From assembly GCF_006542275.1 (NCBI RefSeq), contig NZ_CP041217.1, forward strand, positions 620,001 to 684,000: DNA of 64,000 bases, given 5' to 3'. The notes under the pieces were generated by a model. The model was not told the origin of the DNA. It saw only the letters and a program-made list of their open reading frames with translations, and made no database searches. This DNA comes from Saccharibacillus brassicae (GTDB lineage: Bacteria > Bacillota > Bacilli > Paenibacillales > Paenibacillaceae). This document shows positions 1 to 64,000 of this stretch, piece by piece. Numbering within the stretch: the first letter of the stretch is position 1; each line of letters begins with the position of its first letter. A program made the position numbers and the translations under genes.

Positions 1-873
1 GGCCGGGAGCCGGCAGGCAAACTGGGCTATATGTGGGAATGCCCGGATCTGTTCGAGCTTGGCGGCGTCCACGTGCTGGCGTTCTCGCCGCAGGGCGTCG
101 CCCCGGACGGCGAATCGTACCTTAATCTGCATCAGGCAGGTTACGTGCTGGGCACGCTGGATTACGGGACCGGCACGCTGGAACACGGCGAATTCCGAAC
201 GCTCGATTACGGCTTCGACTTCTACGCGCCGCAGACGACGCTCGACGATCGCGGACGCCGCATTCTGATCGCCTGGATGGCGATGTGGGAAAGCGGCATG
301 CCGGAGCAGGCGCGCGGCTGGGCGGGCGCGATGACGCTGCCGCGCGTGCTGACGCTCGAACACGGGCGGATTGCGGTCCGGCCGGCGCCGGAGCTTGAGT
401 CGCTGCGCGGCGCAGAAACGCGGTACGCGGAAGAGACGATCGCATCCGTGGCCGCGGACGGCCTGCTGCGCGGCCGGGAATTCCCCGGCGTCTCCGGCGA
501 ATGCGTCGAACTGGAAGTCGAATTCGAGGCGGGCACGGCGCCTGTGTTCGGCATTGCGCTGCGAATCGGCGAAGACCGCGGCGAGCACACGGTGCTGGCG
601 TACGCCCGGGACGAGGAGCGGTTGATCCTCGATCGGGAGCGCTCCGGCGCCGGGCCCGGCGGGGTACGCCGGGCGCCGCTTGCGCTGCGGGAGGAACGCC
701 TGCGGCTGCGGATCTTCGTCGACCGGTCTTCGGTCGAGGTGTTTGCCGGGGACGGCGAGCTGACGATGACGGCCCGGATCTACCCCGATGCCGCTTCGAC
801 CGGCATCGCGTTTTTCGCCGAGGGCGGCGAGGCGAAAATCTTGTCGCTGCGGTGCTGGCCGCTGGACCGCTAA
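1..873 (+). CDS. GH32 beta-fructofuranosidase (sucrose/fructan hydrolase), C-terminal part
   Basis: The open frame runs in from the left edge, so only the last 290 residues are visible. Near the start is the ECPD motif typical of GH32 enzymes (acid/base glutamate region), followed by DFYAPQT and WMAMWE, which fit the end of the five-bladed propeller. The rest, with the RIFVDRSSVEVFAG stretch, is the beta-sandwich typical of GH32 C-termini. The family hydrolyses sucrose, sucrose-6-phosphate or fructans; which substrate applies cannot be told without the N-terminus and its neighbours. The frame ends 64 bp before a strong hairpin terminator. Confidence 0.9.
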   Translation, partial: GREPAGKLGYMWECPDLFELGGVHVLAFSPQGVAPDGESYLNLHQAGYVLGTLDYGTGTLEHGEFRTLDYGFDFYAPQTTLDDRGRRILIAWMAMWESGMPEQARGWAGAMTLPRVLTLEHGRIAVRPAPELESLRGAETRYAEETIASVAADGLLRGREFPGVSGECVELEVEFEAGTAPVFGIALRIGEDRGEHTVLAYARDEERLILDRERSGAGPGGVRRAPLALREERLRLRIFVDRSSVEVFAGDGELTMTARIYPDAASTGIAFFAEGGEAKILSLRCWPLDR

Positions 874-937
874 GGGAACGCCAAAGCGCCGGTCCCGCTT
901 GGCGGCGCGGGAGAGCCGGCTCTCCCGGACTTGTCGC

Positions 938-987
938 AGACGAAAAAGGCGCGCGGAACTCCCGCGTGCCTTTTCCGTCTGTTTTTT
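938..987 (+). terminator. Rho-independent terminator after the GH32 gene
   Basis: A long hairpin (AGACG-AAAAGGC-CGCGG arm against its complement, AACT loop) is followed by GTTTTTT. A second perfect 20-bp palindrome lies just before it at 908-927. Confidence 0.85.
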
Positions 988-1032
988 AACCGCTCGCCTG
1001 GGCCCGTCTGCCCGGTTCTGCCTACGGATGCT

Positions 1033-1620
1033 TTACGCCGGGCGCTCGCCGACTGGAATCTCGCGGATAATCCGCGCCGGATTGCCGCCGACGATCACAT
1101 TCGCCGGCACGTCCTTCGTTACGACGGCTCCCGACGCGATGACCGCGTTGTCCCCGATCGTAACGCCGGGATTGATCACCGCGCGGCCTCCGATCCAGAC
1201 GTTATGCCCGATCGTGATCGGCTTGCCCAGCTCCGGTCCCGCGATCCGCTCGTACGGATCGATCGGATGGGTCGCCGTGTACAGGCTGACCCCCGGCGCG
1301 AGCATGCAGTTGTCTCCGATACGGACCTCGCACACGTCGAGAATGGTGCAGTCGAAGTTGGCGTAGAAATTTTCGCCGACGTGAATGTTGGACCCGTAAT
1401 CGACGCGCAGATTGGGCTCAATACCGAAATTGGCGCCTGTCGAACCGAATAGTTCGCGGATGATTTCGGCTCGAAGCGCTTCTTCTTCCTCGGTTGTCGC
1501 GTTATACTGCCGCACGAGCCGGCGGGCGCGATTGCGTTCGTTCGTCAGTTCCTCGTCCCAGGCTTTGTACAGTTCTCCCGCCAGCATTTTTTGTTTTTCC
1601 GTACGCTGCGTCATCTTCAT
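1033..1620 (-). CDS. Sugar O-acetyltransferase (maltose/galactoside acetyltransferase family)
   Basis: This 195-residue protein has the N-terminal maltose acetyltransferase helical segment ([15 protein letters not shown]) followed by a left-handed beta-helix built of hexapeptide repeats. Motifs such as [14 protein letters not shown] and GHNVWIGG are typical of LacA/Maa enzymes, which transfer acetyl from acetyl-CoA to sugars in the cytoplasm, and the THPID region holds the catalytic histidine. A GGAAAGGA ribosome site precedes the ATG; a second ATG two codons in is possible. It lies 24 bp downstream of the ROK regulator gene and is probably co-transcribed with it. The physiological sugar is unknown. 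Confidence 0.9.
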
Positions 1621-1644
1621 ACTTCCTTTCCGCTTTCCGTGATC

Positions 1645-2676
1645 TTAATGTTTGTTTTCTACCAACTTGAACGAATACGACAGACTCTCCAGCGTCATCG
1701 CGATCAGTCCCTGCATATACGGCTCTTCCGGCGTTTTCACAAACGTCAGCTCCGGCATATGTTCGGCCGGAATGACGGTCAGGCAGAGTTCCCGGATCGC
1801 CGGCATATCCGCCGCGTCGACCTGATCGCCCATCAAGGCGATCAGCCGCGGATTCACGATCGCCGCCAGACTCGCCACGGCATGCGCGGCAAGCGGCACG
1901 AACGTTTCTTTGACGTTCAAGCGTTCAAACTGTTCGTCGCGCGACATGCCGAACGGCAGAAACGAGACTTCCCCCGCGAAACGACTCGCGCCGCGGTGAA
2001 TCCGTCCGTCGATCATCAAGCCCGCGCCGGGAAAACAACCCGGTACGAAGATCATCGCCGCAGCCGTTTCCGGTTCTGCCCACGGCTGCTGCCCGTACAG
2101 ACCGTACACGGTCAAATTCATATCATTTTCCACCGTGACTTTGACGCCGTATTTCTGTTCGATGCGCTGCCCTAACGGAACGCCGATCAGTTCGGCCGCG
2201 TCGCAGATATTGATCACGCCTTCGTGCACCAACCCGGGGATGCCGATGCCTACCGCTTTGATCTGGGCGTACCGCGACAGCAGCGCGCCGATGAGCGTAT
2301 CGATAGCCGCTTCGTCGAGCGCGTCCACTTCTTCGGCGCGGCGTTCCAGAATGCGGCCGAACGAATCGGCGACCGCGTAGAGAAGCGTCGGTTTTTCTTT
2401 TTCATACATCGCACAGATACAGGCCGCATGCGTATGATCCGCGTTATAAACGTAGCGGCGCGCCCGGCGTCCTCCACTCGACTGTTCCGGTTCGTCTTCC
2501 AGCGCTTCCCCGCTCTCCAGCATCTCGCCCAGCAGCGTGCCGCAGGTAGCTATGCTCAGCCCGGTTATCTGCGCGATCTGCGTCTTGGTGCCGGACCCCG
2601 CATTCCGCAGCGCCTGACGAACAGCTTCTTCGTTCATTTTCTTGACCTTGATCGAACTGTGCGCAGCAGGCTGCAT
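1645..2676 (-). CDS. ROK-family transcriptional regulator
   Basis: The protein has 343 residues. An N-terminal winged-helix region (TKTQIAQITGLSIATCGTLL, about residues 30-50) precedes a ROK domain with AVGIGIPGLVHEGVI and an ENDMN segment. This fits NagC/XylR-type sugar-responsive repressors rather than a sugar kinase. The zinc-binding cysteine cluster of many ROK proteins is not obvious. A strong AAAGGAGG site precedes the ATG. The acetyltransferase follows 24 bp downstream, so the regulator may control a small sugar-related operon; the effector is unknown. Confidence 0.88.
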   Translation of the reverse strand: MQPAAHSSIKVKKMNEEAVRQALRNAGSGTKTQIAQITGLSIATCGTLLGEMLESGEALEDEPEQSSGGRRARRYVYNADHTHAACICAMYEKEKPTLLYAVADSFGRILERRAEEVDALDEAAIDTLIGALLSRYAQIKAVGIGIPGLVHEGVINICDAAELIGVPLGQRIEQKYGVKVTVENDMNLTVYGLYGQQPWAEPETAAAMIFVPGCFPGAGLMIDGRIHRGASRFAGEVSFLPFGMSRDEQFERLNVKETFVPLAAHAVASLAAIVNPRLIALMGDQVDAADMPAIRELCLTVIPAEHMPELTFVKTPEEPYMQGLIAMTLESLSYSFKLVENKH

Positions 2677-3247
2677 GAAGAGTCCTCCTTTGCTGAATGC
2701 AACTTTTGATAATACTTGTCGAAAGTAGAATCATAAGTATCAGTATACGCGTTCTAGGTTGCGGCGTCTATTATTAGAGAAAGTTCTTTTAGGGCGGGCA
2801 TTCGATACCTTTTCGCTTGCTTCTGCAGAATTTTGAAAAAGAATGAACCCTGTACTGAGAGTACGGATGCGGCAGACCGACGATATCCGGCATTCATGCT
2901 GGACATCTACCTGTAATCTTCGTATGATGTTCCCATCTTTGATTCGCCAAGGGCGAATCGGCCGTATCCGGACGGCGATTGATCCGCCCTTCTTTTCCTG
3001 TATCCGAATGATCATCGGCCTCCTCCTTGCGGGGAGGCTTTTTCGTCGCGGCCTCTGCCCGCTTCCGTTTTGAACGGATCAAAAAGCCGGTACCCGTCCC
3101 TTTTCGGAACGAATACCGGCCTATCCGGGCTTGTATTCAAGTGCTCAAGCGAGCGGAGCGGCTTAGGCAATTCGGCCTGAAGCACATACGGCATGGAGGC
3201 TAGGCGTCCGTATGCGTCCCTATACCGCCCCCCGTTTTCCATTTCGC
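2677..3247. other. Gene-free interval with two facing hairpins
   Basis: This 571-bp interval lies between the ROK gene and the stalk-domain gene. Open frames here lack ribosome sites and resemble nothing known. It holds a plus-strand terminator-like hairpin (3018-3043, GCCTCC/GGAGGC plus TTTTT) with no gene before it, and a minus-strand terminator (3081-3120). The 80 bp next to the ROK gene are AT-rich and probably hold its promoter, but no clear -35/-10 pair was found. Confidence 0.5.
3081..3120 (-). terminator. Terminator downstream of the stalk-domain gene
   Basis: Read on the minus strand, GCCGGTA and TACCGGC arms form a hairpin followed by TTTTT. It lies about 130 bp past the stop of the gene at 3248-4423. 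Confidence 0.65.
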
Positions 3248-4423
3248 TTACGACGGCTTCAACGTATAACTGACTTTGAATTCGCGGCCGAACTGGTCCG
3301 GTCCGGAAGCAATCTTTTTATACGTGAAATCCAGCCGATTGCCTTCCTGCTTCACGAAGCGGAGTCTGGACTGCAGCAGCACCCGTTCGCCGACGTCTGT
3401 CGTCACTTCGTCCCATTCCGCCCGCTCACTTTGTCCGAGCAGCGTTTTGTACAGCAGCGACGAGCGGCCCGTGTTCAGGTCGATCACGGTCGGCTGAAGC
3501 GTGTCGAACGCTCGCACGAGCAAATAATCGGCCGTGACCGATTCGACGATAAAAGGTCCGGTCTGCTTCGTCAGCTTCGCCAGATCGTAATCCGCCGCGG
3601 CCCGGCCGCCGGCGCCCACGACCTGCACCGTCCGGCCGTCGCTTACGTAGGCGCGCTGTGCCGGGAGCGTTTTCGGTCCGAAGACGTCGGTGTTGTACAT
3701 GCCGGAATACCGATAATGCGCCTGCTTCGTCACTTTCCCTTTTTGCACGACGAACTGGAACCGGTTATGCACCGTCTGCGACGAAGCGACGTATTCCCGT
3801 CCGACCGAGAGCAGGTAGGAACCGCTGCCCAGCGCCCGCACGTCGACCGTTCCCCAATCGAGCCCCGAGACGTTGGCGCCTGCGAGCTTTTTCGGAGCGC
3901 CGGCTTCCAGCGAATAGACATCTCCCTTGGCAAAAGACACCCAGACCGTCTGTCCGCCTTCCGAGTGGATCACGTACCGGCCGGGGTCGCTCAGCGTCAC
4001 CGTTTTGGCTTCGGCTTTCCAGCCGCTTTTGCTTTTGAGAGCCGATGCAAGCGCTTGAACCGGCACGTATACCTGTCCGTTCTCGACAAACGCCGCGGCT
4101 CCGATTTTGACGCGTTTTCCGTCGATGTCCGCTTCCGCCCGGCCCAGCGTCATCTTCAGCATCGTATCCGGGCGCAGCAGCGTGACGAGTTTCGAACCAC
4201 GGTTGTAGTCGACCCGGAAGCCGAGCCGCTCCGACGCCGCCTGGACCGCTATGTAAGTCCGTCCGCCGCGGATCTCCACTTCTCCGCCCTGCGCCGTTCC
4301 TCCGTTGATCGACAGCGACGGTGCCGCCTGCGACGCCGCTTCGACTTCGACCGGCAGCAGCGGCGAGATCAGCAGGCTGCCTGCCAACAGTCCCACGATC
4401 CATTTATACGCTTTGTTTTTCAT
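3248..4423 (-). CDS. Secreted protein with copper-amine-oxidase-N-type (stalk) domain
   Basis: The protein has 391 residues. The start was moved inward from the longest frame to the ATG at 4423, preceded by GGAGGG; this begins a clear signal peptide (basic MKNKAYK, a hydrophobic stretch, then VEAAS cleavage). Residues from about 35 to 145 carry repeats such as RTYIAVQAASERLGF and QVYVPVQALASALKS. These are characteristic of the copper amine oxidase N-terminal/stalk domain common in Paenibacillus envelope proteins. The remaining 250 residues look beta-rich and are not recognised. It is probably exported or wall-associated; no enzymatic role can be claimed. Confidence 0.75.
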   Translation of the reverse strand: MKNKAYKWIVGLLAGSLLISPLLPVEVEAASQAAPSLSINGGTAQGGEVEIRGGRTYIAVQAASERLGFRVDYNRGSKLVTLLRPDTMLKMTLGRAEADIDGKRVKIGAAAFVENGQVYVPVQALASALKSKSGWKAEAKTVTLSDPGRYVIHSEGGQTVWVSFAKGDVYSLEAGAPKKLAGANVSGLDWGTVDVRALGSGSYLLSVGREYVASSQTVHNRFQFVVQKGKVTKQAHYRYSGMYNTDVFGPKTLPAQRAYVSDGRTVQVVGAGGRAAADYDLAKLTKQTGPFIVESVTADYLLVRAFDTLQPTVIDLNTGRSSLLYKTLLGQSERAEWDEVTTDVGERVLLQSRLRFVKQEGNRLDFTYKKIASGPDQFGREFKVSYTLKPS

Positions 4424-4636
4424 CCCAAAATCCCTCCGATTTCTCATTTCACTTGTTTGTCTCTCTTGCACACATCCCTAAGACGCACGAAGAGGCGCAA
4501 AAGTTTACAAATGAGCGCATGAGCGCACCTTTTTTTGGAAAAGGTTTGTCGAGTCGCGAGGGGGTTTTTTCGGGTAATGGTGTCGGGTAAGGTTGTCCAT
4601 CCGAGGCAGCCGCTATTCGAAAGGAGCTGGACATCA

Positions 4637-5743
4637 ATGAGCGAAAAAGTATTTATTAGCCCCGGCAAATACGTACAGGGCAAAGACGTCGTAGACAAAG
4701 CGGGCGAATATGCCAAATCGTTGGGCCGATCGGCGCTCGTCATCGCGGACAAAATCGTCTGGCCGATCGCCGGCGACCGCGTCGCGAACAGTCTTGAAGC
4801 AGCCGGCATTTCGACCAAGCGGGCCGAATTCCAGGGCGAAGCTTCGCGCGGCGAGATCAAGCGGATCGCCGAACTCGGCGAAGGCGTCGATCTCGTCGTC
4901 GGCGTAGGCGGCGGCAAAACGCTCGATACGGCCAAAGCGGTCAACGACGTGCTCGGCGCCGCCTGCGTGATCGTGCCGACGACCGCTTCCACCGACGCAC
5001 CGACCAGCGCTCTGTCCGTGCTGTATACCGACGAAGGCGCTTTTGACGCCTATTCGTTCTATAAGAAAAATCCCGACCTGATCCTCGTCGATACGCGGGT
5101 CATCGCCGGCGCTCCGCCGCTGTTCCTCACTTCGGGCATCGCCGACGCGCTCGCCACGTGGGTGGAATGCCGTGCCGTTATCGAAGCGAGAGCGACCACG
5201 ATGGCCGGCGGCCTGACGACGCTCGCGGCGGAAGCGATCGCGCGCAAATGCGAAGAGACGCTGTTCGACTACGGGCTGCTCGCCTACGAGTCGGTCAAAC
5301 GCAAAGTCGTGACGCCGGCGCTGGACGCGGTCATCGAAGCGAACACGCTTCTCAGCGGACTCGGCTTCGAAAGCGGCGGACTCGCCGGCGCGCACGCAAT
5401 CCACAACGGCTTCACCGTGCTCGAAGGCGATATCCACCATATGACGCACGGCCAGAAAGTGACATTCGGCACGCTCGTACAGCTCGCGCTCGAACGCCGT
5501 TCGCTGCAGGAAATCGAACGTTATATCGATTTCTATCTCAAGCTCGACCTGCCGGTCACGCTCGAAGATCTGCACCTCAAAGACGTGTCGAACGAAGATC
5601 TGTACCGCGTCGCCGAAGCTGCCACGAAGGAAGGCGAGACGGCGCACAACCTGCCGTTCCCGGTCACCGCGGGCGACGTGCTCGATGCCATCCTCGCGGC
5701 CGATCAATATTCGCTCGCTTACAAAGCGAAGATCGGACGCTGA
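4637..5743 (+). CDS. gldA: Glycerol dehydrogenase (NAD-dependent, iron/zinc alcohol dehydrogenase family)
   Basis: This 368-residue cytoplasmic enzyme oxidises glycerol to dihydroxyacetone with NAD. It shows the [12 protein letters not shown] nucleotide loop (about residues 89-100), the [11 protein letters not shown] stretch, and metal-ligand regions around [12 protein letters not shown] and the HAIHNGF histidines. The length equals that of typical GldA. The start was set at the ATG at 4637 behind AAAGGAGC; the open frame continues upstream without support. A strong terminator follows 33 bp after the stop, so the gene is probably monocistronic. Confidence 0.92.
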
Positions 5744-5776
5744 CGCACCGGATGCTCCGTATTCGCATCAACGCCA

Positions 5777-5807
5777 AAGACCGCTCCCCGTGGGGAGCGG
5801 TCTTTTT
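5777..5807 (+). terminator. Terminator after gldA
   Basis: GACCGCTCCCC and its complement form a near-perfect hairpin ending in TCTTTTT. It sits between convergent gldA and the GGDEF-EAL gene. Confidence 0.9.
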
Positions 5808-5847
5808 GGGCCGGACAGAGCCGGAATTGCGCGGCAGCAGACAAGCC

Positions 5848-8166
5848 TCAGTCCGCCCCCGTCGTCAGCGGATAGCCTTTGAGCCTCAGCCGCTGCTCCA
5901 GCGCTTCCGCCGGCAGCGGACGGCTGAGGTAGTAGCCCTGCACTTCGTCGCAGCCTGCCGCGCGCAGGAATTGGAGCTGGTTCTCCGTCTCCACGCCTTC
6001 GGCCAGCACTTCCATGTTCAGGCTGCGGCCGATCGCGATGATCGCCCGCACCATGTCTCCGCGCTCGGCTTCGACGTCGATACCGTCGACGAAAAAGCGG
6101 TCGATCTTGAGCAGATGCGGCTCGAACGTGCGCAGGTATTTCAGCGAAGCATAGCCTGTGCCGAAATCGTCGATCGCGAGCTTGATGCCCCATTGACGCA
6201 GCAGACGCAGCTGGGAAGACACTTTCTCCACATCCCGGATCGCAAGCGACTCGGTCACTTCAAGCGTGATCTGCCGGGCGTCTACGCCTGTCTCGCGCAG
6301 CGTGTGCAGTATTTTTTCCACGAACAATTCGTCCTGGAACTGGTACGGCGAGACGTTGATGCTCATGCGCAGCGAACCGAAGCCCGCTTCGGCCCAGGAC
6401 ACCTGCTGCCGGCAGGCCGTCTTCATCACCCATTCGCCGATCGCGATGATCATGCCCGTCTCTTCCGCCACCGGAATAAACTCGACCGGGGACACGCTGC
6501 CCAGCACCGGATGGTTCCAGCGGATCAGCGCTTCGACCCCCACGATGCCGCAGTGCTGGATATTTTGCTGAAGCTGGTAATGCAGCGAGATTTCGCCGCG
6601 TTCGATCGCGCCGCGCAGTTCGTTTTCCAGCTCGACTTTGTACGCCAGCCGTTCGCCGAAGCACGGTTCGAAAAACAGACTCTTTTGGTGCCGGTTTTTC
6701 TTCGCTTCGTGCATGGCCATGTCCGCGCTGCGCATCAGCTCGTCCGCCGTCGAGCCGTCGCGGGGATACAGCGCCACGCCGATGCTGGCCGACACGTAGA
6801 GCATCGTCCCGTTCAGCGCGAGCGGCTTCTTGAACACTTCTTCGATCGCGGCGATCGTCCGGTACGCTTCCACTTCGCCTTCCAGCGGATCGACGAGCAC
6901 GGTGAATTCGTCGCCGCCCTGGCGGGCCAGCAGGCGGGAAGATGGAATATATTCGCGCAGCCGATCCGCCACGACCTGCAGCAGCAGGTCGCCGACCGTA
7001 TGGCCCATACTGTCATTGACGTGCTTGAAGCGATCCAGATCGAAGAACAGCAGCGCCAACTGTCCGCTTTCCCGTTCGGCCCGCTCTACCGCTTCGTTCA
7101 GCTCGGCATCGAATTTGCGGCGGTTGGGCAGTCCGGTCAGCGGGTCGTGGCTCGCTTCGTGCTCTTTGATCTCCACGGTGTGGGTCAGGCGGTTGAGCAA
7201 ATAATCGTTCTCGACAAAAGTCAGGATCAACCGGGCGATAATGAGCAGCACCGCAAACGCGCTGCCCATGACCATGACGTTGAATTCGGCCAGTTCGTCC
7301 AGAATGATCGCAAACAGCGCCACGAGGCTGACGTAAGGCAGCAGCCGGCGCAGCCAGCCCAAGCGGCTTGCGAGCAGCGCCGACATCCGGCGCGGTCTTC
7401 TCGTCTGCCGTCCGGTGAGCGATTCGAGCCCGGCCGACGTCAGCAGCAGGGTCGAAGCGGTCCACGTCGCGTCGACCGGGCTGCCGAGCCAATACATCCC
7501 GTGCAGCTGCATGTACAGATACGTCGAATCGCCGAGCGCAAGCAGCAGCACCCCGGCCAAAAACATCGCATCCGTGCGGCTGCTTCCCATCGATTGGTTG
7601 GCGAACAGCAGCAGGCTGAGCAGAAACAAAATGCCGAGATCCATAATCGGATAGCACAGGTTCAAAAAGGCCGGCAGCCAATGCTCCTGCTGCATCGACG
7701 TATGAAACAGCGGCGCGATAATGAGGCTCCAGCTGAATACGGCCGTCGTCGACATGAAGATCGACGCATCCAGGAAATACTGCATCAGGCGCAAACTTTT
7801 GAGCCGCTGATGAACGAGAACGAGCAGGCCGACGAACAGAAAAACTCCCTGCGCCGCCCAAAACAGATCGGTGATCCCGGGCGAAGGCAGCGTCATCCGG
7901 TCGAGCAGCGTATCGGCGAGCATCAGCAGCAGCGAAGTCAGGTAACACACGCTGCTGCACAGGACGAAACGCCAAAACAACCGGTTTTTGGACTGGGGAT
8001 GGCGCGTCACCCGCAGCATCAGCAGCGTGCAGGCCAAAATGGGAAAAATATTCAAATGTCCGATCCATGTCAGCGCGGTCTCGTTCTCTCTATAGAGGTT
8101 CGACAAGATGAAATGGAGAACGAGGTATCCCGCAGCTATTGCATAAAAGATTCGTTTGGATTTCAT
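5848..8166 (-). CDS. Membrane GGDEF-EAL cyclic di-GMP turnover protein
   Basis: This 772-residue protein begins with about eight hydrophobic segments (residues 5-320), making an integral membrane sensor of unknown input. A GGDEF domain follows ([10 protein letters not shown] at 341, intact GGDEF at 417-421), then an EAL domain (EALIRW at 545-550, [28 protein letters not shown]). Both catalytic signatures look intact, so it could make or break c-di-GMP. The usual YQPQ of EAL domains reads YQLQ. A GGAGG site precedes the ATG. It stands alone between gldA and the metallophore operon. Confidence 0.92.
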
Positions 8167-8285
8167 TTTTGCGGCCTCCGGGGCGATAATAAAGATATTC
8201 CTTATATCGGTAGCCAGCTAACAGTCGCTTAGCCATTTTTACTTTTTATGTAATAAATTATTTCCTGTATCCATTTTTAAGCGTT

Positions 8286-8316
8286 AAAAAAGGCCCGGCA
8301 GCGCTGCCGGGCCTTT
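8286..8316 (-). terminator. Terminator of the Zur-controlled operon
   Basis: A perfect GGCCCGGCAGC/GCTGCCGGGCC hairpin is followed on the minus strand by TTTTTT. It lies 65 bp past the MFS stop and closes the nine-gene unit. Confidence 0.9.
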
Positions 8317-8381
8317 CTGTGTTCGAATGCAAGCCGAAGCTCCTGCCGACCTGTGCTCGCTTTGCGCGGAAAAGGGGTTCG

Positions 8382-9569
8382 TCACCGCACGCGGCTCCGG
8401 TATCCTTTTTCCGCGCCGAGCAGAAGCAGCAGCAGCACGGCGCACGCGCCGTACATGCCGGAGTACGACAGCCGGTCCGCGACCGGCCCCATCGCCAGTC
8501 CGCCGAGCGAAATGCCCAGATCCGCCGAAGCGATAAACAAACCGAGCAGCATGTTGCGGGAAGCTTGCGGAAGCGCAAAAGTGAGGTATGTCGTCAGCGA
8601 AGGATACAGCAGCGCCTGGGCCACTCCCATCAAGGCCGCGGCGGCGTAGAACGCGGCCGGGCCGGCCGATTCGGCGGCGGCCAGCAGCAGAACGGCAATC
8701 CCCGCCAGACCTACGACCCCCTGAACGAAGCGGGGCCGCCAGATGCCGTCCGAAGGAATCCGTTTGCGCAGCGCAAACCGGGCGGCGACGATGACCGCGG
8801 CCTGGATCATCATGTAGAGGCCCGCATTGCCGCAGACGATCTCTGCCGCATACAGCGGAACGAATACCGTCACGGCTCCGAACACGACGGAAGTGCCGAG
8901 CATCAGCAGGGTGCAGAGCGCAAGCGGCGGGATCGTAAATATCTGGCCAAAAGAGTGCCAAACGCTGCCCGGTTCCGCTTGTCCTTCTCCCCCGCTTGCA
9001 GGATTTCCGGGCGAGCGGATCGGCGTTGTGAAGCCGAAGATTCCCGTCCCGACCGCGATTAAGACCATCACCGCGAAAAAGGCGTTCATGTCTCCCCCGT
9101 TCCACAAGGCAAGCGCCAGCACCGGTCCGATAATGCCCGGCATGTACGTGAACAGCGAGTAGAGCGAGATGCCCTGCGACCGCTCTTCGTCGGACAGCGA
9201 ATCGATGATCGCGATTTGCAGCGCCATCGAAAAAAACGCCGTGGCGATTCCCTGCAGCAGACGCGCCGCGAGAAAACCCAAAAGGCCCGTCAGCGGATAG
9301 AGCAGCAGCGCGAAGCCGTTGACCAGCAGCAGCACGCGCAGCACCCGGGACGCTCCGTGACGCTGAATGATTTTTCCCGCCAACGGGCGAAAAAACATGC
9401 AGGTCAGCATGTAAGCGCCCATAATCCAACCGATCGCCGCGTTGCTGGCCCCGATCGCCTCGCTTCTCAGCGGCACGATAACGGCCAGAATCGAGTTGGC
9501 GCTGAAAAACAAAAACGCCAGGCCGTACAGACGGATAAACGTCCAGGAAGTCGCGCGCGAAGACTTCAA
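8382..9569 (-). CDS. MFS exporter, last gene of the putative metallophore operon
   Basis: The 395-residue protein has about 12 hydrophobic segments and major-facilitator loops (SDEERSQGISLYS, FFRPLAGKIIQRHGASRVLR). The start codon is TTG at 9569, preceded by GGAGGG; no in-frame ATG fits better. It begins 21 bp after the PLP-enzyme stop and ends just before the operon terminator. By analogy with the CntE exporter of staphylopine systems it is inferred to export the metallophore made by the upstream genes. The family assignment is secure; the substrate is inference from context. Confidence 0.85.
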   Translation of the reverse strand: MKSSRATSWTFIRLYGLAFLFFSANSILAVIVPLRSEAIGASNAAIGWIMGAYMLTCMFFRPLAGKIIQRHGASRVLRVLLLVNGFALLLYPLTGLLGFLAARLLQGIATAFFSMALQIAIIDSLSDEERSQGISLYSLFTYMPGIIGPVLALALWNGGDMNAFFAVMVLIAVGTGIFGFTTPIRSPGNPASGGEGQAEPGSVWHSFGQIFTIPPLALCTLLMLGTSVVFGAVTVFVPLYAAEIVCGNAGLYMMIQAAVIVAARFALRKRIPSDGIWRPRFVQGVVGLAGIAVLLLAAAESAGPAAFYAAAALMGVAQALLYPSLTTYLTFALPQASRNMLLGLFIASADLGISLGGLAMGPVADRLSYSGMYGACAVLLLLLLGAEKGYRSRVR

Positions 9570-9590
9570 AAGGTCACACCCTCCATTTCG

Positions 9591-10739
9591 TCAATCCAGA
9601 AAAGCGGCCGCGGGCGAGCGTCTGGCCCGGATCATGTCGTGCACATGCAGTTCGGCGTTCGCAAGCAAAGTCGCCTGCGGAACGTCCAGCGTCTCGATCA
9701 ATCCCATCTGCTCGTTGGCGCATTCGCCCGGCGATTCGCTCCACGGCTTCAGCTGCCGGGCGATCTCGCGCACGTCTTCAAGGCTCGCCGTCGTCGAAAA
9801 TCCCTGGCTTCGCATCCACTCGTCATTGAACAGCGTCCCGATGTACCGGTCTCCGCCGTCGGACACCATGCTGACGATCCGGCGTTCCGGCCCCCACTGC
9901 TGGGCCAGCTTGAGCGCGACCAGCGCGCAGGCTCCGCTGGACGGTCCCATCAGGATGCCTTCGTGGCGAGCGAACGCCCGGGCGGCCACGAAAGCATGCT
10001 CGTCCGAAATTTTGTAGGCATAATCCAGATTCGACAAGGTCAGGTTGACCGGCGTCCAGCTGAGCCCGACACCGGGCGTACGATAGGCGTTGGCCTGCCC
10101 GCCGAAGATCGTCGAGCCGACCGCGTCCACGCCGCAGATTTGCGCCTGCGGCGCGTACGTTTTGAGAAAACGCGAGATGCCGCCGAGCTGGCCGCCCGTG
10201 CTGACCGCCGCGACGAACGCGCTCAGTTCTCCCGGACACTGCTCCAGAATCTCCCGGGCCGTGCTGCGGTAATGCGCTTCCTGATTCAGCCGGTTGAAGC
10301 ATTGGTCCGGCCGGTAAGCCCCTTCGATCTCGCGGGCCAGCTTGTTCGCCAGCGCGATGCGCGTTTTGTGGTAGCTGCCGCTGTCGTCCTGCTCCGTGAC
10401 GACGATCACTTCCGCCCCGAACCCTTGGATCAGGGCGAGATTGGCTTCGGTCGTCTTGGGGTCTACCAAGATGAGGACCCGGTACCCTTTGGCGGCTCCG
10501 ATCATGGCCAGCGAGATGCCGAAGTTGCCGCTGGACGATTCGATCAACGTGCCGCCCGGCTTCAGCCAGCCCCTTTGCTCGGCCGTCTCGACCAGATAGA
10601 GCGCCGCACGGTCCTTAATGCTGCCTCCCGGGTTGTAGCGCTCGTACTTGAACAGGACCTGCGCTTCTTCGGGACGGTTCAGGCGGGCAAGCGAAATCAG
10701 CGGGGTCTGTCCGATCGTTCCCAAAATCGTGGAGCTCAT
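9591..10739 (-). CDS. PLP-dependent cysteine-synthase-family enzyme (SbnA/CysK-like)
   Basis: This 382-residue protein has the fold-type II PLP signature: Schiff-base lysine K42 in NPGGSIKDRAA, the substrate/phosphate loop SSSGNFG (68-74) and a glycine-rich STGGQLGG. Such enzymes do beta-replacement on O-acetyl- or O-phosphoserine. SbnA uses O-phosphoserine and glutamate to start 2,3-diaminopropionate synthesis for a siderophore. Here no SbnB-like dehydrogenase accompanies it, so the nucleophile is open. A GAGGAGG site sets the ATG at 10739, directly downstream of a 12-bp tandem repeat. Membership in this operon suggests it builds the ligand rather than cysteine. Confidence 0.85.
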   Translation of the reverse strand: MSSTILGTIGQTPLISLARLNRPEEAQVLFKYERYNPGGSIKDRAALYLVETAEQRGWLKPGGTLIESSSGNFGISLAMIGAAKGYRVLILVDPKTTEANLALIQGFGAEVIVVTEQDDSGSYHKTRIALANKLAREIEGAYRPDQCFNRLNQEAHYRSTAREILEQCPGELSAFVAAVSTGGQLGGISRFLKTYAPQAQICGVDAVGSTIFGGQANAYRTPGVGLSWTPVNLTLSNLDYAYKISDEHAFVAARAFARHEGILMGPSSGACALVALKLAQQWGPERRIVSMVSDGGDRYIGTLFNDEWMRSQGFSTTASLEDVREIARQLKPWSESPGECANEQMGLIETLDVPQATLLANAELHVHDMIRARRSPAAAFLD

Positions 10740-10757
10740 GGCGTATCCTCCTCGGGT

Positions 10758-10829
10758 GCGAACTCTGAAGCGAACTCTGAAGCGAACTCTGATATGAACT
10801 CTAATATGAACTCTAATACGAACTCTGAA
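10758..10829. repeat. Six tandem 12-bp repeats upstream of the PLP-enzyme gene
   Basis: Six head-to-tail units follow the pattern RYGAACTCTRAW (first unit GCGAACTCTGAA) with few differences. They sit in the 150-bp space between the ABC ATPase stop and the ribosome site of the PLP enzyme. Confidence 0.95.
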
Positions 10830-10889
10830 GCGAAAACCCGTGCAGCCTTGATGCAAAATCCGGCGCGAACTGAACGGTACGTCAAAGCT

Positions 10890-12524
10890 TTACTTCCTGT
10901 AGGCCGAAGTCGGCCGCTCTTCTTCTGCCGGGAAATCGGCGCCGCGCAGCAGCAGGCGGGTATGTTCATGCTCGCCGCGCAGCAAGCTCCGGCCCGGCAG
11001 CTGCTCGATAAAGCGTCCTTCGTGCATGACGGCGATCTGATGACAAAACGCGCGCAGCACCTTCACGTCATGGGAAATCATCAGGATCGAAAACCCGAAC
11101 TGGCGATGCAGGCGCTGCAGCAGTTCCAAAATTTGCGCCTGTACGCTCATGTCGAGCGCCGAAACGGCTTCGTCGCAGATCAGAATCTCCGGCTGCAGCG
11201 CCAGAGCGCGCGCAATCGCGATGCGCTGGCACTGCCCCGTGCTGAGCTGCGGCGGCCTGCGCCGCTGGGCAGACTCCGGAATGCCGACTGCGTCCAGCAG
11301 GAAGCGGGCCCGCTCAAGCCGCTCCGAACGGCTGCCGACGCGAAAGACATGCAGCGCGGCCTGCACAAGTTCCAGCGCGCTGACGCGCGGATTCAGACTC
11401 GCCCGCGCATCCTGGAACACGAGCTGGACATGCCGGGCCAGGCGGCGCCTGGCTCGCCCTGTCGCGTGGGTAATGTCTTCGCCGCGCAGCCGGACGGTGC
11501 CGGCATCCGCCGAATCCAGTCCCACGATGCAGCGAACGAGCGTCGATTTGCCGCAGCCGCTTTGGCCGAGAATGCCGACAATTTCCCGTTCGTGCAGCCG
11601 CAGGCGGACTCCGCTCAACACCCGCTGCCCCGGTCCGTACGATTTGGCCAAATCGTGCACGTCCAGCAGCGGGTTCTCCCCGTATGCGGGAGCACCCGAA
11701 CCGACCGCTTCCGGCTGCGCGGTCGGCGTACGGGCATCCAGCAGCTGCCGCGTGTATGCATGCTGCGGCCGCGCCAGCACCTGGGCGGTCTCTCCGCGTT
11801 CCACGATGCGGCCTTCGTGCAGGACGAGGACGCGATGGCTCAGCGCCTGCGCAAGCGCAAGGTCGTGCGTGATCAGCAGCACCGTCAGATCCAGTTCCCG
11901 CTGCAGGTTGTGCAGCAGGTCCAGCACTTCCCGCTGGTTCACCGTATCCAGCGCCGAAGTCGGCTCGTCCGCGATCAGCACCTGCGGACGCAGGCAGAGC
12001 GCAAGCGCCAGGCAGACGCGCTGGCACATGCCTCCGCTCAGCTCGTGCGGATACGACCGCAGCACTGTGGCCGGGTCCGCAAAACCGAGACGCGACAACC
12101 AATCCGCGCCGATCACCAATGTCTCTTCTTTTTCGGCCAGCCGATGCGCCCGCAGCGTCTCGCGAAAATGTTCGCCGATCCTCATCATCGGATTCAGCGC
12201 CAATCGCGCATCCTGAAACAGCATGGCGATACCGCGCCCGCGAAGCTTGGCCCAGGCCCGTTCCGGCCGCGCGAGCCGGATCGCCGGATGCCCTTCCAGA
12301 ACCAGCGTGCCGGACGCGACGGACGCGGAAGGCGGAAGCAGGCCGAGCAGCGCTTTGGCGATCGTCGATTTGCCCGATCCGCTCTCGCCGAGCAGGGACA
12401 CGATTTCGCCTTCGTACATCGTGAACGAAATCGCTTGGAGTACCGTCTGCCCTTTTTTCTCAGACCGGTACGCAATTTCCAGATTGTCGATTCGAAGCTT
12501 CTCCTGCTTGTCCGCGATTTCCAT
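10890..12524 (-). CDS. Fused dual ABC ATPase of nickel/oligopeptide-type importer (DppD-DppF or NikD-NikE fusion)
   Basis: Two ABC domains lie in one 544-residue chain. The N-half has GESGSGKST (46-54), LSGGMCQR and ADEPTSALD; the C-half has GQSGCGKST, LSTGQCQR and CDEAVSALD. In most Opp/Dpp/Nik systems these are two separate proteins. The second signature reads LSTGQ instead of LSGGQ, and both signature loops carry a cysteine where arginine is usual. It energises uptake through the two permeases encoded immediately upstream (45-bp gap). Substrate is inferred from the operon as a metal-ligand complex. Confidence 0.92.
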   Translation of the reverse strand: MEIADKQEKLRIDNLEIAYRSEKKGQTVLQAISFTMYEGEIVSLLGESGSGKSTIAKALLGLLPPSASVASGTLVLEGHPAIRLARPERAWAKLRGRGIAMLFQDARLALNPMMRIGEHFRETLRAHRLAEKEETLVIGADWLSRLGFADPATVLRSYPHELSGGMCQRVCLALALCLRPQVLIADEPTSALDTVNQREVLDLLHNLQRELDLTVLLITHDLALAQALSHRVLVLHEGRIVERGETAQVLARPQHAYTRQLLDARTPTAQPEAVGSGAPAYGENPLLDVHDLAKSYGPGQRVLSGVRLRLHEREIVGILGQSGCGKSTLVRCIVGLDSADAGTVRLRGEDITHATGRARRRLARHVQLVFQDARASLNPRVSALELVQAALHVFRVGSRSERLERARFLLDAVGIPESAQRRRPPQLSTGQCQRIAIARALALQPEILICDEAVSALDMSVQAQILELLQRLHRQFGFSILMISHDVKVLRAFCHQIAVMHEGRFIEQLPGRSLLRGEHEHTRLLLRGADFPAEEERPTSAYRK

Positions 12525-12569
12525 GCCTCCTCTGGTCTCTCCTGTTCACGTGCCCGTTTTCTTTTTCGC

Positions 12570-13397
12570 TCATATCCGGTGTTTCTCGTAAGGATCGATC
12601 ACGTCCCGCAGTCCTTCGCCGATACAGTTGAACGCCAGCACCGTCAGCACGATGAACAACGCCGGGCCGAGCAGCACATGCGGAGTCGTCATGAAATGCG
12701 CGCGCCCGTCGGCCAGCATGCTGCCCCATTCCGGCGAAGGCGGCTGGGAGCCCAGTCCGAGAAAAGACAGCGCCGCTATGCCCAAAATCAGGCTGCCGAG
12801 TTCGAACGTGGCCAGCACGAGCACCGGACCGAGCGCCTGCGGCAGCAGCTCCGTGCGCAGGATACGAACAGGCGAAGCGCCCAACACCCGGGCGGCTTCG
12901 ACGGCCGTGCTTTTCTTCGCCTGGATCACGATGCTGCGCGTCAGGCGCGCAAAACCGACCCACCACAGGATCACAACGGCCAGCAGCAGATGCGCAAGGC
13001 CCGTGCCGAACAAAGCCGCGATCACCATCGCGAACACCATGAACGGAAAAGCCAGCAGCACGTCGATGATCCGCATCAACGCGATATCGAGCAGCGAACC
13101 GTGAAGCAGGCCGGCCACGGCACCGAGCACCAGGCCGATCAGCAGCGCCGAACCGAGCGCAAGCCCGCACGAGACCAACGTCGTCTGACCGCCGTGCAGC
13201 GTACGGGCTAGCAGATCGCGCCCGAACCGGTCGGTCCCGAGCGGATGTTCCGGACTCGGCCGCTCCAGACGCGCGCCTGCGTTCATCGCCAGCGGATCGC
13301 CCAGCGGCAGCCACGAAGCGGCGAAGATCGGGACAATCAGCAGCACCAGCAGGAGCAGGCCGAAGATCAGCGTATAAGACGCTCGCCGGCTATTCAT
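12570..13397 (-). CDS. ABC importer permease, OppC/DppC/NikC type
   Basis: This 275-residue membrane protein has an N-terminal anchoring helix, a periplasm-side region with GTDRFGRD (typical of OppC/NikC) and five further membrane segments with an ATPase-contacting EAARVLGASPVRIL loop. It overlaps the preceding permease gene by 8 bp, which points to coupled translation. Together with its partner it forms the channel of the nickel/peptide-class importer. Confidence 0.93.
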   Translation of the reverse strand: MNSRRASYTLIFGLLLLVLLIVPIFAASWLPLGDPLAMNAGARLERPSPEHPLGTDRFGRDLLARTLHGGQTTLVSCGLALGSALLIGLVLGAVAGLLHGSLLDIALMRIIDVLLAFPFMVFAMVIAALFGTGLAHLLLAVVILWWVGFARLTRSIVIQAKKSTAVEAARVLGASPVRILRTELLPQALGPVLVLATFELGSLILGIAALSFLGLGSQPPSPEWGSMLADGRAHFMTTPHVLLGPALFIVLTVLAFNCIGEGLRDVIDPYEKHRI

Positions 13398-14352
13398 GCG
13401 CTCCCTCCTTGTGCGGACGTGCGACGCGCGGATCGAGCCAGGCGTACAGCCCTTCCACGATCAGGTGAATCCCGACGACCGACAACACCGTGACCAGCGC
13501 GTAACCTTGCAGAGCCGGGTAGTCTTTGTTCAGAATGCCGTTTAAGGCGTATTCGCCAAGTCCCGGCCACGCGAACAGACTCTCGATCACGACGGCCCCG
13601 CTGACGTAAGCGGTGAGCGACAGGCCGATCAGCGTAATCGTCGAGAGCAGCACGTTGCGCATGGCGTGACCGACGACGCGGCGCGTGCCGAGTCCCCGCG
13701 ACAGCGCGGACTGGACATAGACCTGCCCCAACTCGCTGAGCAGGTTGGCGCGCACGACGCGGATCATCTGCGGCGCTCCGAGCAGCCCCATCGTCAGCGC
13801 CGGCAGCCACAATCGCGACCAGCCGGCTCCGCTGCCGATTTCGTACAGCTCAAGCTTGACGGACAGCAGCAGGAGCAGCAGCAGACCGATCACGAACCCG
13901 GGCACGGAAGCCAGCAGCACGCACAGCAGCCGGACCAGCGTATCGGTCAGCGTCCCGGCACGCAGCGCCGACAGCATGCCGACCAGCAGCCCGATCCCGA
14001 CCTGGATCGTAAGCGCCGTGCATGCCAGAAGCAGCGTCGCCGGCCAGCGTTCGCCGATCTCGGCAGACACCGGCCGCTGCGTATAGAACGAAGTGCCCAG
14101 ATCCATGCGCAGCAGGCTGCCCGCCCACGATACGTATTGACTGAACAGACTTCCGTTCAAGCCCAGCTCGCCCCGCAGGTCGCCCACCATCTTGGCGTAC
14201 GTGTCGGCGTCCACCGCGATATCCAGCGTTCGGCCGATCAGAAGCTTGGCCGGATCGCCCGGCGCGAGGCGGATCAGCGCGAACAACACGATCGAAGCGG
14301 CAAAAACGGTAATACACGTCTGCAGAAGCGTAAGCAGCAATCGCCTTCTCAT
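13390..14352 (-). CDS. ABC importer permease, OppB/DppB/NikB type
   Basis: This 320-residue permease starts with MRRRLLLTLLQT and a first transmembrane helix, followed by APGDPAKLLIG, typical of OppB/NikB. The ATPase-docking loop SALSRGLGTRRVVGHA and the final VIESLFAWPGLGEYAL motif are conserved features of this group. It begins 21 bp after the solute-binding-protein stop and overlaps the next permease gene. Confidence 0.93.
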   Translation of the reverse strand: MRRRLLLTLLQTCITVFAASIVLFALIRLAPGDPAKLLIGRTLDIAVDADTYAKMVGDLRGELGLNGSLFSQYVSWAGSLLRMDLGTSFYTQRPVSAEIGERWPATLLLACTALTIQVGIGLLVGMLSALRAGTLTDTLVRLLCVLLASVPGFVIGLLLLLLLSVKLELYEIGSGAGWSRLWLPALTMGLLGAPQMIRVVRANLLSELGQVYVQSALSRGLGTRRVVGHAMRNVLLSTITLIGLSLTAYVSGAVVIESLFAWPGLGEYALNGILNKDYPALQGYALVTVLSVVGIHLIVEGLYAWLDPRVARPHKEGAHE

Positions 14353-14373
14353 CAGCGTCCGCCTCCTTTGCCG

Positions 14374-15987
14374 TTACGGAGACACAAATTTCAGATTTGC
14401 GTTCACCAAATTTTCGAACGGACGGAAATGGTCGACGAATCCTTCCAGATTCCGGCTGACGGCCGTCACCTGCGGACGCGGATACAAGCTGATGACCGGC
14501 GCCTGTTCGGCGATATAGGCGTTGGCTTCGAGCGCCCGCGCATGGCGCGACGCTGCGTCGGTCGCCGCTTCCAACCGCTCCAGCAGTTCGTTTGCTTTGG
14601 CGTCGTCGAAGCCTCCGTAATTGCCGCTGCCTTCGGGCGCGTATTGGCCGCTCAGAAGCGTATGCGGCTCGCCGAACGTGCTCCACGCTTCGATAAAAGC
14701 GTCCCATTGGCCCGTCTCGCGCGCGCTCTCGATCAGGCTGTAATCGCCGTGCCGGATATCGGCCTGAATGCCGAGCTGCGTCCACTGGTACTGCAGCGTC
14801 TCGCCGAGCGCACGATCGCCGCCCCACGTCATCAGCGTCAGGGTGAACGGTTCGCCGTTTTTGGTGCGCACGCCCGAGCCGTCGAGCGTCCAACCGGCTT
14901 CGTCGAGCAGCTTCCCTGCACGCTCAAGATCGAACTTGGCGTATACCGCGTCCCGCGCTTCGGCAAATGCCGGATTGGAACTGAGCCACGTCGTTACGGG
15001 AAAGCTCTGCCCTTCCGCCGCCTGCAGAATCAGTTCCTCGCGATCGATCCCCCAGGACAGCGCCTGCCGGACCCGGACGTCCCGGAATTTGTCCTGCTTC
15101 AAATTCAGGTACACGGTCTGCGTATTGGAAGCGGGCACGGTCGAAAGCTTCACCTTGTCTTCCGCCTGCAGCTGTTCGATTGCCGATACCGGCATCTTCT
15201 GCGCGATATGGCTGCTGCCGCTCAATACGGACAGCATCCGCGTCTGCTCGTCGGCAATCTGCTCGTGCACGACGCGGGCAATCGCAGGCTTTTCGCCCCA
15301 GTACTCGTCGTTGACGGCAAGTTCCATCCGCTTCTGCGGTTCGAAAGCGGTCACTTTGTACATGCCGGACAAGTCCATCGTGCCTACGGCGTCGTGAGCG
15401 GCTTCCGCGTTATGGATCAGCGTCTGGTACGAAGACAGACTCAGCGGCACGTCCATGTTCGGATGCGCCGTCTTGACCTGCAGCGCGGCGTCGTCCGTGA
15501 CGGAGAACGTCAAATCCTGAATGTACGGCACGACCTGCTTGTCGAGCTTGCGCGAACGTTCCAGCGAAGCGACGACCGCCGCGGCATCGACCTTTTTCCC
15601 GCTCCAGAACTTCGCTTCCGGCTTGAGCGTGATCTTCCATGTCTTCGCGTCGACCGCTTCGGCGCTTTCTGCCAGCACGGGCTGGATCTTCCCTTCGGGA
15701 TCGGCTTTGAACAGCGTCTCGCCCGCGCCGATCGCGATCAAATAGCTCGACGTGAGCGGCTGTACCGGATCGAGCGCGGCCGCGATTTCCTGATCGGCGA
15801 TGATCAGCTCCTGCGGAACTTTCTCCCCGGTATCGGAAGCTTCGCCGCCTGCCTCGGCTTCCTTGGACGCCGGCGCCGCTTCGGCCCGATTAGGAGCGGC
15901 CTGCTCGTTCGCCGCCGGCGCGCCGCACCCTCCCACCATGATGAATCCTATTAACAGCAGCGGGTAAAAAAACTTTTTTCTATGCAT
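14374..15987 (-). CDS. Lipoprotein solute-binding protein, family 5 (nickel/peptide class)
   Basis: This 537-residue receptor starts at the ATG at 15987, behind GGAGG; the longer frame would begin with an unsupported TTG. The signal peptide ends in a VGGC lipobox with the lipidated cysteine at residue 21. The mature protein has SBP_bac_5 features: LTSSYLIAIGAGETLF, WKITLKPEAKFWSGKKVDA, VRQALSWGIDREEL. It would capture the extracellular ligand (inferred metal-metallophore) and deliver it to the two downstream permeases. NikA, CntA and peptide receptors share this fold, so sequence alone does not fix the ligand. Confidence 0.9.
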   Translation of the reverse strand: MHRKKFFYPLLLIGFIMVGGCGAPAANEQAAPNRAEAAPASKEAEAGGEASDTGEKVPQELIIADQEIAAALDPVQPLTSSYLIAIGAGETLFKADPEGKIQPVLAESAEAVDAKTWKITLKPEAKFWSGKKVDAAAVVASLERSRKLDKQVVPYIQDLTFSVTDDAALQVKTAHPNMDVPLSLSSYQTLIHNAEAAHDAVGTMDLSGMYKVTAFEPQKRMELAVNDEYWGEKPAIARVVHEQIADEQTRMLSVLSGSSHIAQKMPVSAIEQLQAEDKVKLSTVPASNTQTVYLNLKQDKFRDVRVRQALSWGIDREELILQAAEGQSFPVTTWLSSNPAFAEARDAVYAKFDLERAGKLLDEAGWTLDGSGVRTKNGEPFTLTLMTWGGDRALGETLQYQWTQLGIQADIRHGDYSLIESARETGQWDAFIEAWSTFGEPHTLLSGQYAPEGSGNYGGFDDAKANELLERLEAATDAASRHARALEANAYIAEQAPVISLYPRPQVTAVSRNLEGFVDHFRPFENLVNANLKFVSP

Positions 15988-16008
15988 ATCGCGAACCTCC
16001 AACTTTAT

Positions 16009-16812
16009 TCATATGGCCTGCGCAAGCAGTTGAAGCCTTCTGCCCTGCATGCTTTTCCCAAAAACGAGCGGTTGATCTTGTTCGAACGCTCCGATATGCG
16101 GCGCAGGCTGATCGAACAGCTCGATCAGGCGGAAGCCGGACTCGGTCAAATACCGGACAAGTTCCTGCGGAAACAGCAGCCGATGCTTCAGATGTTCCGC
16201 GATCGGCTCCTGCCCGTCGAATTCCCAGCTGTAATCGCGCAGCAGCAGCTGATTCGGCAGGTCGATCGAAAAGCGCGTGCGCAGCGTCACTCCCTGCTCC
16301 CCGTGCATACGCCGGTCGATCAATTCTTCCTCCAGCCAGCGCTGCCCTTCGCGGGTGAGGAAAAACGCCGCGTTGCGCATATCCAGATACAGCAGGCCGC
16401 CTTCCTTCAAATGGTTGCGGAAGCAGCCAAGAGCAGCGCGTACGTCGTCGTTCGTAAAATTGTACAAAAACGTGCTGCCCACGCAGGTGAGCGCATCGAA
16501 TTGCTCGTTCAGCTCGAAACGTTCCTGATCTCCGCGCACGAAAGACCGTTCGGGATACTTCTCTCTGGCCCAGCGCAGCATTTCCTCCGACTGGTCCAGC
16601 CCCGTCACGTCGTACCCGGCTTCGCTGAGCCAGTCCACTTCCCGGCCCGGTCCGCAGCCGACGTCCAGCACTTTCGGTCCCGAGTCGTATTCGCGCAGCA
16701 GCTTGTCAATAAACTGCGCCATGCCGAAATCTTCTTCTCCGTTAAAAGTCAGGTACAGCGACGGACGGGTGTGCAAAAAATTGTCGCGATCCGAATTAAG
16801 TGACGCCGACAT
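16009..16812 (-). CDS. Class I SAM-dependent methyltransferase
   Basis: This 267-residue Rossmann methyltransferase has motif I VLDVGCGPGREVDWL (48-62), motif II GLDQSEEMLRWA and a post-I acidic region. The C-terminal half has an YSWEFDGQEP region seen in small-molecule methyltransferases. A GGAGGAGG site precedes the ATG. It lies 22 bp after the DUF364 gene and 21 bp before the solute-binding-protein gene. It could methylate an amine or carboxylate of the operon product. It does not resemble nicotianamine synthase/CntL. Confidence 0.85.
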   Translation of the reverse strand: MSASLNSDRDNFLHTRPSLYLTFNGEEDFGMAQFIDKLLREYDSGPKVLDVGCGPGREVDWLSEAGYDVTGLDQSEEMLRWAREKYPERSFVRGDQERFELNEQFDALTCVGSTFLYNFTNDDVRAALGCFRNHLKEGGLLYLDMRNAAFFLTREGQRWLEEELIDRRMHGEQGVTLRTRFSIDLPNQLLLRDYSWEFDGQEPIAEHLKHRLLFPQELVRYLTESGFRLIELFDQPAPHIGAFEQDQPLVFGKSMQGRRLQLLAQAI

Positions 16813-16834
16813 GAAGTTCCTCCTCCTTCAAACC

Positions 16835-17629
16835 TCAATGATAGATAAACAGTTCGGAAGCTCCGCCGCTAAACTGCGTAAACGGAAACGGTTCGGCCAC
16901 GACGCTCCGCACGCCTTCGCCCACGAACCGTGCGGCGATGGCGCTGCCGGTCTGGGCGTAGACGGTCAGCGGTATTTCGCGTTCCCGGACCTTGTGCACG
17001 ATCAGATCGAAGCTGCCGTTGCTCAGCGTCATGCCCGTGCAGATGACGCTGTCGGCCTGCTCCAGCACGACGTGCATGTCCGGCTCCACGCGCTGTCCGC
17101 TCTGCGTGCGTTCCAGCTGCAAATCGCAGGGCAGGCAGATGCCTCCGCGCCGCTCGATCGCTTCGATCAGCGGATTGACGACGCCGATCAGCGCGACGCG
17201 GCTGCCGGGCGCGATCCGCGCCGTATCGGCGACGCAGGCGTCGCGCAGCAGCGCCTTGTCCAGCGGAGTACCGGCGGGAATATGCGCCACTTCCCGGCAG
17301 GCGCCGTGATGCGGCCGCACTGCGGCCAGATAGGCGTCCATCGCCGCCACGCGCACCGGCAGGCGATCATCGCGCAGCAGCTCCGCCACGGAGCGGCCGG
17401 AGCATTCCTCGGCCGCGTCCGCGGAGAGCTGCCCGGGCGTATGCGAGCATGCGCCAAAAGCTTCTCCCACCCGCAGCAGCAAATAGTGATTCCGGTATTT
17501 CACGGCAGAACCGGGAAACTGAGTCGTCTGGTAGATACTTACCGCGCCGGTCGCGGACACCGATGCGGGATCGGCGCCGAGTTCTCCCCGCAGAACCGCT
17601 TCCTGCAATGCGTTCAGGTTCAGGTTCAT
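16835..17629 (-). CDS. DUF4213/DUF364 protein (putative heavy-metal chelation domain)
   Basis: The protein has 264 residues. The start is the ATG at 17629, which overlaps the ATP-grasp stop in an ATGA arrangement; the longer frame lies inside that gene. The N-terminal half fits DUF4213, and the C-terminal Rossmann half (RVALIGVVNPLIEAIERR, SVICTGMTLSNGSFD) fits DUF364. This superfamily has been proposed to handle heavy metals. Its translation is probably coupled to the ATP-grasp gene. Its biochemical step is not known; it may bind metal or act on the ligand. Confidence 0.8.
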   Translation of the reverse strand: MNLNLNALQEAVLRGELGADPASVSATGAVSIYQTTQFPGSAVKYRNHYLLLRVGEAFGACSHTPGQLSADAAEECSGRSVAELLRDDRLPVRVAAMDAYLAAVRPHHGACREVAHIPAGTPLDKALLRDACVADTARIAPGSRVALIGVVNPLIEAIERRGGICLPCDLQLERTQSGQRVEPDMHVVLEQADSVICTGMTLSNGSFDLIVHKVREREIPLTVYAQTGSAIAARFVGEGVRSVVAEPFPFTQFSGGASELFIYH

Positions 17630-18888
17630 GGCGAGACTTCGCTCTCTGCCGCGTAACGAAGCCGGATACGCGACAGCGCGTCTTCGGCGTAGCTTCTGGC
17701 CTGCCGCCCTTCGCGATCGATCGCGACGACGTGGCCCAGATAGCACGCATTGTCGATCGGCGCTTCCACGAAGCGGGACTCGCAGTCCGCGAACTGGAAC
17801 CGGGCGAGGCGGGCATCGTTCGCCAGTTCTTCCGTTCCTTCCAGGTGCTCGATCAGGCCCCGCTTCGGCGGAACGAGGAACGCGATCGCGGCGCTGCGAA
17901 CGCCCCGGTCCTGCGTGTTAAGCACAGGCTTGCAGCCGAGCGCCAGATCGACGAACACGTCCAGCAGATCGAGTCCGGTGACGTGATGCACGAGTTCGAC
18001 GATGTAATTGCCGGCCGTTCTCGGATTGATCTCGACGATGCGCGGACCGTCCGCCGTCAGCATCACTTCGGTATGCGCGATGCCGTGGTCGAAGCCGACC
18101 GCTTCAAGCGCGCTTTCGACGAACAGCCGCACTTCCCCGGCTGTCTCTTCGCTCAGCTGCGCCGGGAACATATGTCCGTTCTCGATAAAATAAGGCGTCC
18201 CGGTGACCGACTTGTCGGTAATGCCCAGCGTATGAATCTCTCCTTCGCAGCAGACGCTCTCCACGCTGACTTCGCTGCCTTCCATAAACGCTTCCAGCAG
18301 CATGCGGCGATCGCGTTCCTGATCCCGGAAGTTGAGCGGGAAGTTCTCGAGGGCCGCATAGGCCATATGTAATTCCTGCGCGTCCCGAATAAGGTTGACG
18401 AACGCGCTGGACGCCAGATCGACAGGCTTGGCGACGAGCGGATAGCCGATCTCTTCGGCCGCCGCCCGCGCTTCTTCCCACCCGCGCACGATGCGGTAGG
18501 ACGGATTGGCAAGCCCCGCCCGATCAAGCGCTTCGCGCATCCGGTATTTGTTCCTGACCTGCCCCACCGCGGCGGGAAACGGACACGGAAGCGACAGCGC
18601 CTGCGCCACGTCCTTGACCGTATCGATATAGTAATCGCACACCGTAATGACGCCGTCGAACGCGTAAGGCCGCAGCTTCTCGATCAGTTCGGCCGTATCG
18701 TTCGTCTCGGCGATCAGCACTTCCTGCGCATGCGCGAGGACCGGATGCGGCGATTCGCTGCCGTCTTCCCCGTAATGGCCCGGCCTGCGGGTGACGAACG
18801 TGTACGTGTGGCCTCTTTCTTCAAGCAGCACAGGCAGCAGCCTGCCGCTCGCTCCGACCCAACTCTCGATCATCAATAAATGCGCCAT
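17626..18888 (-). CDS. ATP-grasp ligase, first gene of the Zur-controlled operon
   Basis: This 420-residue protein begins with an N-terminal Rossmann-like part (MAHLLMIESWVGASGRLL), followed by an ATP-grasp core with YPLVAKPVDLASSAFV and the metal-binding VEINPRTAGNYI. This resembles carboxylate-amine ligases of the CarB/L-amino-acid-ligase group, which form amide bonds through an acyl phosphate. A strong AAGGAGGGGG site precedes the ATG. A Zur-box sequence lies 19-33 bp upstream of the start codon. As lead gene of the operon it likely joins the amino-acid building blocks of the ligand. Confidence 0.85.
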   Translation of the reverse strand: MAHLLMIESWVGASGRLLPVLLEERGHTYTFVTRRPGHYGEDGSESPHPVLAHAQEVLIAETNDTAELIEKLRPYAFDGVITVCDYYIDTVKDVAQALSLPCPFPAAVGQVRNKYRMREALDRAGLANPSYRIVRGWEEARAAAEEIGYPLVAKPVDLASSAFVNLIRDAQELHMAYAALENFPLNFRDQERDRRMLLEAFMEGSEVSVESVCCEGEIHTLGITDKSVTGTPYFIENGHMFPAQLSEETAGEVRLFVESALEAVGFDHGIAHTEVMLTADGPRIVEINPRTAGNYIVELVHHVTGLDLLDVFVDLALGCKPVLNTQDRGVRSAAIAFLVPPKRGLIEHLEGTEELANDARLARFQFADCESRFVEAPIDNACYLGHVVAIDREGRQARSYAEDALSRIRLRYAAESEVSP

Positions 18889-18906
18889 ACTTCTCCCCCT
18901 CCTTTT

Positions 18907-18921
18907 TCGTAACGATTACGA
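18907..18921. promoter_or_regulatory. Zur box upstream of the metallophore operon
   Basis: The 15-mer TCGTAACGATTACGA is a 7-1-7 inverted repeat. It differs at a single position from the Bacillus subtilis Zur consensus TCGTAAT-N-ATTACGA. It differs more from the Fur (TGATAAT-N-ATTATCA) and PerR boxes. It lies between the likely -10 region and the ribosome site of the ATP-grasp gene, where a bound repressor would block transcription when zinc is sufficient. Confidence 0.85.
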
Positions 18922-18925
18922 TTAT

Positions 18926-18954
18926 ACACTATACACCATTCATTTATTTGTCAA
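18926..18954 (-). promoter_or_regulatory. Promoter of the Zur-controlled operon
   Basis: On the minus strand a perfect TTGACA -35 (18949-18954) is followed by AT-rich sequence with TATAGT after 15 bp, TAGTGT after 17 bp and TATAAT after 22 bp. The exact -10 is therefore uncertain. Confidence 0.6.
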
Positions 18955-19174
18955 TAGATCCATATCGCTAAAAAAGACGCATAAATTGTTTGCTGCTTAA
19001 CGAAAATCCGGGACTGTATCCGTATATGCCCTGCTTTGCAAATCTTCCGCTTTTCCTGCTCCGCTTCCCGCTGCCTGTTTCTTGCTTCCTGCTTTCCTGC
19101 CTGCTTCCTGTTCCTGCTTCCTGCTTACTCTACGCGCTCCTGCGTGCCTTTCGCGGCGCTTGCCGTCGAGGCTC

Positions 19175-19354
19175 AACGAATCGTAGTATCGCTATTTGCC
19201 CGTTTTTCGCTTTTTTGCCTATCTAACGAATCGTCATATCCTTATTGAGCGCTGGAAGGCGGTTTAAGGCGGATTTGGGGCAAATAGCGTGATGACGATT
19301 CGTTAAAATATGAAAAATCGAGCCGGAGCGAAAATAGCGGGTCAGGGTTCGTTA
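19175..19354. repeat. Four copies of a ~25-bp motif, two direct and two inverted
   Basis: Copies at 19175-19200 and 19225-19250 read AACGAATCGT... on the plus strand. Copies at 19279-19304 and 19331-19354 read the reverse complement. The first and third share about 22 of 26 positions. Confidence 0.8.
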
Positions 19355-19387
19355 GCGTAGGGCGGGGAGGCGGCGGGAGAGTCCGGT

Positions 19388-19493
19388 TTGGCGCAAAGCG
19401 GCAGGCGGGAAAAGGCAGATCGCGGACACGGGGATTCGTTGGAACGCCCCTGCGTGCGGGAAAGTCCCGTGTGGCGCAAAGCGGCAGGCGGGA
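19388..19493. repeat. 22-bp direct repeat pair
   Basis: The 22-mer that begins TGGCGCAAAGCGG occurs identically at 19388-19409 and 19472-19493, 84 bp apart. Confidence 0.9.
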
Positions 19494-19586
19494 CAAGATA
19501 CCCCCCACAATGGACACCGCCTACGGACTCCAGCCGCAAGCGAAGCCCATTCGATCCGGGATCGATGCGGGATCGCGAACGGCAGC

Positions 19587-19624
19587 AAAAAAGGCCTTTT
19601 CCCGGAAATCCGGAAAAAGGCCTT
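19587..19624 (-). terminator. Terminator after the YflT-like gene
   Basis: On the minus strand AAGGCCTTTTTCCGG pairs with its complement around an ATTT loop and is followed by TTTTTT. Confidence 0.88.
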
Positions 19625-19653
19625 GATGGATCTGATGCTGAAGTTGCAGGGTC

Positions 19654-20145
19654 TTACTCGCTCGTATTGGCACTTGTGCCCAGAATGCTGCGAATCGCGC
19701 CCAGGTCGCCGGCCGTTTCTTCCAGCAGAAGCAGCAGCGAACCGGATTGTACGGCCACGTCGTACTTCTTGGCTTCTTCCTCGCTGAAACCGAGGGCCGT
19801 GAAGTCTTCGCTCCAGCCGTTGCCGCCGTAATACGTGTCCGAGCCGATGAACTTGTGCGCCAGCTGGCCTGCCGCCACGTAAGGGCCGACGTTCGTGAAC
19901 TCGCTGCCTTCCGATCCGCTGAACGTGTCGCGAATGCTGTGCAGGAACCCTTTCGACTCTTCGGGCTTCGTGTTGGATTCCGGCGATTTGAGGTTGGTAT
20001 CTTCGCTGATCTCTTCGATATTTTGAGGGTCGCGGCCGATTACCGTAATGCGATCGTTTCCGATTCCCTGCGCTTTGAGCTGGTGGATGGCATCAAGTGC
20101 CGCCTGTTCGGTCGAAAATACGCCAACAATCGTTCGGTTAGTCAT
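19654..20145 (-). CDS. General stress protein of the YflT (heat-induced stress) family
   Basis: The protein has 163 residues. The N-terminal RTIVGVFSTEQAALDAIHQL followed by GIGNDRITVIGRD matches the YflT/GSP17M-type ferredoxin-like domain of Bacillus general stress proteins. The middle is acidic and low in complexity, and the C-terminus contains GFSEEEAKKYDVAVQSG, also typical. A strong AGGAGG site precedes the ATG. A weak SigB-like pair (GTTAAC, 13 bp, GGTTAA) lies upstream, which would suit a stress gene but is poorly conserved. Confidence 0.82.
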   Translation of the reverse strand: MTNRTIVGVFSTEQAALDAIHQLKAQGIGNDRITVIGRDPQNIEEISEDTNLKSPESNTKPEESKGFLHSIRDTFSGSEGSEFTNVGPYVAAGQLAHKFIGSDTYYGGNGWSEDFTALGFSEEEAKKYDVAVQSGSLLLLLEETAGDLGAIRSILGTSANTSE

Positions 20146-20357
20146 ATTAGAATCCTCCTGTATGGTCCTGGTCTTGATGGAAGTCCGCTTGGCTTCCTTC
20201 TCTTTTTCCTATTAACCGAATCCGGGCCAGGTTAACCGACTTTCCGACTTGAGACCCGGTCCGTCCCGCTCCGCGCATAGATATTCGACGCCGGCTTGGT
20301 TATAATTAAGATTCGAATCGCGGACCGAACCGCGAACTATAGAAGGAGGACTTCCCT

Positions 20358-20804
20358 GTGGAAACCCTACAAGCCTTATCGATCGAAAACGAAGACCAGC
20401 TGCGGCGCTGCCTTGCCGTGCGGCGGGAAGTCTTCATTGAAGAACAGAACGTGCCGGAAGAACTGGAAATCGACGAATACGACCGGATCGGCTCGTCGGC
20501 CGGGCACGTCCTGCTGACAGCCGGAGACGACGATGCGGCTGCCGGACGCTTCACGCCTTACCGCGGCGGAGCGGCCAAAATGCAGCGCGTGGCTGTTCGT
20601 TCCGCGTACCGCGGCCGGGGCCTCGGGCGGGTGCTGATGGAGGCGCTGGAACAGGCCGCCCGCCGCGCAGGCTTCCGCAGCGTCGTGCTGGACAGCCAAT
20701 GTCACGCCGAAGGCTTTTACACATCGCTCGGCTATGTCACCGTTCCCGGCGAACCGTTCTACGATGCCGGCATTTTGCATGTGCGGATGGAGAAGACGCT
20801 GTAG
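20358..20804 (+). CDS. GNAT-family N-acetyltransferase
   Basis: This 148-residue protein has the GNAT core: N-terminal RREVFIEEQNVPEELE, then AAGRFTPYR, then the acetyl-CoA binding VAVRSAYRGRGLGRVLME (motif A, Q/RxxGxG/A), and a C-terminal SQCHAEGFYTSLGY. This arrangement resembles ElaA/YjcF-like acetyltransferases. The start is GTG at 20358 behind AGAAGGAGG. The acetyl acceptor is unknown. Confidence 0.88.
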   Translation: METLQALSIENEDQLRRCLAVRREVFIEEQNVPEELEIDEYDRIGSSAGHVLLTAGDDDAAAGRFTPYRGGAAKMQRVAVRSAYRGRGLGRVLMEALEQAARRAGFRSVVLDSQCHAEGFYTSLGYVTVPGEPFYDAGILHVRMEKTL

Positions 20805-20885
20805 CGCCAAAACGCCGGCAGCGGGTTCTGCTTCCCCGCCTGCCGATCGCACGGCCTGTCCGGCGCGAACCGGACACCCATGCAA

Positions 20886-20918
20886 AAAAAGGCCGGGACT
20901 TGGCGTCCCGGCCTTTTT
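20886..20918. terminator. Bidirectional terminator between convergent genes
   Basis: AAAAAGGCCGGGAC and its complement around TTGGC give U-tracts in both directions. It serves the GNAT gene and the convergent gene at 20980-21393. Confidence 0.9.
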
Positions 20919-20920
20919 GT

Positions 20921-21001
20921 CGTTCGCTGCTTGCGGATCATCCCCGGAAGGAACGAACGTACCGTTCGTTGCTTGCGGTCTATCCCCGGAAGGAACGAAC
21001 G
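20921..21001. repeat. 39-bp tandem duplication covering the 3' end of a gene
   Basis: Copies at 20921-20959 and 20963-21001 (42-bp period) differ at only a few positions. The second contains the last codons and stop of the minus-strand gene. The first repeats the same VRSFRG-stop reading with TGA in place of TAG. Confidence 0.9.
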
Positions 21002-21393
21002 ATAAAGCGATGCTCGCGCTTGTCGAGCACGGCGCCGTCTTCGAGCGTCACCGTCTGATCGTTGTGCTTGACCAGGCGGGTGCTCGAAGCCAGCAGTTTA
21101 TCTCCCTGCCAGACCATCACGGCGGAGTTGAACAGGATCGCGTGCTCGAATTGGCGCATCGTCTTCATAACGTAGCCGATCGCGTTCGGGCGTCCCGCAG
21201 CCCGGCGGACCTCCTGCGGAAGAACGGCGATTTCCCGGATCGACATGATGTCTTTCATGCCGATTCGTACGCCTCCGGGGCTGAGGACCACGTACTGCTC
21301 TTTGTCGTTCCAGCGAATCAGGGTCCCGTAGCGCTTCGTCTGATACGGTCCTCCGTTGTCGACCACGACTTTTTTGCCTACCCAATGTTTCAA
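20980..21393 (-). CDS. Hypothetical small beta-rich protein downstream of ung
   Basis: The 137-residue protein is not recognised. It opens with LKHWVGKKVVVDNGG and alternates hydrophobic and polar residues (YVVLSPGGVRIGMKDI, ALLFNSAVMVWQGDKLLASS-like pattern), suggesting a small beta-barrel domain. The longest frame starts at a GTG that overlaps the ribosome site. The TTG at 21393, eight bases after GGAGG, fits better. It begins 24 bp after ung and is probably in the same transcript. Its 3' end is duplicated in the next 42 bp. Confidence 0.65.
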   Translation of the reverse strand: MKHWVGKKVVVDNGGPYQTKRYGTLIRWNDKEQYVVLSPGGVRIGMKDIMSIREIAVLPQEVRRAAGRPNAIGYVMKTMRQFEHAILFNSAVMVWQGDKLLASSTRLVKHNDQTVTLEDGAVLDKREHRFIVRSFRG

Positions 21394-21417
21394 AGCGCGC
21401 ACCTCCGGGCAGCCGCT

Positions 21418-22086
21418 TTACAGCGGCGGTATTTCCCAATTTATCGGCTGGATGCCGTGTGTTTCCAAATAGGCGTTCGTTTGCGAAAAAGGCCGGCTGC
21501 CGAAAAATCCGCCGCGGGCCGACAGCGGGCTCGGATGAACCGATTTGAGCACGTGATGACGCGACGCGTCGATCAAAGCTTCTTTTTTCTGCGCGTGGGC
21601 GCCCCACAAAATAAAGACGGCCGGCTGTTCCCGTTCGCCGATCGCCCGAATCACCGCGTCGGTGAAACGCTGCCATCCCAGCTTTTGATGCGACGCGGCC
21701 TGCCCTTCCCGCACCGTCAACACGGTGTTGAGCAGCAGCACGCCTTCTTCGGCCCAATGAATCAGGTATCCGTGGTCCGGGACCGGGACACCGAGATCCG
21801 AAGAGAGTTCTTTGTACATATTTCTCAGCGAAGGAGGGATCTTGACCCCCGGCAGAACGGAAAAACTCAACCCGTGGGCCTGCCCCTGCCCGTGGTAAGG
21901 GTCCTGACCGAGAATGACGGCCTTGACGGCGGCAAACGGGGTCAATTTCAAGGCCTGAAACAAAAGCGGCTCCGGCGGATACACGGTATGGGTCCGATAT
22001 TCTTCCTCGACCCGCTGCATCAACTCCCCGAAATACGGTTGATGGATCTCTTCTTTCAATACCTCGTCCCAATCGTTGCCAAACAT
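21418..22086 (-). CDS. ung: Uracil-DNA glycosylase (family 1)
   Basis: The 222-residue enzyme removes uracil from DNA in base-excision repair. The catalytic water-activating motif GQDPYHG and the minor-groove loop HPSPLSA are both intact, and LLNTVLTVREG is the uracil-binding region. Length and motif order match bacterial UDG. A GGAAAGGAG site precedes the ATG. A small unknown gene follows 24 bp downstream. Confidence 0.97.
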   Translation of the reverse strand: MFGNDWDEVLKEEIHQPYFGELMQRVEEEYRTHTVYPPEPLLFQALKLTPFAAVKAVILGQDPYHGQGQAHGLSFSVLPGVKIPPSLRNMYKELSSDLGVPVPDHGYLIHWAEEGVLLLNTVLTVREGQAASHQKLGWQRFTDAVIRAIGEREQPAVFILWGAHAQKKEALIDASRHHVLKSVHPSPLSARGGFFGSRPFSQTNAYLETHGIQPINWEIPPL

Positions 22087-22190
22087 TCGTTTCGCTCCTT
22101 TCCAAAATTTTCTATGAAAGCCCGAAAGAAGGACGTCCGGCCTTCATTACCCCAAAACGCTCCCGACGCTTCGGACGCCTCAAAACGTTC

Positions 22191-22223
22191 AAAAAGCCGA
22201 CTCTCGCGCGAACAAGAGCCGGC
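22191..22223 (-). terminator. Terminator after the RNase H1 gene
   Basis: GCCGGCTCT pairs with AGAGTCGGC (one mismatch) and is followed on the minus strand by TTTTT. Confidence 0.75.
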
Positions 22224-22301
22224 CTGGCGATCCGGTAAACGTTAGCAATTATACTAGCACGTTTGGCGGTAAGGCGCAATTTGAACCGTGCGGCGCGGCG
22301 C

Positions 22302-22946
22302 TTACTTGCGGCCGTAATCGGCTTTGATTTCGCCCCAGTCCCGCGTTTCCCATTTCATGATTTTGGTCCGGTACGGATGCGTCTCCAGCCATTCGACCGC
22401 CCGATCGACGAGCGTCCAGATCTCTTCGGTCGATTTGTCGCGCGGAAGCGTGGACGATACCCGGCGCTGCTTGACCCATTTGATCGCGTTGACCGAGTCG
22501 CTGTAGACGGACTTGCCGCTGCCTTCGCGCTCGATATGGGCCAACGCGTGCACGATCGCCAGAAATTCGCCGAGATTGTTCGTTCCTTTGGCGACCGGCC
22601 CGTGCGAGAAAATCACTTCTCCCGTCGCGGTATCGACGCCTTTGTATTCGACCGGCCCGGGATTGCCCCGCGTGCCCACGTCGACCGAGATGCTGTTGTA
22701 GTCGATCTCGCTTTTCGGGACGGCGCCGGCTCTCGGACCCGCCGTTTTTTTCGCGGTTCTGGCGGCGCCGGACCTTATGTACGGCTTGGCGCCGCCTGCG
22801 TAAGCGGCTTCGGCCGCGCTTTTCGATTCGAACGACTTATACCGGGCGCCCGGATATCCGTCCACCTGCGCTTTGCATTCCGCCCAGGTCGCATAAATGC
22901 CGGGCTGCTTGCCTGTCCAGACGACATAATACTTTGACTTGCCCAT
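22302..22946 (-). CDS. rnhA: Ribonuclease H1 with N-terminal viroplasmin-type domain
   Basis: The 214-residue protein has an N-terminal hybrid-binding domain (KYYVVWTGKQPGIYATW, then GYPGARYKSF) and a C-terminal RNase H fold. The catalytic acidic residues are visible in SISVDVGTRGNPG, NNLGEFLAI and VYSDS, with a final GEIKADYGRK. The catalytic part closely resembles Bacillus halodurans RNase H1. It degrades RNA in RNA-DNA hybrids. The start was set at the ATG at 22946 behind GGAGG; the longer frame upstream is unsupported. Confidence 0.93.
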   Translation of the reverse strand: MGKSKYYVVWTGKQPGIYATWAECKAQVDGYPGARYKSFESKSAAEAAYAGGAKPYIRSGAARTAKKTAGPRAGAVPKSEIDYNSISVDVGTRGNPGPVEYKGVDTATGEVIFSHGPVAKGTNNLGEFLAIVHALAHIEREGSGKSVYSDSVNAIKWVKQRRVSSTLPRDKSTEEIWTLVDRAVEWLETHPYRTKIMKWETRDWGEIKADYGRK

Positions 22947-23099
22947 ACGCACCTCCAGCCTCTGTCGGCCCGTTTTTGTGAAACACTTCATTATAAGGGA
23001 TGTTTTCGTCCAAATGCAACCGGAGAAGAAGACGGCGGGCCGGAAATATAGCGTTGGAAAAAAGGGCTGAAAAACGCGTTCGGCTTTTGCGCCCCACTC

Positions 23100-23119
23100 T
23101 TGTATACACTTGTATACAT
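23100..23119. promoter_or_regulatory. Tandem TTGTATACA motif upstream of the ABC exporter
   Basis: Two copies of TTGTATACA follow each other with an 11-bp period, each containing the palindrome GTATAC. They lie about 65-80 bp before the start codon, which suits a regulator site. No known factor is assigned. Confidence 0.35.
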
Positions 23120-23182
23120 CCACTTCTTATGTTAACCTATTTACATAATGATCGGTTTATTTTACCGCAAAGGAGCTGGTTC

Positions 23183-25030
23183 ATGCCTATGTCCAAAATG
23201 GGAACGCCCGCCATGGGACGCATGAAGTTCGACGAAAACCTCGAAAAACCCGATCTGTCGCCCGCCATGCTGCGCCGGATCGCGGCTTATTTTATTCCTT
23301 ACCGCAAACGGACGCTTGCCGTGCTGGCCGTGCTCGTCGTCACTTCGCTGCTCGGCCTGCTGCCGCCTCTGCTGATCCAGCAGATCGTCGACCGGGCGCT
23401 GCCCGGCAAAGACATGCGGCTGCTCTCGTGGCTCGTGCTGGCTTCGCTCGGAGCGACGATCGCGTCGGGCACGCTCGGCGTGCTGCAAAGCTATCTGAAC
23501 ACGTATATTTCGCAGCATATCGTATACGACATGAAGAACAAAATGTACCGCCATCTGCAAAGCCTGCCGCTGTCGTTTTTTTCCAACGTCAAGCAGGGCG
23601 AAGTGATTACCCGCATGACGAGCGATATCGCGGGCATTCAGGGCGTGTTCAGCGGAACGCTCGTCAGCTTCGCCAGCAACGTGCTCATTCTCGGTTCGAC
23701 GGCGGTTACGCTGTTCATCATGAATTGGAAACTGGCCCTGCTCAGCCTGTGCGTGCTTCCGCTGTTCGCCGCGCCTACCCGCCGCATGGGACGCGTCCGC
23801 TGGAAATTCGCCAAGCAGACGCAGGAGAAGCTCGCCCAGCAAAACCGGATCGTCGAAGAAACGCTCGGAATCAGCGGCTATCTGCTCATGAAGCTGTTCG
23901 CCCGCGAATCGCGCGAATACGAAAGCTTCCGCGAAGCGAACGCGGAGACGACCCGGCTGCAAATCCGCGAAGCGACGGCCGGACGCTGGTTCATGATGCT
24001 CGTCGGCACTTTCGGTTCGATCGGCCCGATGCTGATCTACCTGTACGGCGGCTACCTGTTCATTCAGGGCGAGCTCACGGTCGGCGCGATCATCGCTTTC
24101 GTGGCGCTGCTCGGCCGCCTGTACGGTCCGGTCGGCCAACTGACCAACCTGTACGTCGATATCAAGCGCTCCGTCGCGCTGTTCCAGCGCATTTTCGAAT
24201 ATTTCGATATCGTGCCGGATATCGCGGACGGTCCGGACACTCTGCCGCGCTATGCGGACAACGGCTCGGCGAACCTGCCCGAAGCCGCGGATGGCGGCAT
24301 CGAATTCCGCGGCGTCGGCTTCGCCTATCGGCCGGACAAGGCTGCGCTGCGCGGCATTTCTTTTGCGGCCCAGCCCGGCACGATCACGGCTCTGGTCGGC
24401 CCAAGCGGCGCGGGCAAGACGACGATTACGCAGCTCATTCCGCGCCTGTACGACGTGGGCGAAGGCCAGGTCTTGATCGGCGGCGCCGACGTGCGGTCGC
24501 TGACGCTGGAATCGCTGCGCTCGAATATCGGGCTTGTGACGCAGGATACGTACCTGTTCAACGGCTCGATCCGCGAGAACCTGCTGTACGCGGACGAGAG
24601 CGCGGACGAACAGCGTCTGATCGCCGCCTGCCGGGCCGCCTACATCCACGATTTTATCGAGGGACTGCCGGACGGCTACGATACGCTTGTCGGCAACCGC
24701 GGCATCAAGCTGTCCGGCGGCGAAAAGCAGCGGATCGCTATCGCGCGGGTGCTGCTCAAAAACCCGCCGGTCGTCATTCTCGACGAAGCGACGTCGGCGC
24801 TCGACACCCGCTCGGAACATTACGTGCAGCAGGCGATGCAGTCGCTGCTGCGCGGCAAGACCGGTATCGTCATCGCGCATCGGCTGTCCACCGTACGCGG
24901 CGCGGACCAGATTCTCGTCGTGGACAACGGAACGATCGCGGAGCGCGGCCGGCACGAGGAACTGCTGGCGCTCGGCGGACTGTACAAAGAGCTGCATGAC
25001 AAGCAGTTCGCGGCCCGGGAAGGCACTTAG
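23183..25030 (+). CDS. ABC exporter, fused membrane and ATPase (MsbA/BmrA class)
   Basis: This 615-residue half-transporter has six membrane segments (about residues 35-310) and a C-terminal ATPase with GPSGAGKTT, the LSGGEKQRIAIARVLL signature, VILDEATSALD and a final IAHRLSTV switch. It would work as a homodimer to export lipids, drugs or peptides; the substrate is unknown. The start is the ATG at 23183 behind AAGGAG. The YdjC-like gene follows after 81 bp. About 75 bp upstream lie two TTGTATACA copies that could be a regulator site. Confidence 0.93.
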   Translation: MPMSKMGTPAMGRMKFDENLEKPDLSPAMLRRIAAYFIPYRKRTLAVLAVLVVTSLLGLLPPLLIQQIVDRALPGKDMRLLSWLVLASLGATIASGTLGVLQSYLNTYISQHIVYDMKNKMYRHLQSLPLSFFSNVKQGEVITRMTSDIAGIQGVFSGTLVSFASNVLILGSTAVTLFIMNWKLALLSLCVLPLFAAPTRRMGRVRWKFAKQTQEKLAQQNRIVEETLGISGYLLMKLFARESREYESFREANAETTRLQIREATAGRWFMMLVGTFGSIGPMLIYLYGGYLFIQGELTVGAIIAFVALLGRLYGPVGQLTNLYVDIKRSVALFQRIFEYFDIVPDIADGPDTLPRYADNGSANLPEAADGGIEFRGVGFAYRPDKAALRGISFAAQPGTITALVGPSGAGKTTITQLIPRLYDVGEGQVLIGGADVRSLTLESLRSNIGLVTQDTYLFNGSIRENLLYADESADEQRLIAACRAAYIHDFIEGLPDGYDTLVGNRGIKLSGGEKQRIAIARVLLKNPPVVILDEATSALDTRSEHYVQQAMQSLLRGKTGIVIAHRLSTVRGADQILVVDNGTIAERGRHEELLALGGLYKELHDKQFAAREGT

Positions 25031-25111
25031 ACGGCGGACTTCCCTGTTCCCGCCAACGCGCCGCCGGCTTCGGCCCGAAACCGATTATTCATCAGACCTG
25101 GAGGGATGATT

Positions 25112-25972
25112 ATGCTTACGTTAGAAAACCGGTACCAACACCGCTTCCTGATCGTGCATGCCGACGATTTCGGCATGTGCCATTCGACCAACCGCGCCAT
25201 CGTCGAGCTGTGGGAGCGCGGCGCCATCACTTCGACGACGCTGATGGCGAACTGCCCCTGGGCGCTCGAAGCGGCGGCCGCCGTCTCGTGGGACCCGCAG
25301 CTGGACGTCGGCGTCCATCTGACGTCGACCAGCGAGTGGGAGCTGTACAAATGGGGACCGCTCCTGCGCCAACCGGGCGCGGAGACGCTGACGGACGCCC
25401 TCGGTTATTTCCCTGCCGACACCCGGCATATGCCGGAAGTGGACGCCGCCGCGCTTCGCGCCGAGCTGAACGCCCAGATCGCGTTCGCCAAGACGATCGG
25501 CATCGATCCGACGCATCTGGACAATCATATGGGCAGCCTGCGCGGCGCCCATCACCGGCTGCTGATCGAGCTTGGTGCGGAGCACGGGCTGCCGGTTCGC
25601 TTCTCCGAATATCCCGACTATGCGAGCGGCGACGAAGCGGAGATCGCCGCGCTGTGCCGGCAGCTCGGCGTGCTGCATCCCGACCGGGTGATCGGCCTGC
25701 CGTTCACCTACGCCGACGAAGAAGATTACGGCTTCGCCCGGGAACATGTGCGGTCCCTGCTGCGCGACCTGCAGCCGGGCGTGACCGAGCTGCTGTTCCA
25801 TCCGTCGCTGGAGACGGACGAACTCAAAGCCATTACCGACAGCTGGCCTTACCGGCTGTACGATTACCGGCTGTTCCTCGATCCCGAAGTACGCCGCGTC
25901 CTCGCGGACGAGAGCATCGAGCTGATCGGCTGGCGCGAACTGCGCGAGCTTCAGCGCGCGGAGGTGCGCTGA
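25112..25972 (+). CDS. YdjC/ChbG-family carbohydrate deacetylase
   Basis: The 286-residue protein opens with FLIVHADDFGMCHSTNRAI, the signature of YdjC/ChbG deacetylases, where the aspartates bind the catalytic metal. The histidines in DVGVHLT and HLDNHMG complete the site. ChbG removes acetyl from chito-oligosaccharides, and related enzymes act on other acetylated sugars. The start was placed at the second ATG (25112), six bases after GGAGGG. The first ATG directly abuts the ribosome site. A strong terminator follows. Confidence 0.9.
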   Translation: MLTLENRYQHRFLIVHADDFGMCHSTNRAIVELWERGAITSTTLMANCPWALEAAAAVSWDPQLDVGVHLTSTSEWELYKWGPLLRQPGAETLTDALGYFPADTRHMPEVDAAALRAELNAQIAFAKTIGIDPTHLDNHMGSLRGAHHRLLIELGAEHGLPVRFSEYPDYASGDEAEIAALCRQLGVLHPDRVIGLPFTYADEEDYGFAREHVRSLLRDLQPGVTELLFHPSLETDELKAITDSWPYRLYDYRLFLDPEVRRVLADESIELIGWRELRELQRAEVR

Positions 25973-26019
25973 GGACGGAGCGGCGACGGCCGCGGCAACC
26001 TCGCGGCACGGATAAATGG

Positions 26020-26054
26020 AAAAAGAGTCGGTCCCGACGGGACCGGCTCTTTTT
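26020..26054. terminator. Bidirectional terminator
   Basis: AGAGTCGGTCCC pairs with GGGACCGGCTCT across GACG (one G-T pair), flanked by AAAAA and TTTTT. It separates the deacetylase gene from the convergent oxidoreductase gene. Confidence 0.92.
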
Positions 26055-26097
26055 CCTCTATGCTGCGGCCGTTCTTTTGCTATCCCGTCTTTTTTAT

Positions 26098-27387
26098 CTA
26101 GGAAAAGCGCACCAGCTCGTCCACCTTCACCGCCCGCCCCTGCGCCATGGACAGATTGGCGGCGATGCCGGTGAGAATCGAGCGCGCGCCGTCCACGTGG
26201 TCGGCGGCCCGGCGGAAGCGGTCTTCGACCGGTTCGCCGAACAGATCGTTCAGCAGCACCGGATCGCCGCCGCCGTGGCCGCCTTCGCCTTCTTCGAAGT
26301 CTGCCTTGTAAGGTTCGCCGAACATCGGGAAGACGAGAATATTCGCGCCCTGCAGCGCGCCTTCAAGCGCTTTGTCGCCGCCCGCGTTGACGTACGACTG
26401 CTCGACGACGTTCGCTTCGATCCGTCCCTTCGTCCCGTTGAACGCGATGCGGTAGCCTTCCCACGGCAGATAGGCGTTCAGCGAATACGTCAGCAGCGCC
26501 CGGTTTTTGTACCGGACCATGACGCTCATCGTGTCTTCGATCGAGATACCGTCGCCGAACACGCTCTGGTCGCGGCGGTAGCCGTCTTCGCTTTCGGCGT
26601 CGAGGTACATGCCTTTGAGCTGTTCGTTATCATCGAGCGTGAGCGCAAAAGGATCGCCTTCGGCGTTCGGATGCCCCGTCGCCCGGTCGTAAAATTTGGT
26701 CACGCCGCGGTTCTCCGCGTTTTCCCGGCCGTAGAACAGCAGGTCGCCCATCGCGAACACCGTATCCGGCTGCGAACCGATCCAGAAATTGACGAGATCG
26801 AAATGGTGCGTCGATTTGTGCACGAGCAGGCCGCCGCCGTTGCGCTTGTCCCGATGCCATCTGCGGAAATAATCGGCGCCGTGCCGCGTGTTGAGCAGCC
26901 ATTCGAAATGGATCGACGTCACGTCGCCGATCGTGCCGTTTTCGATCAGCTCGCGAATTTTCGTATGATGCGGCGCGTACCGATAGTTGAAGCTCACCCG
27001 CACTTTGCGCCCGGTGCGCGAGACGGCGTCCAGAATCTCCTGGCATTTCTCCGCGTCGGTCGTCATCGGCTTCTCCGTAATGACGTCGCAGCCGAGTTCC
27101 AGCGCGCGCACGATATACCGGTGATGCGTGCGGTCGACGCTGGTCACGATCACGCAGTCCGGTTTCTTTTGCGCGATCATGTCTTCGAACCGTTCGCTCG
27201 GGTACGTGTCCACTTCGGGGTAGTCGTAGGTTTCCCGCAGCCGCTTGTTCGCATAGTCCATCCGCACCCGGTTAATATCGCAAAAAGCGAGCAGTTCCGC
27301 CGTCTCCCGAAACCGGCTCGCGATCGCTCCGTAGAAAAATTCCGCCCGGCCGCCGGTGCCGACCAGGACGTACGTTTTTTTGCCCAT
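26098..27387 (-). CDS. Gfo/Idh/MocA-family oxidoreductase
   Basis: The 429-residue protein has an N-terminal NAD(P)-binding fold (YVLVGTGGRAEFFYGAI; CDINRVRMDYAN) and the ITEKPMTTDAEKC motif with the conserved EKP lysine. A C-terminal beta-sheet domain follows, typical of sugar oxidoreductases and glycosidase-like family members. A GGAGG site precedes the ATG. It lies at the end of the minus-strand sugar-utilisation region but is separated from it by a terminator at 27528-27559, so it may have its own promoter. The sugar substrate is unknown. Confidence 0.9.
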   Translation of the reverse strand: MGKKTYVLVGTGGRAEFFYGAIASRFRETAELLAFCDINRVRMDYANKRLRETYDYPEVDTYPSERFEDMIAQKKPDCVIVTSVDRTHHRYIVRALELGCDVITEKPMTTDAEKCQEILDAVSRTGRKVRVSFNYRYAPHHTKIRELIENGTIGDVTSIHFEWLLNTRHGADYFRRWHRDKRNGGGLLVHKSTHHFDLVNFWIGSQPDTVFAMGDLLFYGRENAENRGVTKFYDRATGHPNAEGDPFALTLDDNEQLKGMYLDAESEDGYRRDQSVFGDGISIEDTMSVMVRYKNRALLTYSLNAYLPWEGYRIAFNGTKGRIEANVVEQSYVNAGGDKALEGALQGANILVFPMFGEPYKADFEEGEGGHGGGDPVLLNDLFGEPVEDRFRRAADHVDGARSILTGIAANLSMAQGRAVKVDELVRFS

Positions 27388-27527
27388 GCTGTCTCCTCCT
27401 TCGATTGCCCTGTCTGCATGTAAGCGTACCGCAAAAAAAGATCGGACTCGCCGCTTTTTATATTCAAATGGTAAAAATGCCGCTTTTTATGCGAATCCTT
27501 CGGCTCCGTTAATGTGAAAAGCATACT

Positions 27528-27559
27528 AAAAACCCGCGCTCGGACAGAGCGCGGGTTTT
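27528..27559 (-). terminator. Terminator of the ABC/epimerase operon
   Basis: AAAACCCGCGCTC and its complement form a perfect hairpin, with a T-rich tail on the minus strand. It lies about 80 bp past the toroid-protein stop. Confidence 0.88.
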
Positions 27560-27639
27560 GCGTTCGTTCATTTGAGGTCGTTTATACTGCGTTCGTTCAG
27601 TAGAAGCGATCGTATTCGATCCGAGCCATGTTCACACGC

Positions 27640-29370
27640 TCACTGCGCCAACTGTTCCGCCAGCCCGCCGGAAGCGTTCGGGGACAGACGGATCGTGATC
27701 CTTTTGTCCAGCGGCGTCATGAGGTTGATCGAGACGACGGTGCAGCCGCTCGGCAGGTTCGCGTCGCGGACCGACTTCGACAGATGGGCAAGTTCGCCGC
27801 CTTCCAGCTCGATCCAGTCTCCGCCGCATTCGTAGCGCAGGGTTCCGCCGCTCCACAGCCAGCGGTCGGGACCCGCTTCGAGCCTCTCGCCGGAGACGAG
27901 TTCGCCTTCGCCGCCGAACACGAACGACAGCTGCGTCATGACGTCCTGTGGCTCGTCGGCCGACAGGTGCAGCGTCCAGACGCTTCCTTCTTCCGCAGAC
28001 CGGGCCTCGACCCCGACGCGGAACACCTGCTCGTGCGTCAGTTCCCGCGCGTGATGCGGCAGCAGATACCACGGGCTGATCTTGGAGCCCGCCGAAGCCG
28101 GCAGCTGCTCGCCGCGAACCGGGCCGTAGTAGCCTTTTCTCTGCTCGGCGGACAGGCGATAGCCGCCGCCTCCCGCGAGAGCCATCTCCTGCATCGGCAC
28201 ATAGCCGGGCGAGAAATAGGAAGAGAGCTGCACCGCCAGCAGCCGCGCCGCGCCGTGGCGCAGCGCGAAGAACGACGGCGTCTCGGTCATAAGCGTGACG
28301 CTGGTGCCGCCGTCGCGGATCCGGGCGACCGGCGCGCCGAAGTCGGTATGCAGCCGGCTGTGGAAGATCCGGCCGTGATGGCCGGCCCCTTCCATCTCCC
28401 GCAAATAGCCGCCGCGCAAAAATTCGCCGTTCAGCACTTTCTCGTAGCGCGTCGGCACGACTGCGGCCGCGTCGCCTTCCGCGGCGCCGAACGGCCCGCG
28501 CAGTTCCGGCTCCAGCAGCATCCGGACAAGCACGTTGACGGACGCGACGCCGGGACCGTCGAGCGCGGCTCCCGCAAGCTCGGCCATGCCTGCGAGCAGC
28601 GGATCGCGATCTTCCAGCGCCAGCATCGCATACGGCAAATAATACGGCGACAGATCGTGGAAATGGCCGAGATCCTGCCGGCCCGAATAATCCGTCACGA
28701 TCTCGCCCGACGGATGGACCAGATACACCATCATGCGCAGATTGAGCCGCACCGGCTCCAGCAGTTCCGGCCGGCCCAGCAGCCGCGCCGCGTAGATCAG
28801 CATGATATCGCTGACCGCGCTGTAGATGCCGTTGCTGCGCTCTGTCCATTCGCCGTCCGGCGTAATGTCCATGCCTTCGGCCAGCCATTCGCCGGCCCGG
28901 CGGACCGCGTCTTCGCTGCCCAGCAGGCGGTGCAGCCAGCCAAGCGCCGCGCACAGCACCCACCGGTGGTTGGGCGTATGGCAGCCGCCGGTTACGAGCG
29001 CCGGCAGCGCGCGTTCCAGAAACCGCTTCATGCTGTCCAGTACGGGCTGAAGCGGAGCCCACTGCGCCCGTTCCAGCAGTTCGTACAGCTGCGAATAGCC
29101 GACGACGACAAAAGCCGTATCCGGCGGGGAATGGTAATTCGTCCATCCCGGCGAGATCGAGCCGTCGTCATGCTGCGCGCGCAGCACGAATTCCGCTGCC
29201 AGCCGCAGCCGCTGAAGCAGCGCTTCGTTGCGGTAGTAAGCCGAATCCGGGTTCACCAGCGCCGTGCCCCAGTTGCACATCTCGCTCGGCGTGCCGGACG
29301 TATGATTCACCCAGGCGATGCCCGTGCCCGGATCGACGGTGCCGCCGTAATACCGGCTTTCCGGTTCCAT
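27640..29370 (-). CDS. Large uncharacterised (alpha/alpha)-toroid-like protein of a sugar cluster
   Basis: Family not recognised. The visible 576 residues have a helix-rich first two thirds with repeated aromatic/acidic motifs (AQHDDGSISPGW, YSQLYELLERA, GGCHTPNHRWVLCAAL) and a beta-rich end. This resembles six-hairpin glycosidases or polysaccharide lyase folds. The start is unclear. The ATG at 29370 has a weak GAGG site. However, about 20 codons upstream (LVVKNDESIESSLSRQV) look coding, and no ATG, GTG or TTG is available there. A CTG at 29481 overlaps the epimerase stop and may be used. Last gene of the ABC operon. Confidence 0.65.
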   Translation of the reverse strand: MEPESRYYGGTVDPGTGIAWVNHTSGTPSEMCNWGTALVNPDSAYYRNEALLQRLRLAAEFVLRAQHDDGSISPGWTNYHSPPDTAFVVVGYSQLYELLERAQWAPLQPVLDSMKRFLERALPALVTGGCHTPNHRWVLCAALGWLHRLLGSEDAVRRAGEWLAEGMDITPDGEWTERSNGIYSAVSDIMLIYAARLLGRPELLEPVRLNLRMMVYLVHPSGEIVTDYSGRQDLGHFHDLSPYYLPYAMLALEDRDPLLAGMAELAGAALDGPGVASVNVLVRMLLEPELRGPFGAAEGDAAAVVPTRYEKVLNGEFLRGGYLREMEGAGHHGRIFHSRLHTDFGAPVARIRDGGTSVTLMTETPSFFALRHGAARLLAVQLSSYFSPGYVPMQEMALAGGGGYRLSAEQRKGYYGPVRGEQLPASAGSKISPWYLLPHHARELTHEQVFRVGVEARSAEEGSVWTLHLSADEPQDVMTQLSFVFGGEGELVSGERLEAGPDRWLWSGGTLRYECGGDWIELEGGELAHLSKSVRDANLPSGCTVVSINLMTPLDKRITIRLSPNASGGLAEQLAQ

Positions 29371-29477
29371 GACCTGCCTCGACAGGCTGCTTTCGATACT
29401 TTCGTCGTTTTTGACGACCAGTCGTTCATAAAGGATAAGCTCGTCCTCCCCCGTATTTCCGTATGGCTGCGGTTCCG

Positions 29478-30482
29478 TCAGCGCCCGGCCTGCGCCGCCC
29501 GCTTCGCCAACTTGTCCGTCAGCAGCCGGTGGCCGGCTTCGATCTCTTCCGGCAGGCATGCCGCTTTCAGTTCGTATACTTTCACTGCGGCGCGTTCGAT
29601 CATCGGCAGATACGCGTCGTAGAAGTGCGGATCGCCGCTGTGCACATACGGACACCAATGATCGGACAATCCGATCGTCTCGTGGATATGGACGCCGACG
29701 ATATGATCCATCAGCCCGTCCATCTCGCCCACGCTGTCATACAGACCGAGCCGGTCCATCATGATCGCATGGCCCGTATCGTACCAGATGCCGACCGGCG
29801 CTCCCCGAAGCGCTTCTATGACCGTCTTCGCTTCCGCGAGCGTCGGCATCTGGTTCGGACGCGAACGCGTCTCGATCCCGAAACGGACGTTCAGCCCTTT
29901 GGAAGCGGCGAGGTTGCATGCTTCGTCGAGACTTGCGACGATCCGCTGCAGATAGCCGCCCGCGGCGCTTTCCCGCCGTTCGAGGAACACGGCCCAGGCG
30001 GCGCGGTACGCTTGCGATTCCCGGCCGGCCTCGTGGTACAGCTTCTCCAGCCGCTTGACGTCGGCAGGGTCGATCGGCACTTCGCCGGGATGCACGACGA
30101 CCGCTTCGCCGCCGTAACGGTGTGCGTACTCCGCCGATTCGACGAGCAGCGATACCGCTTTGAGCCGGCGAGCTTCATCGTCAAAGCCGAGCAGCACCGA
30201 ATCGGTGCCGTAATCGGGGTCCGGCGTATGCGGGAACGTATTGTGCACGCTGGACACGCCGATCTCCCCGCGTTCGATCATCGGTTCGATCTCTTCGAGC
30301 ATCTCCCGCGTCACGTTATAATTCAGTTCCACCCGGCGGAAGCCGAGCGCGGCGATCTCTTCGATCATCGCCCGTCCGCCCGGCTGGCGGCGAATATTCC
30401 AGCAGGTCGAGAACGAATACTGCCCTTTGTCGCCGAATGGACTGCCTTTGGTGTCCCCGCGGCTTGCTCCATGATCGTTCAT
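29478..30482 (-). CDS. Sugar phosphate isomerase/epimerase (AP-endonuclease-2 TIM barrel)
   Basis: The 334-residue protein shows the xylose-isomerase-like TIM barrel: FSTCWNIRR, FRRVELNYN, VSSVHNTFPH, AVVVHPGE, FGIETRS and GIWYDTGHA, with metal-ligand glutamate, aspartate and histidine residues. A GGAGGG site precedes the ATG. It starts 40 bp after the MalG-like permease stop, and its stop overlaps the possible start of the next gene. Likely it isomerises a sugar or sugar acid taken up by the adjacent importer. Confidence 0.88.
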   Translation of the reverse strand: MNDHGASRGDTKGSPFGDKGQYSFSTCWNIRRQPGGRAMIEEIAALGFRRVELNYNVTREMLEEIEPMIERGEIGVSSVHNTFPHTPDPDYGTDSVLLGFDDEARRLKAVSLLVESAEYAHRYGGEAVVVHPGEVPIDPADVKRLEKLYHEAGRESQAYRAAWAVFLERRESAAGGYLQRIVASLDEACNLAASKGLNVRFGIETRSRPNQMPTLAEAKTVIEALRGAPVGIWYDTGHAIMMDRLGLYDSVGEMDGLMDHIVGVHIHETIGLSDHWCPYVHSGDPHFYDAYLPMIERAAVKVYELKAACLPEEIEAGHRLLTDKLAKRAAQAGR

Positions 30483-30522
30483 AACGCTTCCCTCCTTGCG
30501 CTTATCCCGTTTCGGCTCGGAA

Positions 30523-31395
30523 TCAGCCTTTGACCGCTCCGAGCATCACGCCGCTGACAAAATACTTTTGCAGCCACGGATAGACGCACAGGATCGGAAC
30601 GGTGGCGAAGACGACGGTGGCCGCTTTGAGCGCTTCCGGCGTCAAGGCGGTGCGGTTGGCGCCTTCCATCTGCGTCAGCTCGGTTACCATATTGTTCTGC
30701 ACCATCTGAAACAGCTTGAGCTGCAGCGGATAGATTTGCGGATCGGTGATGTACATGAGCGCGTCCTGGAACCCGTTCCAGCGGCCGACCGCGTAGAACA
30801 GGGCGAGCGTCGCCATGACCGGCATCGACAGCGGCAGCACGATTTTGAGCAGCGTGTGCATATACGAACTGCCGTCGATTTCCGCGGATTCTTCCAGGCT
30901 CGGCGGAATGTTTTTGAAGAACGTAATGAGGATGATCAGGTTGAACGGACTGACGAGTCCCGGCAGGATAAGCGCCCAGACGGAATTGAGCATGTGCAGA
31001 TCGCGGATCAGCAGGTACTCGGGAATGATGCCGCCGCTGAAGAACATCGTGATGACGATCAGGTACATGAAAAATTTGCGCCCTTTGAGATTGCCTTTGG
31101 TCAGCGGATACGCCGCGGCGATTGTGAACAGCATGCACAGCAGCGTCGTCGCGAGCGTCAGCAGGACGGTGAAGCCGAGCGAAGTGAGCATCGATTGGTC
31201 GGAAAAGACCTGCGTATAGGCGCTCCAGTTAAACTCGACAGGCAGCAGCGTCACCTCGCCCGACGTGATCGCCCGGTTGGAGCTGAGCGAGACCGCGATC
31301 ATATGCACAAAAGGCAGCAGGCAGAAGAGGACGAACAACGATACGAACGTGATATTGACGATATCGAAAATCCGGTTGGAAGTGCGTGAGCTCAT
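30523..31395 (-). CDS. Carbohydrate ABC permease, LplC/MalG type
   Basis: The 290-residue protein has six membrane segments and the EAA-loop EESAEIDGSSYMHTLLKIVLPLS that docks the ATPase, as in LplC/YtcP permeases of Paenibacillus sugar importers. An AAAGGAG site precedes the ATG. It follows the LplB-type permease by 87 bp. No ATPase gene is in the cluster; such importers usually share a general MsmX-type ATPase encoded elsewhere. Confidence 0.93.
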   Translation of the reverse strand: MSSRTSNRIFDIVNITFVSLFVLFCLLPFVHMIAVSLSSNRAITSGEVTLLPVEFNWSAYTQVFSDQSMLTSLGFTVLLTLATTLLCMLFTIAAAYPLTKGNLKGRKFFMYLIVITMFFSGGIIPEYLLIRDLHMLNSVWALILPGLVSPFNLIILITFFKNIPPSLEESAEIDGSSYMHTLLKIVLPLSMPVMATLALFYAVGRWNGFQDALMYITDPQIYPLQLKLFQMVQNNMVTELTQMEGANRTALTPEALKAATVVFATVPILCVYPWLQKYFVSGVMLGAVKG

Positions 31396-31482
31396 CTCGG
31401 AGTCTCTCCTTTCCCTCGTTCGGAAGTGGGTTCCGCCGCGCAGGCGGCGGATACAGGCTGTGTAAGGGACGACGGACCGGCT

Positions 31483-32430
31483 TTACATGATGCCGTCTCC
31501 GGTCACTTTTTTGGAAATGTAATTGGAACCCAGGATGAACACGAGCCCGACTATAGCCTGGAACAGACCGACGACGGTCGCGAGCGTGTACTGTCCCGAT
31601 TCGAGGCCGATGCGGTAGACGAACGTGCTCAGCACGTCCGAATATTCGCGCACGGCCGTGTTGCCGATAATGTACGGACGGTCAAAGCCGATGCTGACCA
31701 TTTTGCCGAGATTCAGAATCAGCAGCGTGACGATGGTCGGCTTGATGCTCGGCAGCGTGATATGCCAAATTTTCTTCATCCGCGACGCCCCGTCGACGTC
31801 CGCAGCTTCGAACAGCTCCTTGTTGACGCCGGTCAGCGCAGCCAGATACAGAATCGTGCCCCAACCCGCGCTTTGCCAGACGCCCGTGAACAGATACGTG
31901 ATCAGCCACGAATTTTTGTCCGTCAGGAAAGGAAGCGGATCCATGCCGATGCCCTGAAGTATCGCGTTCACCATGCCCGACTGGGTGCCGAACAGCTGAT
32001 ACACGATCCCGCCGATAATGACCCACGAGATAAAATGCGGGATATACAGGAGGGTCTGCGAGATTTTTTTGAACCAGGCGTTCCGGATCTCGTACAGCAT
32101 GATCGCCAGAATGATCGGCGCCGGGAACGAGACGAGCAGATCAAGAAAATTGAGCATAAACGTGTTGCGCAGCGTAATGTAGAAATCGTTCATGGCGAAT
32201 ACTTCGCGGAACGCTTCCAGGCCGATCCATTCACTTCCGTTGATCCCCTGGAATAAGTTAAAATCTTTGAACGCAATCTGCACACCGTACATTGGACCAT
32301 AGCGGAAAATGAGGAAGTAGATCAGCGGCAGCGAGAGAAGCGCGTACAGCTGCCAATAGCGTTTGATGTAAGACTTTCTTTTGCCGAAATCGCCCGATTT
32401 AGTCGCTTGATTCACTTTGGTTAACGTCAA
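31483..32430 (-). CDS. Carbohydrate ABC permease, LplB type
   Basis: The 315-residue membrane protein contains YALLSLPLIYFLIFRYGPMYG and NTFMLNFLDLLVSFPAPIIL, both signature-like in LplB/YtcN? class permeases, plus the EAADVDGASRMKKIWHITLP ATPase-contact loop. The start codon is TTG at 32430, eight bases after a GGAGGAG site. It is preceded by the solute-binding-protein gene (139 bp) and followed by the second permease. Confidence 0.92.
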   Translation of the reverse strand: MTLTKVNQATKSGDFGKRKSYIKRYWQLYALLSLPLIYFLIFRYGPMYGVQIAFKDFNLFQGINGSEWIGLEAFREVFAMNDFYITLRNTFMLNFLDLLVSFPAPIILAIMLYEIRNAWFKKISQTLLYIPHFISWVIIGGIVYQLFGTQSGMVNAILQGIGMDPLPFLTDKNSWLITYLFTGVWQSAGWGTILYLAALTGVNKELFEAADVDGASRMKKIWHITLPSIKPTIVTLLILNLGKMVSIGFDRPYIIGNTAVREYSDVLSTFVYRIGLESGQYTLATVVGLFQAIVGLVFILGSNYISKKVTGDGIM

Positions 32431-32569
32431 GTGGGTCTCCTCCTCGCGGACAGATCGGGATGAGACGCCCGCACGGGGCGGACGCCGTATCCTGTCTGCA
32501 AAATGAAACCGGGGCTAAGCCGTACGTCGTTCACGCTCTTCGCCCCGGTCTGTCGCTTGCGCCTGCTGC

Positions 32570-34168
32570 TTATTTCTTCTCCTGCATCGCTTGTTCCAAT
32601 TCTTCTTTGAGCGCGGTACCGCCGATGTTCATGTAATCTTTCATTTCGCGTTCGTACACCGCTTCGAATTGATCCGGTTTCGCCATGGCGGACTGCACGA
32701 TCACGATTTTGAGCTTGTCGTTCAGCGCCGTACCGTATTTCGATTCCGCTTCGATCGGACGATCGAACACGATCGGGCCAACCGTATCGGTGTTCGCGAT
32801 ATCGATCGATTGTCTCATCAGCTCCTGATTGTTTTTCGGGAAGCCGGCAATCCATGCTTTTTCGTTCATTTCCTGATCGCCGATCACTTTGCCGTTGGCC
32901 ATAATCGCCATGTCGCCGCCGTTGTAGACGCGATCTTTCGTTTCCTGCGGCGCATCTTCCTTGACGACCGGAATCCCGTCCACCAGATCGTAGTTTTCGC
33001 CTTCCACGCCTGTCGACATCGTGAGCAGATTGTTCTCGGACGTCATCCAATCCAGATATTTGACGGCTTCGACCGAACGTTTGCTGCTTTGGGGAATCAT
33101 GATGTACATGCCGTTCGGACCGTAGCGCGATTTGATATGCTTGCCGTCCGCGTTGGCGTTCGTGTAAGCGTCAAGCGCCACGACTTTGCTGTCCGGCATG
33201 TTTTTGGTCAGGTTGTCCAGCATGCCGTCCGCGTACAGGATCTGTCCCACGTCTTCCGACATGTAGCCGACGTTGCCGTTCTGGAAGTCTTTGACGAGCT
33301 GTTCCTTTTCTTCGTCGAGACTGAAGTCGGGGCTGATCAGCCCTTCGTTGTACAGTTTGTTCAGGAACTGCATCGAATCTTTGAAGCCTTCGTGCAGCGG
33401 CAGCTCGTAGCGCTGGCTGTACGTCAGGTCGCCCTGAACCGGCTTGATGAAGGAATAGATAAGCGTTTCGTATTGAGCCGGCGCGAGCGCCATGCCCATC
33501 GGGATATTTTTGGAGCCGAGACCGGCCGGATCTTTTTCTTTAAACGCTTTCAACGTTTCGTACAGCTCGTCTGTCGTCGTCGGCGCTTTCATGCCCAGCT
33601 TGTCCAGCCAGTCCTGGCGGATGTACGAGTTGTAACGGGCCGTGATCGCTCTTTTGCCCGGAATCGCGAACTGTTTGCCTTCGAGCTGGCCGAATTTCAA
33701 CGTCTCGTCGCCCAGATACTTTTGCAGGTTCGGTCCGTGTTCCTTGATCAGTTCGCCGACGTCGGTCAAGCCGCCCTGCTGCGCATATCGGTAGAATACG
33801 CTGGAATCGTAGACGAACACGATATCCGGCACGTCGCTGGCGCTTGCCATGAGCACGTTCAGCTTGGTCGTTTCTTCGGAACGCTGGACAGGAACGAATT
33901 CCACGTCGATGTTGTTCGGATCGCCGAATTCTTTTTGTACGTACTGCGTCAGCCAGTTGTTCGTGATCGTGTACGGAGACGGGCTGTTGCCGCGGTCGAA
34001 CACTTCCACTTTCAACGTGACCCGTTCGCCGTTCGCGCCGGCTGCCGCTCCTTCATTGGTAGAAGCGTCTCCGCCTCCGCAGCCGGAGAGCAGTCCGACC
34101 CCCATTACGGTAGCGATTGCGGCTCCCATTGCTTTTTTAATGACCCCTCTGCGTGCTTTGCCTGTCAT
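32570..34168 (-). CDS. Extracellular solute-binding lipoprotein (LipO-like) for oligosaccharide uptake
   Basis: The 532-residue protein has a signal peptide ending in a LLSGC lipobox (lipidated cysteine near residue 30). A long family-1 binding domain follows, with ITNNWLTQYVQKEFGDPNNI and ARYNSYIRQDWLDKLGMKAP. It matches LipO/YtcQ receptors, which bind plant oligosaccharides or uronates. A good AAGGAGATGG site precedes the ATG. It is the first gene of the operon and has a candidate cre site about 320 bp upstream. Confidence 0.9.
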   Translation of the reverse strand: MTGKARRGVIKKAMGAAIATVMGVGLLSGCGGGDASTNEGAAAGANGERVTLKVEVFDRGNSPSPYTITNNWLTQYVQKEFGDPNNIDVEFVPVQRSEETTKLNVLMASASDVPDIVFVYDSSVFYRYAQQGGLTDVGELIKEHGPNLQKYLGDETLKFGQLEGKQFAIPGKRAITARYNSYIRQDWLDKLGMKAPTTTDELYETLKAFKEKDPAGLGSKNIPMGMALAPAQYETLIYSFIKPVQGDLTYSQRYELPLHEGFKDSMQFLNKLYNEGLISPDFSLDEEKEQLVKDFQNGNVGYMSEDVGQILYADGMLDNLTKNMPDSKVVALDAYTNANADGKHIKSRYGPNGMYIMIPQSSKRSVEAVKYLDWMTSENNLLTMSTGVEGENYDLVDGIPVVKEDAPQETKDRVYNGGDMAIMANGKVIGDQEMNEKAWIAGFPKNNQELMRQSIDIANTDTVGPIVFDRPIEAESKYGTALNDKLKIVIVQSAMAKPDQFEAVYEREMKDYMNIGGTALKEELEQAMQEKK

Positions 34169-34610
34169 GTTCCCATCTCCTTTTTCTGTGGTGTGACGGT
34201 ACCGCCGGATCTTCCGTGATGTCGAGCGCTCTGTTCTGTCGAACGCGCTCTCCTATAGAAGAAAGGCGGTAGTTCAGACAATTTTTCTGTAGCGTTGGTA
34301 GACCTTGACGAGCATGTCGGAAACTGTCGGACGCTCGTTTCGGAGTGACCTCAGTATTCCATATCGCAGTTAGAACTGGCAATAAACCTCTTTCGGATTG
34401 GAAAAGGACGCCAAAAACCGCCTTTCGGTTTATCCGACCTTCTTTTTTCGTCAAAAAGACTGTTTTCGTATAAAAAAGTGCCAAGAAATCGCTTACAAAA
34501 CCTAAAAAACCCCGATTTATAAACCATTTTCGTGCAACCTCCCCGATTCGTACACGTCTTTTACAGTCGAAAAACGACTTCAAACCTTCCTAATCCAAGT
34601 TATTCTCCGC
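34169..34610. other. Long leader/intergenic region before the solute-binding gene
   Basis: About 440 bp without a gene separate the receptor gene from the terminator of the upstream regulator. The region is AT-richer than its surroundings and carries a cre-like site at 34483-34498. No confident -35/-10 pair or riboswitch fold was found. Confidence 0.5.
34483..34498 (-). promoter_or_regulatory. Candidate cre (CcpA) site
   Basis: On the minus strand TTGTAAGCGATTTCTT matches the cre pattern WTGNAANCGNWWNCAW at all but one position. It lies upstream of the sugar ABC importer operon, as expected for catabolite repression. Confidence 0.6.
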
Positions 34611-34671
34611 AAAAAAAGCCGCAGACGTCCGGGTCCTTCCCGAAAACGGGAAAGTCCGTGCGCCTGCGGCT
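34611..34671 (-). terminator. Terminator of the sensor-AraC regulator gene
   Basis: A long interrupted hairpin (AGCCGCAG outer arms, TTTCCCG inner arms around TTTT) is followed by TTTTTT on the minus strand. Confidence 0.85.
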
Positions 34672-34764
34672 GAGGTTCGGGTCTTCTTCGTGCACGATCG
34701 GCCTCATTCGGCCAAGCGGACGAATGCCGCCGCGGGCAAGCCCGGGCGGCGAATACGCCGGTTG

Positions 34765-37011
34765 TTAATTCTCGACCGGCGGCAGATTGCGCTTCTGCCT
34801 GCGGTAATCGCCCGGCGTGATGCCGGAGATCCGCTTGAACACGCGGCCGAACGTAATGGCGTTGGCGTATCCGACCTTGAGGGCAATATCCTGCAGCGGG
34901 CATTCCGACTCCAGCAGCAGCCGCTCGGCTTCCTTCATGCGCAGCTCCGTGACAAAGTCGACGAATTTCATGCCGAATTCCGTTTTGAACAAATAACTCG
35001 CGTACTTGCCCGACACCTGAAACCGGTCGCTCAGATGCTTCAGGGACAGATCCGGATTGGCAAAATGTTCTTCGATATAGGCTTTCATCTCGCTGACCAT
35101 CGCGCGGTAGCTTTTCGTTTCGCTGGCCGAAATGTACAACCGGAACAAATCCGTCAAATAATCGGACAGCAGGCCGCCGACTTCGTCCAGCGTGTCCGCT
35201 TCCAGCAGACGCTGTTCGAACACCACCGTCTGTTCTTCGGACAGCGCCTCCTGCAGCGCGTCGGACATGACGGCAACTTCGCGGCGCAGCATTTGGAGCA
35301 GCGCCCGGATCAGCGAGCGGATCGCTTCGTCCTGGACGAAATCGCGCTCGAATTCTTCGAACAGCCGTTCCAGCTGATCTCTCCACTGCCCGTTCGACAT
35401 CCGGAACTGCTTGACCAGCTCGGCGATCGTCTGCAGATATTTGTACGTCTCCAGCAGCCGCGGGGAAGATTCTTCCGCGCCGGCTTGCACGATATCGCCG
35501 CTCATGAGCAGCTTGTGCCGCATGACCGATTCCGCGGCTTCGAACGAAGCCCCGATCTGTTCGGGTCCCTGCACGACCGGGCCGATGCCGCAGCGCAGCG
35601 ACAGACGAAGATGGCTCGTCACCCACGTCTGATAGCTCTCGGCCAGGCTGCGCAGCGCTTCCGTCGTCTCGGGGCCTTCCTCCTCCACGAGGAAGACGAC
35701 GGCGAGACGGTCGCCTCCGATCCATTCCGCCCAGGCGCGCAGGCCGGAACCGCGCACAAGCTCCTGGAACACGTTCATCAGCGCGAACTTGAGCGCATTT
35801 TGATCGCCGCGCGTATAGCGGTCGCGGAACACGCTCTCGTATTTCTCGATTTCGTGCACGACGACGGCGAATCGGGACGATTCGGACACGCCTTCAAGCG
35901 GCGACAGCGCCGTCAGGCGTTCGACCGCCTGTTCGGTGCGTTCGCTGCGCAGCAGTTCGGTGAACAGCCGGCTGCGCTGAAGCAGCTGGTTCTCGCGGCT
36001 CTTCTGTTCGTAATCCTGCGTATGATGGATCAGGCTCTCCAGCACGCCGTCGATCATCTTCAGCTCGTCGGTCCGGGCTTCGCCCTGATCCATCGTGCGG
36101 ATCTGATGCGCTTCGATCCGGTTCATGATGACCTGCACCGGCTTGTAATTGCGGCGCGTGATATAGATCAGGTACACGATCGCGCACAGCACCGTCCCGA
36201 CCGCGATCGCTACCCACAGATAAGAGATGACCGAGACCCAGCCGAACAGGCTTCCGGCCTTGATGCCGCTCAGGAACGTCCAGTTCAGGCGATCCAGCTT
36301 GAGCTCGTTGAGCGTCCGGCCTTCGCCCGAAGGTTCCGAATGCGCCTGATAGATCCCTGCTCCGCCGGGGCCCGTAATGTTCAGGAACGACAGCTTCTCG
36401 TTCACCCGGGTGTCCACGAGCCGCTCGATCGCGCTCATCTTCACGTTGATGACCAGCGTCCCTTCGGACCCGAACGGCAGCGGCATGTCTTTGTTGATCG
36501 TCAGCACCCGCACCGGATTGCGCGCGGAGAGGTCGGGCTTGTATTCCCGCAGCGGCTGCCAGCCCGGCGCAAGCTTGTCCGAGTCGATCCTGGCCAGCCA
36601 GGCCGCATCGAAAAATCCGTCCGTGCCGGTCCGTCCGCTCTGGGTCAGGACGCTGTCGTTTCTATGGTCGTACAGGTACACCGATTCGAGATAAGGCGAA
36701 CCGTCGGTCAGATTGCGCAGGCTGCGCGCAATCGTATATACGTCCGTCGTGTCGCCGATCTCGGCGCCGCCGAAATAAGCTTTGTACGCCGACGTGCTCT
36801 CCACCGTATCCAGCACCGACATTTCGGTCTCGCGCACCGCGCGGTCCACCTCGTCCACCAGATAGCGGGAAGCCGCCCGGTCGGCTTTTTGCGTTTCCTG
36901 CCTTGAAATATCGTTGACGAAGACGAACGAAGTAAAAATCAGGATCGTGACGGTCAGCAGAAAAATCGGAAAATAAGACAGCAGCAGCCGTCGATACCAG
37001 GTTCGCGACAA
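34765..37011 (-). CDS. Membrane sensor with AraC-type DNA-binding domain (YesS-like regulator)
   Basis: The 748-residue protein has a first membrane helix (about 10-33), an extracellular sensing region (35-285) and a second helix (about 287-310). A long cytoplasmic linker and a C-terminal AraC pair of helix-turn-helix motifs follow (LSLKHLSDRFQVSGKYASY; ITFGRVFKRISGITPGDYRR). This one-component layout is common beside Paenibacillus sugar ABC operons and directly links an outside sugar signal to transcription. It is encoded between GH105 and the importer operon and very likely controls them. Confidence 0.92.
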   Translation of the reverse strand: MSRTWYRRLLLSYFPIFLLTVTILIFTSFVFVNDISRQETQKADRAASRYLVDEVDRAVRETEMSVLDTVESTSAYKAYFGGAEIGDTTDVYTIARSLRNLTDGSPYLESVYLYDHRNDSVLTQSGRTGTDGFFDAAWLARIDSDKLAPGWQPLREYKPDLSARNPVRVLTINKDMPLPFGSEGTLVINVKMSAIERLVDTRVNEKLSFLNITGPGGAGIYQAHSEPSGEGRTLNELKLDRLNWTFLSGIKAGSLFGWVSVISYLWVAIAVGTVLCAIVYLIYITRRNYKPVQVIMNRIEAHQIRTMDQGEARTDELKMIDGVLESLIHHTQDYEQKSRENQLLQRSRLFTELLRSERTEQAVERLTALSPLEGVSESSRFAVVVHEIEKYESVFRDRYTRGDQNALKFALMNVFQELVRGSGLRAWAEWIGGDRLAVVFLVEEEGPETTEALRSLAESYQTWVTSHLRLSLRCGIGPVVQGPEQIGASFEAAESVMRHKLLMSGDIVQAGAEESSPRLLETYKYLQTIAELVKQFRMSNGQWRDQLERLFEEFERDFVQDEAIRSLIRALLQMLRREVAVMSDALQEALSEEQTVVFEQRLLEADTLDEVGGLLSDYLTDLFRLYISASETKSYRAMVSEMKAYIEEHFANPDLSLKHLSDRFQVSGKYASYLFKTEFGMKFVDFVTELRMKEAERLLLESECPLQDIALKVGYANAITFGRVFKRISGITPGDYRRQKRNLPPVEN

Positions 37012-37160
37012 TGGGTGACTCCCTCCTCGCTGTTCGCCAGGCAGTCGGCCGCGTTACCGCACGCCTCCGCCTGGCATGATGGATAAAGCTTGGCAGACCG
37101 GGAACGCAGGCGATCGATTGAAGTGATCGATTGAAGCGCGCGCTTCCGCGATTTTTCGCA

Positions 37161-37170
37161 ATTATAGCAC
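37161..37170 (-). promoter_or_regulatory. Extended -10 promoter before the sensor-AraC gene
   Basis: On the minus strand TGC-TATAAT gives a perfect -10 with an extended TG element, 150 bp before the start codon. No good -35 is present. Two 13-bp direct repeats (GATCGATTGAAG) lie at 37108-37134. Confidence 0.5.
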
Positions 37171-37197
37171 AAGAACCGGGCCGGCCGCGGATCGGAC

Positions 37198-38325
37198 TTA
37201 GCTGCGGTGCAGCGCTTCGCCGAGCAGCACGATCGCCAGCGCCTGGCCGTAGGCCATCGGCGCGGTGACGATGCGCGCGTAATCGTCGCGCAGCTTGCCG
37301 ATCGGGGTGCCGGCCGACACGCCTTCGACGACGCCGGCCGCATCGATCCGCTCCAGCACCGCGGACACGGTCCGCATAGCCGGTTCGGCATAATGTTCCG
37401 GCAGCAGGCCGCGCCGCACGCCGAGCAGCAGACCGGCCGCAATCGCCGCGGAGCCGGACGTCTCGGTATAGCTGTCCGGCTCGTCCAGCAGCGTCGGCCA
37501 CAGGCCGCCCGGCTGCTGAAGACTCAGCAGCGCATCGCTCTGGGAACGAAACGTCTGCGTCAAAAAGAGCAGCACGCCTTCGTCCAGATACGGACGCATC
37601 AGGTCGATATATTCCGGCAGGCCCAGCGTGAACCAGCCGTTGCCCCGGCACCAGAACGCTTCGCTGAAGTTATGCCGGCCGGTAAAATGCCAACCGTGGT
37701 AGAACAATCCCGTTTTGCGGTCGTACAAATATTTGATATGTAACAGCAGTTGGTGCAGCGAAGCCTGCCGCCAATCTTCGCGGTCATGCTTGATGCCCAT
37801 CTTCGCCGTGAACAGAATCGCCATAAACAGCGTATCGATCCAGATCTCGTTCTCGTTCAGCGTCAATTCCGACGACGTGCTGCCGGTCGTCACGTGCTGA
37901 TAGCCGTTCTCTTCCGTACGCGGCAGACCGCTTGCGAGCCATTCCGCCCACTCCAGGCTCAGCTCCTCCGCTTCTTCCAGCTCCATGAGCGACAGCAGCG
38001 GAGCCGTCGTATTGATGTTGCGGCTCGGCAGCCCCTGCTCGAAGCGCGCCGCCATCCACGGCCGCGCATACTCCGCGAAGCGCTCGTCGCCGAAGTAGGC
38101 GCCGATCTTCGCCAGGCCGTACAGACCGACGCCCTGCGGCCAATCCCATTCGTCCATGCCGAAATCGCGGGCAAAATAACCTCTGCGCTCCGCCTCGCCT
38201 TCAAGCGCCCGAAGTTCCTGCTCGTTGCCCGGACGCTGCAAATGCATCAGCTGATCCGTTACCCGTTCCAATGCCCCGATCAGCGTCTCCCTGATTGCGT
38301 GCTCCACGATCCCGTTGTTGTTCAT
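37198..38325 (-). CDS. GH105 unsaturated glucuronyl/rhamnogalacturonyl hydrolase
   Basis: The 375-residue protein has the (alpha/alpha)6-barrel signature of GH88/GH105: WDWPQGVGLYGLAK, the catalytic aspartate regions WIDTLFMA and FWCRGNGWFTLG, and a C-terminal SAAIAAGLLLG. The YteR/YesR-type enzymes remove unsaturated uronic acid left by polysaccharide lyases on rhamnogalacturonan and related polymers. No signal peptide is visible, so it acts inside the cell on imported oligomers. GGAGG precedes the ATG, and a strong promoter with a cre-like site lies upstream. Confidence 0.92.
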   Translation of the reverse strand: MNNNGIVEHAIRETLIGALERVTDQLMHLQRPGNEQELRALEGEAERRGYFARDFGMDEWDWPQGVGLYGLAKIGAYFGDERFAEYARPWMAARFEQGLPSRNINTTAPLLSLMELEEAEELSLEWAEWLASGLPRTEENGYQHVTTGSTSSELTLNENEIWIDTLFMAILFTAKMGIKHDREDWRQASLHQLLLHIKYLYDRKTGLFYHGWHFTGRHNFSEAFWCRGNGWFTLGLPEYIDLMRPYLDEGVLLFLTQTFRSQSDALLSLQQPGGLWPTLLDEPDSYTETSGSAAIAAGLLLGVRRGLLPEHYAEPAMRTVSAVLERIDAAGVVEGVSAGTPIGKLRDDYARIVTAPMAYGQALAIVLLGEALHRS

Positions 38326-38433
38326 GCCGTTCCTCCATTCGTTTGCTGGGCGGATCTTCGGCCGAACGACCGCTGCGGCAGCGGCCGGGAACCGGCTCGA
38401 CGATCTTCTGTCCGCTTATCGCGTCTCCGCCTT

Positions 38434-38462
38434 ATTATAGGCCAGCCCGTAACCCTTTTCAA
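38434..38462 (-). promoter_or_regulatory. Promoter of the GH105 gene
   Basis: TTGAAA (38457-38462) and TATAAT (38434-38439) are separated by 17 bp on the minus strand, about 110 bp before the start codon. Confidence 0.85.
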
Positions 38463-38467
38463 TCAAA

Positions 38468-38483
38468 TTTGAAGCGCTTACAG
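38468..38483 (-). promoter_or_regulatory. Candidate cre site upstream of GH105
   Basis: CTGTAAGCGCTTCAAA on the minus strand matches the cre pattern with two deviations and contains the AAGCGCTT core. It lies 5 bp before the -35 box. Confidence 0.5.
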
Positions 38484-38530
38484 GTTGTGTCACCTTCGGC
38501 CGGGTGCGGCGTTGAACCGAACAAGCACAA

Positions 38531-38571
38531 AAAGACGCCGCTTTTTCCCCGAAAGGAAAAAACGGCGTCTG
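38531..38571 (-). terminator. Terminator after tRNA-Leu
   Basis: GACGCCG arms with an extended T/A-rich stem form a hairpin followed by TTTTT on the minus strand, 16 bp after the tRNA. Confidence 0.88.
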
Positions 38572-38586
38572 CCTGAAAACTGGGAA

Positions 38587-38669
38587 TGCCGAGAACCGGA
38601 CTCGAACCGGTACGGGACTGCTCCCGGCAGATTTTAAGTCTGCTGTGTCTGCCATTCCACCACCCCGGC
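38587..38669 (-). tRNA. tRNA-Leu (anticodon TAA)
   Basis: The 83-nt cloverleaf has a GCCGGGG acceptor pairing with the 3' CTCGGC end, the TGGTGGAATGGCAGACAC D-arm of class II leucine tRNAs, anticodon TAA in GACTTAAAATC, a long variable arm and the GGTTCGAGTCC T-arm. The 3' CCA is not encoded. Confidence 0.95.
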
Positions 38670-38699
38670 TTAGGTCGCCAAATATTGCCGACTTCAAAG

Positions 38700-38729
38700 A
38701 TCATAGCACGGCCTTATTTGCCGTGTCAA
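38700..38729 (-). promoter_or_regulatory. Promoter of tRNA-Leu
   Basis: On the minus strand TTGACA and TATGAT are separated by 18 bp, about 31 bp before the tRNA 5' end. Confidence 0.85.
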
Positions 38730-38795
38730 TGATAACCGGCTCGCCAATTCGGCGAGCCGAATCCCGGCCTGCCCGACCCCGGCGATCGACAACCG

Positions 38796-38825
38796 AAAGC
38801 CCCGTTCCGGAGAGGAACGGGGCTT
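38796..38825 (-). terminator. Terminator after the chemoreceptor gene
   Basis: AAGCCCCGTTCC and its complement form a perfect hairpin around a 5-nt loop. It ends in TTT on the minus strand, about 50 bp past the stop. Confidence 0.75.
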
Positions 38826-38872
38826 GGAGTAGGATCGGCTTGGTTCAGGCCGATTGAAATCTGTCGAATGTA

Positions 38873-40573
38873 TTAAATCTTGAACCGGTTGACGTTCTGG
38901 TACAGCTGCTCCGCCGTCTCCGACAGCGAAGAGGAAGACGAAGCGATCTCTTCCATGGAAGCGAGCTGCTCCTGCGTCGCGGCCGAGACTTCGGTCATGC
39001 CCGACGAAGCTTCGCCGGCAATCGTCGAACTCTGCTGCACGTAATGCAAAATTTCCGTCGTGCTGGCCGACATCTGTTCGGCGCCCGCCGACACTTCTTC
39101 GATATCGCTCGCGACCTGGCCGACCGCTTCGAGAATGTTCTCGAACGCGCTGCCCGCCGCCGACACCAGCTCGATGCCTTTATACACTTCGCGGTCGTTC
39201 GACTCGGCCGCTGTGATCGCGCTGTGCGTATCGGACTGGATCAGCGACACCAGTTCCGTAATGCGCTTCGCCGATTCCGAAGACTGCTCGGCCAGCTTGC
39301 GCACTTCGTCCGCGACGACGGCGAAGCCGCGGCCGGCTTCCCCGGCGCGGGCCGCTTCGATAGCGGCGTTCAGCGCCAGCAGGTTCGTCTGCGACGAAAT
39401 GGCCGTAATATCGTTCGTGATCGTGCCGATCTCTTCCGAACGCGTGCCCAGTTCCTTGACGACGCCGCTCATCGACGCGACCGAATCGCGGATCGAATCC
39501 ATCTGCACGATCGCTTCGCGGATCGCTTCGTTGCCGCTTTGCGACTTGTGCGACGCTTCGGCCGCGGATTCGGACACCGTCTGGGCCCGCGTCGCGATCT
39601 GGTCGGCGCCGATCGACATCTCCTGCATCGCCTGCGCGGACGTCTCGGCGATATCGACCTGGCGGATCGTGCCGGCAGCCGTCTCCTGCACCGTGGCGGC
39701 GATTTGCTCCGATGCCAGCTTGTTCTGTTCGGCGCTCGCCGTCAGTTCCTCGGAAGAGGCGGCAACCAGCTCCGAAGAAGCGGCGACCGATTCGATCAGT
39801 TCGCGCAGGCTCAGCGTCATGACGTTGAAGGACTCCGCCAACCCGCCGATCTCGTCGCGGCCGCGAACCCGGATCGCTTCGCCGGTCAGATCGCCGGCAG
39901 CGATACGCTCCGCGGCCTTCTGCACGCGCTTGAGCGGAATCGCGATCATCCGGCCGAGCAGAACGGCGATCAGCACCGCCAGCACGATGGCGGTTGCGCT
40001 CAGCCCGACGACCAAATTCGTGGCAAAGCCGGCTTTGTCGACCGCTTCGTTGGACTTCAGGCCCGCTTCGCGGTTATCCAGCTCGATCAGCTTCAAGACG
40101 CTGTCGTTCGCCGCGCTCCACGTCCCGTATGCTTGGCGATGCAGTTCGCGCGCGCTTTCCGCCTGATTGTTTTGCGCAGCCTGAATAAGCGGCGGCAGCT
40201 CGGCGATAAAAGCATCATAGTTTTGCGAAAACTGATCGTACAGCTGCTGTTCTTCTTCGGTACGGATCAGCTGCTGGTACTGCTCGCGTTCCTGTTCGAT
40301 TTTGGCCGTCAAAGCCGTGTAGCTCTCCTGAATCGAAGCGAACTGGCTCGACCGGTTTTCGACGATCATGTTCAGTACGAGGCGTTCGACGTCCGAGACG
40401 TCTCCGTTCATCGTGCCCAGCAGCGTCACGCTCGGCATCCACTTCGTGTTGACTTCCTTGGCCTGTCTGCCCATGCCGTCGAGATTGCTGAGCGACACAA
40501 GGCTGATCAGGACGAGCAGCAGGATGACGCCCAAAAACCCGCTTAACAGTTTGGTCTGAATCGAAATCTTCAT
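38873..40573 (-). CDS. Methyl-accepting chemotaxis protein
   Basis: The 566-residue receptor has a first membrane helix (about 8-30), a four-helix-bundle extracellular domain (MCP_signal 4HB type, [14 protein letters not shown]), a second helix (about 185-207) and a HAMP domain ([12 protein letters not shown]). A long coiled signalling domain with the conserved hairpin tip [18 protein letters not shown] follows. It controls CheA activity in chemotaxis. The start at 40573 follows AGGAGA. A SigD-type promoter lies 40-66 bp upstream, fitting co-regulation with flagellar genes. The ligand is unknown. Confidence 0.95.
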
Positions 40574-40612
40574 TTTCTTGTTCTCTCCTGTCTCTGGTTG
40601 CTTCAAACTTAT

Positions 40613-40639
40613 TTATCGACAAAAACCGCAAATTTTTTA
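40613..40639 (-). promoter_or_regulatory. SigD (sigma-28) promoter of the chemoreceptor gene
   Basis: On the minus strand TAAA (40636-40639) and GTCGATAA (40613-40620) are separated by exactly 15 bp. The SigD consensus is TAAA-N15-GCCGATAT, so two bases of the -10 differ. Confidence 0.7.
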
Positions 40640-40773
40640 GAAAAAAATTATCTGCATTTCATTTGACCTTAGTCGGGGCTTATCTCTTTAAGGATCTTTG
40701 TTGTGAATTTTTCACCTTTTTACTATTAAATGTAGAGAATAAAGACTTGGGAATTTTTATGCGAAAAAGGGTT

Positions 40774-40802
40774 GGCAGCGGCGACGGCCTGTGCTACTAT
40801 AA
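40774..40802 (+). promoter_or_regulatory. SigA promoter of the candidate small RNA
   Basis: TTGGCA and TACTAT are separated by 17 bp on the plus strand, followed by AACCTC. Transcription would start near 40809. Confidence 0.75.
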
Positions 40803-40807
40803 CCTCA

Positions 40808-40970
40808 ATAAAGAAAGGAGGTGCGTTCACATCTGTAACGACATGCTGAACGTGTCCCTTACCCGAATCGGTGCAGCTCTCTAAAGAGAGATTGTCCGAT
40901 GGCGCGGGATACGGAAGTTAAGCAAATAGCGCCACGGGTAGAAAGGCCGTCCTCCGGGACGGCCTTTTGT
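40808..40970 (+). ncRNA. Candidate structured small RNA, family unknown
   Basis: A promoter and a terminator bracket about 160 nt with no supported frame: the AAAGGAGG at 40814 has no ATG, GTG or TTG at usable spacing. Nested complementary arms are visible: CGTTCA/TGAACG (about 40827-40857), ATCGG/CCGAT enclosing a CTCTCT-AAAG-AGAGA hairpin, and TGGCGC/GCGCCA around a purine-rich 23-nt loop containing ACGGAAGTTAAGC. The loop recalls part of 5S rRNA, but the remainder does not. No riboswitch class was recognised, and no gene follows on this strand. Confidence 0.5.
40942..40968 (+). terminator. Terminator of the candidate small RNA
   Basis: AAAGGCCGTCC and GGACGGCCTTTT form a perfect hairpin with a TCCG-rich loop. 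Confidence 0.9.
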
Positions 40971-41001
40971 CATGTCTGCGCTGCATCCTCATACACGTCT
41001 G

Positions 41002-41244
41002 CTATTTCTTCGCCGCCATCGTCGGCAGCCGCTTGCTCTTGGGCATCTCGCGTCTGCGGAACGGCGACGGGCGGCAGGCCAGAATCCGCTCCTGCAGAAA
41101 CGTCCGGCGTTCCCCGCTGGTCAGGCAGGTCGAATAGACCCGTCCGCCGCGTATGCCGTGAACTTCGATTCTGCGCTGCGACAGGTGGCCGTTCTTGTCC
41201 ATATACACGATCTCGACGACTTCTCCCACATATTTCACCGGCAT
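41002..41244 (-). CDS. Small stand-alone WYL-like domain protein
   Basis: The 80-residue protein starts at the ATG at 41244 behind GGAGGG, inside a longer frame. The sequence VVEIVYMDKNGHLSQRRIEV, then GGRVYSTCLTSGERRTFLQERI, resembles the strand pattern of WYL domains, which sense nucleic-acid or nucleotide ligands in transcriptional regulators. Here there is no helix-turn-helix and the protein is little more than the minimal fold, ending in a basic tail (RREMPKSKRLPTMAAKK). Two LexA-type boxes overlap its promoter, so it is probably damage-inducible. Confidence 0.65.
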   Translation of the reverse strand: MPVKYVGEVVEIVYMDKNGHLSQRRIEVHGIRGGRVYSTCLTSGERRTFLQERILACRPSPFRRREMPKSKRLPTMAAKK

Positions 41245-41262
41245 AGTTGTTCCCTCCCAATA

Positions 41263-41306
41263 AGAACGTTTGTTCGTTACTTTGATTATAGGCGAACATA
41301 AGTTCC
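41263..41306 (-). promoter_or_regulatory. Two LexA (SOS) boxes around the promoter of the WYL-like gene
   Basis: The downstream box (41263-41276) reads CGAACAAACGTTCT on the minus strand, one base off CGAAC-N4-GTTCG. The upstream box (41293-41306) reads GGAACTTATGTTCG, also one base off in its arms. A strong promoter is interleaved: TTGAAA, 17 bp, TATAAT, with the upstream box between -35 and -10. Confidence 0.75.
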
Positions 41307-41336
41307 TTTTCAAGCGAACAATCGCCTTTTCCGTAC

Positions 41337-41364
41337 AAAAAAACCGCCGAATTTCGTTCGGCGG
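41337..41364 (-). terminator. Terminator after the KimA-like gene
   Basis: CCGCCGAA and TTCGGCGG arms around CGAAA are followed on the minus strand by TTTTTTT. Confidence 0.9.
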
Positions 41365-41409
41365 CCGCAGGCGGATCGTGGGTTCGATCCGGTCATTCCT
41401 ATACGGAAA

Positions 41410-43227
41410 TCACTTATGCAGATGGAAAGGTACCGTCGTCACGATGACGTCTTTGTGGTTCAGCAGGTATGTGCGCATCATCAGGCTGGTCTGGTTATGC
41501 AGCACCGCTTCCCACCAATGCTTCGTAATGAACTGCGGAATAAGCACGGTGATGTTGTCATGTTCGCCTTTTTTCCATTCGACCGTCTCGATGAACTTGC
41601 GCAGCGGACGCATGATGCTGCGATAGCGGGATTTGAGCACGATCAGGCGGACGCCGGGGTCCCACTCGGCCCACTTTTCTTCCATTTTGCGGATCGACTC
41701 GTCGTCGAAGCCGATATAGACGGCCACCACGCTGTCGGACAGCGTCTTGGCGTAGCTGACCGTATTGCGCACGACCTGCGTAATGCCCGATACCGGGATG
41801 ATGACCGTGTTGCCTTTGATACACGGCTTGTCGACCGCAAGATCGATACGCAGCTGATCGGCCGTATTCGCGTAATGGCGGTAGATCTTGGCGAACAGGT
41901 AGACGACGATCGGCAGGAACACGAAGATGACCCAGACCTGCGCGAATTTGGTGAAAATAAAGATCAGCGTAATCGACAGCGTCGTCAGCATTCCGACCGT
42001 GTTGATGACAAGCTTGCCCTGCCAGCCTTTGGGCTTGTGCTTGATCCAGCGGATCATCATGCCGAGCTGCGACAGCGTGAACGGAATGAACACGCCTACG
42101 GCGTAGAGCGGGATCAGGCTTTCCGTATTGCCTTTGAACGCCACGACGAGCACGGCGGACATGATGCTCAGGAAAATGATGCCGTTCGAGAAGCCGAGGC
42201 GGTCGCCGCGCACCATGAACATATGCGGCAGGTATTTGTCTTTGGCCAGCATGAACGCCAGCAGCGGAAACGCGGAGTACGCCGTATTGGCCGCCAGGAA
42301 CAGGATCAGCGCGGTGACGCCCTGAATAACGAAGTACATCCAGTTCCGTCCGAATGTCGCTTCCGCGATCTGGGAGATGACCGTCGCTTTCTCGTCCGGA
42401 CGGATGCCGTACCAGTAGGCGAGCAGCGTGATGCCGGTGAACATCGCGCCGAGGATCAATCCCATCATCACGAGCGTCGCCGCCGCGTTTTTGGGAGCCG
42501 GATCGCGGAAGTTCGGGATGGCGTTCGAGACCGCTTCGACGCCGGTCAGCGCCGAACAGCCGGAACTGAACGCCTTGAGCAGCAGGAACAAGCTGACGTT
42601 CGAGACGGCCGCTTCCATCTGCGGCGCGGCTGCCGGCGCTCCGCCGGTCAGGTAATTGATCGTGCCGATCACGATCAGCAGGAAGATCGAGACGACGAAC
42701 GCATAGATCGGAATCGCGAGCACCGAAGCGGATTCCGTGACGCCGCGCAGATTCATAAGCGTCAGGAACACGATCATCGCCAGCGCGATCAGGACGCGTT
42801 CGTCGTGCAGGATCGGGAACGCCGACGTGATGGCGTCCGTTCCCGCCGAGGAGCTGACAGCCACGGTCAGGATGTAATCGACGAGCAGCGAGCCCCCGGC
42901 GATCAGGCTGGAGAACTTGCCGATATTGTCTTTGGCGACGACGTACGCGCCGCCCCCGGCCGGATAGGCGAAGATCGTCTGGCGGTAAGACACGATCAGA
43001 ATGGCCAGCAGAGCCAGTACCGCAAGCGCGATAGGCAGCGAGAACCACAAAGCGGCGGCTCCCGCCAGGATGAGGACGAGCAGGATTTGTTCGGTGCCGT
43101 ACGCGACGGACGACAGCGCGTCCGACGAGAGGATGGCGAGCGCTTTGAGCTTCCCGAGTCTTTCGCCCTCAAGTTCGTTCGATTTCATCGGTCTGCCGAT
43201 CAGAAATCTTTTGATTTTGCCTGTCAT
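41410..43227 (-). CDS. kimA: APC-superfamily transporter, KimA-type potassium importer
   Basis: The 605-residue protein has 12 membrane segments in the first 450 residues (LAILSSDALSSVAYGTEQIL, FAYPAGGGAYVVAKDNIGK, GVEAVSNAIPNFRDP) and a cytoplasmic C-terminal alpha/beta domain of about 150 residues (VIIPVSGITQVVRNTVSYA). Size and layout match Bacillus subtilis KimA (formerly YdaO), a high-affinity K+ importer. In B. subtilis its leader is a c-di-AMP riboswitch. The 300-bp leader here does not show that fold's conserved blocks. Assignment to KimA over other APC permeases is fairly secure. Confidence 0.8.
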   Translation of the reverse strand: MTGKIKRFLIGRPMKSNELEGERLGKLKALAILSSDALSSVAYGTEQILLVLILAGAAALWFSLPIALAVLALLAILIVSYRQTIFAYPAGGGAYVVAKDNIGKFSSLIAGGSLLVDYILTVAVSSSAGTDAITSAFPILHDERVLIALAMIVFLTLMNLRGVTESASVLAIPIYAFVVSIFLLIVIGTINYLTGGAPAAAPQMEAAVSNVSLFLLLKAFSSGCSALTGVEAVSNAIPNFRDPAPKNAAATLVMMGLILGAMFTGITLLAYWYGIRPDEKATVISQIAEATFGRNWMYFVIQGVTALILFLAANTAYSAFPLLAFMLAKDKYLPHMFMVRGDRLGFSNGIIFLSIMSAVLVVAFKGNTESLIPLYAVGVFIPFTLSQLGMMIRWIKHKPKGWQGKLVINTVGMLTTLSITLIFIFTKFAQVWVIFVFLPIVVYLFAKIYRHYANTADQLRIDLAVDKPCIKGNTVIIPVSGITQVVRNTVSYAKTLSDSVVAVYIGFDDESIRKMEEKWAEWDPGVRLIVLKSRYRSIMRPLRKFIETVEWKKGEHDNITVLIPQFITKHWWEAVLHNQTSLMMRTYLLNHKDVIVTTVPFHLHK

Positions 43228-43563
43228 GTCGGTTAACTTCCTTTTTCGATTGATGGAGTGGTCGAGATTCGAAGTACGAAACAGAACTTTCCGCGAATCT
43301 ACCGCTTTACTTTAAGGATTTCGCCGCTAATTAGCAATCTCCGATTGAGGTCGTTTTCATTCGTTTTCGTTCTTTTTTTCACGTTTTCAAGAGTGGGTAT
43401 CCCCAACGCGAAGCGCAGCGCGGACGATCTCGTTCGCACGGGGTAAATGCTTCTTTTGTGAACGGCGGAAGATTGCATTTTACGAAATGATTCATTCGGG
43501 CCGGGAACGTGTATCCTTTTTAAGAGAAAGATATCCAAAAGATCTCCAGAAAGGGTGACGACG
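43228..43563. other. Divergent intergenic region between kimA and a small acidic gene
   Basis: About 335 bp hold no gene. The kimA ribosome site (AAGGAAG) is at the left edge. The centre is AT-rich with T-runs, and a GC-rich patch near 43405-43440 could fold. Conserved ydaO-riboswitch blocks were looked for and not found. Confidence 0.5.
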
Positions 43564-43746
43564 ATGACCAGAGACCGAGAAGCCGACGTGAACGATAAAG
43601 GGCCGGGCCCGGACGATATTCCCGATGTCGACCCGCGCTACGAAGAGACCGATCCGGGTTCGTTCGACCAAGTGACCCGCGACAACCTCAAAGGCGAAGA
43701 CAGTCTGATCGACGATCCGGAAGATTCCGAAGAACTCGACAAGTAG
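43564..43746 (+). CDS. Small, very acidic hypothetical protein
   Basis: The 60-residue protein is about 40% Asp and Glu (DIPDVDPRYEETDPGSFD, then DSLIDDPEDSEELDK). It is soluble and probably disordered. The ATG at 43564 lies eight bases after AAAGGG; an in-frame GTG at 43555 is the alternative. It stands alone between kimA and the nuclease gene. No function can be assigned. Confidence 0.6.
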   Translation: MTRDREADVNDKGPGPDDIPDVDPRYEETDPGSFDQVTRDNLKGEDSLIDDPEDSEELDK

Positions 43747-43838
43747 CCGCTGGAAGCAGCCGATAAATTTGTGCACGCGAAACAGCCTCTTTTCCGGTAT
43801 AATGAAGCTCCGACTACCGGTTAAGGAGGCTTCTTCGT

Positions 43839-44318
43839 GTGAGCAAAAAGAATTCCCGCAACAAAAAGGGCAAAGCGCCGTCGGTGATCACGATCGTCCT
43901 CGCCGCCCTGCTGATTCTGTTCGCCCCGCAGCTGTACAAAATCGTCGGTCCCCTGCTCGATCTGGACCTCGATATCGGAAGCCGCGGCAGCGGCGAGACG
44001 ATTCGCCTCGAATTTCCCGTCGACCGCTATCCCGCCACGGCCGCGCATATCCGGGACGCGATCGCAAGCGGCGAATCCCGCGTCTGCACGATCGACCGCG
44101 GCGGCGCCGAGGAGAACCGCGACGACTCGCTGCGCGGCATCCCGACCAAAAAAGGCTTCGATCGCGACGAATGGCCGATGGCGATGTGCGAAGAAGGCGG
44201 CACGGGCGCGGACATCGAATATGTCGAACCGTCCGACAACCGCGGAGCCGGTTCCTGGGTCGGCCACGCGCTGGACGATTACCCGGACGGCACGCAGGTC
44301 GAGTTCATTCTCAACTGA
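43839..44318 (+). CDS. NucA/NucB-type deoxyribonuclease, membrane-anchored or secreted
   Basis: The 159-residue protein has a basic N-terminus, one membrane helix (about residues 15-32) and a C-terminal domain. [17 protein letters not shown] and [12 protein letters not shown] are the hallmark of NucA/NucB extracellular DNases of Bacillus (competence nuclease and sporulation-associated NucB). It probably cleaves DNA outside the membrane. The start is GTG at 43839 behind AAGGAGG. It is followed after 15 bp by a DUF202 gene, so the two are likely co-transcribed. Confidence 0.88.
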
Positions 44319-44333
44319 TCGGAGGAACTGTCT

Positions 44334-44705
44334 GTGAACGGAACGCAATCGACGGGATCGACGGAAAACAAATACGTCCAGCAGCATCTGGCCAACGAAC
44401 GCACGTATCTGGCCTGGGTGCGGACGTGCATCGCCGTGGCGGGCCTCGGCTTTCTGGCCGCAGGGCTCTTCAATTCGACCTACGGGGAAAAAGCGCATCT
44501 GTTCGCGGTCGCGGCCGGTATCGGTTCGCTGTTGTTCGCCTTCTCGCTGCTGCTGTCCGCGACGCTCGATTACCAGCGCAAACGCCGGGACATTAACGAA
44601 GGCGTGTTCCGCTCTTCGCGCCTGATCGTCAATTTGACGCTGGGCTTCATGCTCGTGCTGTTCGTTCTGCTGTTCGTGCTGGCGGGATTTCTGCTGTTTG
44701 GCTGA
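44334..44705 (+). CDS. DUF202 family small membrane protein (YidH-like)
   Basis: The 123-residue protein has the DUF202 signature near its start (QQHLANERTYLAWVRTCIAV) and three membrane segments. The family is of unknown function and is found widely in bacterial and yeast membranes. The start is GTG at 44334 with GGAGGAAC upstream. It overlaps no neighbour and follows the nuclease gene by 15 bp. Confidence 0.88.
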   Translation: MNGTQSTGSTENKYVQQHLANERTYLAWVRTCIAVAGLGFLAAGLFNSTYGEKAHLFAVAAGIGSLLFAFSLLLSATLDYQRKRRDINEGVFRSSRLIVNLTLGFMLVLFVLLFVLAGFLLFG

Positions 44706-44730
44706 ATCGGGCGCGCAGACGCGCCGAACC

Positions 44731-44760
44731 TCTTGACGCTGTCCCTCTCTTGTTCCCATA
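44731..44760 (+). promoter_or_regulatory. Promoter upstream of the proline-rich protein gene
   Basis: TTGACG and CATAAT are separated by 18 bp, with TATAC immediately after, about 60 bp before the ATG at 44824. Confidence 0.6.
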
Positions 44761-44823
44761 ATATACAAGACGATATAAATAGAACGAACGCGAAGGCAGA
44801 ACCGGACGGAAGGAGGCGAAGAC

Positions 44824-45381
44824 ATGCTTGGAAAAAGCTCGCGCTTGGGCGCAAAAGCGGCGATTGCGCTGCTGTGCCTGCTGTTCGTGCTGCTGCCGGA
44901 AGTCCGGCTGCCGGGCACGGCGGTCAGCGTGCCGGAATCGGAACTTCGGCACGCGGGCTACCATCAGCAGCATCCGTACGCGCCGCCTGCCGCCCAGCCT
45001 TCGACGCCGGCGCCCGACACGGCGGCCCTGCCGCTGTTCCCTTGGCTTCCGGCGGCGCCTCTCGCGCTCGCTCCGCGCAATCCGCACACCGATTCGCGTA
45101 TTCCGATCCTGCGCAGGCACCGCCTGCTGAGGCCGCTTAAGTTCAAGGGTTCGTTCCTGCCCTTTCCCCGGATGTCGAACGTAATCGAATCCGCTTCGAA
45201 AGGAGGAAAATCAAATGTCCAAAGGAACCATGCATCGCACCGAAGAGCATCACAAGCAGGAAGGTCTGCTCATGATTCGCGAACTGCGCACGATTCTGCT
45301 GTTCACGCTCGGCTCGGTAGCCGTCGTCGTCGGCCTGTCGTTTTTCCTGTAATCGACGCTGCGGCCGTTCAGGCCGCATGA
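44824..45381 (+). CDS. Putative secreted proline-rich protein, 3' half doubtful
   Basis: Good start signals (promoter, GAAGGAGG, ATG) open a frame with a basic N-terminus and a hydrophobic signal segment (AAIALLCLLFVLLPEV). A Pro/Ala/His-rich stretch follows. The last 55 codons lie over a second gene at 45215 in another frame, and their residues look random. The real gene may end near residue 120, with a frameshift or sequence error, or the long overlap may be genuine. No family recognised. Confidence 0.4.
   Translation: MLGKSSRLGAKAAIALLCLLFVLLPEVRLPGTAVSVPESELRHAGYHQQHPYAPPAAQPSTPAPDTAALPLFPWLPAAPLALAPRNPHTDSRIPILRRHRLLRPLKFKGSFLPFPRMSNVIESASKGGKSNVQRNHASHRRASQAGRSAHDSRTAHDSAVHARLGSRRRRPVVFPVIDAAAVQAA
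45215..45352 (+). CDS. 45-residue small membrane protein
   Basis: The frame is too short for standard length filters. A strong AAAGGAGG site is followed by ATG at 45215. The product begins MSKGTMHRTEEHHKQEG and ends in a single transmembrane helix (ILLFTLGSVAVVVGLSFFL). A terminator lies 44 bp after the stop. It sits inside the 3' part of the preceding open frame in a different phase. The clean helix and ribosome site make it more credible than that overlap. Confidence 0.7.
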   Translation: MSKGTMHRTEEHHKQEGLLMIRELRTILLFTLGSVAVVVGLSFFL

Positions 45382-45395
45382 AGCCATCAACCGCC

Positions 45396-45420
45396 AAGCC
45401 CTCGTTCGCGAGGGCTTTTT
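45396..45420 (+). terminator. Terminator of the small envelope-protein genes
   Basis: AAGCCCTCG-TTCG-CGAGGGCTTTTT is a classical tetraloop hairpin with a T-tail. A second hairpin (GCGGCC/GGCCGC) lies just upstream at 45360-45378. Confidence 0.92.
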
Positions 45421-45443
45421 GGCGTCGTTTAACGGATATGGAC

Positions 45444-45476
45444 AAAAAAAGAGCCCCGATGCCGAAGCACCGGGGC
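45444..45476 (-). terminator. Orphan minus-strand terminator
   Basis: GCCCCGGTGC pairs with GCATCGGGGC around TTCG and is followed on the minus strand by TTTTTTT. No minus-strand gene is visible upstream, so it may end antisense transcripts from the azoreductase region. Confidence 0.6.
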
Positions 45477-45595
45477 CAAAGTCTATGTTACAGAGGGGTT
45501 GTACCGTTAATATACCGACCCAAGCTTAAACGTACCTGATAGCAACCTGAAAATCCGATTAAAATTTGCTTGCTCTCTTTTTTTCAAAAAATGGG

Positions 45596-45624
45596 TTGAC
45601 TCTTTATTTTATTTCATATACTAT
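45596..45624 (+). promoter_or_regulatory. Promoter of the azoreductase gene
   Basis: TTGACT and TACTAT are separated by 17 bp, with TATAAT overlapping 3 bp further on. It lies about 50 bp before the start codon. Confidence 0.85.
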
Positions 45625-45671
45625 AATTAAGAAAGTTAAACTACAAAAGATATTTCAGGAGGAAACCATCC

Positions 45672-46298
45672 ATGTCCCACGTTCTCTTCATTAAAGCAAA
45701 CAACCGTCCGGCCGACCAATCGGCCACTGTCAAGCTGTACGAAAGCTTCGTGCAAAGCTACAGAGCCGCTCACCCGGATGATATCATTACCGAATTGAAC
45801 CTGTTCGAAGCGGATCTTCCTTACTACGATAACGATATGATGAGCGGATTGTTCAAAGCGGCTCAAGGCATGGAAGCGACTGCGGAAGAACAGCGCCTGG
45901 CCGGTCTGGCCAACACGTATCTGGATCAATTCCTCGGCGCGGACAAAGTCATGTTCGCTTTCCCGCTCTGGAACTTCACGATTCCGGCTCAACTGCTGAC
46001 TTACCTGTTCTACCTGAACCAAGCGGGCAAGACGTTCAAATACACCGCTGAAGGTCCGGTAGGTCTCGTAACCGACAAGAAAGTCGCTCTGCTGCAAGCC
46101 CGCGGCGGCGTGTACTCCGTAGAACCGATGAGCGGCATGGAAATGTCCCTCAACTACGTGAAGAACACCCTCGGCTTCTGGGGCATCCGCAATCCGGAAG
46201 TGGTCGTTCTCGAAGGACACAACCAATTCCCGGACCGCGCCGCTTCGATCATCGAAGAAGGCGTCAAGCAAGCGGCCGACCTGGCTGCCAAATTCTAA
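45672..46298 (+). CDS. azoR: FMN-dependent NADH-azoreductase (quinone reductase family)
   Basis: The 208-residue flavodoxin-fold enzyme has MSHVLFIKANNRPADQSAT (FMN phosphate loop), MFAFPLWNFTIPAQLLTYL and LLQARGGVYS, as in AzoR/AcpD proteins. It reduces quinones and azo compounds with two electrons, protecting against electrophile stress. An AGGAGG site precedes the ATG and a strong promoter lies upstream. Its AT-richer codon use suggests high expression. Terminators flank the gene on both sides. Confidence 0.93.
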   Translation: MSHVLFIKANNRPADQSATVKLYESFVQSYRAAHPDDIITELNLFEADLPYYDNDMMSGLFKAAQGMEATAEEQRLAGLANTYLDQFLGADKVMFAFPLWNFTIPAQLLTYLFYLNQAGKTFKYTAEGPVGLVTDKKVALLQARGGVYSVEPMSGMEMSLNYVKNTLGFWGIRNPEVVVLEGHNQFPDRAASIIEEGVKQAADLAAKF

Positions 46299-46314
46299 GA
46301 TCGTTCTACTTCGT

Positions 46315-46345
46315 TCAAAAGCTCCGCTTCGGCGGGGCTTTTTTT
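46315..46345 (+). terminator. Terminator after azoR
   Basis: AAAAGCTCCGC-TTCG-GCGGGGCTTTTTTT forms a hairpin with a T-tract 17 bp after the stop. Confidence 0.9.
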
Positions 46346-46362
46346 GTATGCTCGAAAAAAGG

Positions 46363-46545
46363 ATAACCACAAAAAACCGCTTCATTTAGGATGATGTTTT
46401 TTTTGGTATAACCACAAAAAACTGCTTCATCCAGGGTGATGTTTTTTTTGGTATAACCACAAAAAACTGCTTCACCCAGGGTGATGTTTTTTTTGGTATA
46501 ACCACAAAAAAAAAGCTTCATCCCGAGGATGAAGCTTTCGCTCTA
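46363..46545. repeat. 45-bp tandem repeats (three full copies and a partial fourth)
   Basis: Units begin at 46363, 46408, 46453 and 46498, each opening ATAACCACAAAAAA. The first three are nearly identical and run into the fourth, which is a functional terminator for the gene at 46572. Each unit carries GCTTCAYY...GATG and T-runs, so it looks like an eroded terminator copy. Confidence 0.95.
46506..46538 (-). terminator. Terminator of the gene at 46572-46802
   Basis: AAAGCTTCATCC and GGATGAAGCTTT around TCG are followed by TTTTTT on the minus strand. Confidence 0.9.
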
Positions 46546-46571
46546 TTCTATGCGATCAACATTAAGTTTGT

Positions 46572-46802
46572 CTATTCTTCGTGGCCGGGAACTTCCGTAC
46601 TTGAAATGTCTTCAATCTCAAGCTGCTTCAACTCTCCCCATCTTCCGATCGTCAACTTACCGCCATTCAAGTCAAGCTCCGTAATCTGTCCCACAAACAG
46701 CTCGTCCGAACTGTGTACCCGAATCACGACAAAATAGCCGTTCGTAAAAATGCGCTGAAGATGTGCCTGTACCTTCATGACTTGCTGTTCTTCCAATTCC
46801 AT
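46572..46802 (-). CDS. Small hypothetical protein, possibly beta-barrel
   Basis: The 76-residue protein starts at ATG 46802 behind AAAGGAG, inside a longer unsupported frame. After a helical MELEEQQVMKVQAHLQRIF it shows alternating beta strands (YFVVIRVHSSDELFVGQITELDLNGGKLTIG) resembling a small Sm/SH3-like barrel. No family could be named. It has its own terminator, followed by the 45-bp repeat array. Confidence 0.65.
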   Translation of the reverse strand: MELEEQQVMKVQAHLQRIFTNGYFVVIRVHSSDELFVGQITELDLNGGKLTIGRWGELKQLEIEDISSTEVPGHEE

Positions 46803-46939
46803 ATGGAGTCTCCTTTGTAAGGACCCACTAACGGACAGTCCGAACCGATGGAAAAGCACGGCTATCAATTGTACCCCTTTTGCAGTCTCTATACTTTACC
46901 ATTGCAAGTTGCAAAAAGCAAACTTTTCGACCGCTGTTC

Positions 46940-46964
46940 GTTTCGTCTTCCGTGAAACGGGTAT
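46940..46964 (+). promoter_or_regulatory. SigB-like promoter before a small membrane protein
   Basis: GTTTCG, 13 bp, GGGTAT resembles the general-stress SigB pattern GTTTAA-N13-15-GGGTAT. It lies about 60 bp before the ATG at 47022. Confidence 0.4.
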
Positions 46965-47021
46965 ATTAATAAGTTATATATAAAGAGGTAACAAGAGAGG
47001 TCACCGGGAGGAGACGGTAAA

Positions 47022-47171
47022 ATGGCAAGAAGCATGCGCAGACGCGGCGGCAGGCGGTCGGGAGACAATGACGGCAAATGGGCTTTTGTCGAGATACTGG
47101 TCGAAGTGCTGCTGGCTTTCCCGCGGCTGATCTTCTTGCTGTTCCGGGCTCTGCTGAACTTTTTGAATTAA
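47022..47171 (+). CDS. 49-residue small membrane-associated protein
   Basis: GGGAGGAG followed by ATG at 47022 opens a frame of 49 residues. It has a strongly basic N-terminus (MARSMRRRGGRRS) and an amphipathic to hydrophobic C-terminal helix (VEILVEVLLAFPRLIFLLF). It is short enough to be missed by gene callers. A good terminator follows 33 bp after the stop. Similar tiny basic membrane proteins occur in Paenibacillus, with no known role. Confidence 0.65.
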   Translation: MARSMRRRGGRRSGDNDGKWAFVEILVEVLLAFPRLIFLLFRALLNFLN

Positions 47172-47203
47172 CGGGACCGGGGTCGATCCCGTGTCCACGC
47201 GCC

Positions 47204-47238
47204 AAAAAACCCGCACTCCGCCGGGAGTGCAGGTTTTT
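47204..47238. terminator. Bidirectional terminator
   Basis: AAAAACCCGCACTCC pairs with GGGAGTGCAGGTTTTT (one mismatch). It serves the small gene at 47022 and the convergent dioxygenase gene. Confidence 0.9.
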
Positions 47239-47268
47239 CGGTGCGCGTACGGAGTCGGCTGATCGGCT

Positions 47269-48219
47269 TCAAGGACGCTTCGGATCCAGGCTGCGAACTT
47301 CGAACGGAATCAACGTCTGTTCCAGCTGCGCACGATGCGCTTCGTATTGGGCGGGCAGCATCAGCTTCGTGCCCATCGTCTCCGGCGTCTCGTCATGCGC
47401 GAAGCCCGGAGGGTCGGTCGCGATCTCGAACAGGATCTCGCCGTGCTCGCGGAAATAGACGGCATTGAAGTAGTTGCGGTCCTGCACCGGCGTCACGCCG
47501 TATCCGTGATCCGCGACGTAATCCTGCCAGGCCAACTGGTCGGCGTCGTCTTCGGCCCGCCACGCGATATGATGCACCGTGCCGACGCCCATCGTGCCCC
47601 GCGCGACAGGCGTCATCTTCAAGTCGATCAGATTGCCGATGTCCGCTGTCGAGCGGTACCGGGCCAGATCGCCGTCGGTGCCGACGTACGTCAGCCCCAT
47701 CACTTTTTCCAGCAGCTCGGCGGTCCTATCCGGTTGGGCCGACAGCAGCGTCGCGCCGCCGAAGCCTTTGATCGCCGTCTCCGGCGTCACGTCTCCGAAC
47801 GTCCACGTGTTGGCTTCTCCGTCCGCCCGCTCCACCAGTTCCAGATGCAGGCCGTGCGGATCGTCGAATTCGAGATAACGCTCGCCGAAGCGGCTCAGCT
47901 CCGTGACCGGCACGTCGAACTTGGCCAGGCGTTCCTGCCAGAATCCGATCGAGCCGACCGGGATAACGAACGATGTGATGCCGACCTGCCCCGCTCCCAC
48001 TTTGCCCCGATACGCATTGGCCCACGGGAAAAACGTCATGATCGTGCCCGGCTTGCCGCCCTCGCTGCCGAAGTAGAAATGATACGTCTCCGGATCGTCG
48101 AAGTTGACCGTTTGCTTCACCAACCGCAGTCCCAGCACGCCCGCGTAGAAATCGATATTTTCCTGAGGATGACCCACGATAGCCGTAATATGGTGAATCC
48201 CTGCCGTTTGTTTGTTCAT
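47269..48219 (-). CDS. Ring-cleaving dioxygenase of the VOC family (MhqO/LinE-like)
   Basis: The 316-residue protein has two glyoxalase/VOC repeats. The first begins GIHHITAIVGHPQENIDFYAG and the second has VHHIAWRAED. The metal ligands are the histidines of these HH motifs and the glutamate in EILFEIATDPPGF. It belongs with MhqO/MhqA of Bacillus, which open hydroquinone rings during quinone stress. GGAGGG precedes the ATG. The promoter contains an MhqR-like palindrome, supporting the same role. Confidence 0.9.
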   Translation of the reverse strand: MNKQTAGIHHITAIVGHPQENIDFYAGVLGLRLVKQTVNFDDPETYHFYFGSEGGKPGTIMTFFPWANAYRGKVGAGQVGITSFVIPVGSIGFWQERLAKFDVPVTELSRFGERYLEFDDPHGLHLELVERADGEANTWTFGDVTPETAIKGFGGATLLSAQPDRTAELLEKVMGLTYVGTDGDLARYRSTADIGNLIDLKMTPVARGTMGVGTVHHIAWRAEDDADQLAWQDYVADHGYGVTPVQDRNYFNAVYFREHGEILFEIATDPPGFAHDETPETMGTKLMLPAQYEAHRAQLEQTLIPFEVRSLDPKRP

Positions 48220-48280
48220 CTGAATCCCTCCGAATATTTTATTTTAAGAATCTTTATTTAAAAGTATTTCCGTTACGTTT

Positions 48281-48309
48281 ATAATATCTTTGATTAAAGA
48301 TAATGTCAA
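48281..48309 (-). promoter_or_regulatory. Dioxygenase promoter with MhqR-like operator
   Basis: TTGACA (48304-48309) and TATTAT (48281-48286) are spaced by 17 bp on the minus strand. Between them lies the inverted repeat TATCTTT-N4-AAAGATA (48285-48302). Its outer TATCT/AGATA arms equal those of the B. subtilis MhqR operator. Confidence 0.75.
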
Positions 48310-48422
48310 GCCTAATCGGTATGGAAAAAAGCTCGCCCGAGCGACAGCACGGACAAGCTTCGTTTTTCACCAAAATCCGTGTTCGGTTCCTCCGGTCCCG
48401 TCCACGCGTCGCCCGCTTCCGC

Positions 48423-49571
48423 TCAGCCGTACAGCGCCGTATCCGCGCCGACGCGTGCTCCCGCCGCAATCTTCGCCGACGTCCAGTGGGTATCCGGCTC
48501 CGCCCAGAACGGATCGTCCGGCGCAAGTCCCAGCGGCAGAAACGCGGTCGAACACAGATACAAGCTGCCTACGCTGATATACCCTTCCGCAAGCTCCGGC
48601 TGATGTCCGTACACGCCGGGCGTCAGCCAGCCTTCCGCGTCGAACGTGCCGGGCGCGTCCAGACTGCGCCGAATAACGGCGGTGAGCGCGCAGCGCACTT
48701 GAGCCGGAGCCAAATTGTCTTCCAGAAAATGCTGCAGCGCAGCCTGTGCCAAATGCTGGAACGCCCCGCATCGATACGCAAGCGAACGCCCGATATACGG
48801 ATACGTGCCGCCGGGCGCGATCATCCGCTCCAGTACGGACGCATAACGCGATGCCCGGGACCGGATCGTCTTCTCCATTTTGGCATAATCGGGCGAAAGA
48901 TGCCGGAACCTCCCTACCAGATCGACCAGCATGGGCTGGATCACGAAGCTGTTGTAATAATCCCAGCGAAACTCCGGCCCGTCTCCGTACAGTCCGTCGC
49001 CCTGATACCAGTCCATATGCAGATGCAGCGCCAGATCGATCCGCATGCGGTCGTAGTCCGCGTCGCCGAGCAGATCCAGCGCCGCTTCCACCATCGCGCT
49101 GAACAGCAGCCAGTTCGTCTTGGGCGGAACGGTCCGCCGTGTGCGGCGAAGCTCCGCGATCAGCCTCGTCTTGACCTCTTCCGGCAGACTCCCCGCAAGC
49201 GCGCGCGGCGCCCGTACAAGCGCATGGGCGAGAAAAGCGGCATCGACCAGCGGCTGGCCTTCGTCCGAGAAGTTCATGTAGTCCGGCGAGTCCGGATCGG
49301 TCGCGGCGGCGATGCCCCGAAGTACCGAGTCCTGGCAGCGCGCCCTCAAGTGCTCCTCCTCGCCTTCCAGCCCTTCAAGCTCCAGCCACGGCGCCATGCC
49401 GCAGATGAGCCGCGCGAACGCTTCCAGGCACGCATAGCGGGCGCGTTCGGGATGGAAGTGTGTCGGCAGGCGCTGTCTGAGCTCGCCCTGATCCAACGCG
49501 TCCAGAATCGGATCGCCGATCGCAAGCAGCGTATCGACCCAGGCTTTGCGCGTCCCGTCCGATTTTACCAT
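48423..49571 (-). CDS. DUF2264 domain protein
   Basis: The 382-residue protein matches DUF2264: ARYACLEAFARLICGMAPWLELEG, FSDEGQPLVDAAFLAHAL, NWLLFSAMVEAALDLLG and MDWYQGDGLYGDGPEFRWDYYNSFVI. The predicted fold is an (alpha/alpha) barrel, and the family is usually found in polysaccharide utilisation loci. It overlaps the GH88 gene by 7 bp and so is translated in the same operon. It probably acts on uronic-acid-containing oligosaccharides, but no activity is proven for the family. Confidence 0.85.
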   Translation of the reverse strand: MVKSDGTRKAWVDTLLAIGDPILDALDQGELRQRLPTHFHPERARYACLEAFARLICGMAPWLELEGLEGEEEHLRARCQDSVLRGIAAATDPDSPDYMNFSDEGQPLVDAAFLAHALVRAPRALAGSLPEEVKTRLIAELRRTRRTVPPKTNWLLFSAMVEAALDLLGDADYDRMRIDLALHLHMDWYQGDGLYGDGPEFRWDYYNSFVIQPMLVDLVGRFRHLSPDYAKMEKTIRSRASRYASVLERMIAPGGTYPYIGRSLAYRCGAFQHLAQAALQHFLEDNLAPAQVRCALTAVIRRSLDAPGTFDAEGWLTPGVYGHQPELAEGYISVGSLYLCSTAFLPLGLAPDDPFWAEPDTHWTSAKIAAGARVGADTALYG

Positions 49572-50722
49572 AGATGCCGATCCTGCCCCGACAGCCGAAG
49601 CACGCCTTCGATGAAGAAATAATCGCCGTAGATGATCGGAACTTCGCGCTCTTCGCTGAAATACGCCACTGTCCCGCCTCCGAGGATACCGTCCTCGCCC
49701 GGCGCCCAGTTGGCGAATTTCTGCTCCGAAGCCCGCAGCATGCGAATCGCGGCCTCGACGTACAGCCGGCGTTCATGCTCGTCCACGGCTTCGGCAAGCT
49801 CCAGCAGGCCGCAGGCCGCGCAGGCCGCCGCCGTCGTATCGTGTACGACCGGCTCCGCCGGCGCGCGGAAGTCGGCCAGCGGCACGTAACCGGTCATGGC
49901 GGCATTGGCGATAAAATAGTGCGCGATCCGCTTCGCGGCGTCCAAATATTCGCTTTTGCGCGTATGCCTGTGGCTCAACGCCATGCCGTACAGCGCCCAG
50001 GCCTGCCCGCGGCTCCACGACGAACCTTCGGCAAAGCCCTGGCCGCCCGGCTTGTCCAGTACGGTGCCGTCGACTGGATCGAGGATCACGATATGGTTCG
50101 CAGAACCGTCCGCCCGCAGCGTCGTGCGCAGCACCGTGTCGACATGCGCGATCGCGATGTCCCGGTATCTCGGGTCCTGCGTCTCTTCGCTCGCCCAATA
50201 CAGCAGCGGCACGTTCATCAGGCAGTCAACGATCATCCAGCCCGCGCGGTTGTTGCCCGGCTCGTCGTTCCACGCCCGCAGAAACCGTCCCGCCGGATTG
50301 TAGCGTCCCGCGAGCACGCTGGCCGCCTGCAGTCCCCGGCTCCGGGAACGGGCGCTGCCGGTCAGCCGGTAGTTGGCGACCGCCGTGTGCAGCCACATAA
50401 AGCCTACGTCGTGGTGCAGTCCGTCGAAGCCGAGCAGCGCCTCGTCGAGCCGCTCCTCCACTTCCTCCGCCGCCGCACGGTAAGCCGTTTCTCCCGTCGC
50501 CTTGTGCATCTGCCACAGCATGCCCGGCCAGAAGCCGTTCGTCCACCAGTAGATGTCCCGAACGCCCCAGTCTTCGTAACGTCCGTTCGCCGGAATATAC
50601 GGGATGCCGCTGCCGATCCGGGCGCATTCCGCCGACATTTTCACCTTCAATTTGTCCAGCGTCGAGTCCAGCCAGTCCCGGTGTTCGCCGATTGCCGCGT
50701 GCTTGTCGTTAGATGGTTGCAT
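49565..50722 (-). CDS. GH88 unsaturated glucuronyl hydrolase
   Basis: The 385-residue (alpha/alpha)6 barrel has GVRDIYWWTNGFWPGMLW, GFDGLHHDVGFMWLHTAVANYRLTG and SSWSRGQAWALYGMALSHRHT, typical of GH88. It hydrates the unsaturated uronic acid left by lyases on glycosaminoglycan-like or plant oligosaccharides. No signal peptide is seen. The start is the ATG at 50722 after GGAGG; the longer frame uses GTG inside that site. It leads an operon with the DUF2264 gene, divergent from an AraC regulator. Confidence 0.9.
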   Translation of the reverse strand: MQPSNDKHAAIGEHRDWLDSTLDKLKVKMSAECARIGSGIPYIPANGRYEDWGVRDIYWWTNGFWPGMLWQMHKATGETAYRAAAEEVEERLDEALLGFDGLHHDVGFMWLHTAVANYRLTGSARSRSRGLQAASVLAGRYNPAGRFLRAWNDEPGNNRAGWMIVDCLMNVPLLYWASEETQDPRYRDIAIAHVDTVLRTTLRADGSANHIVILDPVDGTVLDKPGGQGFAEGSSWSRGQAWALYGMALSHRHTRKSEYLDAAKRIAHYFIANAAMTGYVPLADFRAPAEPVVHDTTAAACAACGLLELAEAVDEHERRLYVEAAIRMLRASEQKFANWAPGEDGILGGGTVAYFSEEREVPIIYGDYFFIEGVLRLSGQDRHLW

Positions 50723-50807
50723 AGCGTTATCCTCCACTCCTTCGCCAAAAGTTGTCGGGCTGCGCCGTATAGCCGGCGTGTCCCGTCCGCTTCTTTACTA
50801 TAAAATT

Positions 50808-50837
50808 TTGCGCGGCGGCAAAGCGATAGCCTATAAT
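50808..50837 (+). promoter_or_regulatory. Promoter of the AraC regulator gene
   Basis: TTGCGC and TATAAT are separated by 18 bp, with the start codon about 40 bp downstream. Confidence 0.75.
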
Positions 50838-50878
50838 GAGCAAAAACTGATCGATTGTGCGATCGAGAGGAGCCGCTT

Positions 50879-51682
50879 ATGCTCAAGCTCGCCAAGTGCG
50901 GATACCATTCCACCCATCCCGACGGCCTGCTGATCGACCGGCCGAACGGCTCGGGGCGCTACGTGTTCGTGCTGTTCAAAAGCCATGCGCACGTCACCGT
51001 GAACGGACGCACGGTCACCGTATCGCCGGACACGTGGATGATGTTCCGCCCGGATACGCCTTACCGGTACCGCAGCGCAGACCGTTCGTTCGTCAACGAC
51101 TGGCTGCATTTTGACGGCGCGGACGTCTCGGAACTGCTGTCGGACCTTGACCTGCCGCTCGACGAACCGGTGCCCGCCGTCCATTCGGGCTCGCTGTCCC
51201 GGCTCGTGATGGAACTTCAGCGCAGCACATGGCTCGGCGGTCCGCTGCAGGAGCGGATTATCGATTCCGACCTGCGCGGCCTGCTGCTGAAGCTTGGCAA
51301 TCTGCGCCGGCTGCGCCCGGGTTCGGAGCGGATGGCGCGCTATTTCGCCCAACTGTCCGAACTGCGCAGCCGGATCTACAGCACGCCGCAGCAGCGGTAC
51401 ACGATCGACGAACTGGCGGCGGAAGTCAATCTCAGCCGTTCCCATTTTCAGCATGTGTACAAAGAACTGTTCGGCTGCCCCGTTTCGCTCGACCTGATCG
51501 GCAGCCGACTGGAATTCGCCAAGTATTTGCTCGAAAACGACACCCAGTCGATCGGCTCCGTCTCGCTCATGTGCGGCTACGAGAACGACACCCATTTCAT
51601 GCGGCAGTTCAAAAAGTTCACCGGCAAAACGCCGAGCCAATACCGCAAAAGCTGTACGGGGACGCAGGCGTTACCGCGCTGA
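50879..51682 (+). CDS. AraC-family transcriptional regulator
   Basis: The 267-residue protein has an N-terminal cupin-like sensing domain (RPNGSGRYVFVLFKSHAHVTV, TWMMFRPDTPYRY) and a C-terminal AraC domain: IDELAAEVNLSRSHFQHVYK and SIGSVSLMCGYENDTHFMRQ, then FTGKTPSQYRK. It starts at the ATG at 50879 after GAGAGGAG. It is divergent from the GH88-DUF2264 operon and is the likely sugar-responsive regulator of it. Confidence 0.93.
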   Translation: MLKLAKCGYHSTHPDGLLIDRPNGSGRYVFVLFKSHAHVTVNGRTVTVSPDTWMMFRPDTPYRYRSADRSFVNDWLHFDGADVSELLSDLDLPLDEPVPAVHSGSLSRLVMELQRSTWLGGPLQERIIDSDLRGLLLKLGNLRRLRPGSERMARYFAQLSELRSRIYSTPQQRYTIDELAAEVNLSRSHFQHVYKELFGCPVSLDLIGSRLEFAKYLLENDTQSIGSVSLMCGYENDTHFMRQFKKFTGKTPSQYRKSCTGTQALPR

Positions 51683-51803
51683 AGGTTCCGACGCCAACAC
51701 CAAAACGATGCTTCCCCCCTGTACAACTTTTTCAAATAGGCTTACTATTTCTTGGGGAAAGATTTGAAGAACCATTTGAACCGGAAAAAGGAGACTTACG
51801 ACC

Positions 51804-52979
51804 ATGCTGCAATCCGATACACTCGCAAGTTTGGGAAAAACGCTGAGAACAAGCATCGAACGCCAGGAGATCGCCGGTGCCAATCTGCTCGTACTGCAAG
51901 GCGGCCGAGAACTTTTTTACCTGGAAGACGGTCTCGCCGATCCACAGTCGGGACGCCCGATGACCCGGGACGCGATCTTCCGCCTCTATTCGATGACGAA
52001 GCCGATCACGGCGACCGCTATTATGCTGCTGGTGGAGCGCGGGGAAATCGATCTGCTTGATCCGGTGAGCCGGTATATTCCGTCTTTTGGCCGTCCGCTG
52101 ATCGAGCAGGGCGACCGATTGGTTCCGCCGATCCGCGAAGTCCACGTGCACGACCTGCTGCATATGACGTCGGGGCTGGTCTACGGCGGAGAAGACCGGG
52201 CGGGGCAGCATGCGGAAGCGTTGTTCCGGGAGCTCGGCGACCGACTGCACGGCGATCGTCCGATGGGCACGCTGGAGTTCGCCGACCGGATGGGCCGGGG
52301 CCCGCTCGCGTTCGAGCCGGGTTCGGACTGGCGATACGGCACGTCGGCCGATATCCTCGGCGCGATCGTGGAGATCGTCAGCGGCATGCGGTTCGGAGAG
52401 TTTCTGCGACGGGAAATCTTCGAGCCGCTGGACATGCCCGACACGGGCTTCTGGCTGCCGGAAAGTAAACGCACACGTCTGGCGAAAACGGTTCAAGACG
52501 ACGGGAACGGCGGATTGAAGACGTACGAAGGCGACCACCTCGGCGTCCTGCACCTTTTCGACCGGGAACCGGCATTCGAGTCCGGCGGAGCCGGACTGTG
52601 CTCCACGATCGACGACGCCGCCAAATTCACGACGATGCTGCTTAACGAAGGCTGCCTCGGCAGCGCCCGCCTGCTGAAGCCGAGAACCGTCCGCCAGCTC
52701 ACTTCCGCAGCGCTGAGCGACCGCCAACAGGCCGGCTTCGCCGGCTGGCATTCGCTGATCGGCCACAGCTACGGCAGCCAGATGCGCGTCCTCACCCACC
52801 CCGGCCAAGCCGGCCTGCTCGGCAGCGTCGGCGAATACGGCTGGGACGGCTGGCTCGGCGCCTACTTCGCCAACAGCCCGCTCGACAAGCTGACGTTCCT
52901 GTTTATGGTGCAAAAAAGAGACTCCGGCACCCTTGCGGTAACGCGGAAATTGCGGAATTTGGTGTTTGCGGGGTTGTAG
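51804..52979 (+). CDS. Serine hydrolase of the beta-lactamase class C / esterase family
   Basis: The 391-residue protein carries the nucleophile motif SMTK (serine 63, lysine 66) in LYSMTKPITATAIMLLVE and a YGTS motif at the YxN position (DWRYGTSADILGAIVE). A later HSYG stretch could match the third element. Such proteins are esterases, D-aminopeptidases or beta-lactamase-like enzymes; resistance cannot be inferred. No signal peptide is visible, which argues for a cytoplasmic esterase. AAAAGGAG precedes the ATG. Confidence 0.88.
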   Translation: MLQSDTLASLGKTLRTSIERQEIAGANLLVLQGGRELFYLEDGLADPQSGRPMTRDAIFRLYSMTKPITATAIMLLVERGEIDLLDPVSRYIPSFGRPLIEQGDRLVPPIREVHVHDLLHMTSGLVYGGEDRAGQHAEALFRELGDRLHGDRPMGTLEFADRMGRGPLAFEPGSDWRYGTSADILGAIVEIVSGMRFGEFLRREIFEPLDMPDTGFWLPESKRTRLAKTVQDDGNGGLKTYEGDHLGVLHLFDREPAFESGGAGLCSTIDDAAKFTTMLLNEGCLGSARLLKPRTVRQLTSAALSDRQQAGFAGWHSLIGHSYGSQMRVLTHPGQAGLLGSVGEYGWDGWLGAYFANSPLDKLTFLFMVQKRDSGTLAVTRKLRNLVFAGL

Positions 52980-53428
52980 GGGGTGCGAGACTGGAGCGGA
53001 GTTGGCGGATGAACGTGTAGACGGGTGGGCGAATGTGAGTGAGTGAATGAACAGGCGCGTAGACGGAAGGACGTGGGTGAGTAGGCGTGTATGGGCGGAA
53101 GGGTACGTTTGAGTGAGTGAATGAGCTGGTGTGGGAAGGAATAGCTGCGTGAGAGCAGTTATTTCCGTGTTGGATGCCCGGTTTGAGCAGAATAACTGCG
53201 TGAGGGCAGCTATTTGCTCATGCAGGCGATTGAAAGACCATTTTCCCGCCAAATAAATGGTTCTGTGCAGTTATTTGCGATCGGGTCGGTTTTTAGCGGA
53301 AATAAGTGTAGTGGTGCACTTATTTCGGTTAGATTGGGTTGAGCTGGGCTGGGCTGGGAATGAGTTGGATCAGAGCGCAAAAGAGCGGTTTGTTTTGTTG
53401 GAGTTTTATTTGATTAGGGGAACTTTGG
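52980..53428. other. Repeat-rich gene-free interval
   Basis: The stretch directly after the serine hydrolase contains GTGAGTGA-type low-complexity sequence (52990-53120). It then holds four hairpin-forming 30-bp units (53136-53327). No frame has a ribosome site. Confidence 0.6.
53136..53327. repeat. Four 30-bp palindromic repeat units
   Basis: Units at 53136-53166, 53189-53219, 53251-53281 and 53296-53327 share a core AATARCTGC-N6-GCAGYTATT or related arms. The last is a perfect 10-bp inverted repeat (GAAATAAGTG/CACTTATTTC). They resemble the dispersed small palindromes seen in Paenibacillaceae intergenic DNA. Confidence 0.85.
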
Positions 53429-53463
53429 ACAGCCTTTACTCTGGAAAGTAAGGGCTGTTTTAA
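53429..53463 (+). terminator. Terminator-like hairpin distal to the serine hydrolase
   Basis: ACAGCC-TTACT and AGTAA-GGGCTGT form an imperfect hairpin followed by TTTTAAC. It lies 450 bp after the nearest plus-strand gene. Confidence 0.55.
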
Positions 53464-53520
53464 CTTTCGAAGAAGACCGGGATTACTTGTCAGAACGTAC
53501 GCATCTTATCTCCAAACGCA

Positions 53521-53548
53521 AAAAAACCCTTACTACGTAAGGGTTTTT
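53521..53548 (-). terminator. Terminator of the two-tRNA unit
   Basis: AAAACCCTTAC-GTA-GTAAGGGTTTT is followed by TTT on the minus strand, 8 bp after the tRNA-Ile2 gene. Confidence 0.9.
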
Positions 53549-53555
53549 GCCATAA

Positions 53556-53629
53556 TGGGCCCTACAGGACTCGAACCTGTGACCAACCGGTTATGAGCCG
53601 GTAGCTCTAACCAACTGAGCTAAGGGCCC
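53556..53629 (-). tRNA. tRNA with CAT anticodon, probably Ile2
   Basis: The 74-nt cloverleaf has a perfect GGGCCCT acceptor stem, D-arm TAGCTCAGTTGGTTAGAGC, anticodon arm CCGGCTCATAACCGG and T-arm CAGGTTCGAGTCCTG. The GGCTCATAACC loop resembles Bacillus tRNA-Ile whose C34 becomes lysidine; elongator Met is the alternative. CCA is not encoded. Confidence 0.8.
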
Positions 53630-53677
53630 TGGTTCCGGTTGCGGCCGGAAGACCGAGCCGGGACAATCTTGCTTCAA

Positions 53678-53751
<74 letters not shown>

Positions 53752-53785
53752 ACATTTTCAATGTGCTATCCGTGAACAGCAACAT

Positions 53786-53814
53786 TGAATAGTATAACCC
53801 CTGCGTACCGTCAA
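53786..53814 (-). promoter_or_regulatory. Promoter of the tRNA pair
   Basis: TTGACG (53809-53814) and TATTCA (53786-53791) are spaced by 17 bp on the minus strand. The -35 abuts the stop codon of the upstream solute-binding-protein gene. Confidence 0.6.
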
Positions 53815-53815
53815 G

Positions 53816-55372
53816 TCAAGAGCTTTTTAGCATCGGTCTATACAGGCCCGTAAGTCCTTGTCCAAACTCCCGCTCGCCAAGCGCAAGCGTGCCGTCTTCG
53901 GCGAACGGACCTTTGAGCCAGCGGCGGCCTTCGTTCTCCCATTGTTCCAGTCCCTGCTTCGCCGGAAGTTCGCCGCGCAGCACGCGCTGGAACAGCTGAC
54001 GGCCGGCGTCGCTGATCTGCCACAGCTGCGGATTTTCCTGTACGGCTTTCTCTTCGCGCTCGGCGATCGGCTCGGCGGGCCTCAGCTGCGTGAACGCTTC
54101 GCTCCGGTAGCCGTGACGCTCCGCTTCCTGCGCGATCGCGCTCAGCCGGCTCGGCATCCGGTACGGATCATGCAGCTCCATGCCCTGCATCCGCTCGCCG
54201 GTCACGAAGTCGATAAATGCCCAAGCCTCGGCCTGCTTCTTGCTCGAAGCGACGATCGAGAACGTATCGCCGAGCTTGACCCCGGCGCCGATCCCTTCCC
54301 GGCCGGGATGGACCGGCAGCGTCACGGTGTTCCATTTGAACGCGTCGAAGCCTTCGATCCGTTCCGCGTTGCGCGACGCCGTCTGCAAGTTCGACGCGTA
54401 GCTGCTGTCCGCGATCGTCATGGCCGTCTGTCCGCCGAGGAACAGGTCGCCGCCGAACGGATCATAGCGGTCCGGATCGGTATTCGGGCGAAGATTGAGC
54501 GGTATCGCTTCCTGCTGCGCCATATCGGCAAGCTTCGTCCAGACGTCCAGCCACTGCGGCGTATTGACGGTCATCTCGCCTTTGTCCGAATCGAACGTCG
54601 ACAGCCCGAGCGGATCGGTGTACAGGCGGATCGCCCAGAGCGGATCTTCCGCGAGTGTCTGGGTAAAAGACAATCCGTACACATGCCCTTTGTCGGCATT
54701 TTCTCCGCTCGCCGCGCGGGCCAGCGCGAAGATCTCGTCCCACGTCATGCCGTCTTCCGGCGGCTTGACCCCGCTGCGCTCGAACCAGTCGGCGTTGTAG
54801 TACAGCGCGGACGACGCATACTCCGGCGCCAGCGCGTACAATTCGCCGCCGCCAAGCTCTTTGAGTCCGCCGATGACGGCCGGAGCGAAGTCCTGTTCGC
54901 TTGCGCCCGTCTGCGCCAGATAAGGCGCCAGCGGTGCGGTCCAGCCGTTACTTGCGGCCGCGCGCAGCGTCTCGGGATCGAGGATCAGCACGTCGACCGG
55001 GTCGTCGCCTTCGGTCAACTTTTTAAGCTCATCCAATGGAACTTCCGGTCGATACTGCTCCGAGTCCGGATCGAGATACCGGTAGCGAGACGTGTCGACG
55101 GCAGGCACGATCTGTATATCGAGCTCGGGGTGCATATATTCGTAAACGTCCGTGTAGGCTTCGCGATAATAGCGATCTCCGGCTTCGCCGGTCAAGATGC
55201 CGATCCGCAGCGTATCGCCGCTTCCGCGATTGCCGGCGGACTCGCCGGCAGCGCCTTCCGCATGCAGCGTCGGCTTCGGCAGGTCGTTCTCCGAAAAACA
55301 GCCCGGCAGCACAAGCAGCCCCGTAAGTAGGGTCATCATGCCCGTCCAGTACGGTCTGGTCAACCTCTTCAT
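53816..55372 (-). CDS. Lipoprotein family-1 solute-binding protein without transporter partners
   Basis: The 518-residue protein has a signal peptide ending in a VLPGC lipobox (lipidated cysteine near residue 25). An acidic Gly/Ser linker and a family-1 sugar-binding fold follow (ALAPEYASSALYYNADWFERSG, SFTQTLAEDPLWAIRLYT). Near the end WQISDAGRQLFQRVL and a LAKQ-like helix follow the standard order. No permease or ATPase gene is adjacent; it is flanked by tRNAs and pyrE. AGGGGCAGGG precedes the ATG. It may act as a sensor receptor or work with distant permeases. Confidence 0.85.
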   Translation of the reverse strand: MKRLTRPYWTGMMTLLTGLLVLPGCFSENDLPKPTLHAEGAAGESAGNRGSGDTLRIGILTGEAGDRYYREAYTDVYEYMHPELDIQIVPAVDTSRYRYLDPDSEQYRPEVPLDELKKLTEGDDPVDVLILDPETLRAAASNGWTAPLAPYLAQTGASEQDFAPAVIGGLKELGGGELYALAPEYASSALYYNADWFERSGVKPPEDGMTWDEIFALARAASGENADKGHVYGLSFTQTLAEDPLWAIRLYTDPLGLSTFDSDKGEMTVNTPQWLDVWTKLADMAQQEAIPLNLRPNTDPDRYDPFGGDLFLGGQTAMTIADSSYASNLQTASRNAERIEGFDAFKWNTVTLPVHPGREGIGAGVKLGDTFSIVASSKKQAEAWAFIDFVTGERMQGMELHDPYRMPSRLSAIAQEAERHGYRSEAFTQLRPAEPIAEREEKAVQENPQLWQISDAGRQLFQRVLRGELPAKQGLEQWENEGRRWLKGPFAEDGTLALGEREFGQGLTGLYRPMLKSS

Positions 55373-55533
55373 GATCCCTGCCCCTCTCGTTGTCTTGGTG
55401 ACGTCCCGCTTGTATGAACGCCGATATCGTGGGATTGGTTACGGATATGACGGTTTATTTTGAGAACTATTCTTAGAACAAGCTTACCCCATTGCGCAGA
55501 GACCGTCCAGAGACGCCGCGCCGGGAAATCGTC

Positions 55534-55568
55534 AAAAGGCCGGAATTCCGATTGCGGATTCCGGCCTT
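55534..55568 (-). terminator. Terminator of the pyr operon
   Basis: AAGGCCGGAAT and ATTCCGGCCTT arms with a 10-nt loop are followed on the minus strand by TTTGAC, 23 bp after the pyrE stop. Confidence 0.85.
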
Positions 55569-55590
55569 GCTTAGGTTATAAGGGCATTGA

Positions 55591-56232
55591 TCAGCGGCCG
55601 AACGCCGACGGGTCCGCGCGCCACGATTGGAGCAGCTCGACCTGGCTTTCTTGAATCGTGCCGAGCTCAAGCGCCGTCTGCATCAGCGCCGTATAGTTGG
55701 ACAACGTCGCAAGCGGCACGTTCTCCTCGGCAAAAGCGGAAGTCGCGCGGTCCAGCTGATAGCTGAAAATCGCGAGTACGGCGAGCGGTTCCGCTCCGGC
55801 TTCGCGCACGGCCAGCGCCGCCTTGAGCGAACTGCCGCCGGTGGAGATCAAGTCTTCGATCACGACGACTTTCTGCCCTGCCTTGATCAGTCCTTCGATC
55901 TGATTCTGCTTGCCGTGGCCTTTCGCTTTGTCGCGAATGTATGCCATCGGCAGATTCAGCTTCTGCGCCACCCACGCCGCATGCGGAATGCCGGCCGTCG
56001 CCGTTCCGGCGATAACTTCCGCGTCCGGGTACTGCGTCCGGATCAATTCGGCGAAAGCGTCCGCGATCCGCTCGCGCACTTCCGGGTACGCCATCGTCAG
56101 GCGGTTGTCGCAGTAGATCGGGGATTGGATACCCGATGTCCATGTAAAAGGTTCGTCGGGGCTCAGGGCCACCGCGCCGATGTTCAGCAGGTCTGCCGCA
56201 ATTTTCGCTTCTGTTGCCGTATGAGTCGTCAT
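55591..56232 (-). CDS. pyrE: Orotate phosphoribosyltransferase
   Basis: The 213-residue enzyme converts orotate and PRPP to OMP. The PRPP loop [17 protein letters not shown] is intact, with PYCDNR-like [15 protein letters not shown] and [16 protein letters not shown] typical of OPRTases. Its ATG overlaps the pyrF stop by 4 bp (ATGA). It is the last gene of the pyr operon and is followed by a terminator. Confidence 0.96.
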
Positions 56233-56966
56233 TGTGTCATCTCCTCCAATATTCGAATGATCGCTTCTCTCGGATCGGCTGCGGCGGTGATCGGCCGGCC
56301 GACGACGATATAGTCGCTGCCGCCGGCGATCGCTTCGCCCGGCGTCTTCGTGCGCGATTGATCGTCCGCCGCGCTGCCCGCAGGCCGGATACCCGGCGTT
56401 ACCGTACGGAAGTGCGCGCCGCAGGCGTCCTTGATGCCCTGCGCTTCGAGCGGGCTGGCCACGACGCCGTCCAAGCCGGCGCCGGACGCAAGCTTCGCGT
56501 AGTGGATGACTGCGTCTTCGATACTGCCCGGGATGCCGATTTCTTCGTTCATCGTGCCTAGATTGGTGCTCGTCAGCTGCGTGACCGCGATCACGAGCGG
56601 CCGGCTCAGCGCCGAATCCGCCGCCAAAGCTTCTTCCACGCCCCGCATTGCGGCGGCCATCATGGTCGATCCGCCTGCGGCGTGCACGTTAAACATGTCG
56701 ACGCCGAGCTTCGTGATGCTGTTCGCGCCGCCTTTGACCGTATTCGGGATGTCGTGCATTTTCAAATCGAGAAAAACCGAGTATCCCCGCTCTTTGAGCT
56801 CGCGTACGAACTGCGGTCCCGCTTGATAAAAAAGCTGCATGCCCACTTTCATATAGCAGGGAATGCCTTCCAGGCTCAGCATGAGCTGCCGCGCTGCCCG
56901 GTCGTCCGGATAATCGAGCGCGACCATGAGCCGCTGCGCCATCGGCGACGTGTGGATCGAAGTCAT
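56229..56966 (-). CDS. pyrF: Orotidine 5'-phosphate decarboxylase
   Basis: The 245-residue TIM barrel decarboxylates OMP to UMP. The catalytic network is visible in [13 protein letters not shown] (DxKxxD) and VTPGIRPAG, plus the phosphate loop [10 protein letters not shown]. The start is the ATG at 56966 after GGGAGG; the longer frame upstream is unsupported. It lies 112 bp after carB where many Bacillus operons carry pyrK and pyrD. Confidence 0.95.
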
Positions 56967-57078
56967 GGGGTTCCTCCCTTTTCCGTGTTGCGACGGTATC
57001 CGGCCCGGCGCGCAGACGACAGGCGCCCGCAAAATCTGCATGGCGCCTGTCGGTGTTCGCTGTTCCGGTTGTCGATGG

Positions 57079-60000
57079 TTACAGGCTCTGCGCTCCGACC
57101 GGCATAGCGCGGGACGTGAAGCTTACCGTCTCCAGCATGTCCAGCAGCGCCGCGACCGTATCGAGCGAAGTCATGCAGACCACGCCGTTCTCGACCGCTT
57201 CGCGGCGAATACGGAATCCGTCGCGCGCCGGCGTTTTGCCTTTGGTCAGCGTATTGAACACGAAGTTCGCTTCTCCGCTGCGGATTTTGTCCAGAATGTT
57301 CGGCTCGCCTTCGCTCAGCTTGTTGACGCGCGTTACCGGGATACCGGCGTCTTCAAGCGCTTTGGCCGTGCCTCCGGTCGCCATGATCGAGTAACCCAGC
57401 GTGTAAAAGCCTTCCATCAGCTTGACCGCTTCCGCTTTGTCTTTTTCGGCGACGGTGACGATGATCGATCCGGTGGACGGAATCTTCATGCCTGCGCCGA
57501 CGAGACCTTTGTACAGCGCTTTGGCGTAATGTTTGTCGCGGCCCATGACTTCGCCTGTCGACTTCATTTCCGGTCCGAGCGTCGGCTCGACGCGGCGCAG
57601 CTTGGCGAACGAGAACACCGGCACTTTGACCGCGACCTGGTTGCTTTCCGGCCACAGTCCTTCTTTGTAGTCCAGATCCGCCAGCTTGACGCCGAGAATG
57701 GCCTGCGTCGCGAGGTTCGCCATCGGGATGTCGGTGACTTTGCTCAGGAACGGTACCGTACGCGACGAACGCGGATTTACTTCGATGACATAGACTTCAT
57801 TTTGGAAAATAACGAACTGGATATTGAGCAGGCCGATCGTCTTCAGCTCTTTCGCGATGCGAATCGTGATGTCGACGACTTTCTCCTGCAGTTCTTTGGA
57901 CAGATGCTGCGGCGGGTACACCGCGATCGAGTCGCCGGAGTGAACGCCCGCGCGTTCGATATGTTCCATGATGCCCGGCACGAGCACCGTATCGCCGTCG
58001 CAGATCGCGTCGACTTCGACTTCCTTGCCAAGCATGTAGCGGTCGATCAGAACCGGATGCTCCGGATTGATGTCTACCGCTTCCTTCATATAGCTGAGCA
58101 GCTCTTCGTCGGAGTACACGATCTCCATCGCGCGGCCGCCGAGTACGTACGACGGACGCACGAGTACCGGATAGCCGAGGCCTTCCGCCGTTTCGACCGC
58201 CTGGTCGACCGAAGTGACCGTTTTGCCTTTCGGCTGCGCGATATCAAGACGGGACAGCATCGCTTCGAACCGCTTGCGGTCTTCCGCTTCGTCGATACTG
58301 TCGAGCGACGTGCCGAGAATCTTCACGCCCGCGTCCTGCAGCGGCTTCGCGAGGTTGATTGCCGTCTGGCCGCCGAACTGCACGATGACGCCGATCGGCT
58401 TCTCCTGTTCGATGACGTTCATGACGTCTTCGAAGAAGAGCGGCTCGAAGTAGAGACGGTCGGACGTGTTGAAGTCGGTCGAGACCGTCTCCGGGTTGTT
58501 GTTGATAATGATCGCTTCGTAACCGGCTTTGCGGATCGCCCAGACGGCATGCACGGTCGAGTAGTCGAACTCGATGCCCTGGCCGATACGGATCGGGCCG
58601 GAACCGAGCACGATGATCTTCTCTTTGTCCGTCTGCGTCACTTCGTTCTCCTGCTCGTACGTCGAGTAGTAGTACGGCGTCTCCGATTCGAACTCGGCCG
58701 CGCACGTATCGACCATTTTGTAGACCGGCACGAGCCCGATCTCTTTACGGTAAGCGCGAACGTCGGCTTCCTTCGTCAATCTTCCGTTCTCGCGTCCCTG
58801 CGCGCGCAGTTCGGCGATCGCGCGGTCGGTGAAGCCCATGCGCTTCGCTTCGGTCAGCAGCTCGTCCGACAGTTCGTCGGTCTCGGCCAGCACCGTCTCG
58901 AACACGACGATGCGCTCGATCTTGTCGAGGAACCACCAGTCGACCTTGGTCAGATCCTGGATCGTCTCCAGCGCGTAGCCGCGGCGGAACGCTTCGGCGA
59001 TCAGGAACATGCGCTCGTCGTCCGGCTTCGCCAGGCGGCTGTTCAGGTCTTCTTCGCTCAGCGCGTCGGCGCCTTTGACGAGCAGGCGGTGCGTGCCGAT
59101 CTCCAGCGAACGGACCGCTTTTTGAATCGACTCTTCGAACGTGCGGCCGATCGCCATGACTTCGCCGGTCGCTTTCATCTGCGTGCCGAGCTTGCGGTTG
59201 GCGTGCATGAACTTGTCGAACGGCCAGCGCGGGATCTTCGACACGATGTAGTCGAGCGCCGGTTCGAAGCAGGCGTACGTCTGCCCGGTAACCGGGTTCA
59301 TCAGCTCGTCCAGCGTGTAGCCGAGCGCGATCTTGGAAGCCATTTTGGCAATCGGGTAGCCGGTCGCTTTGGAAGCGAGCGCCGACGAGCGGCTGACCCG
59401 CGGATTCACTTCGATGACATAATATTGGAAGCTGTGCGGATCGAGCGCGAACTGCACGTTGCAGCCGCCTTCGATGTTCAGCGCGCGGATGATTTTGAGC
59501 GACGCGGAACGCAGCATTTGGTATTCGCGGTCGGACAGCGTCTGGCTCGGCGCGACGACGATGCTGTCGCCGGTATGTACGCCGACCGGATCGAAGTTCT
59601 CCATGTTGCAGACGACGATACAGTTATCGTTGGCGTCGCGCATCACTTCGTATTCGACTTCCTTCATGCCGGCGATGCTGCGCTCGACCAGGCACTGCCC
59701 GATCGGGCTGTAGCGCAGGCCGGACACGACGATCTCGCGCAGTTCTTCTTCGTCCACGCAGATGCCGCCGCCGGTGCCGCCCAGCGTGTAGGCCGGACGC
59801 ACGATGATCGGATAGCCGATCTCGCCCGCGAAATCAAGCGCTTCGTTGAGCGTCGTCACGATAACGCTGTCCGGAACCGGCTGTTCCAGCTCGCGCATCA
59901 GGTCGCGGAACAAATCGCGGTCTTCCGCTTTTTCGATCGATTCCAACTGGGTGCCGAGCAGCTTGACGTTCTCGCTCTCAAGTACGCCGGCGCGCGCCAA

Positions 60001-60303
60001 TTCAACCGCCATGTTCAGACCGGTCTGGCCGCCGAGCGTCGGCAGCAGGCCGTCCGGACGTTCGTGGCGGATGATCTGCGTCACGAATTCGAGCGTGATC
60101 GGTTCGATGTATACTTTGTCGGCCATGTTCGTGTCGGTCATGATCGTAGCCGGGTTGCTGTTGATCAGGACGACTTCCACGCCTTCTTCACGGAGAGCCT
60201 GGCACGCCTGGGTACCGGCATAATCGAACTCGGCCGCCTGACCGATTACGATCGGGCCCGAACCGATCACCAGAATTTTTTTGAGTTTGTCGTTTTTCGG
60301 CAT
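57079..60303 (-). CDS. carB: Carbamoyl-phosphate synthase large subunit
   Basis: The 1074-residue protein has the duplicated ATP-grasp architecture: first [27 protein letters not shown] and [18 protein letters not shown]; second [25 protein letters not shown] and [18 protein letters not shown]. An MGS-like regulatory end follows ([18 protein letters not shown]). It makes carbamoyl phosphate from ammonia released by CarA. It starts 2 bp after carA. The PyrAB-type regulation by UMP/PRPP is expected of the family. Confidence 0.97.
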
Positions 60304-60305
60304 AA

Positions 60306-61436
60306 TTAACGTGCTCCTCTCATCGCGGCCATCATTGCGGCTTGTCGCGGCTGCTTGGGACTGCTTTTTTTGAATTCGCGGATCGTATCGATAAAGCGGT
60401 CGAACAGGTAGCTGTTATCAAACGGACCGGGCGCCGCTTCCGGGTGGTACTGTACGGAAAACGCCGGGAATTTCGTGTGCCGCAGCCCTTCGATCGTCTT
60501 GTCGTTGTTGTTGATATGCGTAACTTCAAAGTCGGTACCGGCCAGCGATTCTTCCTTGACCGTGTAGCCGTGGTTCTGCGACGTGATGTAGCAGCGGCCG
60601 CTTTCCAGTTCCTTCACCGGGTGGTTGCCGCCGCGGTGGCCGAACTTCAGCTTCTCGGTATCCGCGCCGCCGGCCAGCGCCAGCAGCTGATGCCCGAGGC
60701 AGATACCGAAGATCGGGTATTCGCCGAGCAGCTGCTTGATCGTCTCGACCGCCTGCGGCACGTCTTTCGGGTCGCCGGGACCGTTGGACAGCTGGATGCC
60801 GTCCGGGCTCATGCGGCGGATCTGCTCGGCCGTCGTGTCCTGCGGCACGACGACGATGTCGCAGCCGCGTGCGCTCAGTTCGCGCACGATGCCGCTTTTG
60901 GCGCCGTAGTCGATCACGACGATCCGCTCGCCTTTGCCGGGGCTGTTATACACATGCTGCGTGGACGTTCTTTGCACCTGGTTCGTGACCAATTCGGAAG
61001 ATTGCAGCATCTCCTGCAGCTCTTCGACGGACTTGCTGCCCGCGGTCAAAATGCCGCGCATCGTGCCGTGGTTGCGCAGGATGCGGGTCAGCATGCGGGT
61101 GTCGATGTCGCTGATGCCGACGATGCCGTGCTCTTTGAGCAGCTCGTCGAGCGTGTACTCGGCGCGCCAGTTGCTCGGCACCGGCTCGTAGCGCCGCACG
61201 ACGAAGCCGTTCACGAACGGGCGGACCGATTCGAAGTCGTCGCGGGTAATGCCGTAGTTGCCGATCAGCGGGTAGGTCATCGTCACGATCTGGTTGCAGT
61301 ACGACGGATCGGACAGTACTTCCTGGTATCCGGTGATGCCTGTATTGAACACGACCTCGCCGGTTGTGTCGCCTTGGGCGCCGAACGAGCGGCCGGTGAA
61401 GAGCGTGCCGTCTTCGAGCAGAAGTTTTGCCTGCAT
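60306..61436 (-). CDS. carA: Carbamoyl-phosphate synthase small (glutaminase) subunit
   Basis: The 376-residue subunit releases ammonia from glutamine for CarB. The N-terminal domain ([13 protein letters not shown]-like [18 protein letters not shown]) is followed by a class I glutaminase with catalytic cysteine in [15 protein letters not shown] and the histidine-glutamate pair in [18 protein letters not shown] precedes the ATG. Its stop lies 2 bp before carB. A 520-bp repeat-containing space separates it from pyrC. Confidence 0.97.
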
Positions 61437-61499
61437 GGGTGTGTATCCTCCTCGGTTTTTGGAAAATAATAGGTGTGGGGGGTGGTTGGGAGACGCTGC

Positions 61500-61624
61500 G
61501 GGCTGAAGAGGGCTTTCGATCGCCGTTGAAATCCGTTTTTCTTCCGATTGGACTTAAAGCAGCTGTCGGTAGAAAAGCGGATTTCAAATGCGAACGCTGC
61601 GCTTCTCAATCTCCTCTTCAGCCC
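61500..61624. repeat. Imperfect 125-bp inverted repeat upstream of carA
   Basis: GGGCTGAAGAG (61500-61510) pairs with CTCTTCAGCCC (61614-61624). GAAATCCGTTTTTC (61528-61541) pairs with GAAAAGCGGATTTC (61572-61585), one mismatch. The transcript could fold into one long hairpin with an internal loop. Confidence 0.75.
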
Positions 61625-61690
61625 TCCGCTCCCTTTGGATGTAGGCGTTACGGTAAGGTCAAAGACTCAAAGCTTAAGATCAAGGGACTC

Positions 61691-61957
61691 AAGATCGGGA
61701 GCGTCGGCGAAGCTATGGCTTCTGGACGGCTCGGGCAAGGCATTTAAGATCGGGAGCGTCGGCGAAGTCATAACTTCTGGACGGCTCGGGCAAGGCATTT
61801 AAGATCGGGAGCGTCACCGAAGCTATAGCTTCTGGACGGCTCGGGCAAGGCGGTCAAGATCGGGAGCGTCACCGAAGCTATAGCTTCTGGACGGCTCGGG
61901 CAAGGCATTTAAGATCGGGAGCGTCACCGAAGCTATCGCTTCTGGACGGCTCGCGCG
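61691..61957. repeat. 55-bp tandem repeats after pyrC (4.9 units)
   Basis: Units start at 61691, 61746, 61801, 61856 and 61911, each opening AAGATCGGGAGCGTC. The centre of each forms a hairpin of 5-bp stems around 4 nt: GAAGC/GCTTC in four units and GAAGT/ACTTC in the second. Flanking GAGC and GCTC can extend the stem. Confidence 0.95.
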
Positions 61958-61959
61958 GG

Positions 61960-63309
61960 TCAGCTGTTCACGCTCTGGGTCAGTTCGGCGCCGAAGACGG
62001 GGCGGCCGGCGACGAGGGTCATGACGGGCCAGCCGGACAGCGCGCGGCCGGTGAAAGGCGTGTTGCGGCCTTTGGTCGCGAACTGGTCGGGATCGACGAT
62101 CTTTTCGAGTTCGAGGTCGATGACGGCGAGATCGGCGGTTGCGCCGACCTGCAGCTTGCCGGCGTTCAGGCCGAACACGCGGGCCGGGTCCTGGGTCAGG
62201 CGGCGGACGAGGAAGTCCAGCGTCCAGCGTCCTTTTTGGACGAACTCGGTGTACAGCAGCGGGAAGGCGGTCTCGAAGCCGACGATGCCGAACGGCGCGA
62301 GCAGCATGCCTTTGGCTTTCTCTTCCGCGCTGTGCGGCGCATGGTCGGTCACGAGGATATCGATCGTGCCGTCTTCAAGCGCTTCGATGCAGGCCGCGAC
62401 GTCGCGCGGGGTGCGCAGCGGCGGGTTCATTTTCCAGTTGGCGTCCATGCCCGGAATGTCTTCGTCGGACAGCACCAGATGGTGCGGGCACACTTCGGCG
62501 GTCACGTTCACGCCGATCGACTTGGCGAGGCGGATCAGGCGGATCGACTGTTCGGTGCTGACGTGGCACACATGGTAATGCACGCCCGTCGCTTCGGCCA
62601 GCAGTACGTCCCGTCCGACATGAATCGCTTCGGATTCGTTCGGAATGCCTTTGATGCCGTGTTTTTTCGCAAATTCGCCTTCGGACACGTACAGACCTTT
62701 GACCAGCGAGTCGTCTTCGCAGTGGGCGATGACCGGCATGCCGAGCGCGGCGGCTTTGGTCATGGCGTCTTTCATCATCTGCGCGTTCTGCACGCCTACG
62801 CCGTCGTCGGTAAAGCCGATCGCGCCTGCCTCTTTCAGCGCTTCGAAGTCCGTCAGTTCGCGGCCCAGTTCGTTTTTGGTAATTGCCGCGTACGGCAGCA
62901 CGTTGACCAGGTTCGCTTCTTTGGCTTTGCCCAGCACCAGCTTGACGGTCTCCGGATTGTCGGTGACCGGCTTGGTGTTCGGCATGCAGGCGATCGTCGT
63001 GAATCCGCCCTGCGCCGCGGAACGCGCGCCGCTCTCGATCGTTTCTTTGTGCTCGAAGCCCGGTTCGCGCAGATGCACGTGCATATCGATCAAGCCCGGC
63101 GTCACAAGCTTGCCCTGGGCGTCGTACACGAGCATCGCTTCGTTCTCGTTCTCGATCATCCGGTCGTCCGCCGATTGGTACCAGCCGGAAGACAGAATGG
63201 CCAGCACTTTGCCGTCCTGAATCAGAATATCGCTCCGCTGCAGCTGCCCGTCTTCGCTCAGCACGCTTGCATTTTGAATCCATACGTCCACGTTCGAATA
63301 ATTCATCAT
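61960..63309 (-). CDS. pyrC: Dihydroorotase (class I)
   Basis: The 449-residue amidohydrolase closes carbamoyl aspartate to dihydroorotate. The zinc motif DMHVHLREPGFEHKETI, the ACMPNTKPV substrate loop, MNPPLRTPRD and DHAPHSAEEKAKG are intact and match Bacillus PyrC. GGAGGG precedes tandem ATG codons; the first was taken. It lies 106 bp downstream of pyrB. Confidence 0.96.
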   Translation of the reverse strand: MMNYSNVDVWIQNASVLSEDGQLQRSDILIQDGKVLAILSSGWYQSADDRMIENENEAMLVYDAQGKLVTPGLIDMHVHLREPGFEHKETIESGARSAAQGGFTTIACMPNTKPVTDNPETVKLVLGKAKEANLVNVLPYAAITKNELGRELTDFEALKEAGAIGFTDDGVGVQNAQMMKDAMTKAAALGMPVIAHCEDDSLVKGLYVSEGEFAKKHGIKGIPNESEAIHVGRDVLLAEATGVHYHVCHVSTEQSIRLIRLAKSIGVNVTAEVCPHHLVLSDEDIPGMDANWKMNPPLRTPRDVAACIEALEDGTIDILVTDHAPHSAEEKAKGMLLAPFGIVGFETAFPLLYTEFVQKGRWTLDFLVRRLTQDPARVFGLNAGKLQVGATADLAVIDLELEKIVDPDQFATKGRNTPFTGRALSGWPVMTLVAGRPVFGAELTQSVNS

Positions 63310-63415
63310 GGTCCAAATCCCTCCGGTTCCGTTCTCGCTTTTCGTTTCCGTCCGCCTTGTCCGTCCGTTGTCCGCCGTCTATCCGTTATCCGTGTGCCGC
63401 TCTGCCGGGGTCCGC

Positions 63416-64000
63416 TTAGCGCAGCGCCCGTTCGACGACCACCATGCGGATCGGCACGCCGTTTTGCATCTGCGGGAAAATCCGCGAGTTCGGCGCTTCC
63501 ACCAGTTCGCTGTCGATCTCGACGTCGCGGTTCACGGGAGCCGGATGCATGATGATCGCGTGCGGCTTCATCTTGGCGGCGCGCTGCGTCGTCAAGCCGT
63601 ACTGGGCGCGGTATTCGTCAGCCGACTTCAGCACGCCTTCGGCATGCCGCTCCAGCTGCACCCGCAGCATCATGACGACGTCCGCGTCCAGCGCTTCGTC
63701 CATCGTCACATAAGGCGCATGTTCTTCGAGTTCCGCAGCCTGCATGCTGTGGGGGGCGCAGAACTTCACGTTCGCGCCGAGCGCTTTGAGCGCCCACAGA
63801 TTCGAGCGGGCCACGCGGCTGTGCTTGATGTCGCCGACGATCGAGACGGTCAGGCCGCGAATCTCGCCGAACTGTTTCTTCATCGTGTACAGATCGAGCA
63901 GCGCCTGCGTCGGATGTTCGTTGTTGCCGTCTCCGGCGTTGATCAGCGGCACTTTGACGTGCTTGGCGAGTTCTTCGAGCACGCCGATCGGCTTCAGCCG
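63416..64000 (-). CDS. pyrB: Aspartate carbamoyltransferase catalytic subunit, C-terminal part
   Basis: The frame runs out of the right edge, leaving the last 194 residues. The motifs NEHPTQALLDLYTM, VGDIKHSRVARSN and MHPAPVNRDVEID are the carbamoyl-phosphate and aspartate binding regions of the ATCase catalytic chain. It makes carbamoyl aspartate for PyrC. It is the most upstream visible gene of the pyr operon; regulatory elements such as pyrR or attenuators would lie beyond the window. Confidence 0.96.
   Translation of the reverse strand, partial: RLKPIGVLEELAKHVKVPLINAGDGNNEHPTQALLDLYTMKKQFGEIRGLTVSIVGDIKHSRVARSNLWALKALGANVKFCAPHSMQAAELEEHAPYVTMDEALDADVVMMLRVQLERHAEGVLKSADEYRAQYGLTTQRAAKMKPHAIIMHPAPVNRDVEIDSELVEAPNSRIFPQMQNGVPIRMVVVERALR

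Follow-up and report, generated by a model that had tools for sequence, protein, structure and literature searches.

The nine genes on the minus strand at positions 8382-18888 of the window (the whole 64,000-nucleotide stretch of DNA that was analysed, from a Saccharibacillus genome of 5.62 Mb) are best explained as an apparently zinc-controlled, non-opine zincophore system, in which a PLP enzyme would build the ligand scaffold, a CntE-type pump would export it and a Nik/Opp-type importer would bring it back. We consider this reading likely; the ligand, its metal and the chemistry of the DUF364 protein are what we infer from the genes. With even confidence we propose an undescribed class of zinc metallophore, a phosphoserine-derived aminocarboxyethyl aminopolycarboxylate made with an SbnA-like enzyme and released by a CntE-type pump, in a one-enzyme form (8 genomes) and a four-enzyme form (17 intact loci), which would give DUF364 its first defined pathway. 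The search strategy of a published survey of opine-like zincophores was anchored on CntM (PMC7438024), and the survey would therefore miss any ligand that is exported by a CntE pump but made without CntM. The locus presents a testable four-enzyme pathway and gives DUF364 a physiological setting, and a sister two-gene version isolates the presumed scaffold-forming step. If the proposal is true, it would broaden what is known of the chemistry by which bacteria scavenge zinc. No description of the operon was found in a search of open-licence papers, a scope outside which most subscription papers and bioRxiv preprints fall. The features, in the order of transcription, are as follows.

18949..18954, minus strand: -35-like hexamer TTGACA, by eye
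18933-18928, minus strand: -10-like hexamer TATAGT, 15 nt from TTGACA, by eye
18926-18921, minus strand: -10-like hexamer TATAAT, 22 nt from TTGACA and touching the Zur box, by eye
18907..18921, no strand assigned: Zur box TCGTAACGATTACGA, exact match
17626..18888, minus strand: ATP-grasp ligase of the L-amino-acid-ligase type, 420 aa (Pfam ATP-grasp_4 and LAL_C2)
16835..17629, minus strand: DUF364 protein, 264 aa (Pfam, profile-profile comparison and alignment)
16009..16812, minus strand: class I SAM methyltransferase, 267 aa (profile matches)
14374..16002, start probably 15987, minus strand: family 5 solute-binding lipoprotein, Nik/Opp class (profile matches)
13390..14352, minus strand: ABC permease, NikB/OppB type (profile matches)
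12570..13397, minus strand: ABC permease, NikC/OppC type (profile matches)
10890..12524, minus strand: fused dual ABC ATPase with NikD/NikE-like halves (two ABC_tran stretches)
9591..10739, minus strand: SbnA-like PLP beta-replacement enzyme, 382 aa (profile matches, residue alignment and tree)
8382..9569, minus strand: CntE-family MFS metallophore exporter, 395 aa (NF047574, 537.8 bits, cutoff 235)
8286..8316, minus strand: intrinsic terminator hairpin (fold -25.3 kcal/mol, z -4.63)

The initial annotation had described a single nine-gene minus-strand unit running from a promoter with a Zur box to a terminator. Its gene order was confirmed, as were the exact Zur box and the strong hairpin that bound the unit, and the short gaps between the genes (-8 to +45 nt, with one of 150 nt). 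For the PLP gene, 10739 is the most probable start, rather than 10856, where the longest open frame begins. A pattern scan for terminators did not list the hairpin, despite its strong fold. The promoter claim stood in part: the TTGACA is present by eye at 18954-18949, but the promoter scan upstream of the operon gave no sigma-70 site with a spacing of 16-18 nt. All nine genes had dN/dS values of 0.08-0.27 in two comparisons; the operon is under purifying selection.

The Zur motif in front of the operon also precedes znuCBA, an rpmG-like gene and two CobW GTPase genes. In the whole genome the pattern TCGTAAYNRTTACGA had 3 exact matches, one of which was the operon's own box; 14 sites matched when up to one mismatch was allowed and 53 when up to two were, and at this last threshold the reversed control pattern gave 9. 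When the surroundings of all 14 sites were inspected, nine sites were accounted for by the operon, znuCBA, the rpmG-like gene, the two CobW genes and another two groups of genes, among them Nik/Opp-type importers; around the other five no obvious zinc gene was seen. The operon is a predicted member of the Zur regulon and apparently zinc-controlled.

Among 392 genomes of the order we found 18 further versions of the operon, two of them decayed. The ATP-grasp, DUF364, methyltransferase and PLP genes were intact together in 17 of the 19 loci, mostly beside the same transporters. The remaining two, L030 and L064, had lost the PLP and methyltransferase genes and retained importer, exporter and ATP-grasp. 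A matrix trained on 4 of the Zur boxes, with which 71-99 windows were scored per locus (319 for the 64-kb window), found its best, Zur-like site in the 200 bp preceding the ATP-grasp gene in 19/19 loci, this site having a rank of at most 4 among the windows of its locus. The sites were weak in several relatives, as for instance TAGTAAAATTTACTA (18 bits), so another Fur-family protein could bind them there. Two of the 18 relatives, L056 and L057 (neighbours of the latter checked by Pfam), carried a CobW GTPase, ZnuA, ZnuB and a Fur-family regulator within 8 kb of the operon; CobW and ZnuA were near it in L058, and CobW in L030.

A profile scan of contigs with the DUF364 alignment, based on patterns from 4 close sequences, recovered only three other Saccharibacillus species, and the later genome search recovered the wider family beyond them. 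Two distant DUF364 matches lay outside the order, in G435, where the surroundings were uninformative, and in G476, on a short contig examined by tblastn only.

Within Saccharibacillus the operon occurred in 4/16 genomes and matches to PF10100, the CntM opine dehydrogenase family, in 3/16 (one interrupted by a stop), with both in 0/16. Zero overlap is expected by chance in about 39% of cases, and beyond the genus the two occur together in three genomes (G038, G062 and G128); mutual exclusion with opine clusters is therefore not claimed.

The earlier statement that import and export were kept from staphylopine systems held for the exporter, which was 53-55% identical to its counterparts in six opine loci. 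For the importer it did not hold: the receptor was only 22-26% identical to the receptors in five of these loci and had no match in the sixth, its CntA score was 103 bits against a cutoff of 800, and it is not CntA-like. The nickel/peptide (Nik/Opp) class given for the receptor and permeases was borne out. The closest solved relatives of the receptor were nickel-binding proteins, and nickel-transport models gave the best scores both for the fused ATPase, which was above its cutoff, and for the permeases, which were below theirs. A CntE-family exporter lay inside 15/19 operons. Above-cutoff CntE-family genes were found in 25 of the 31 genomes searched, with a second one in the Saccharibacillus genome here; G007, G012 and G013 carried one with neither enzyme set, so the exporter by itself is weak proof.

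The absence of the CntKLM enzymes could be followed to different depths. PF10100 gave no match in this genome (G000) at E up to 0.001, which covers CntM genome-wide, and neither the CntL nicotianamine-synthase-like enzyme nor the CntK racemase, a feature of part of the Cnt systems, was among the nine operon genes. With the CntE exporter, the absent PF10100, the four co-inherited enzymes and the Zur-like sites in all loci, the idea of a zinc-controlled metallophore that is made, exported and re-imported in the absence of the Cnt synthesis enzymes agreed with the sequence tests.

Regarding the enzymes in their place, the nearest PDB entry to the ATP-grasp protein was the L-amino acid ligase BL00235; similarity to the bacilysin and dapdiamide ligases was weak. 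Seven of the ten listed solved relatives of the methyltransferase were N-methyltransferases. The DUF4213/DUF364 assignment was upheld for its second half: Pfam gave DUF364 (PF04016) for 18/18 family members at an E threshold of 10 (best E 3.2e-12), the window protein scoring 38.7 against a gathering cutoff of 23, while DUF4213 (PF13938) was found in 0/18 even at E up to 10. An hhalign comparison supported remote homology of the family to DUF4213-DUF364 proteins over most of its length (97.8%, E 1.2e-12). Cys165-x-x-Cys168 and Cys197 were invariant in 18/18 proteins. An AlphaFold model from 4 sequences (mean pLDDT 42) was too poor for use. To our knowledge no reaction has been assigned to the DUF364 family.

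The PLP enzyme scored 295.5 bits against the SbnA model TIGR03945, below the cutoff of 349.95, as did two of its sister enzymes, with 335 and 341; its scores for the SbnA and cystathionine beta-synthase models were nearly equal. In a tree of 38 rows, two of which were not assigned to its three groups, the enzymes formed a separate clade (support 100/99). Arg132, Tyr152 and Ser185 of SbnA are described as phosphoserine-recognition residues in the text of PMC12414870. The equivalents of Arg132 and Ser185 were retained in 17/17 enzymes of the clade and Tyr152 was replaced by Cys in 17/17; in 15/15 CysK proteins Ala and Gly occupied the Arg132 and Ser185 positions. In 8 further genomes of the 392 the same type of PLP enzyme lay directly beside a CntE-type exporter (three of the eight exporters were tested, and all were above the CntE cutoff), and the remaining three enzymes had no match there. 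This arrangement suggests that the PLP enzyme makes the chelating scaffold, predicted to be an N-(2-amino-2-carboxyethyl)-amino acid, and that the other enzymes elaborate it. Within 330 bp of these eight pairs there was no Zur or Fur box, even when up to 3 mismatches were allowed, so a pair need not serve zinc.

We infer the following pathway, including its product, the order of its steps and its metal. Under zinc shortage Zur would come off its box next to the promoter, allowing expression of the operon. The SbnA-like enzyme would displace the phosphate of O-phospho-L-serine with a second amino acid, reacting through its amino group, to give an N-(2-amino-2-carboxyethyl)-amino acid, an aminopolycarboxylate core that would fill the role of the aminobutyrate transfer by CntL in staphylopine. 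The ATP-grasp ligase could then form an amide bond to a further amino acid, and the methyltransferase could methylate either an amine or a carboxylate. The DUF364 protein may carry out one further step, not nameable from its sequence. Release of the ligand would fall to the CntE-type exporter, and return of the metal complex to the cell would fall to the receptor with its pair of permeases and the fused ATPase.

The same transporters would also suit a metallophore for nickel/cobalt, or for a broad range of metals, with zinc shortage as no more than its trigger, given the nickel-binding relatives of the receptor, the nickel-transport models matched by permeases and ATPase, and the several metals that staphylopine-type ligands are reported to bind in the survey text (PMC7438024). 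We regard this as unlikely, since the Zur-type site in 19/19 loci and the nearby znuAB and Fur-family regulator in 2/18 relatives argue for zinc as the physiological metal. It is very improbable that the system is one of zinc uptake only, whose enzymes process a foreign metallophore after import, by cleavage or modification, instead of making one. The two loci that kept importer, exporter and ATP-grasp after loss of the PLP and methyltransferase genes could be read in this way, but a catabolic route offers no ready role for a dedicated exporter or for a beta-replacement enzyme, and all four enzymes were present in 17/19 loci.

Another alternative concerns the product: the PLP enzyme may make 2,3-diaminopropionate, or else a sulfur amino acid, with a small dapdiamide- or bacilysin-like peptide as the end product, which would act as an antimetabolite or another signal instead of a zincophore. 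The L-amino-acid-ligase type of the ATP-grasp protein with its weak similarity to the bacilysin and dapdiamide ligases, the near-equal SbnA and cystathionine beta-synthase scores and an SbnA/SbnB pair elsewhere in this genome are consistent with it. SbnB-type proteins were above cutoff in 6/19 carriers, the Saccharibacillus genome here included, and reached 206-314 bits in 3 more, so in those carriers diaminopropionate could be the product. However, the operon itself has no SbnB and nothing above 30 bits was found in 10/19 carriers, the PLP enzyme lacks the CysK-type residues, and an importer, a CntE-family exporter and a Zur box in one unit are ill-suited to an antibiotic. We consider this alternative improbable, and retain the zinc-controlled non-opine zincophore as the preferred reading.

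Compared with the staphylopine, pseudopaline and bacillopaline (Cnt) systems, the locus shares the CntE exporter family, a Nik/Opp-class importer in the cluster and a Zur-type box, and its ligand is also expected to be amino-acid-based. It differs in that this genome has no CntM and the receptor is far below the CntA cutoff; opine enzymes there stand against PLP, ATP-grasp, DUF364 and methyltransferase enzymes here. The likeness to SbnA of staphyloferrin B biosynthesis lies in the PLP beta-replacement family and the Arg132 and Ser185 equivalents, whereas the Cys at Tyr152, the separate clade and the score below the TIGR03945 cutoff set the enzyme apart, and the operon contains neither SbnB nor an NIS synthetase. 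Further comparisons are the aminopolycarboxylate zincophore EDDS (aes cluster) and the fungal chelator aspergillomarasmine. The proposed ligand would resemble them in its expected chemistry, a CysK-like enzyme building C-N-linked zinc-chelating amino acids, whereas the gene set here includes ATP-grasp, DUF364, CntE and a Nik/Opp importer. For the homologous Dhaf4260-type DUF4213/DUF364 proteins a metal-chelation role was earlier guessed from genome context, as stated in PMC2954201. In contrast to that family, the proteins here have the invariant CxxC, lack a Pfam DUF4213 match and are linked to one defined, apparently Zur-controlled pathway.

The nine operon genes were found on the minus strand of a single-contig genome of 5.62 Mb, reading from 18888 to 8382 in the order ATP-grasp, DUF364, methyltransferase, receptor, two permeases, fused dual ATPase, PLP enzyme and MFS exporter. 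Intergenic gaps ranged from -8 to +45 nt with a single exception of 150 nt, and a hairpin (-25.3 kcal/mol, z -4.6) closed the operon. Against two relatives, dN/dS was 0.08-0.27 for all nine genes. The 150-nt gap, located ahead of the PLP gene (window 10740-10889), contained a short repeated Arg-Val-Arg/His coding-like pattern, the origin of the over-long open frame reaching 10856. Low-complexity CTTCCTGC-type repeats (window 19040-19130) separated the operon promoter from the next gene.

The families nearest to the PLP enzyme were SbnA (295.5 bits, cutoff 349.95) and cystathionine beta-synthase (284 bits). A tree built from 38 rows placed the 17 enzymes of the operons in a single clade (100/99), separate from four SbnA and 15 CysK. 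In SbnA, PMC12414870 describes Arg132, Tyr152 and Ser185 as the residues selective for O-phosphoserine. The equivalents were Arg, Cys and Ser in 17/17 operon enzymes and Ala, Phe and Gly in 15/15 CysK. Release of diaminopropionate would be the task of SbnB. It was detected over cutoff in six of the 19 carrier genomes, including that of the window (at 915 kb), and as a match of 206-314 bits in three more. Nothing above 30 bits was found for SbnB in the other ten carriers (G005, G008 and G015 among them), thus SbnB seems dispensable for the pathway, whose likely scaffold would be the aminocarboxyethyl product in its uncleaved form. We presume a chemistry similar to that of EDDS and aspergillomarasmine. 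A separate SbnA/SbnB pair in the window's genome (915037-917063; L130, L177) presumably serves another siderophore.

The ATP-grasp protein was of the L-amino-acid-ligase type (LAL_C2), with BL00235 and BacD as nearest PDB entries, which points to an amide-forming step. Among the ten solved relatives listed for the methyltransferase, seven were N-methyltransferases. PF04016 (DUF364) was listed for 18/18 members of the protein family to which the operon's DUF364 protein belongs. Most of the protein could be matched, as a remote homologue, to DUF4213-DUF364 proteins, and Cys165, Cys168 and Cys197 were invariant in the family. A metal-chelation role was proposed for DUF364 from genome context in a structure paper (PMC2954201), and the operon fits this role. 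The codon aligned with the putative start of the ATP-grasp gene was ACG, not ATG, in L027 (8054), L028 (10947) and L029 (11645), with a strong ribosome-binding site shortly before it.

Of the 392 genomes searched in the order, 19 had matches to the DUF364 protein (E <=1e-8), representing 10 of 49 genera, and among 398 genomes of the phylum matches were limited to the window's genome and two remote cases; genomes were sampled evenly from larger groups, and per genome only the best few first-look candidates were scored. Gene order was common to the 18 relatives (L027-L030, L056-L069) apart from losses in L030 and L064 and missing exporters, and the four enzymes were intact in 17 of the 19 loci. 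The PLP gene was lost from L030 and L064, leaving remnants that matched over 33 and 80 aa. The methyltransferase was lost from both as well, with 33 aa still matching in L030 and nothing in L064, and the DUF364 gene was fragmented in L030. Both retained importer, exporter and ATP-grasp and are possible uptake-only 'cheaters'. The L030 genome (G038) encoded two opine dehydrogenases elsewhere. The exporter lay within the operon in 15/19 loci and was missing from L056, L058, L059 and L062; another CntE-family gene was located about 6 kb off in G111 (L056) and about 13 kb off in G174 (L058). In L057 (G180) the four enzymes and the exporter were accompanied by an importer of another kind and an additional methyltransferase.

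In L056 and L057, CobW, ZnuA, ZnuB and a Fur-family regulator, by position Zur, were found within 8 kb of the operon, for L057 also by Pfam. The zinc island adjoining the L057 operon comprised CobW, the Fur-family regulator and ZnuABC. CobW and ZnuA were near the operon in L058 and CobW adjoined it in L030; in the other 14 relatives none of CobW, ZnuA, ZnuB or a Fur-family regulator was detected in the stretch around the operon.

The putative Zur box TCGTAACGATTACGA at 18907-18921 was among three exact matches to TCGTAAYNRTTACGA genome-wide. Allowing two mismatches gave 53 sites, compared to nine for the reversed control pattern. With at most one mismatch 14 sites were obtained, and the surroundings of all 14 were inspected.

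L016, three boxes: ahead of a CobW gene followed by rpsN2; ahead of an rpmG-like gene; ahead of znuCBA
L019, one box: ahead of a second CobW gene
L018, two boxes: ahead of a Nik-like importer
L017, two boxes: ahead of Opp-like transport genes; ahead of a flavoprotein/FeoB-like pair
Window, one box: ahead of the nine-gene operon

Around the remaining five of the 14 (L010-L014) no obvious zinc gene was seen. CobW, S14 and ZnuA in L016 and the flavoprotein and FeoB-like gene in L017 were named by Pfam, the other neighbours by reading. The L018 boxes (5618-5670; genome 2243617-2243669), 38 bp apart, preceded an importer of Nik/Opp type, as read from frames; this may be another Zur-controlled importer of a metallophore or metal in the same genome. 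In L017 (9106-11912) a flavin oxidoreductase (Pyr_redox_3) and a FeoB/Gate-type GTPase adjoined Zur-like boxes, and a like pair, named by reading only, was seen by such boxes in another Saccharibacillus genome (L119 13885-16685).

With the L019 box and the three boxes of L016 as its sole training set, a matrix was used to score the 200 bp ahead of the ATP-grasp gene at each of the 19 loci, which are related and do not represent 19 independent events. The best upstream site was equalled or exceeded by at most four of 71-99 windows per locus, and for the window's own operon by one of 319. The initial annotation had proposed searching other genomes for the same gene set with conserved Zur boxes, and the 19 loci had a Zur-like site upstream; the core box was exact in the four Saccharibacillus loci and weaker elsewhere, often TAGTAA-type.

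When the 392 genomes of the order were searched with the PLP alignment, 25 strong matches were obtained, 17 from intact operons and eight from others, and in the 398 genomes of the phylum only the window's genome matched. In 8/8 of the other genomes the PLP gene (58-60% identical) adjoined a CntE-type gene (36-38% identical); these sister pairs (L194-L201) came from two genera. All eight PLP enzymes retained the Arg-Cys-Ser signature, and the three exporters tested were all over the CntE cutoff. In L195, L196 and L200 the two genes overlapped by 4-8 nt; in L194 they were 1 nt apart, and an Opp/Nik importer lay next to the pair. PepSY-type membrane proteins adjoined the pair in L195 and L198, with a similar frame in L196. 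Within 20 kb around the eight pairs no match (E <=1e-4) to ATP-grasp, DUF364 or methyltransferase was detected, and no Zur or Fur box (<=3 mismatches) within 330 bp upstream. The sister pair is a candidate one-enzyme metallophore pathway. The coupling of its PLP gene solely to a metallophore-type exporter gives the best hint of metal chelation by the product of the PLP enzyme itself.

The exporter is to be read with caution: CntE-family genes over cutoff were present in 25 of 31 genomes searched, and G007, G012 and G013 had such a gene, yet neither enzyme set. A second CntE-family MFS over cutoff (362 bits) was found in the window's genome (354482-355609; L123 9408-10628), adjoined by an amidohydrolase-like gene, the same neighbour as in G012 (L125); comparable over-cutoff matches occurred in G005, G008, G012 and G015.

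A literature search of open-licence papers found no description of the nine-gene operon. The opine-zincophore survey in PMC7438024 was anchored on CntM and would therefore miss it. The cluster types of antiSMASH 7 include opine-like and aminopolycarboxylic acid metallophores (PMC10320115). The operon exporter scored 537.8 bits against the NCBIfam CntE model (cutoff 235) and shared 53-55% identity with its counterparts at six loci that encode an opine dehydrogenase (L081-L085, L088). For the operon receptor, identity to the receptors at five of these loci was only 22-26%; it had no match in the sixth (L083) and scored far below the CntA cutoff. Because of this score, and because PF10100 (CntM) was absent from the Saccharibacillus brassicae genome, we rejected the opine (Cnt) class and filed the operon as a putative Zur-controlled metallophore system. 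Compared with staphylopine systems, the export side was common to both and the receptor was not, which fits a different ligand.
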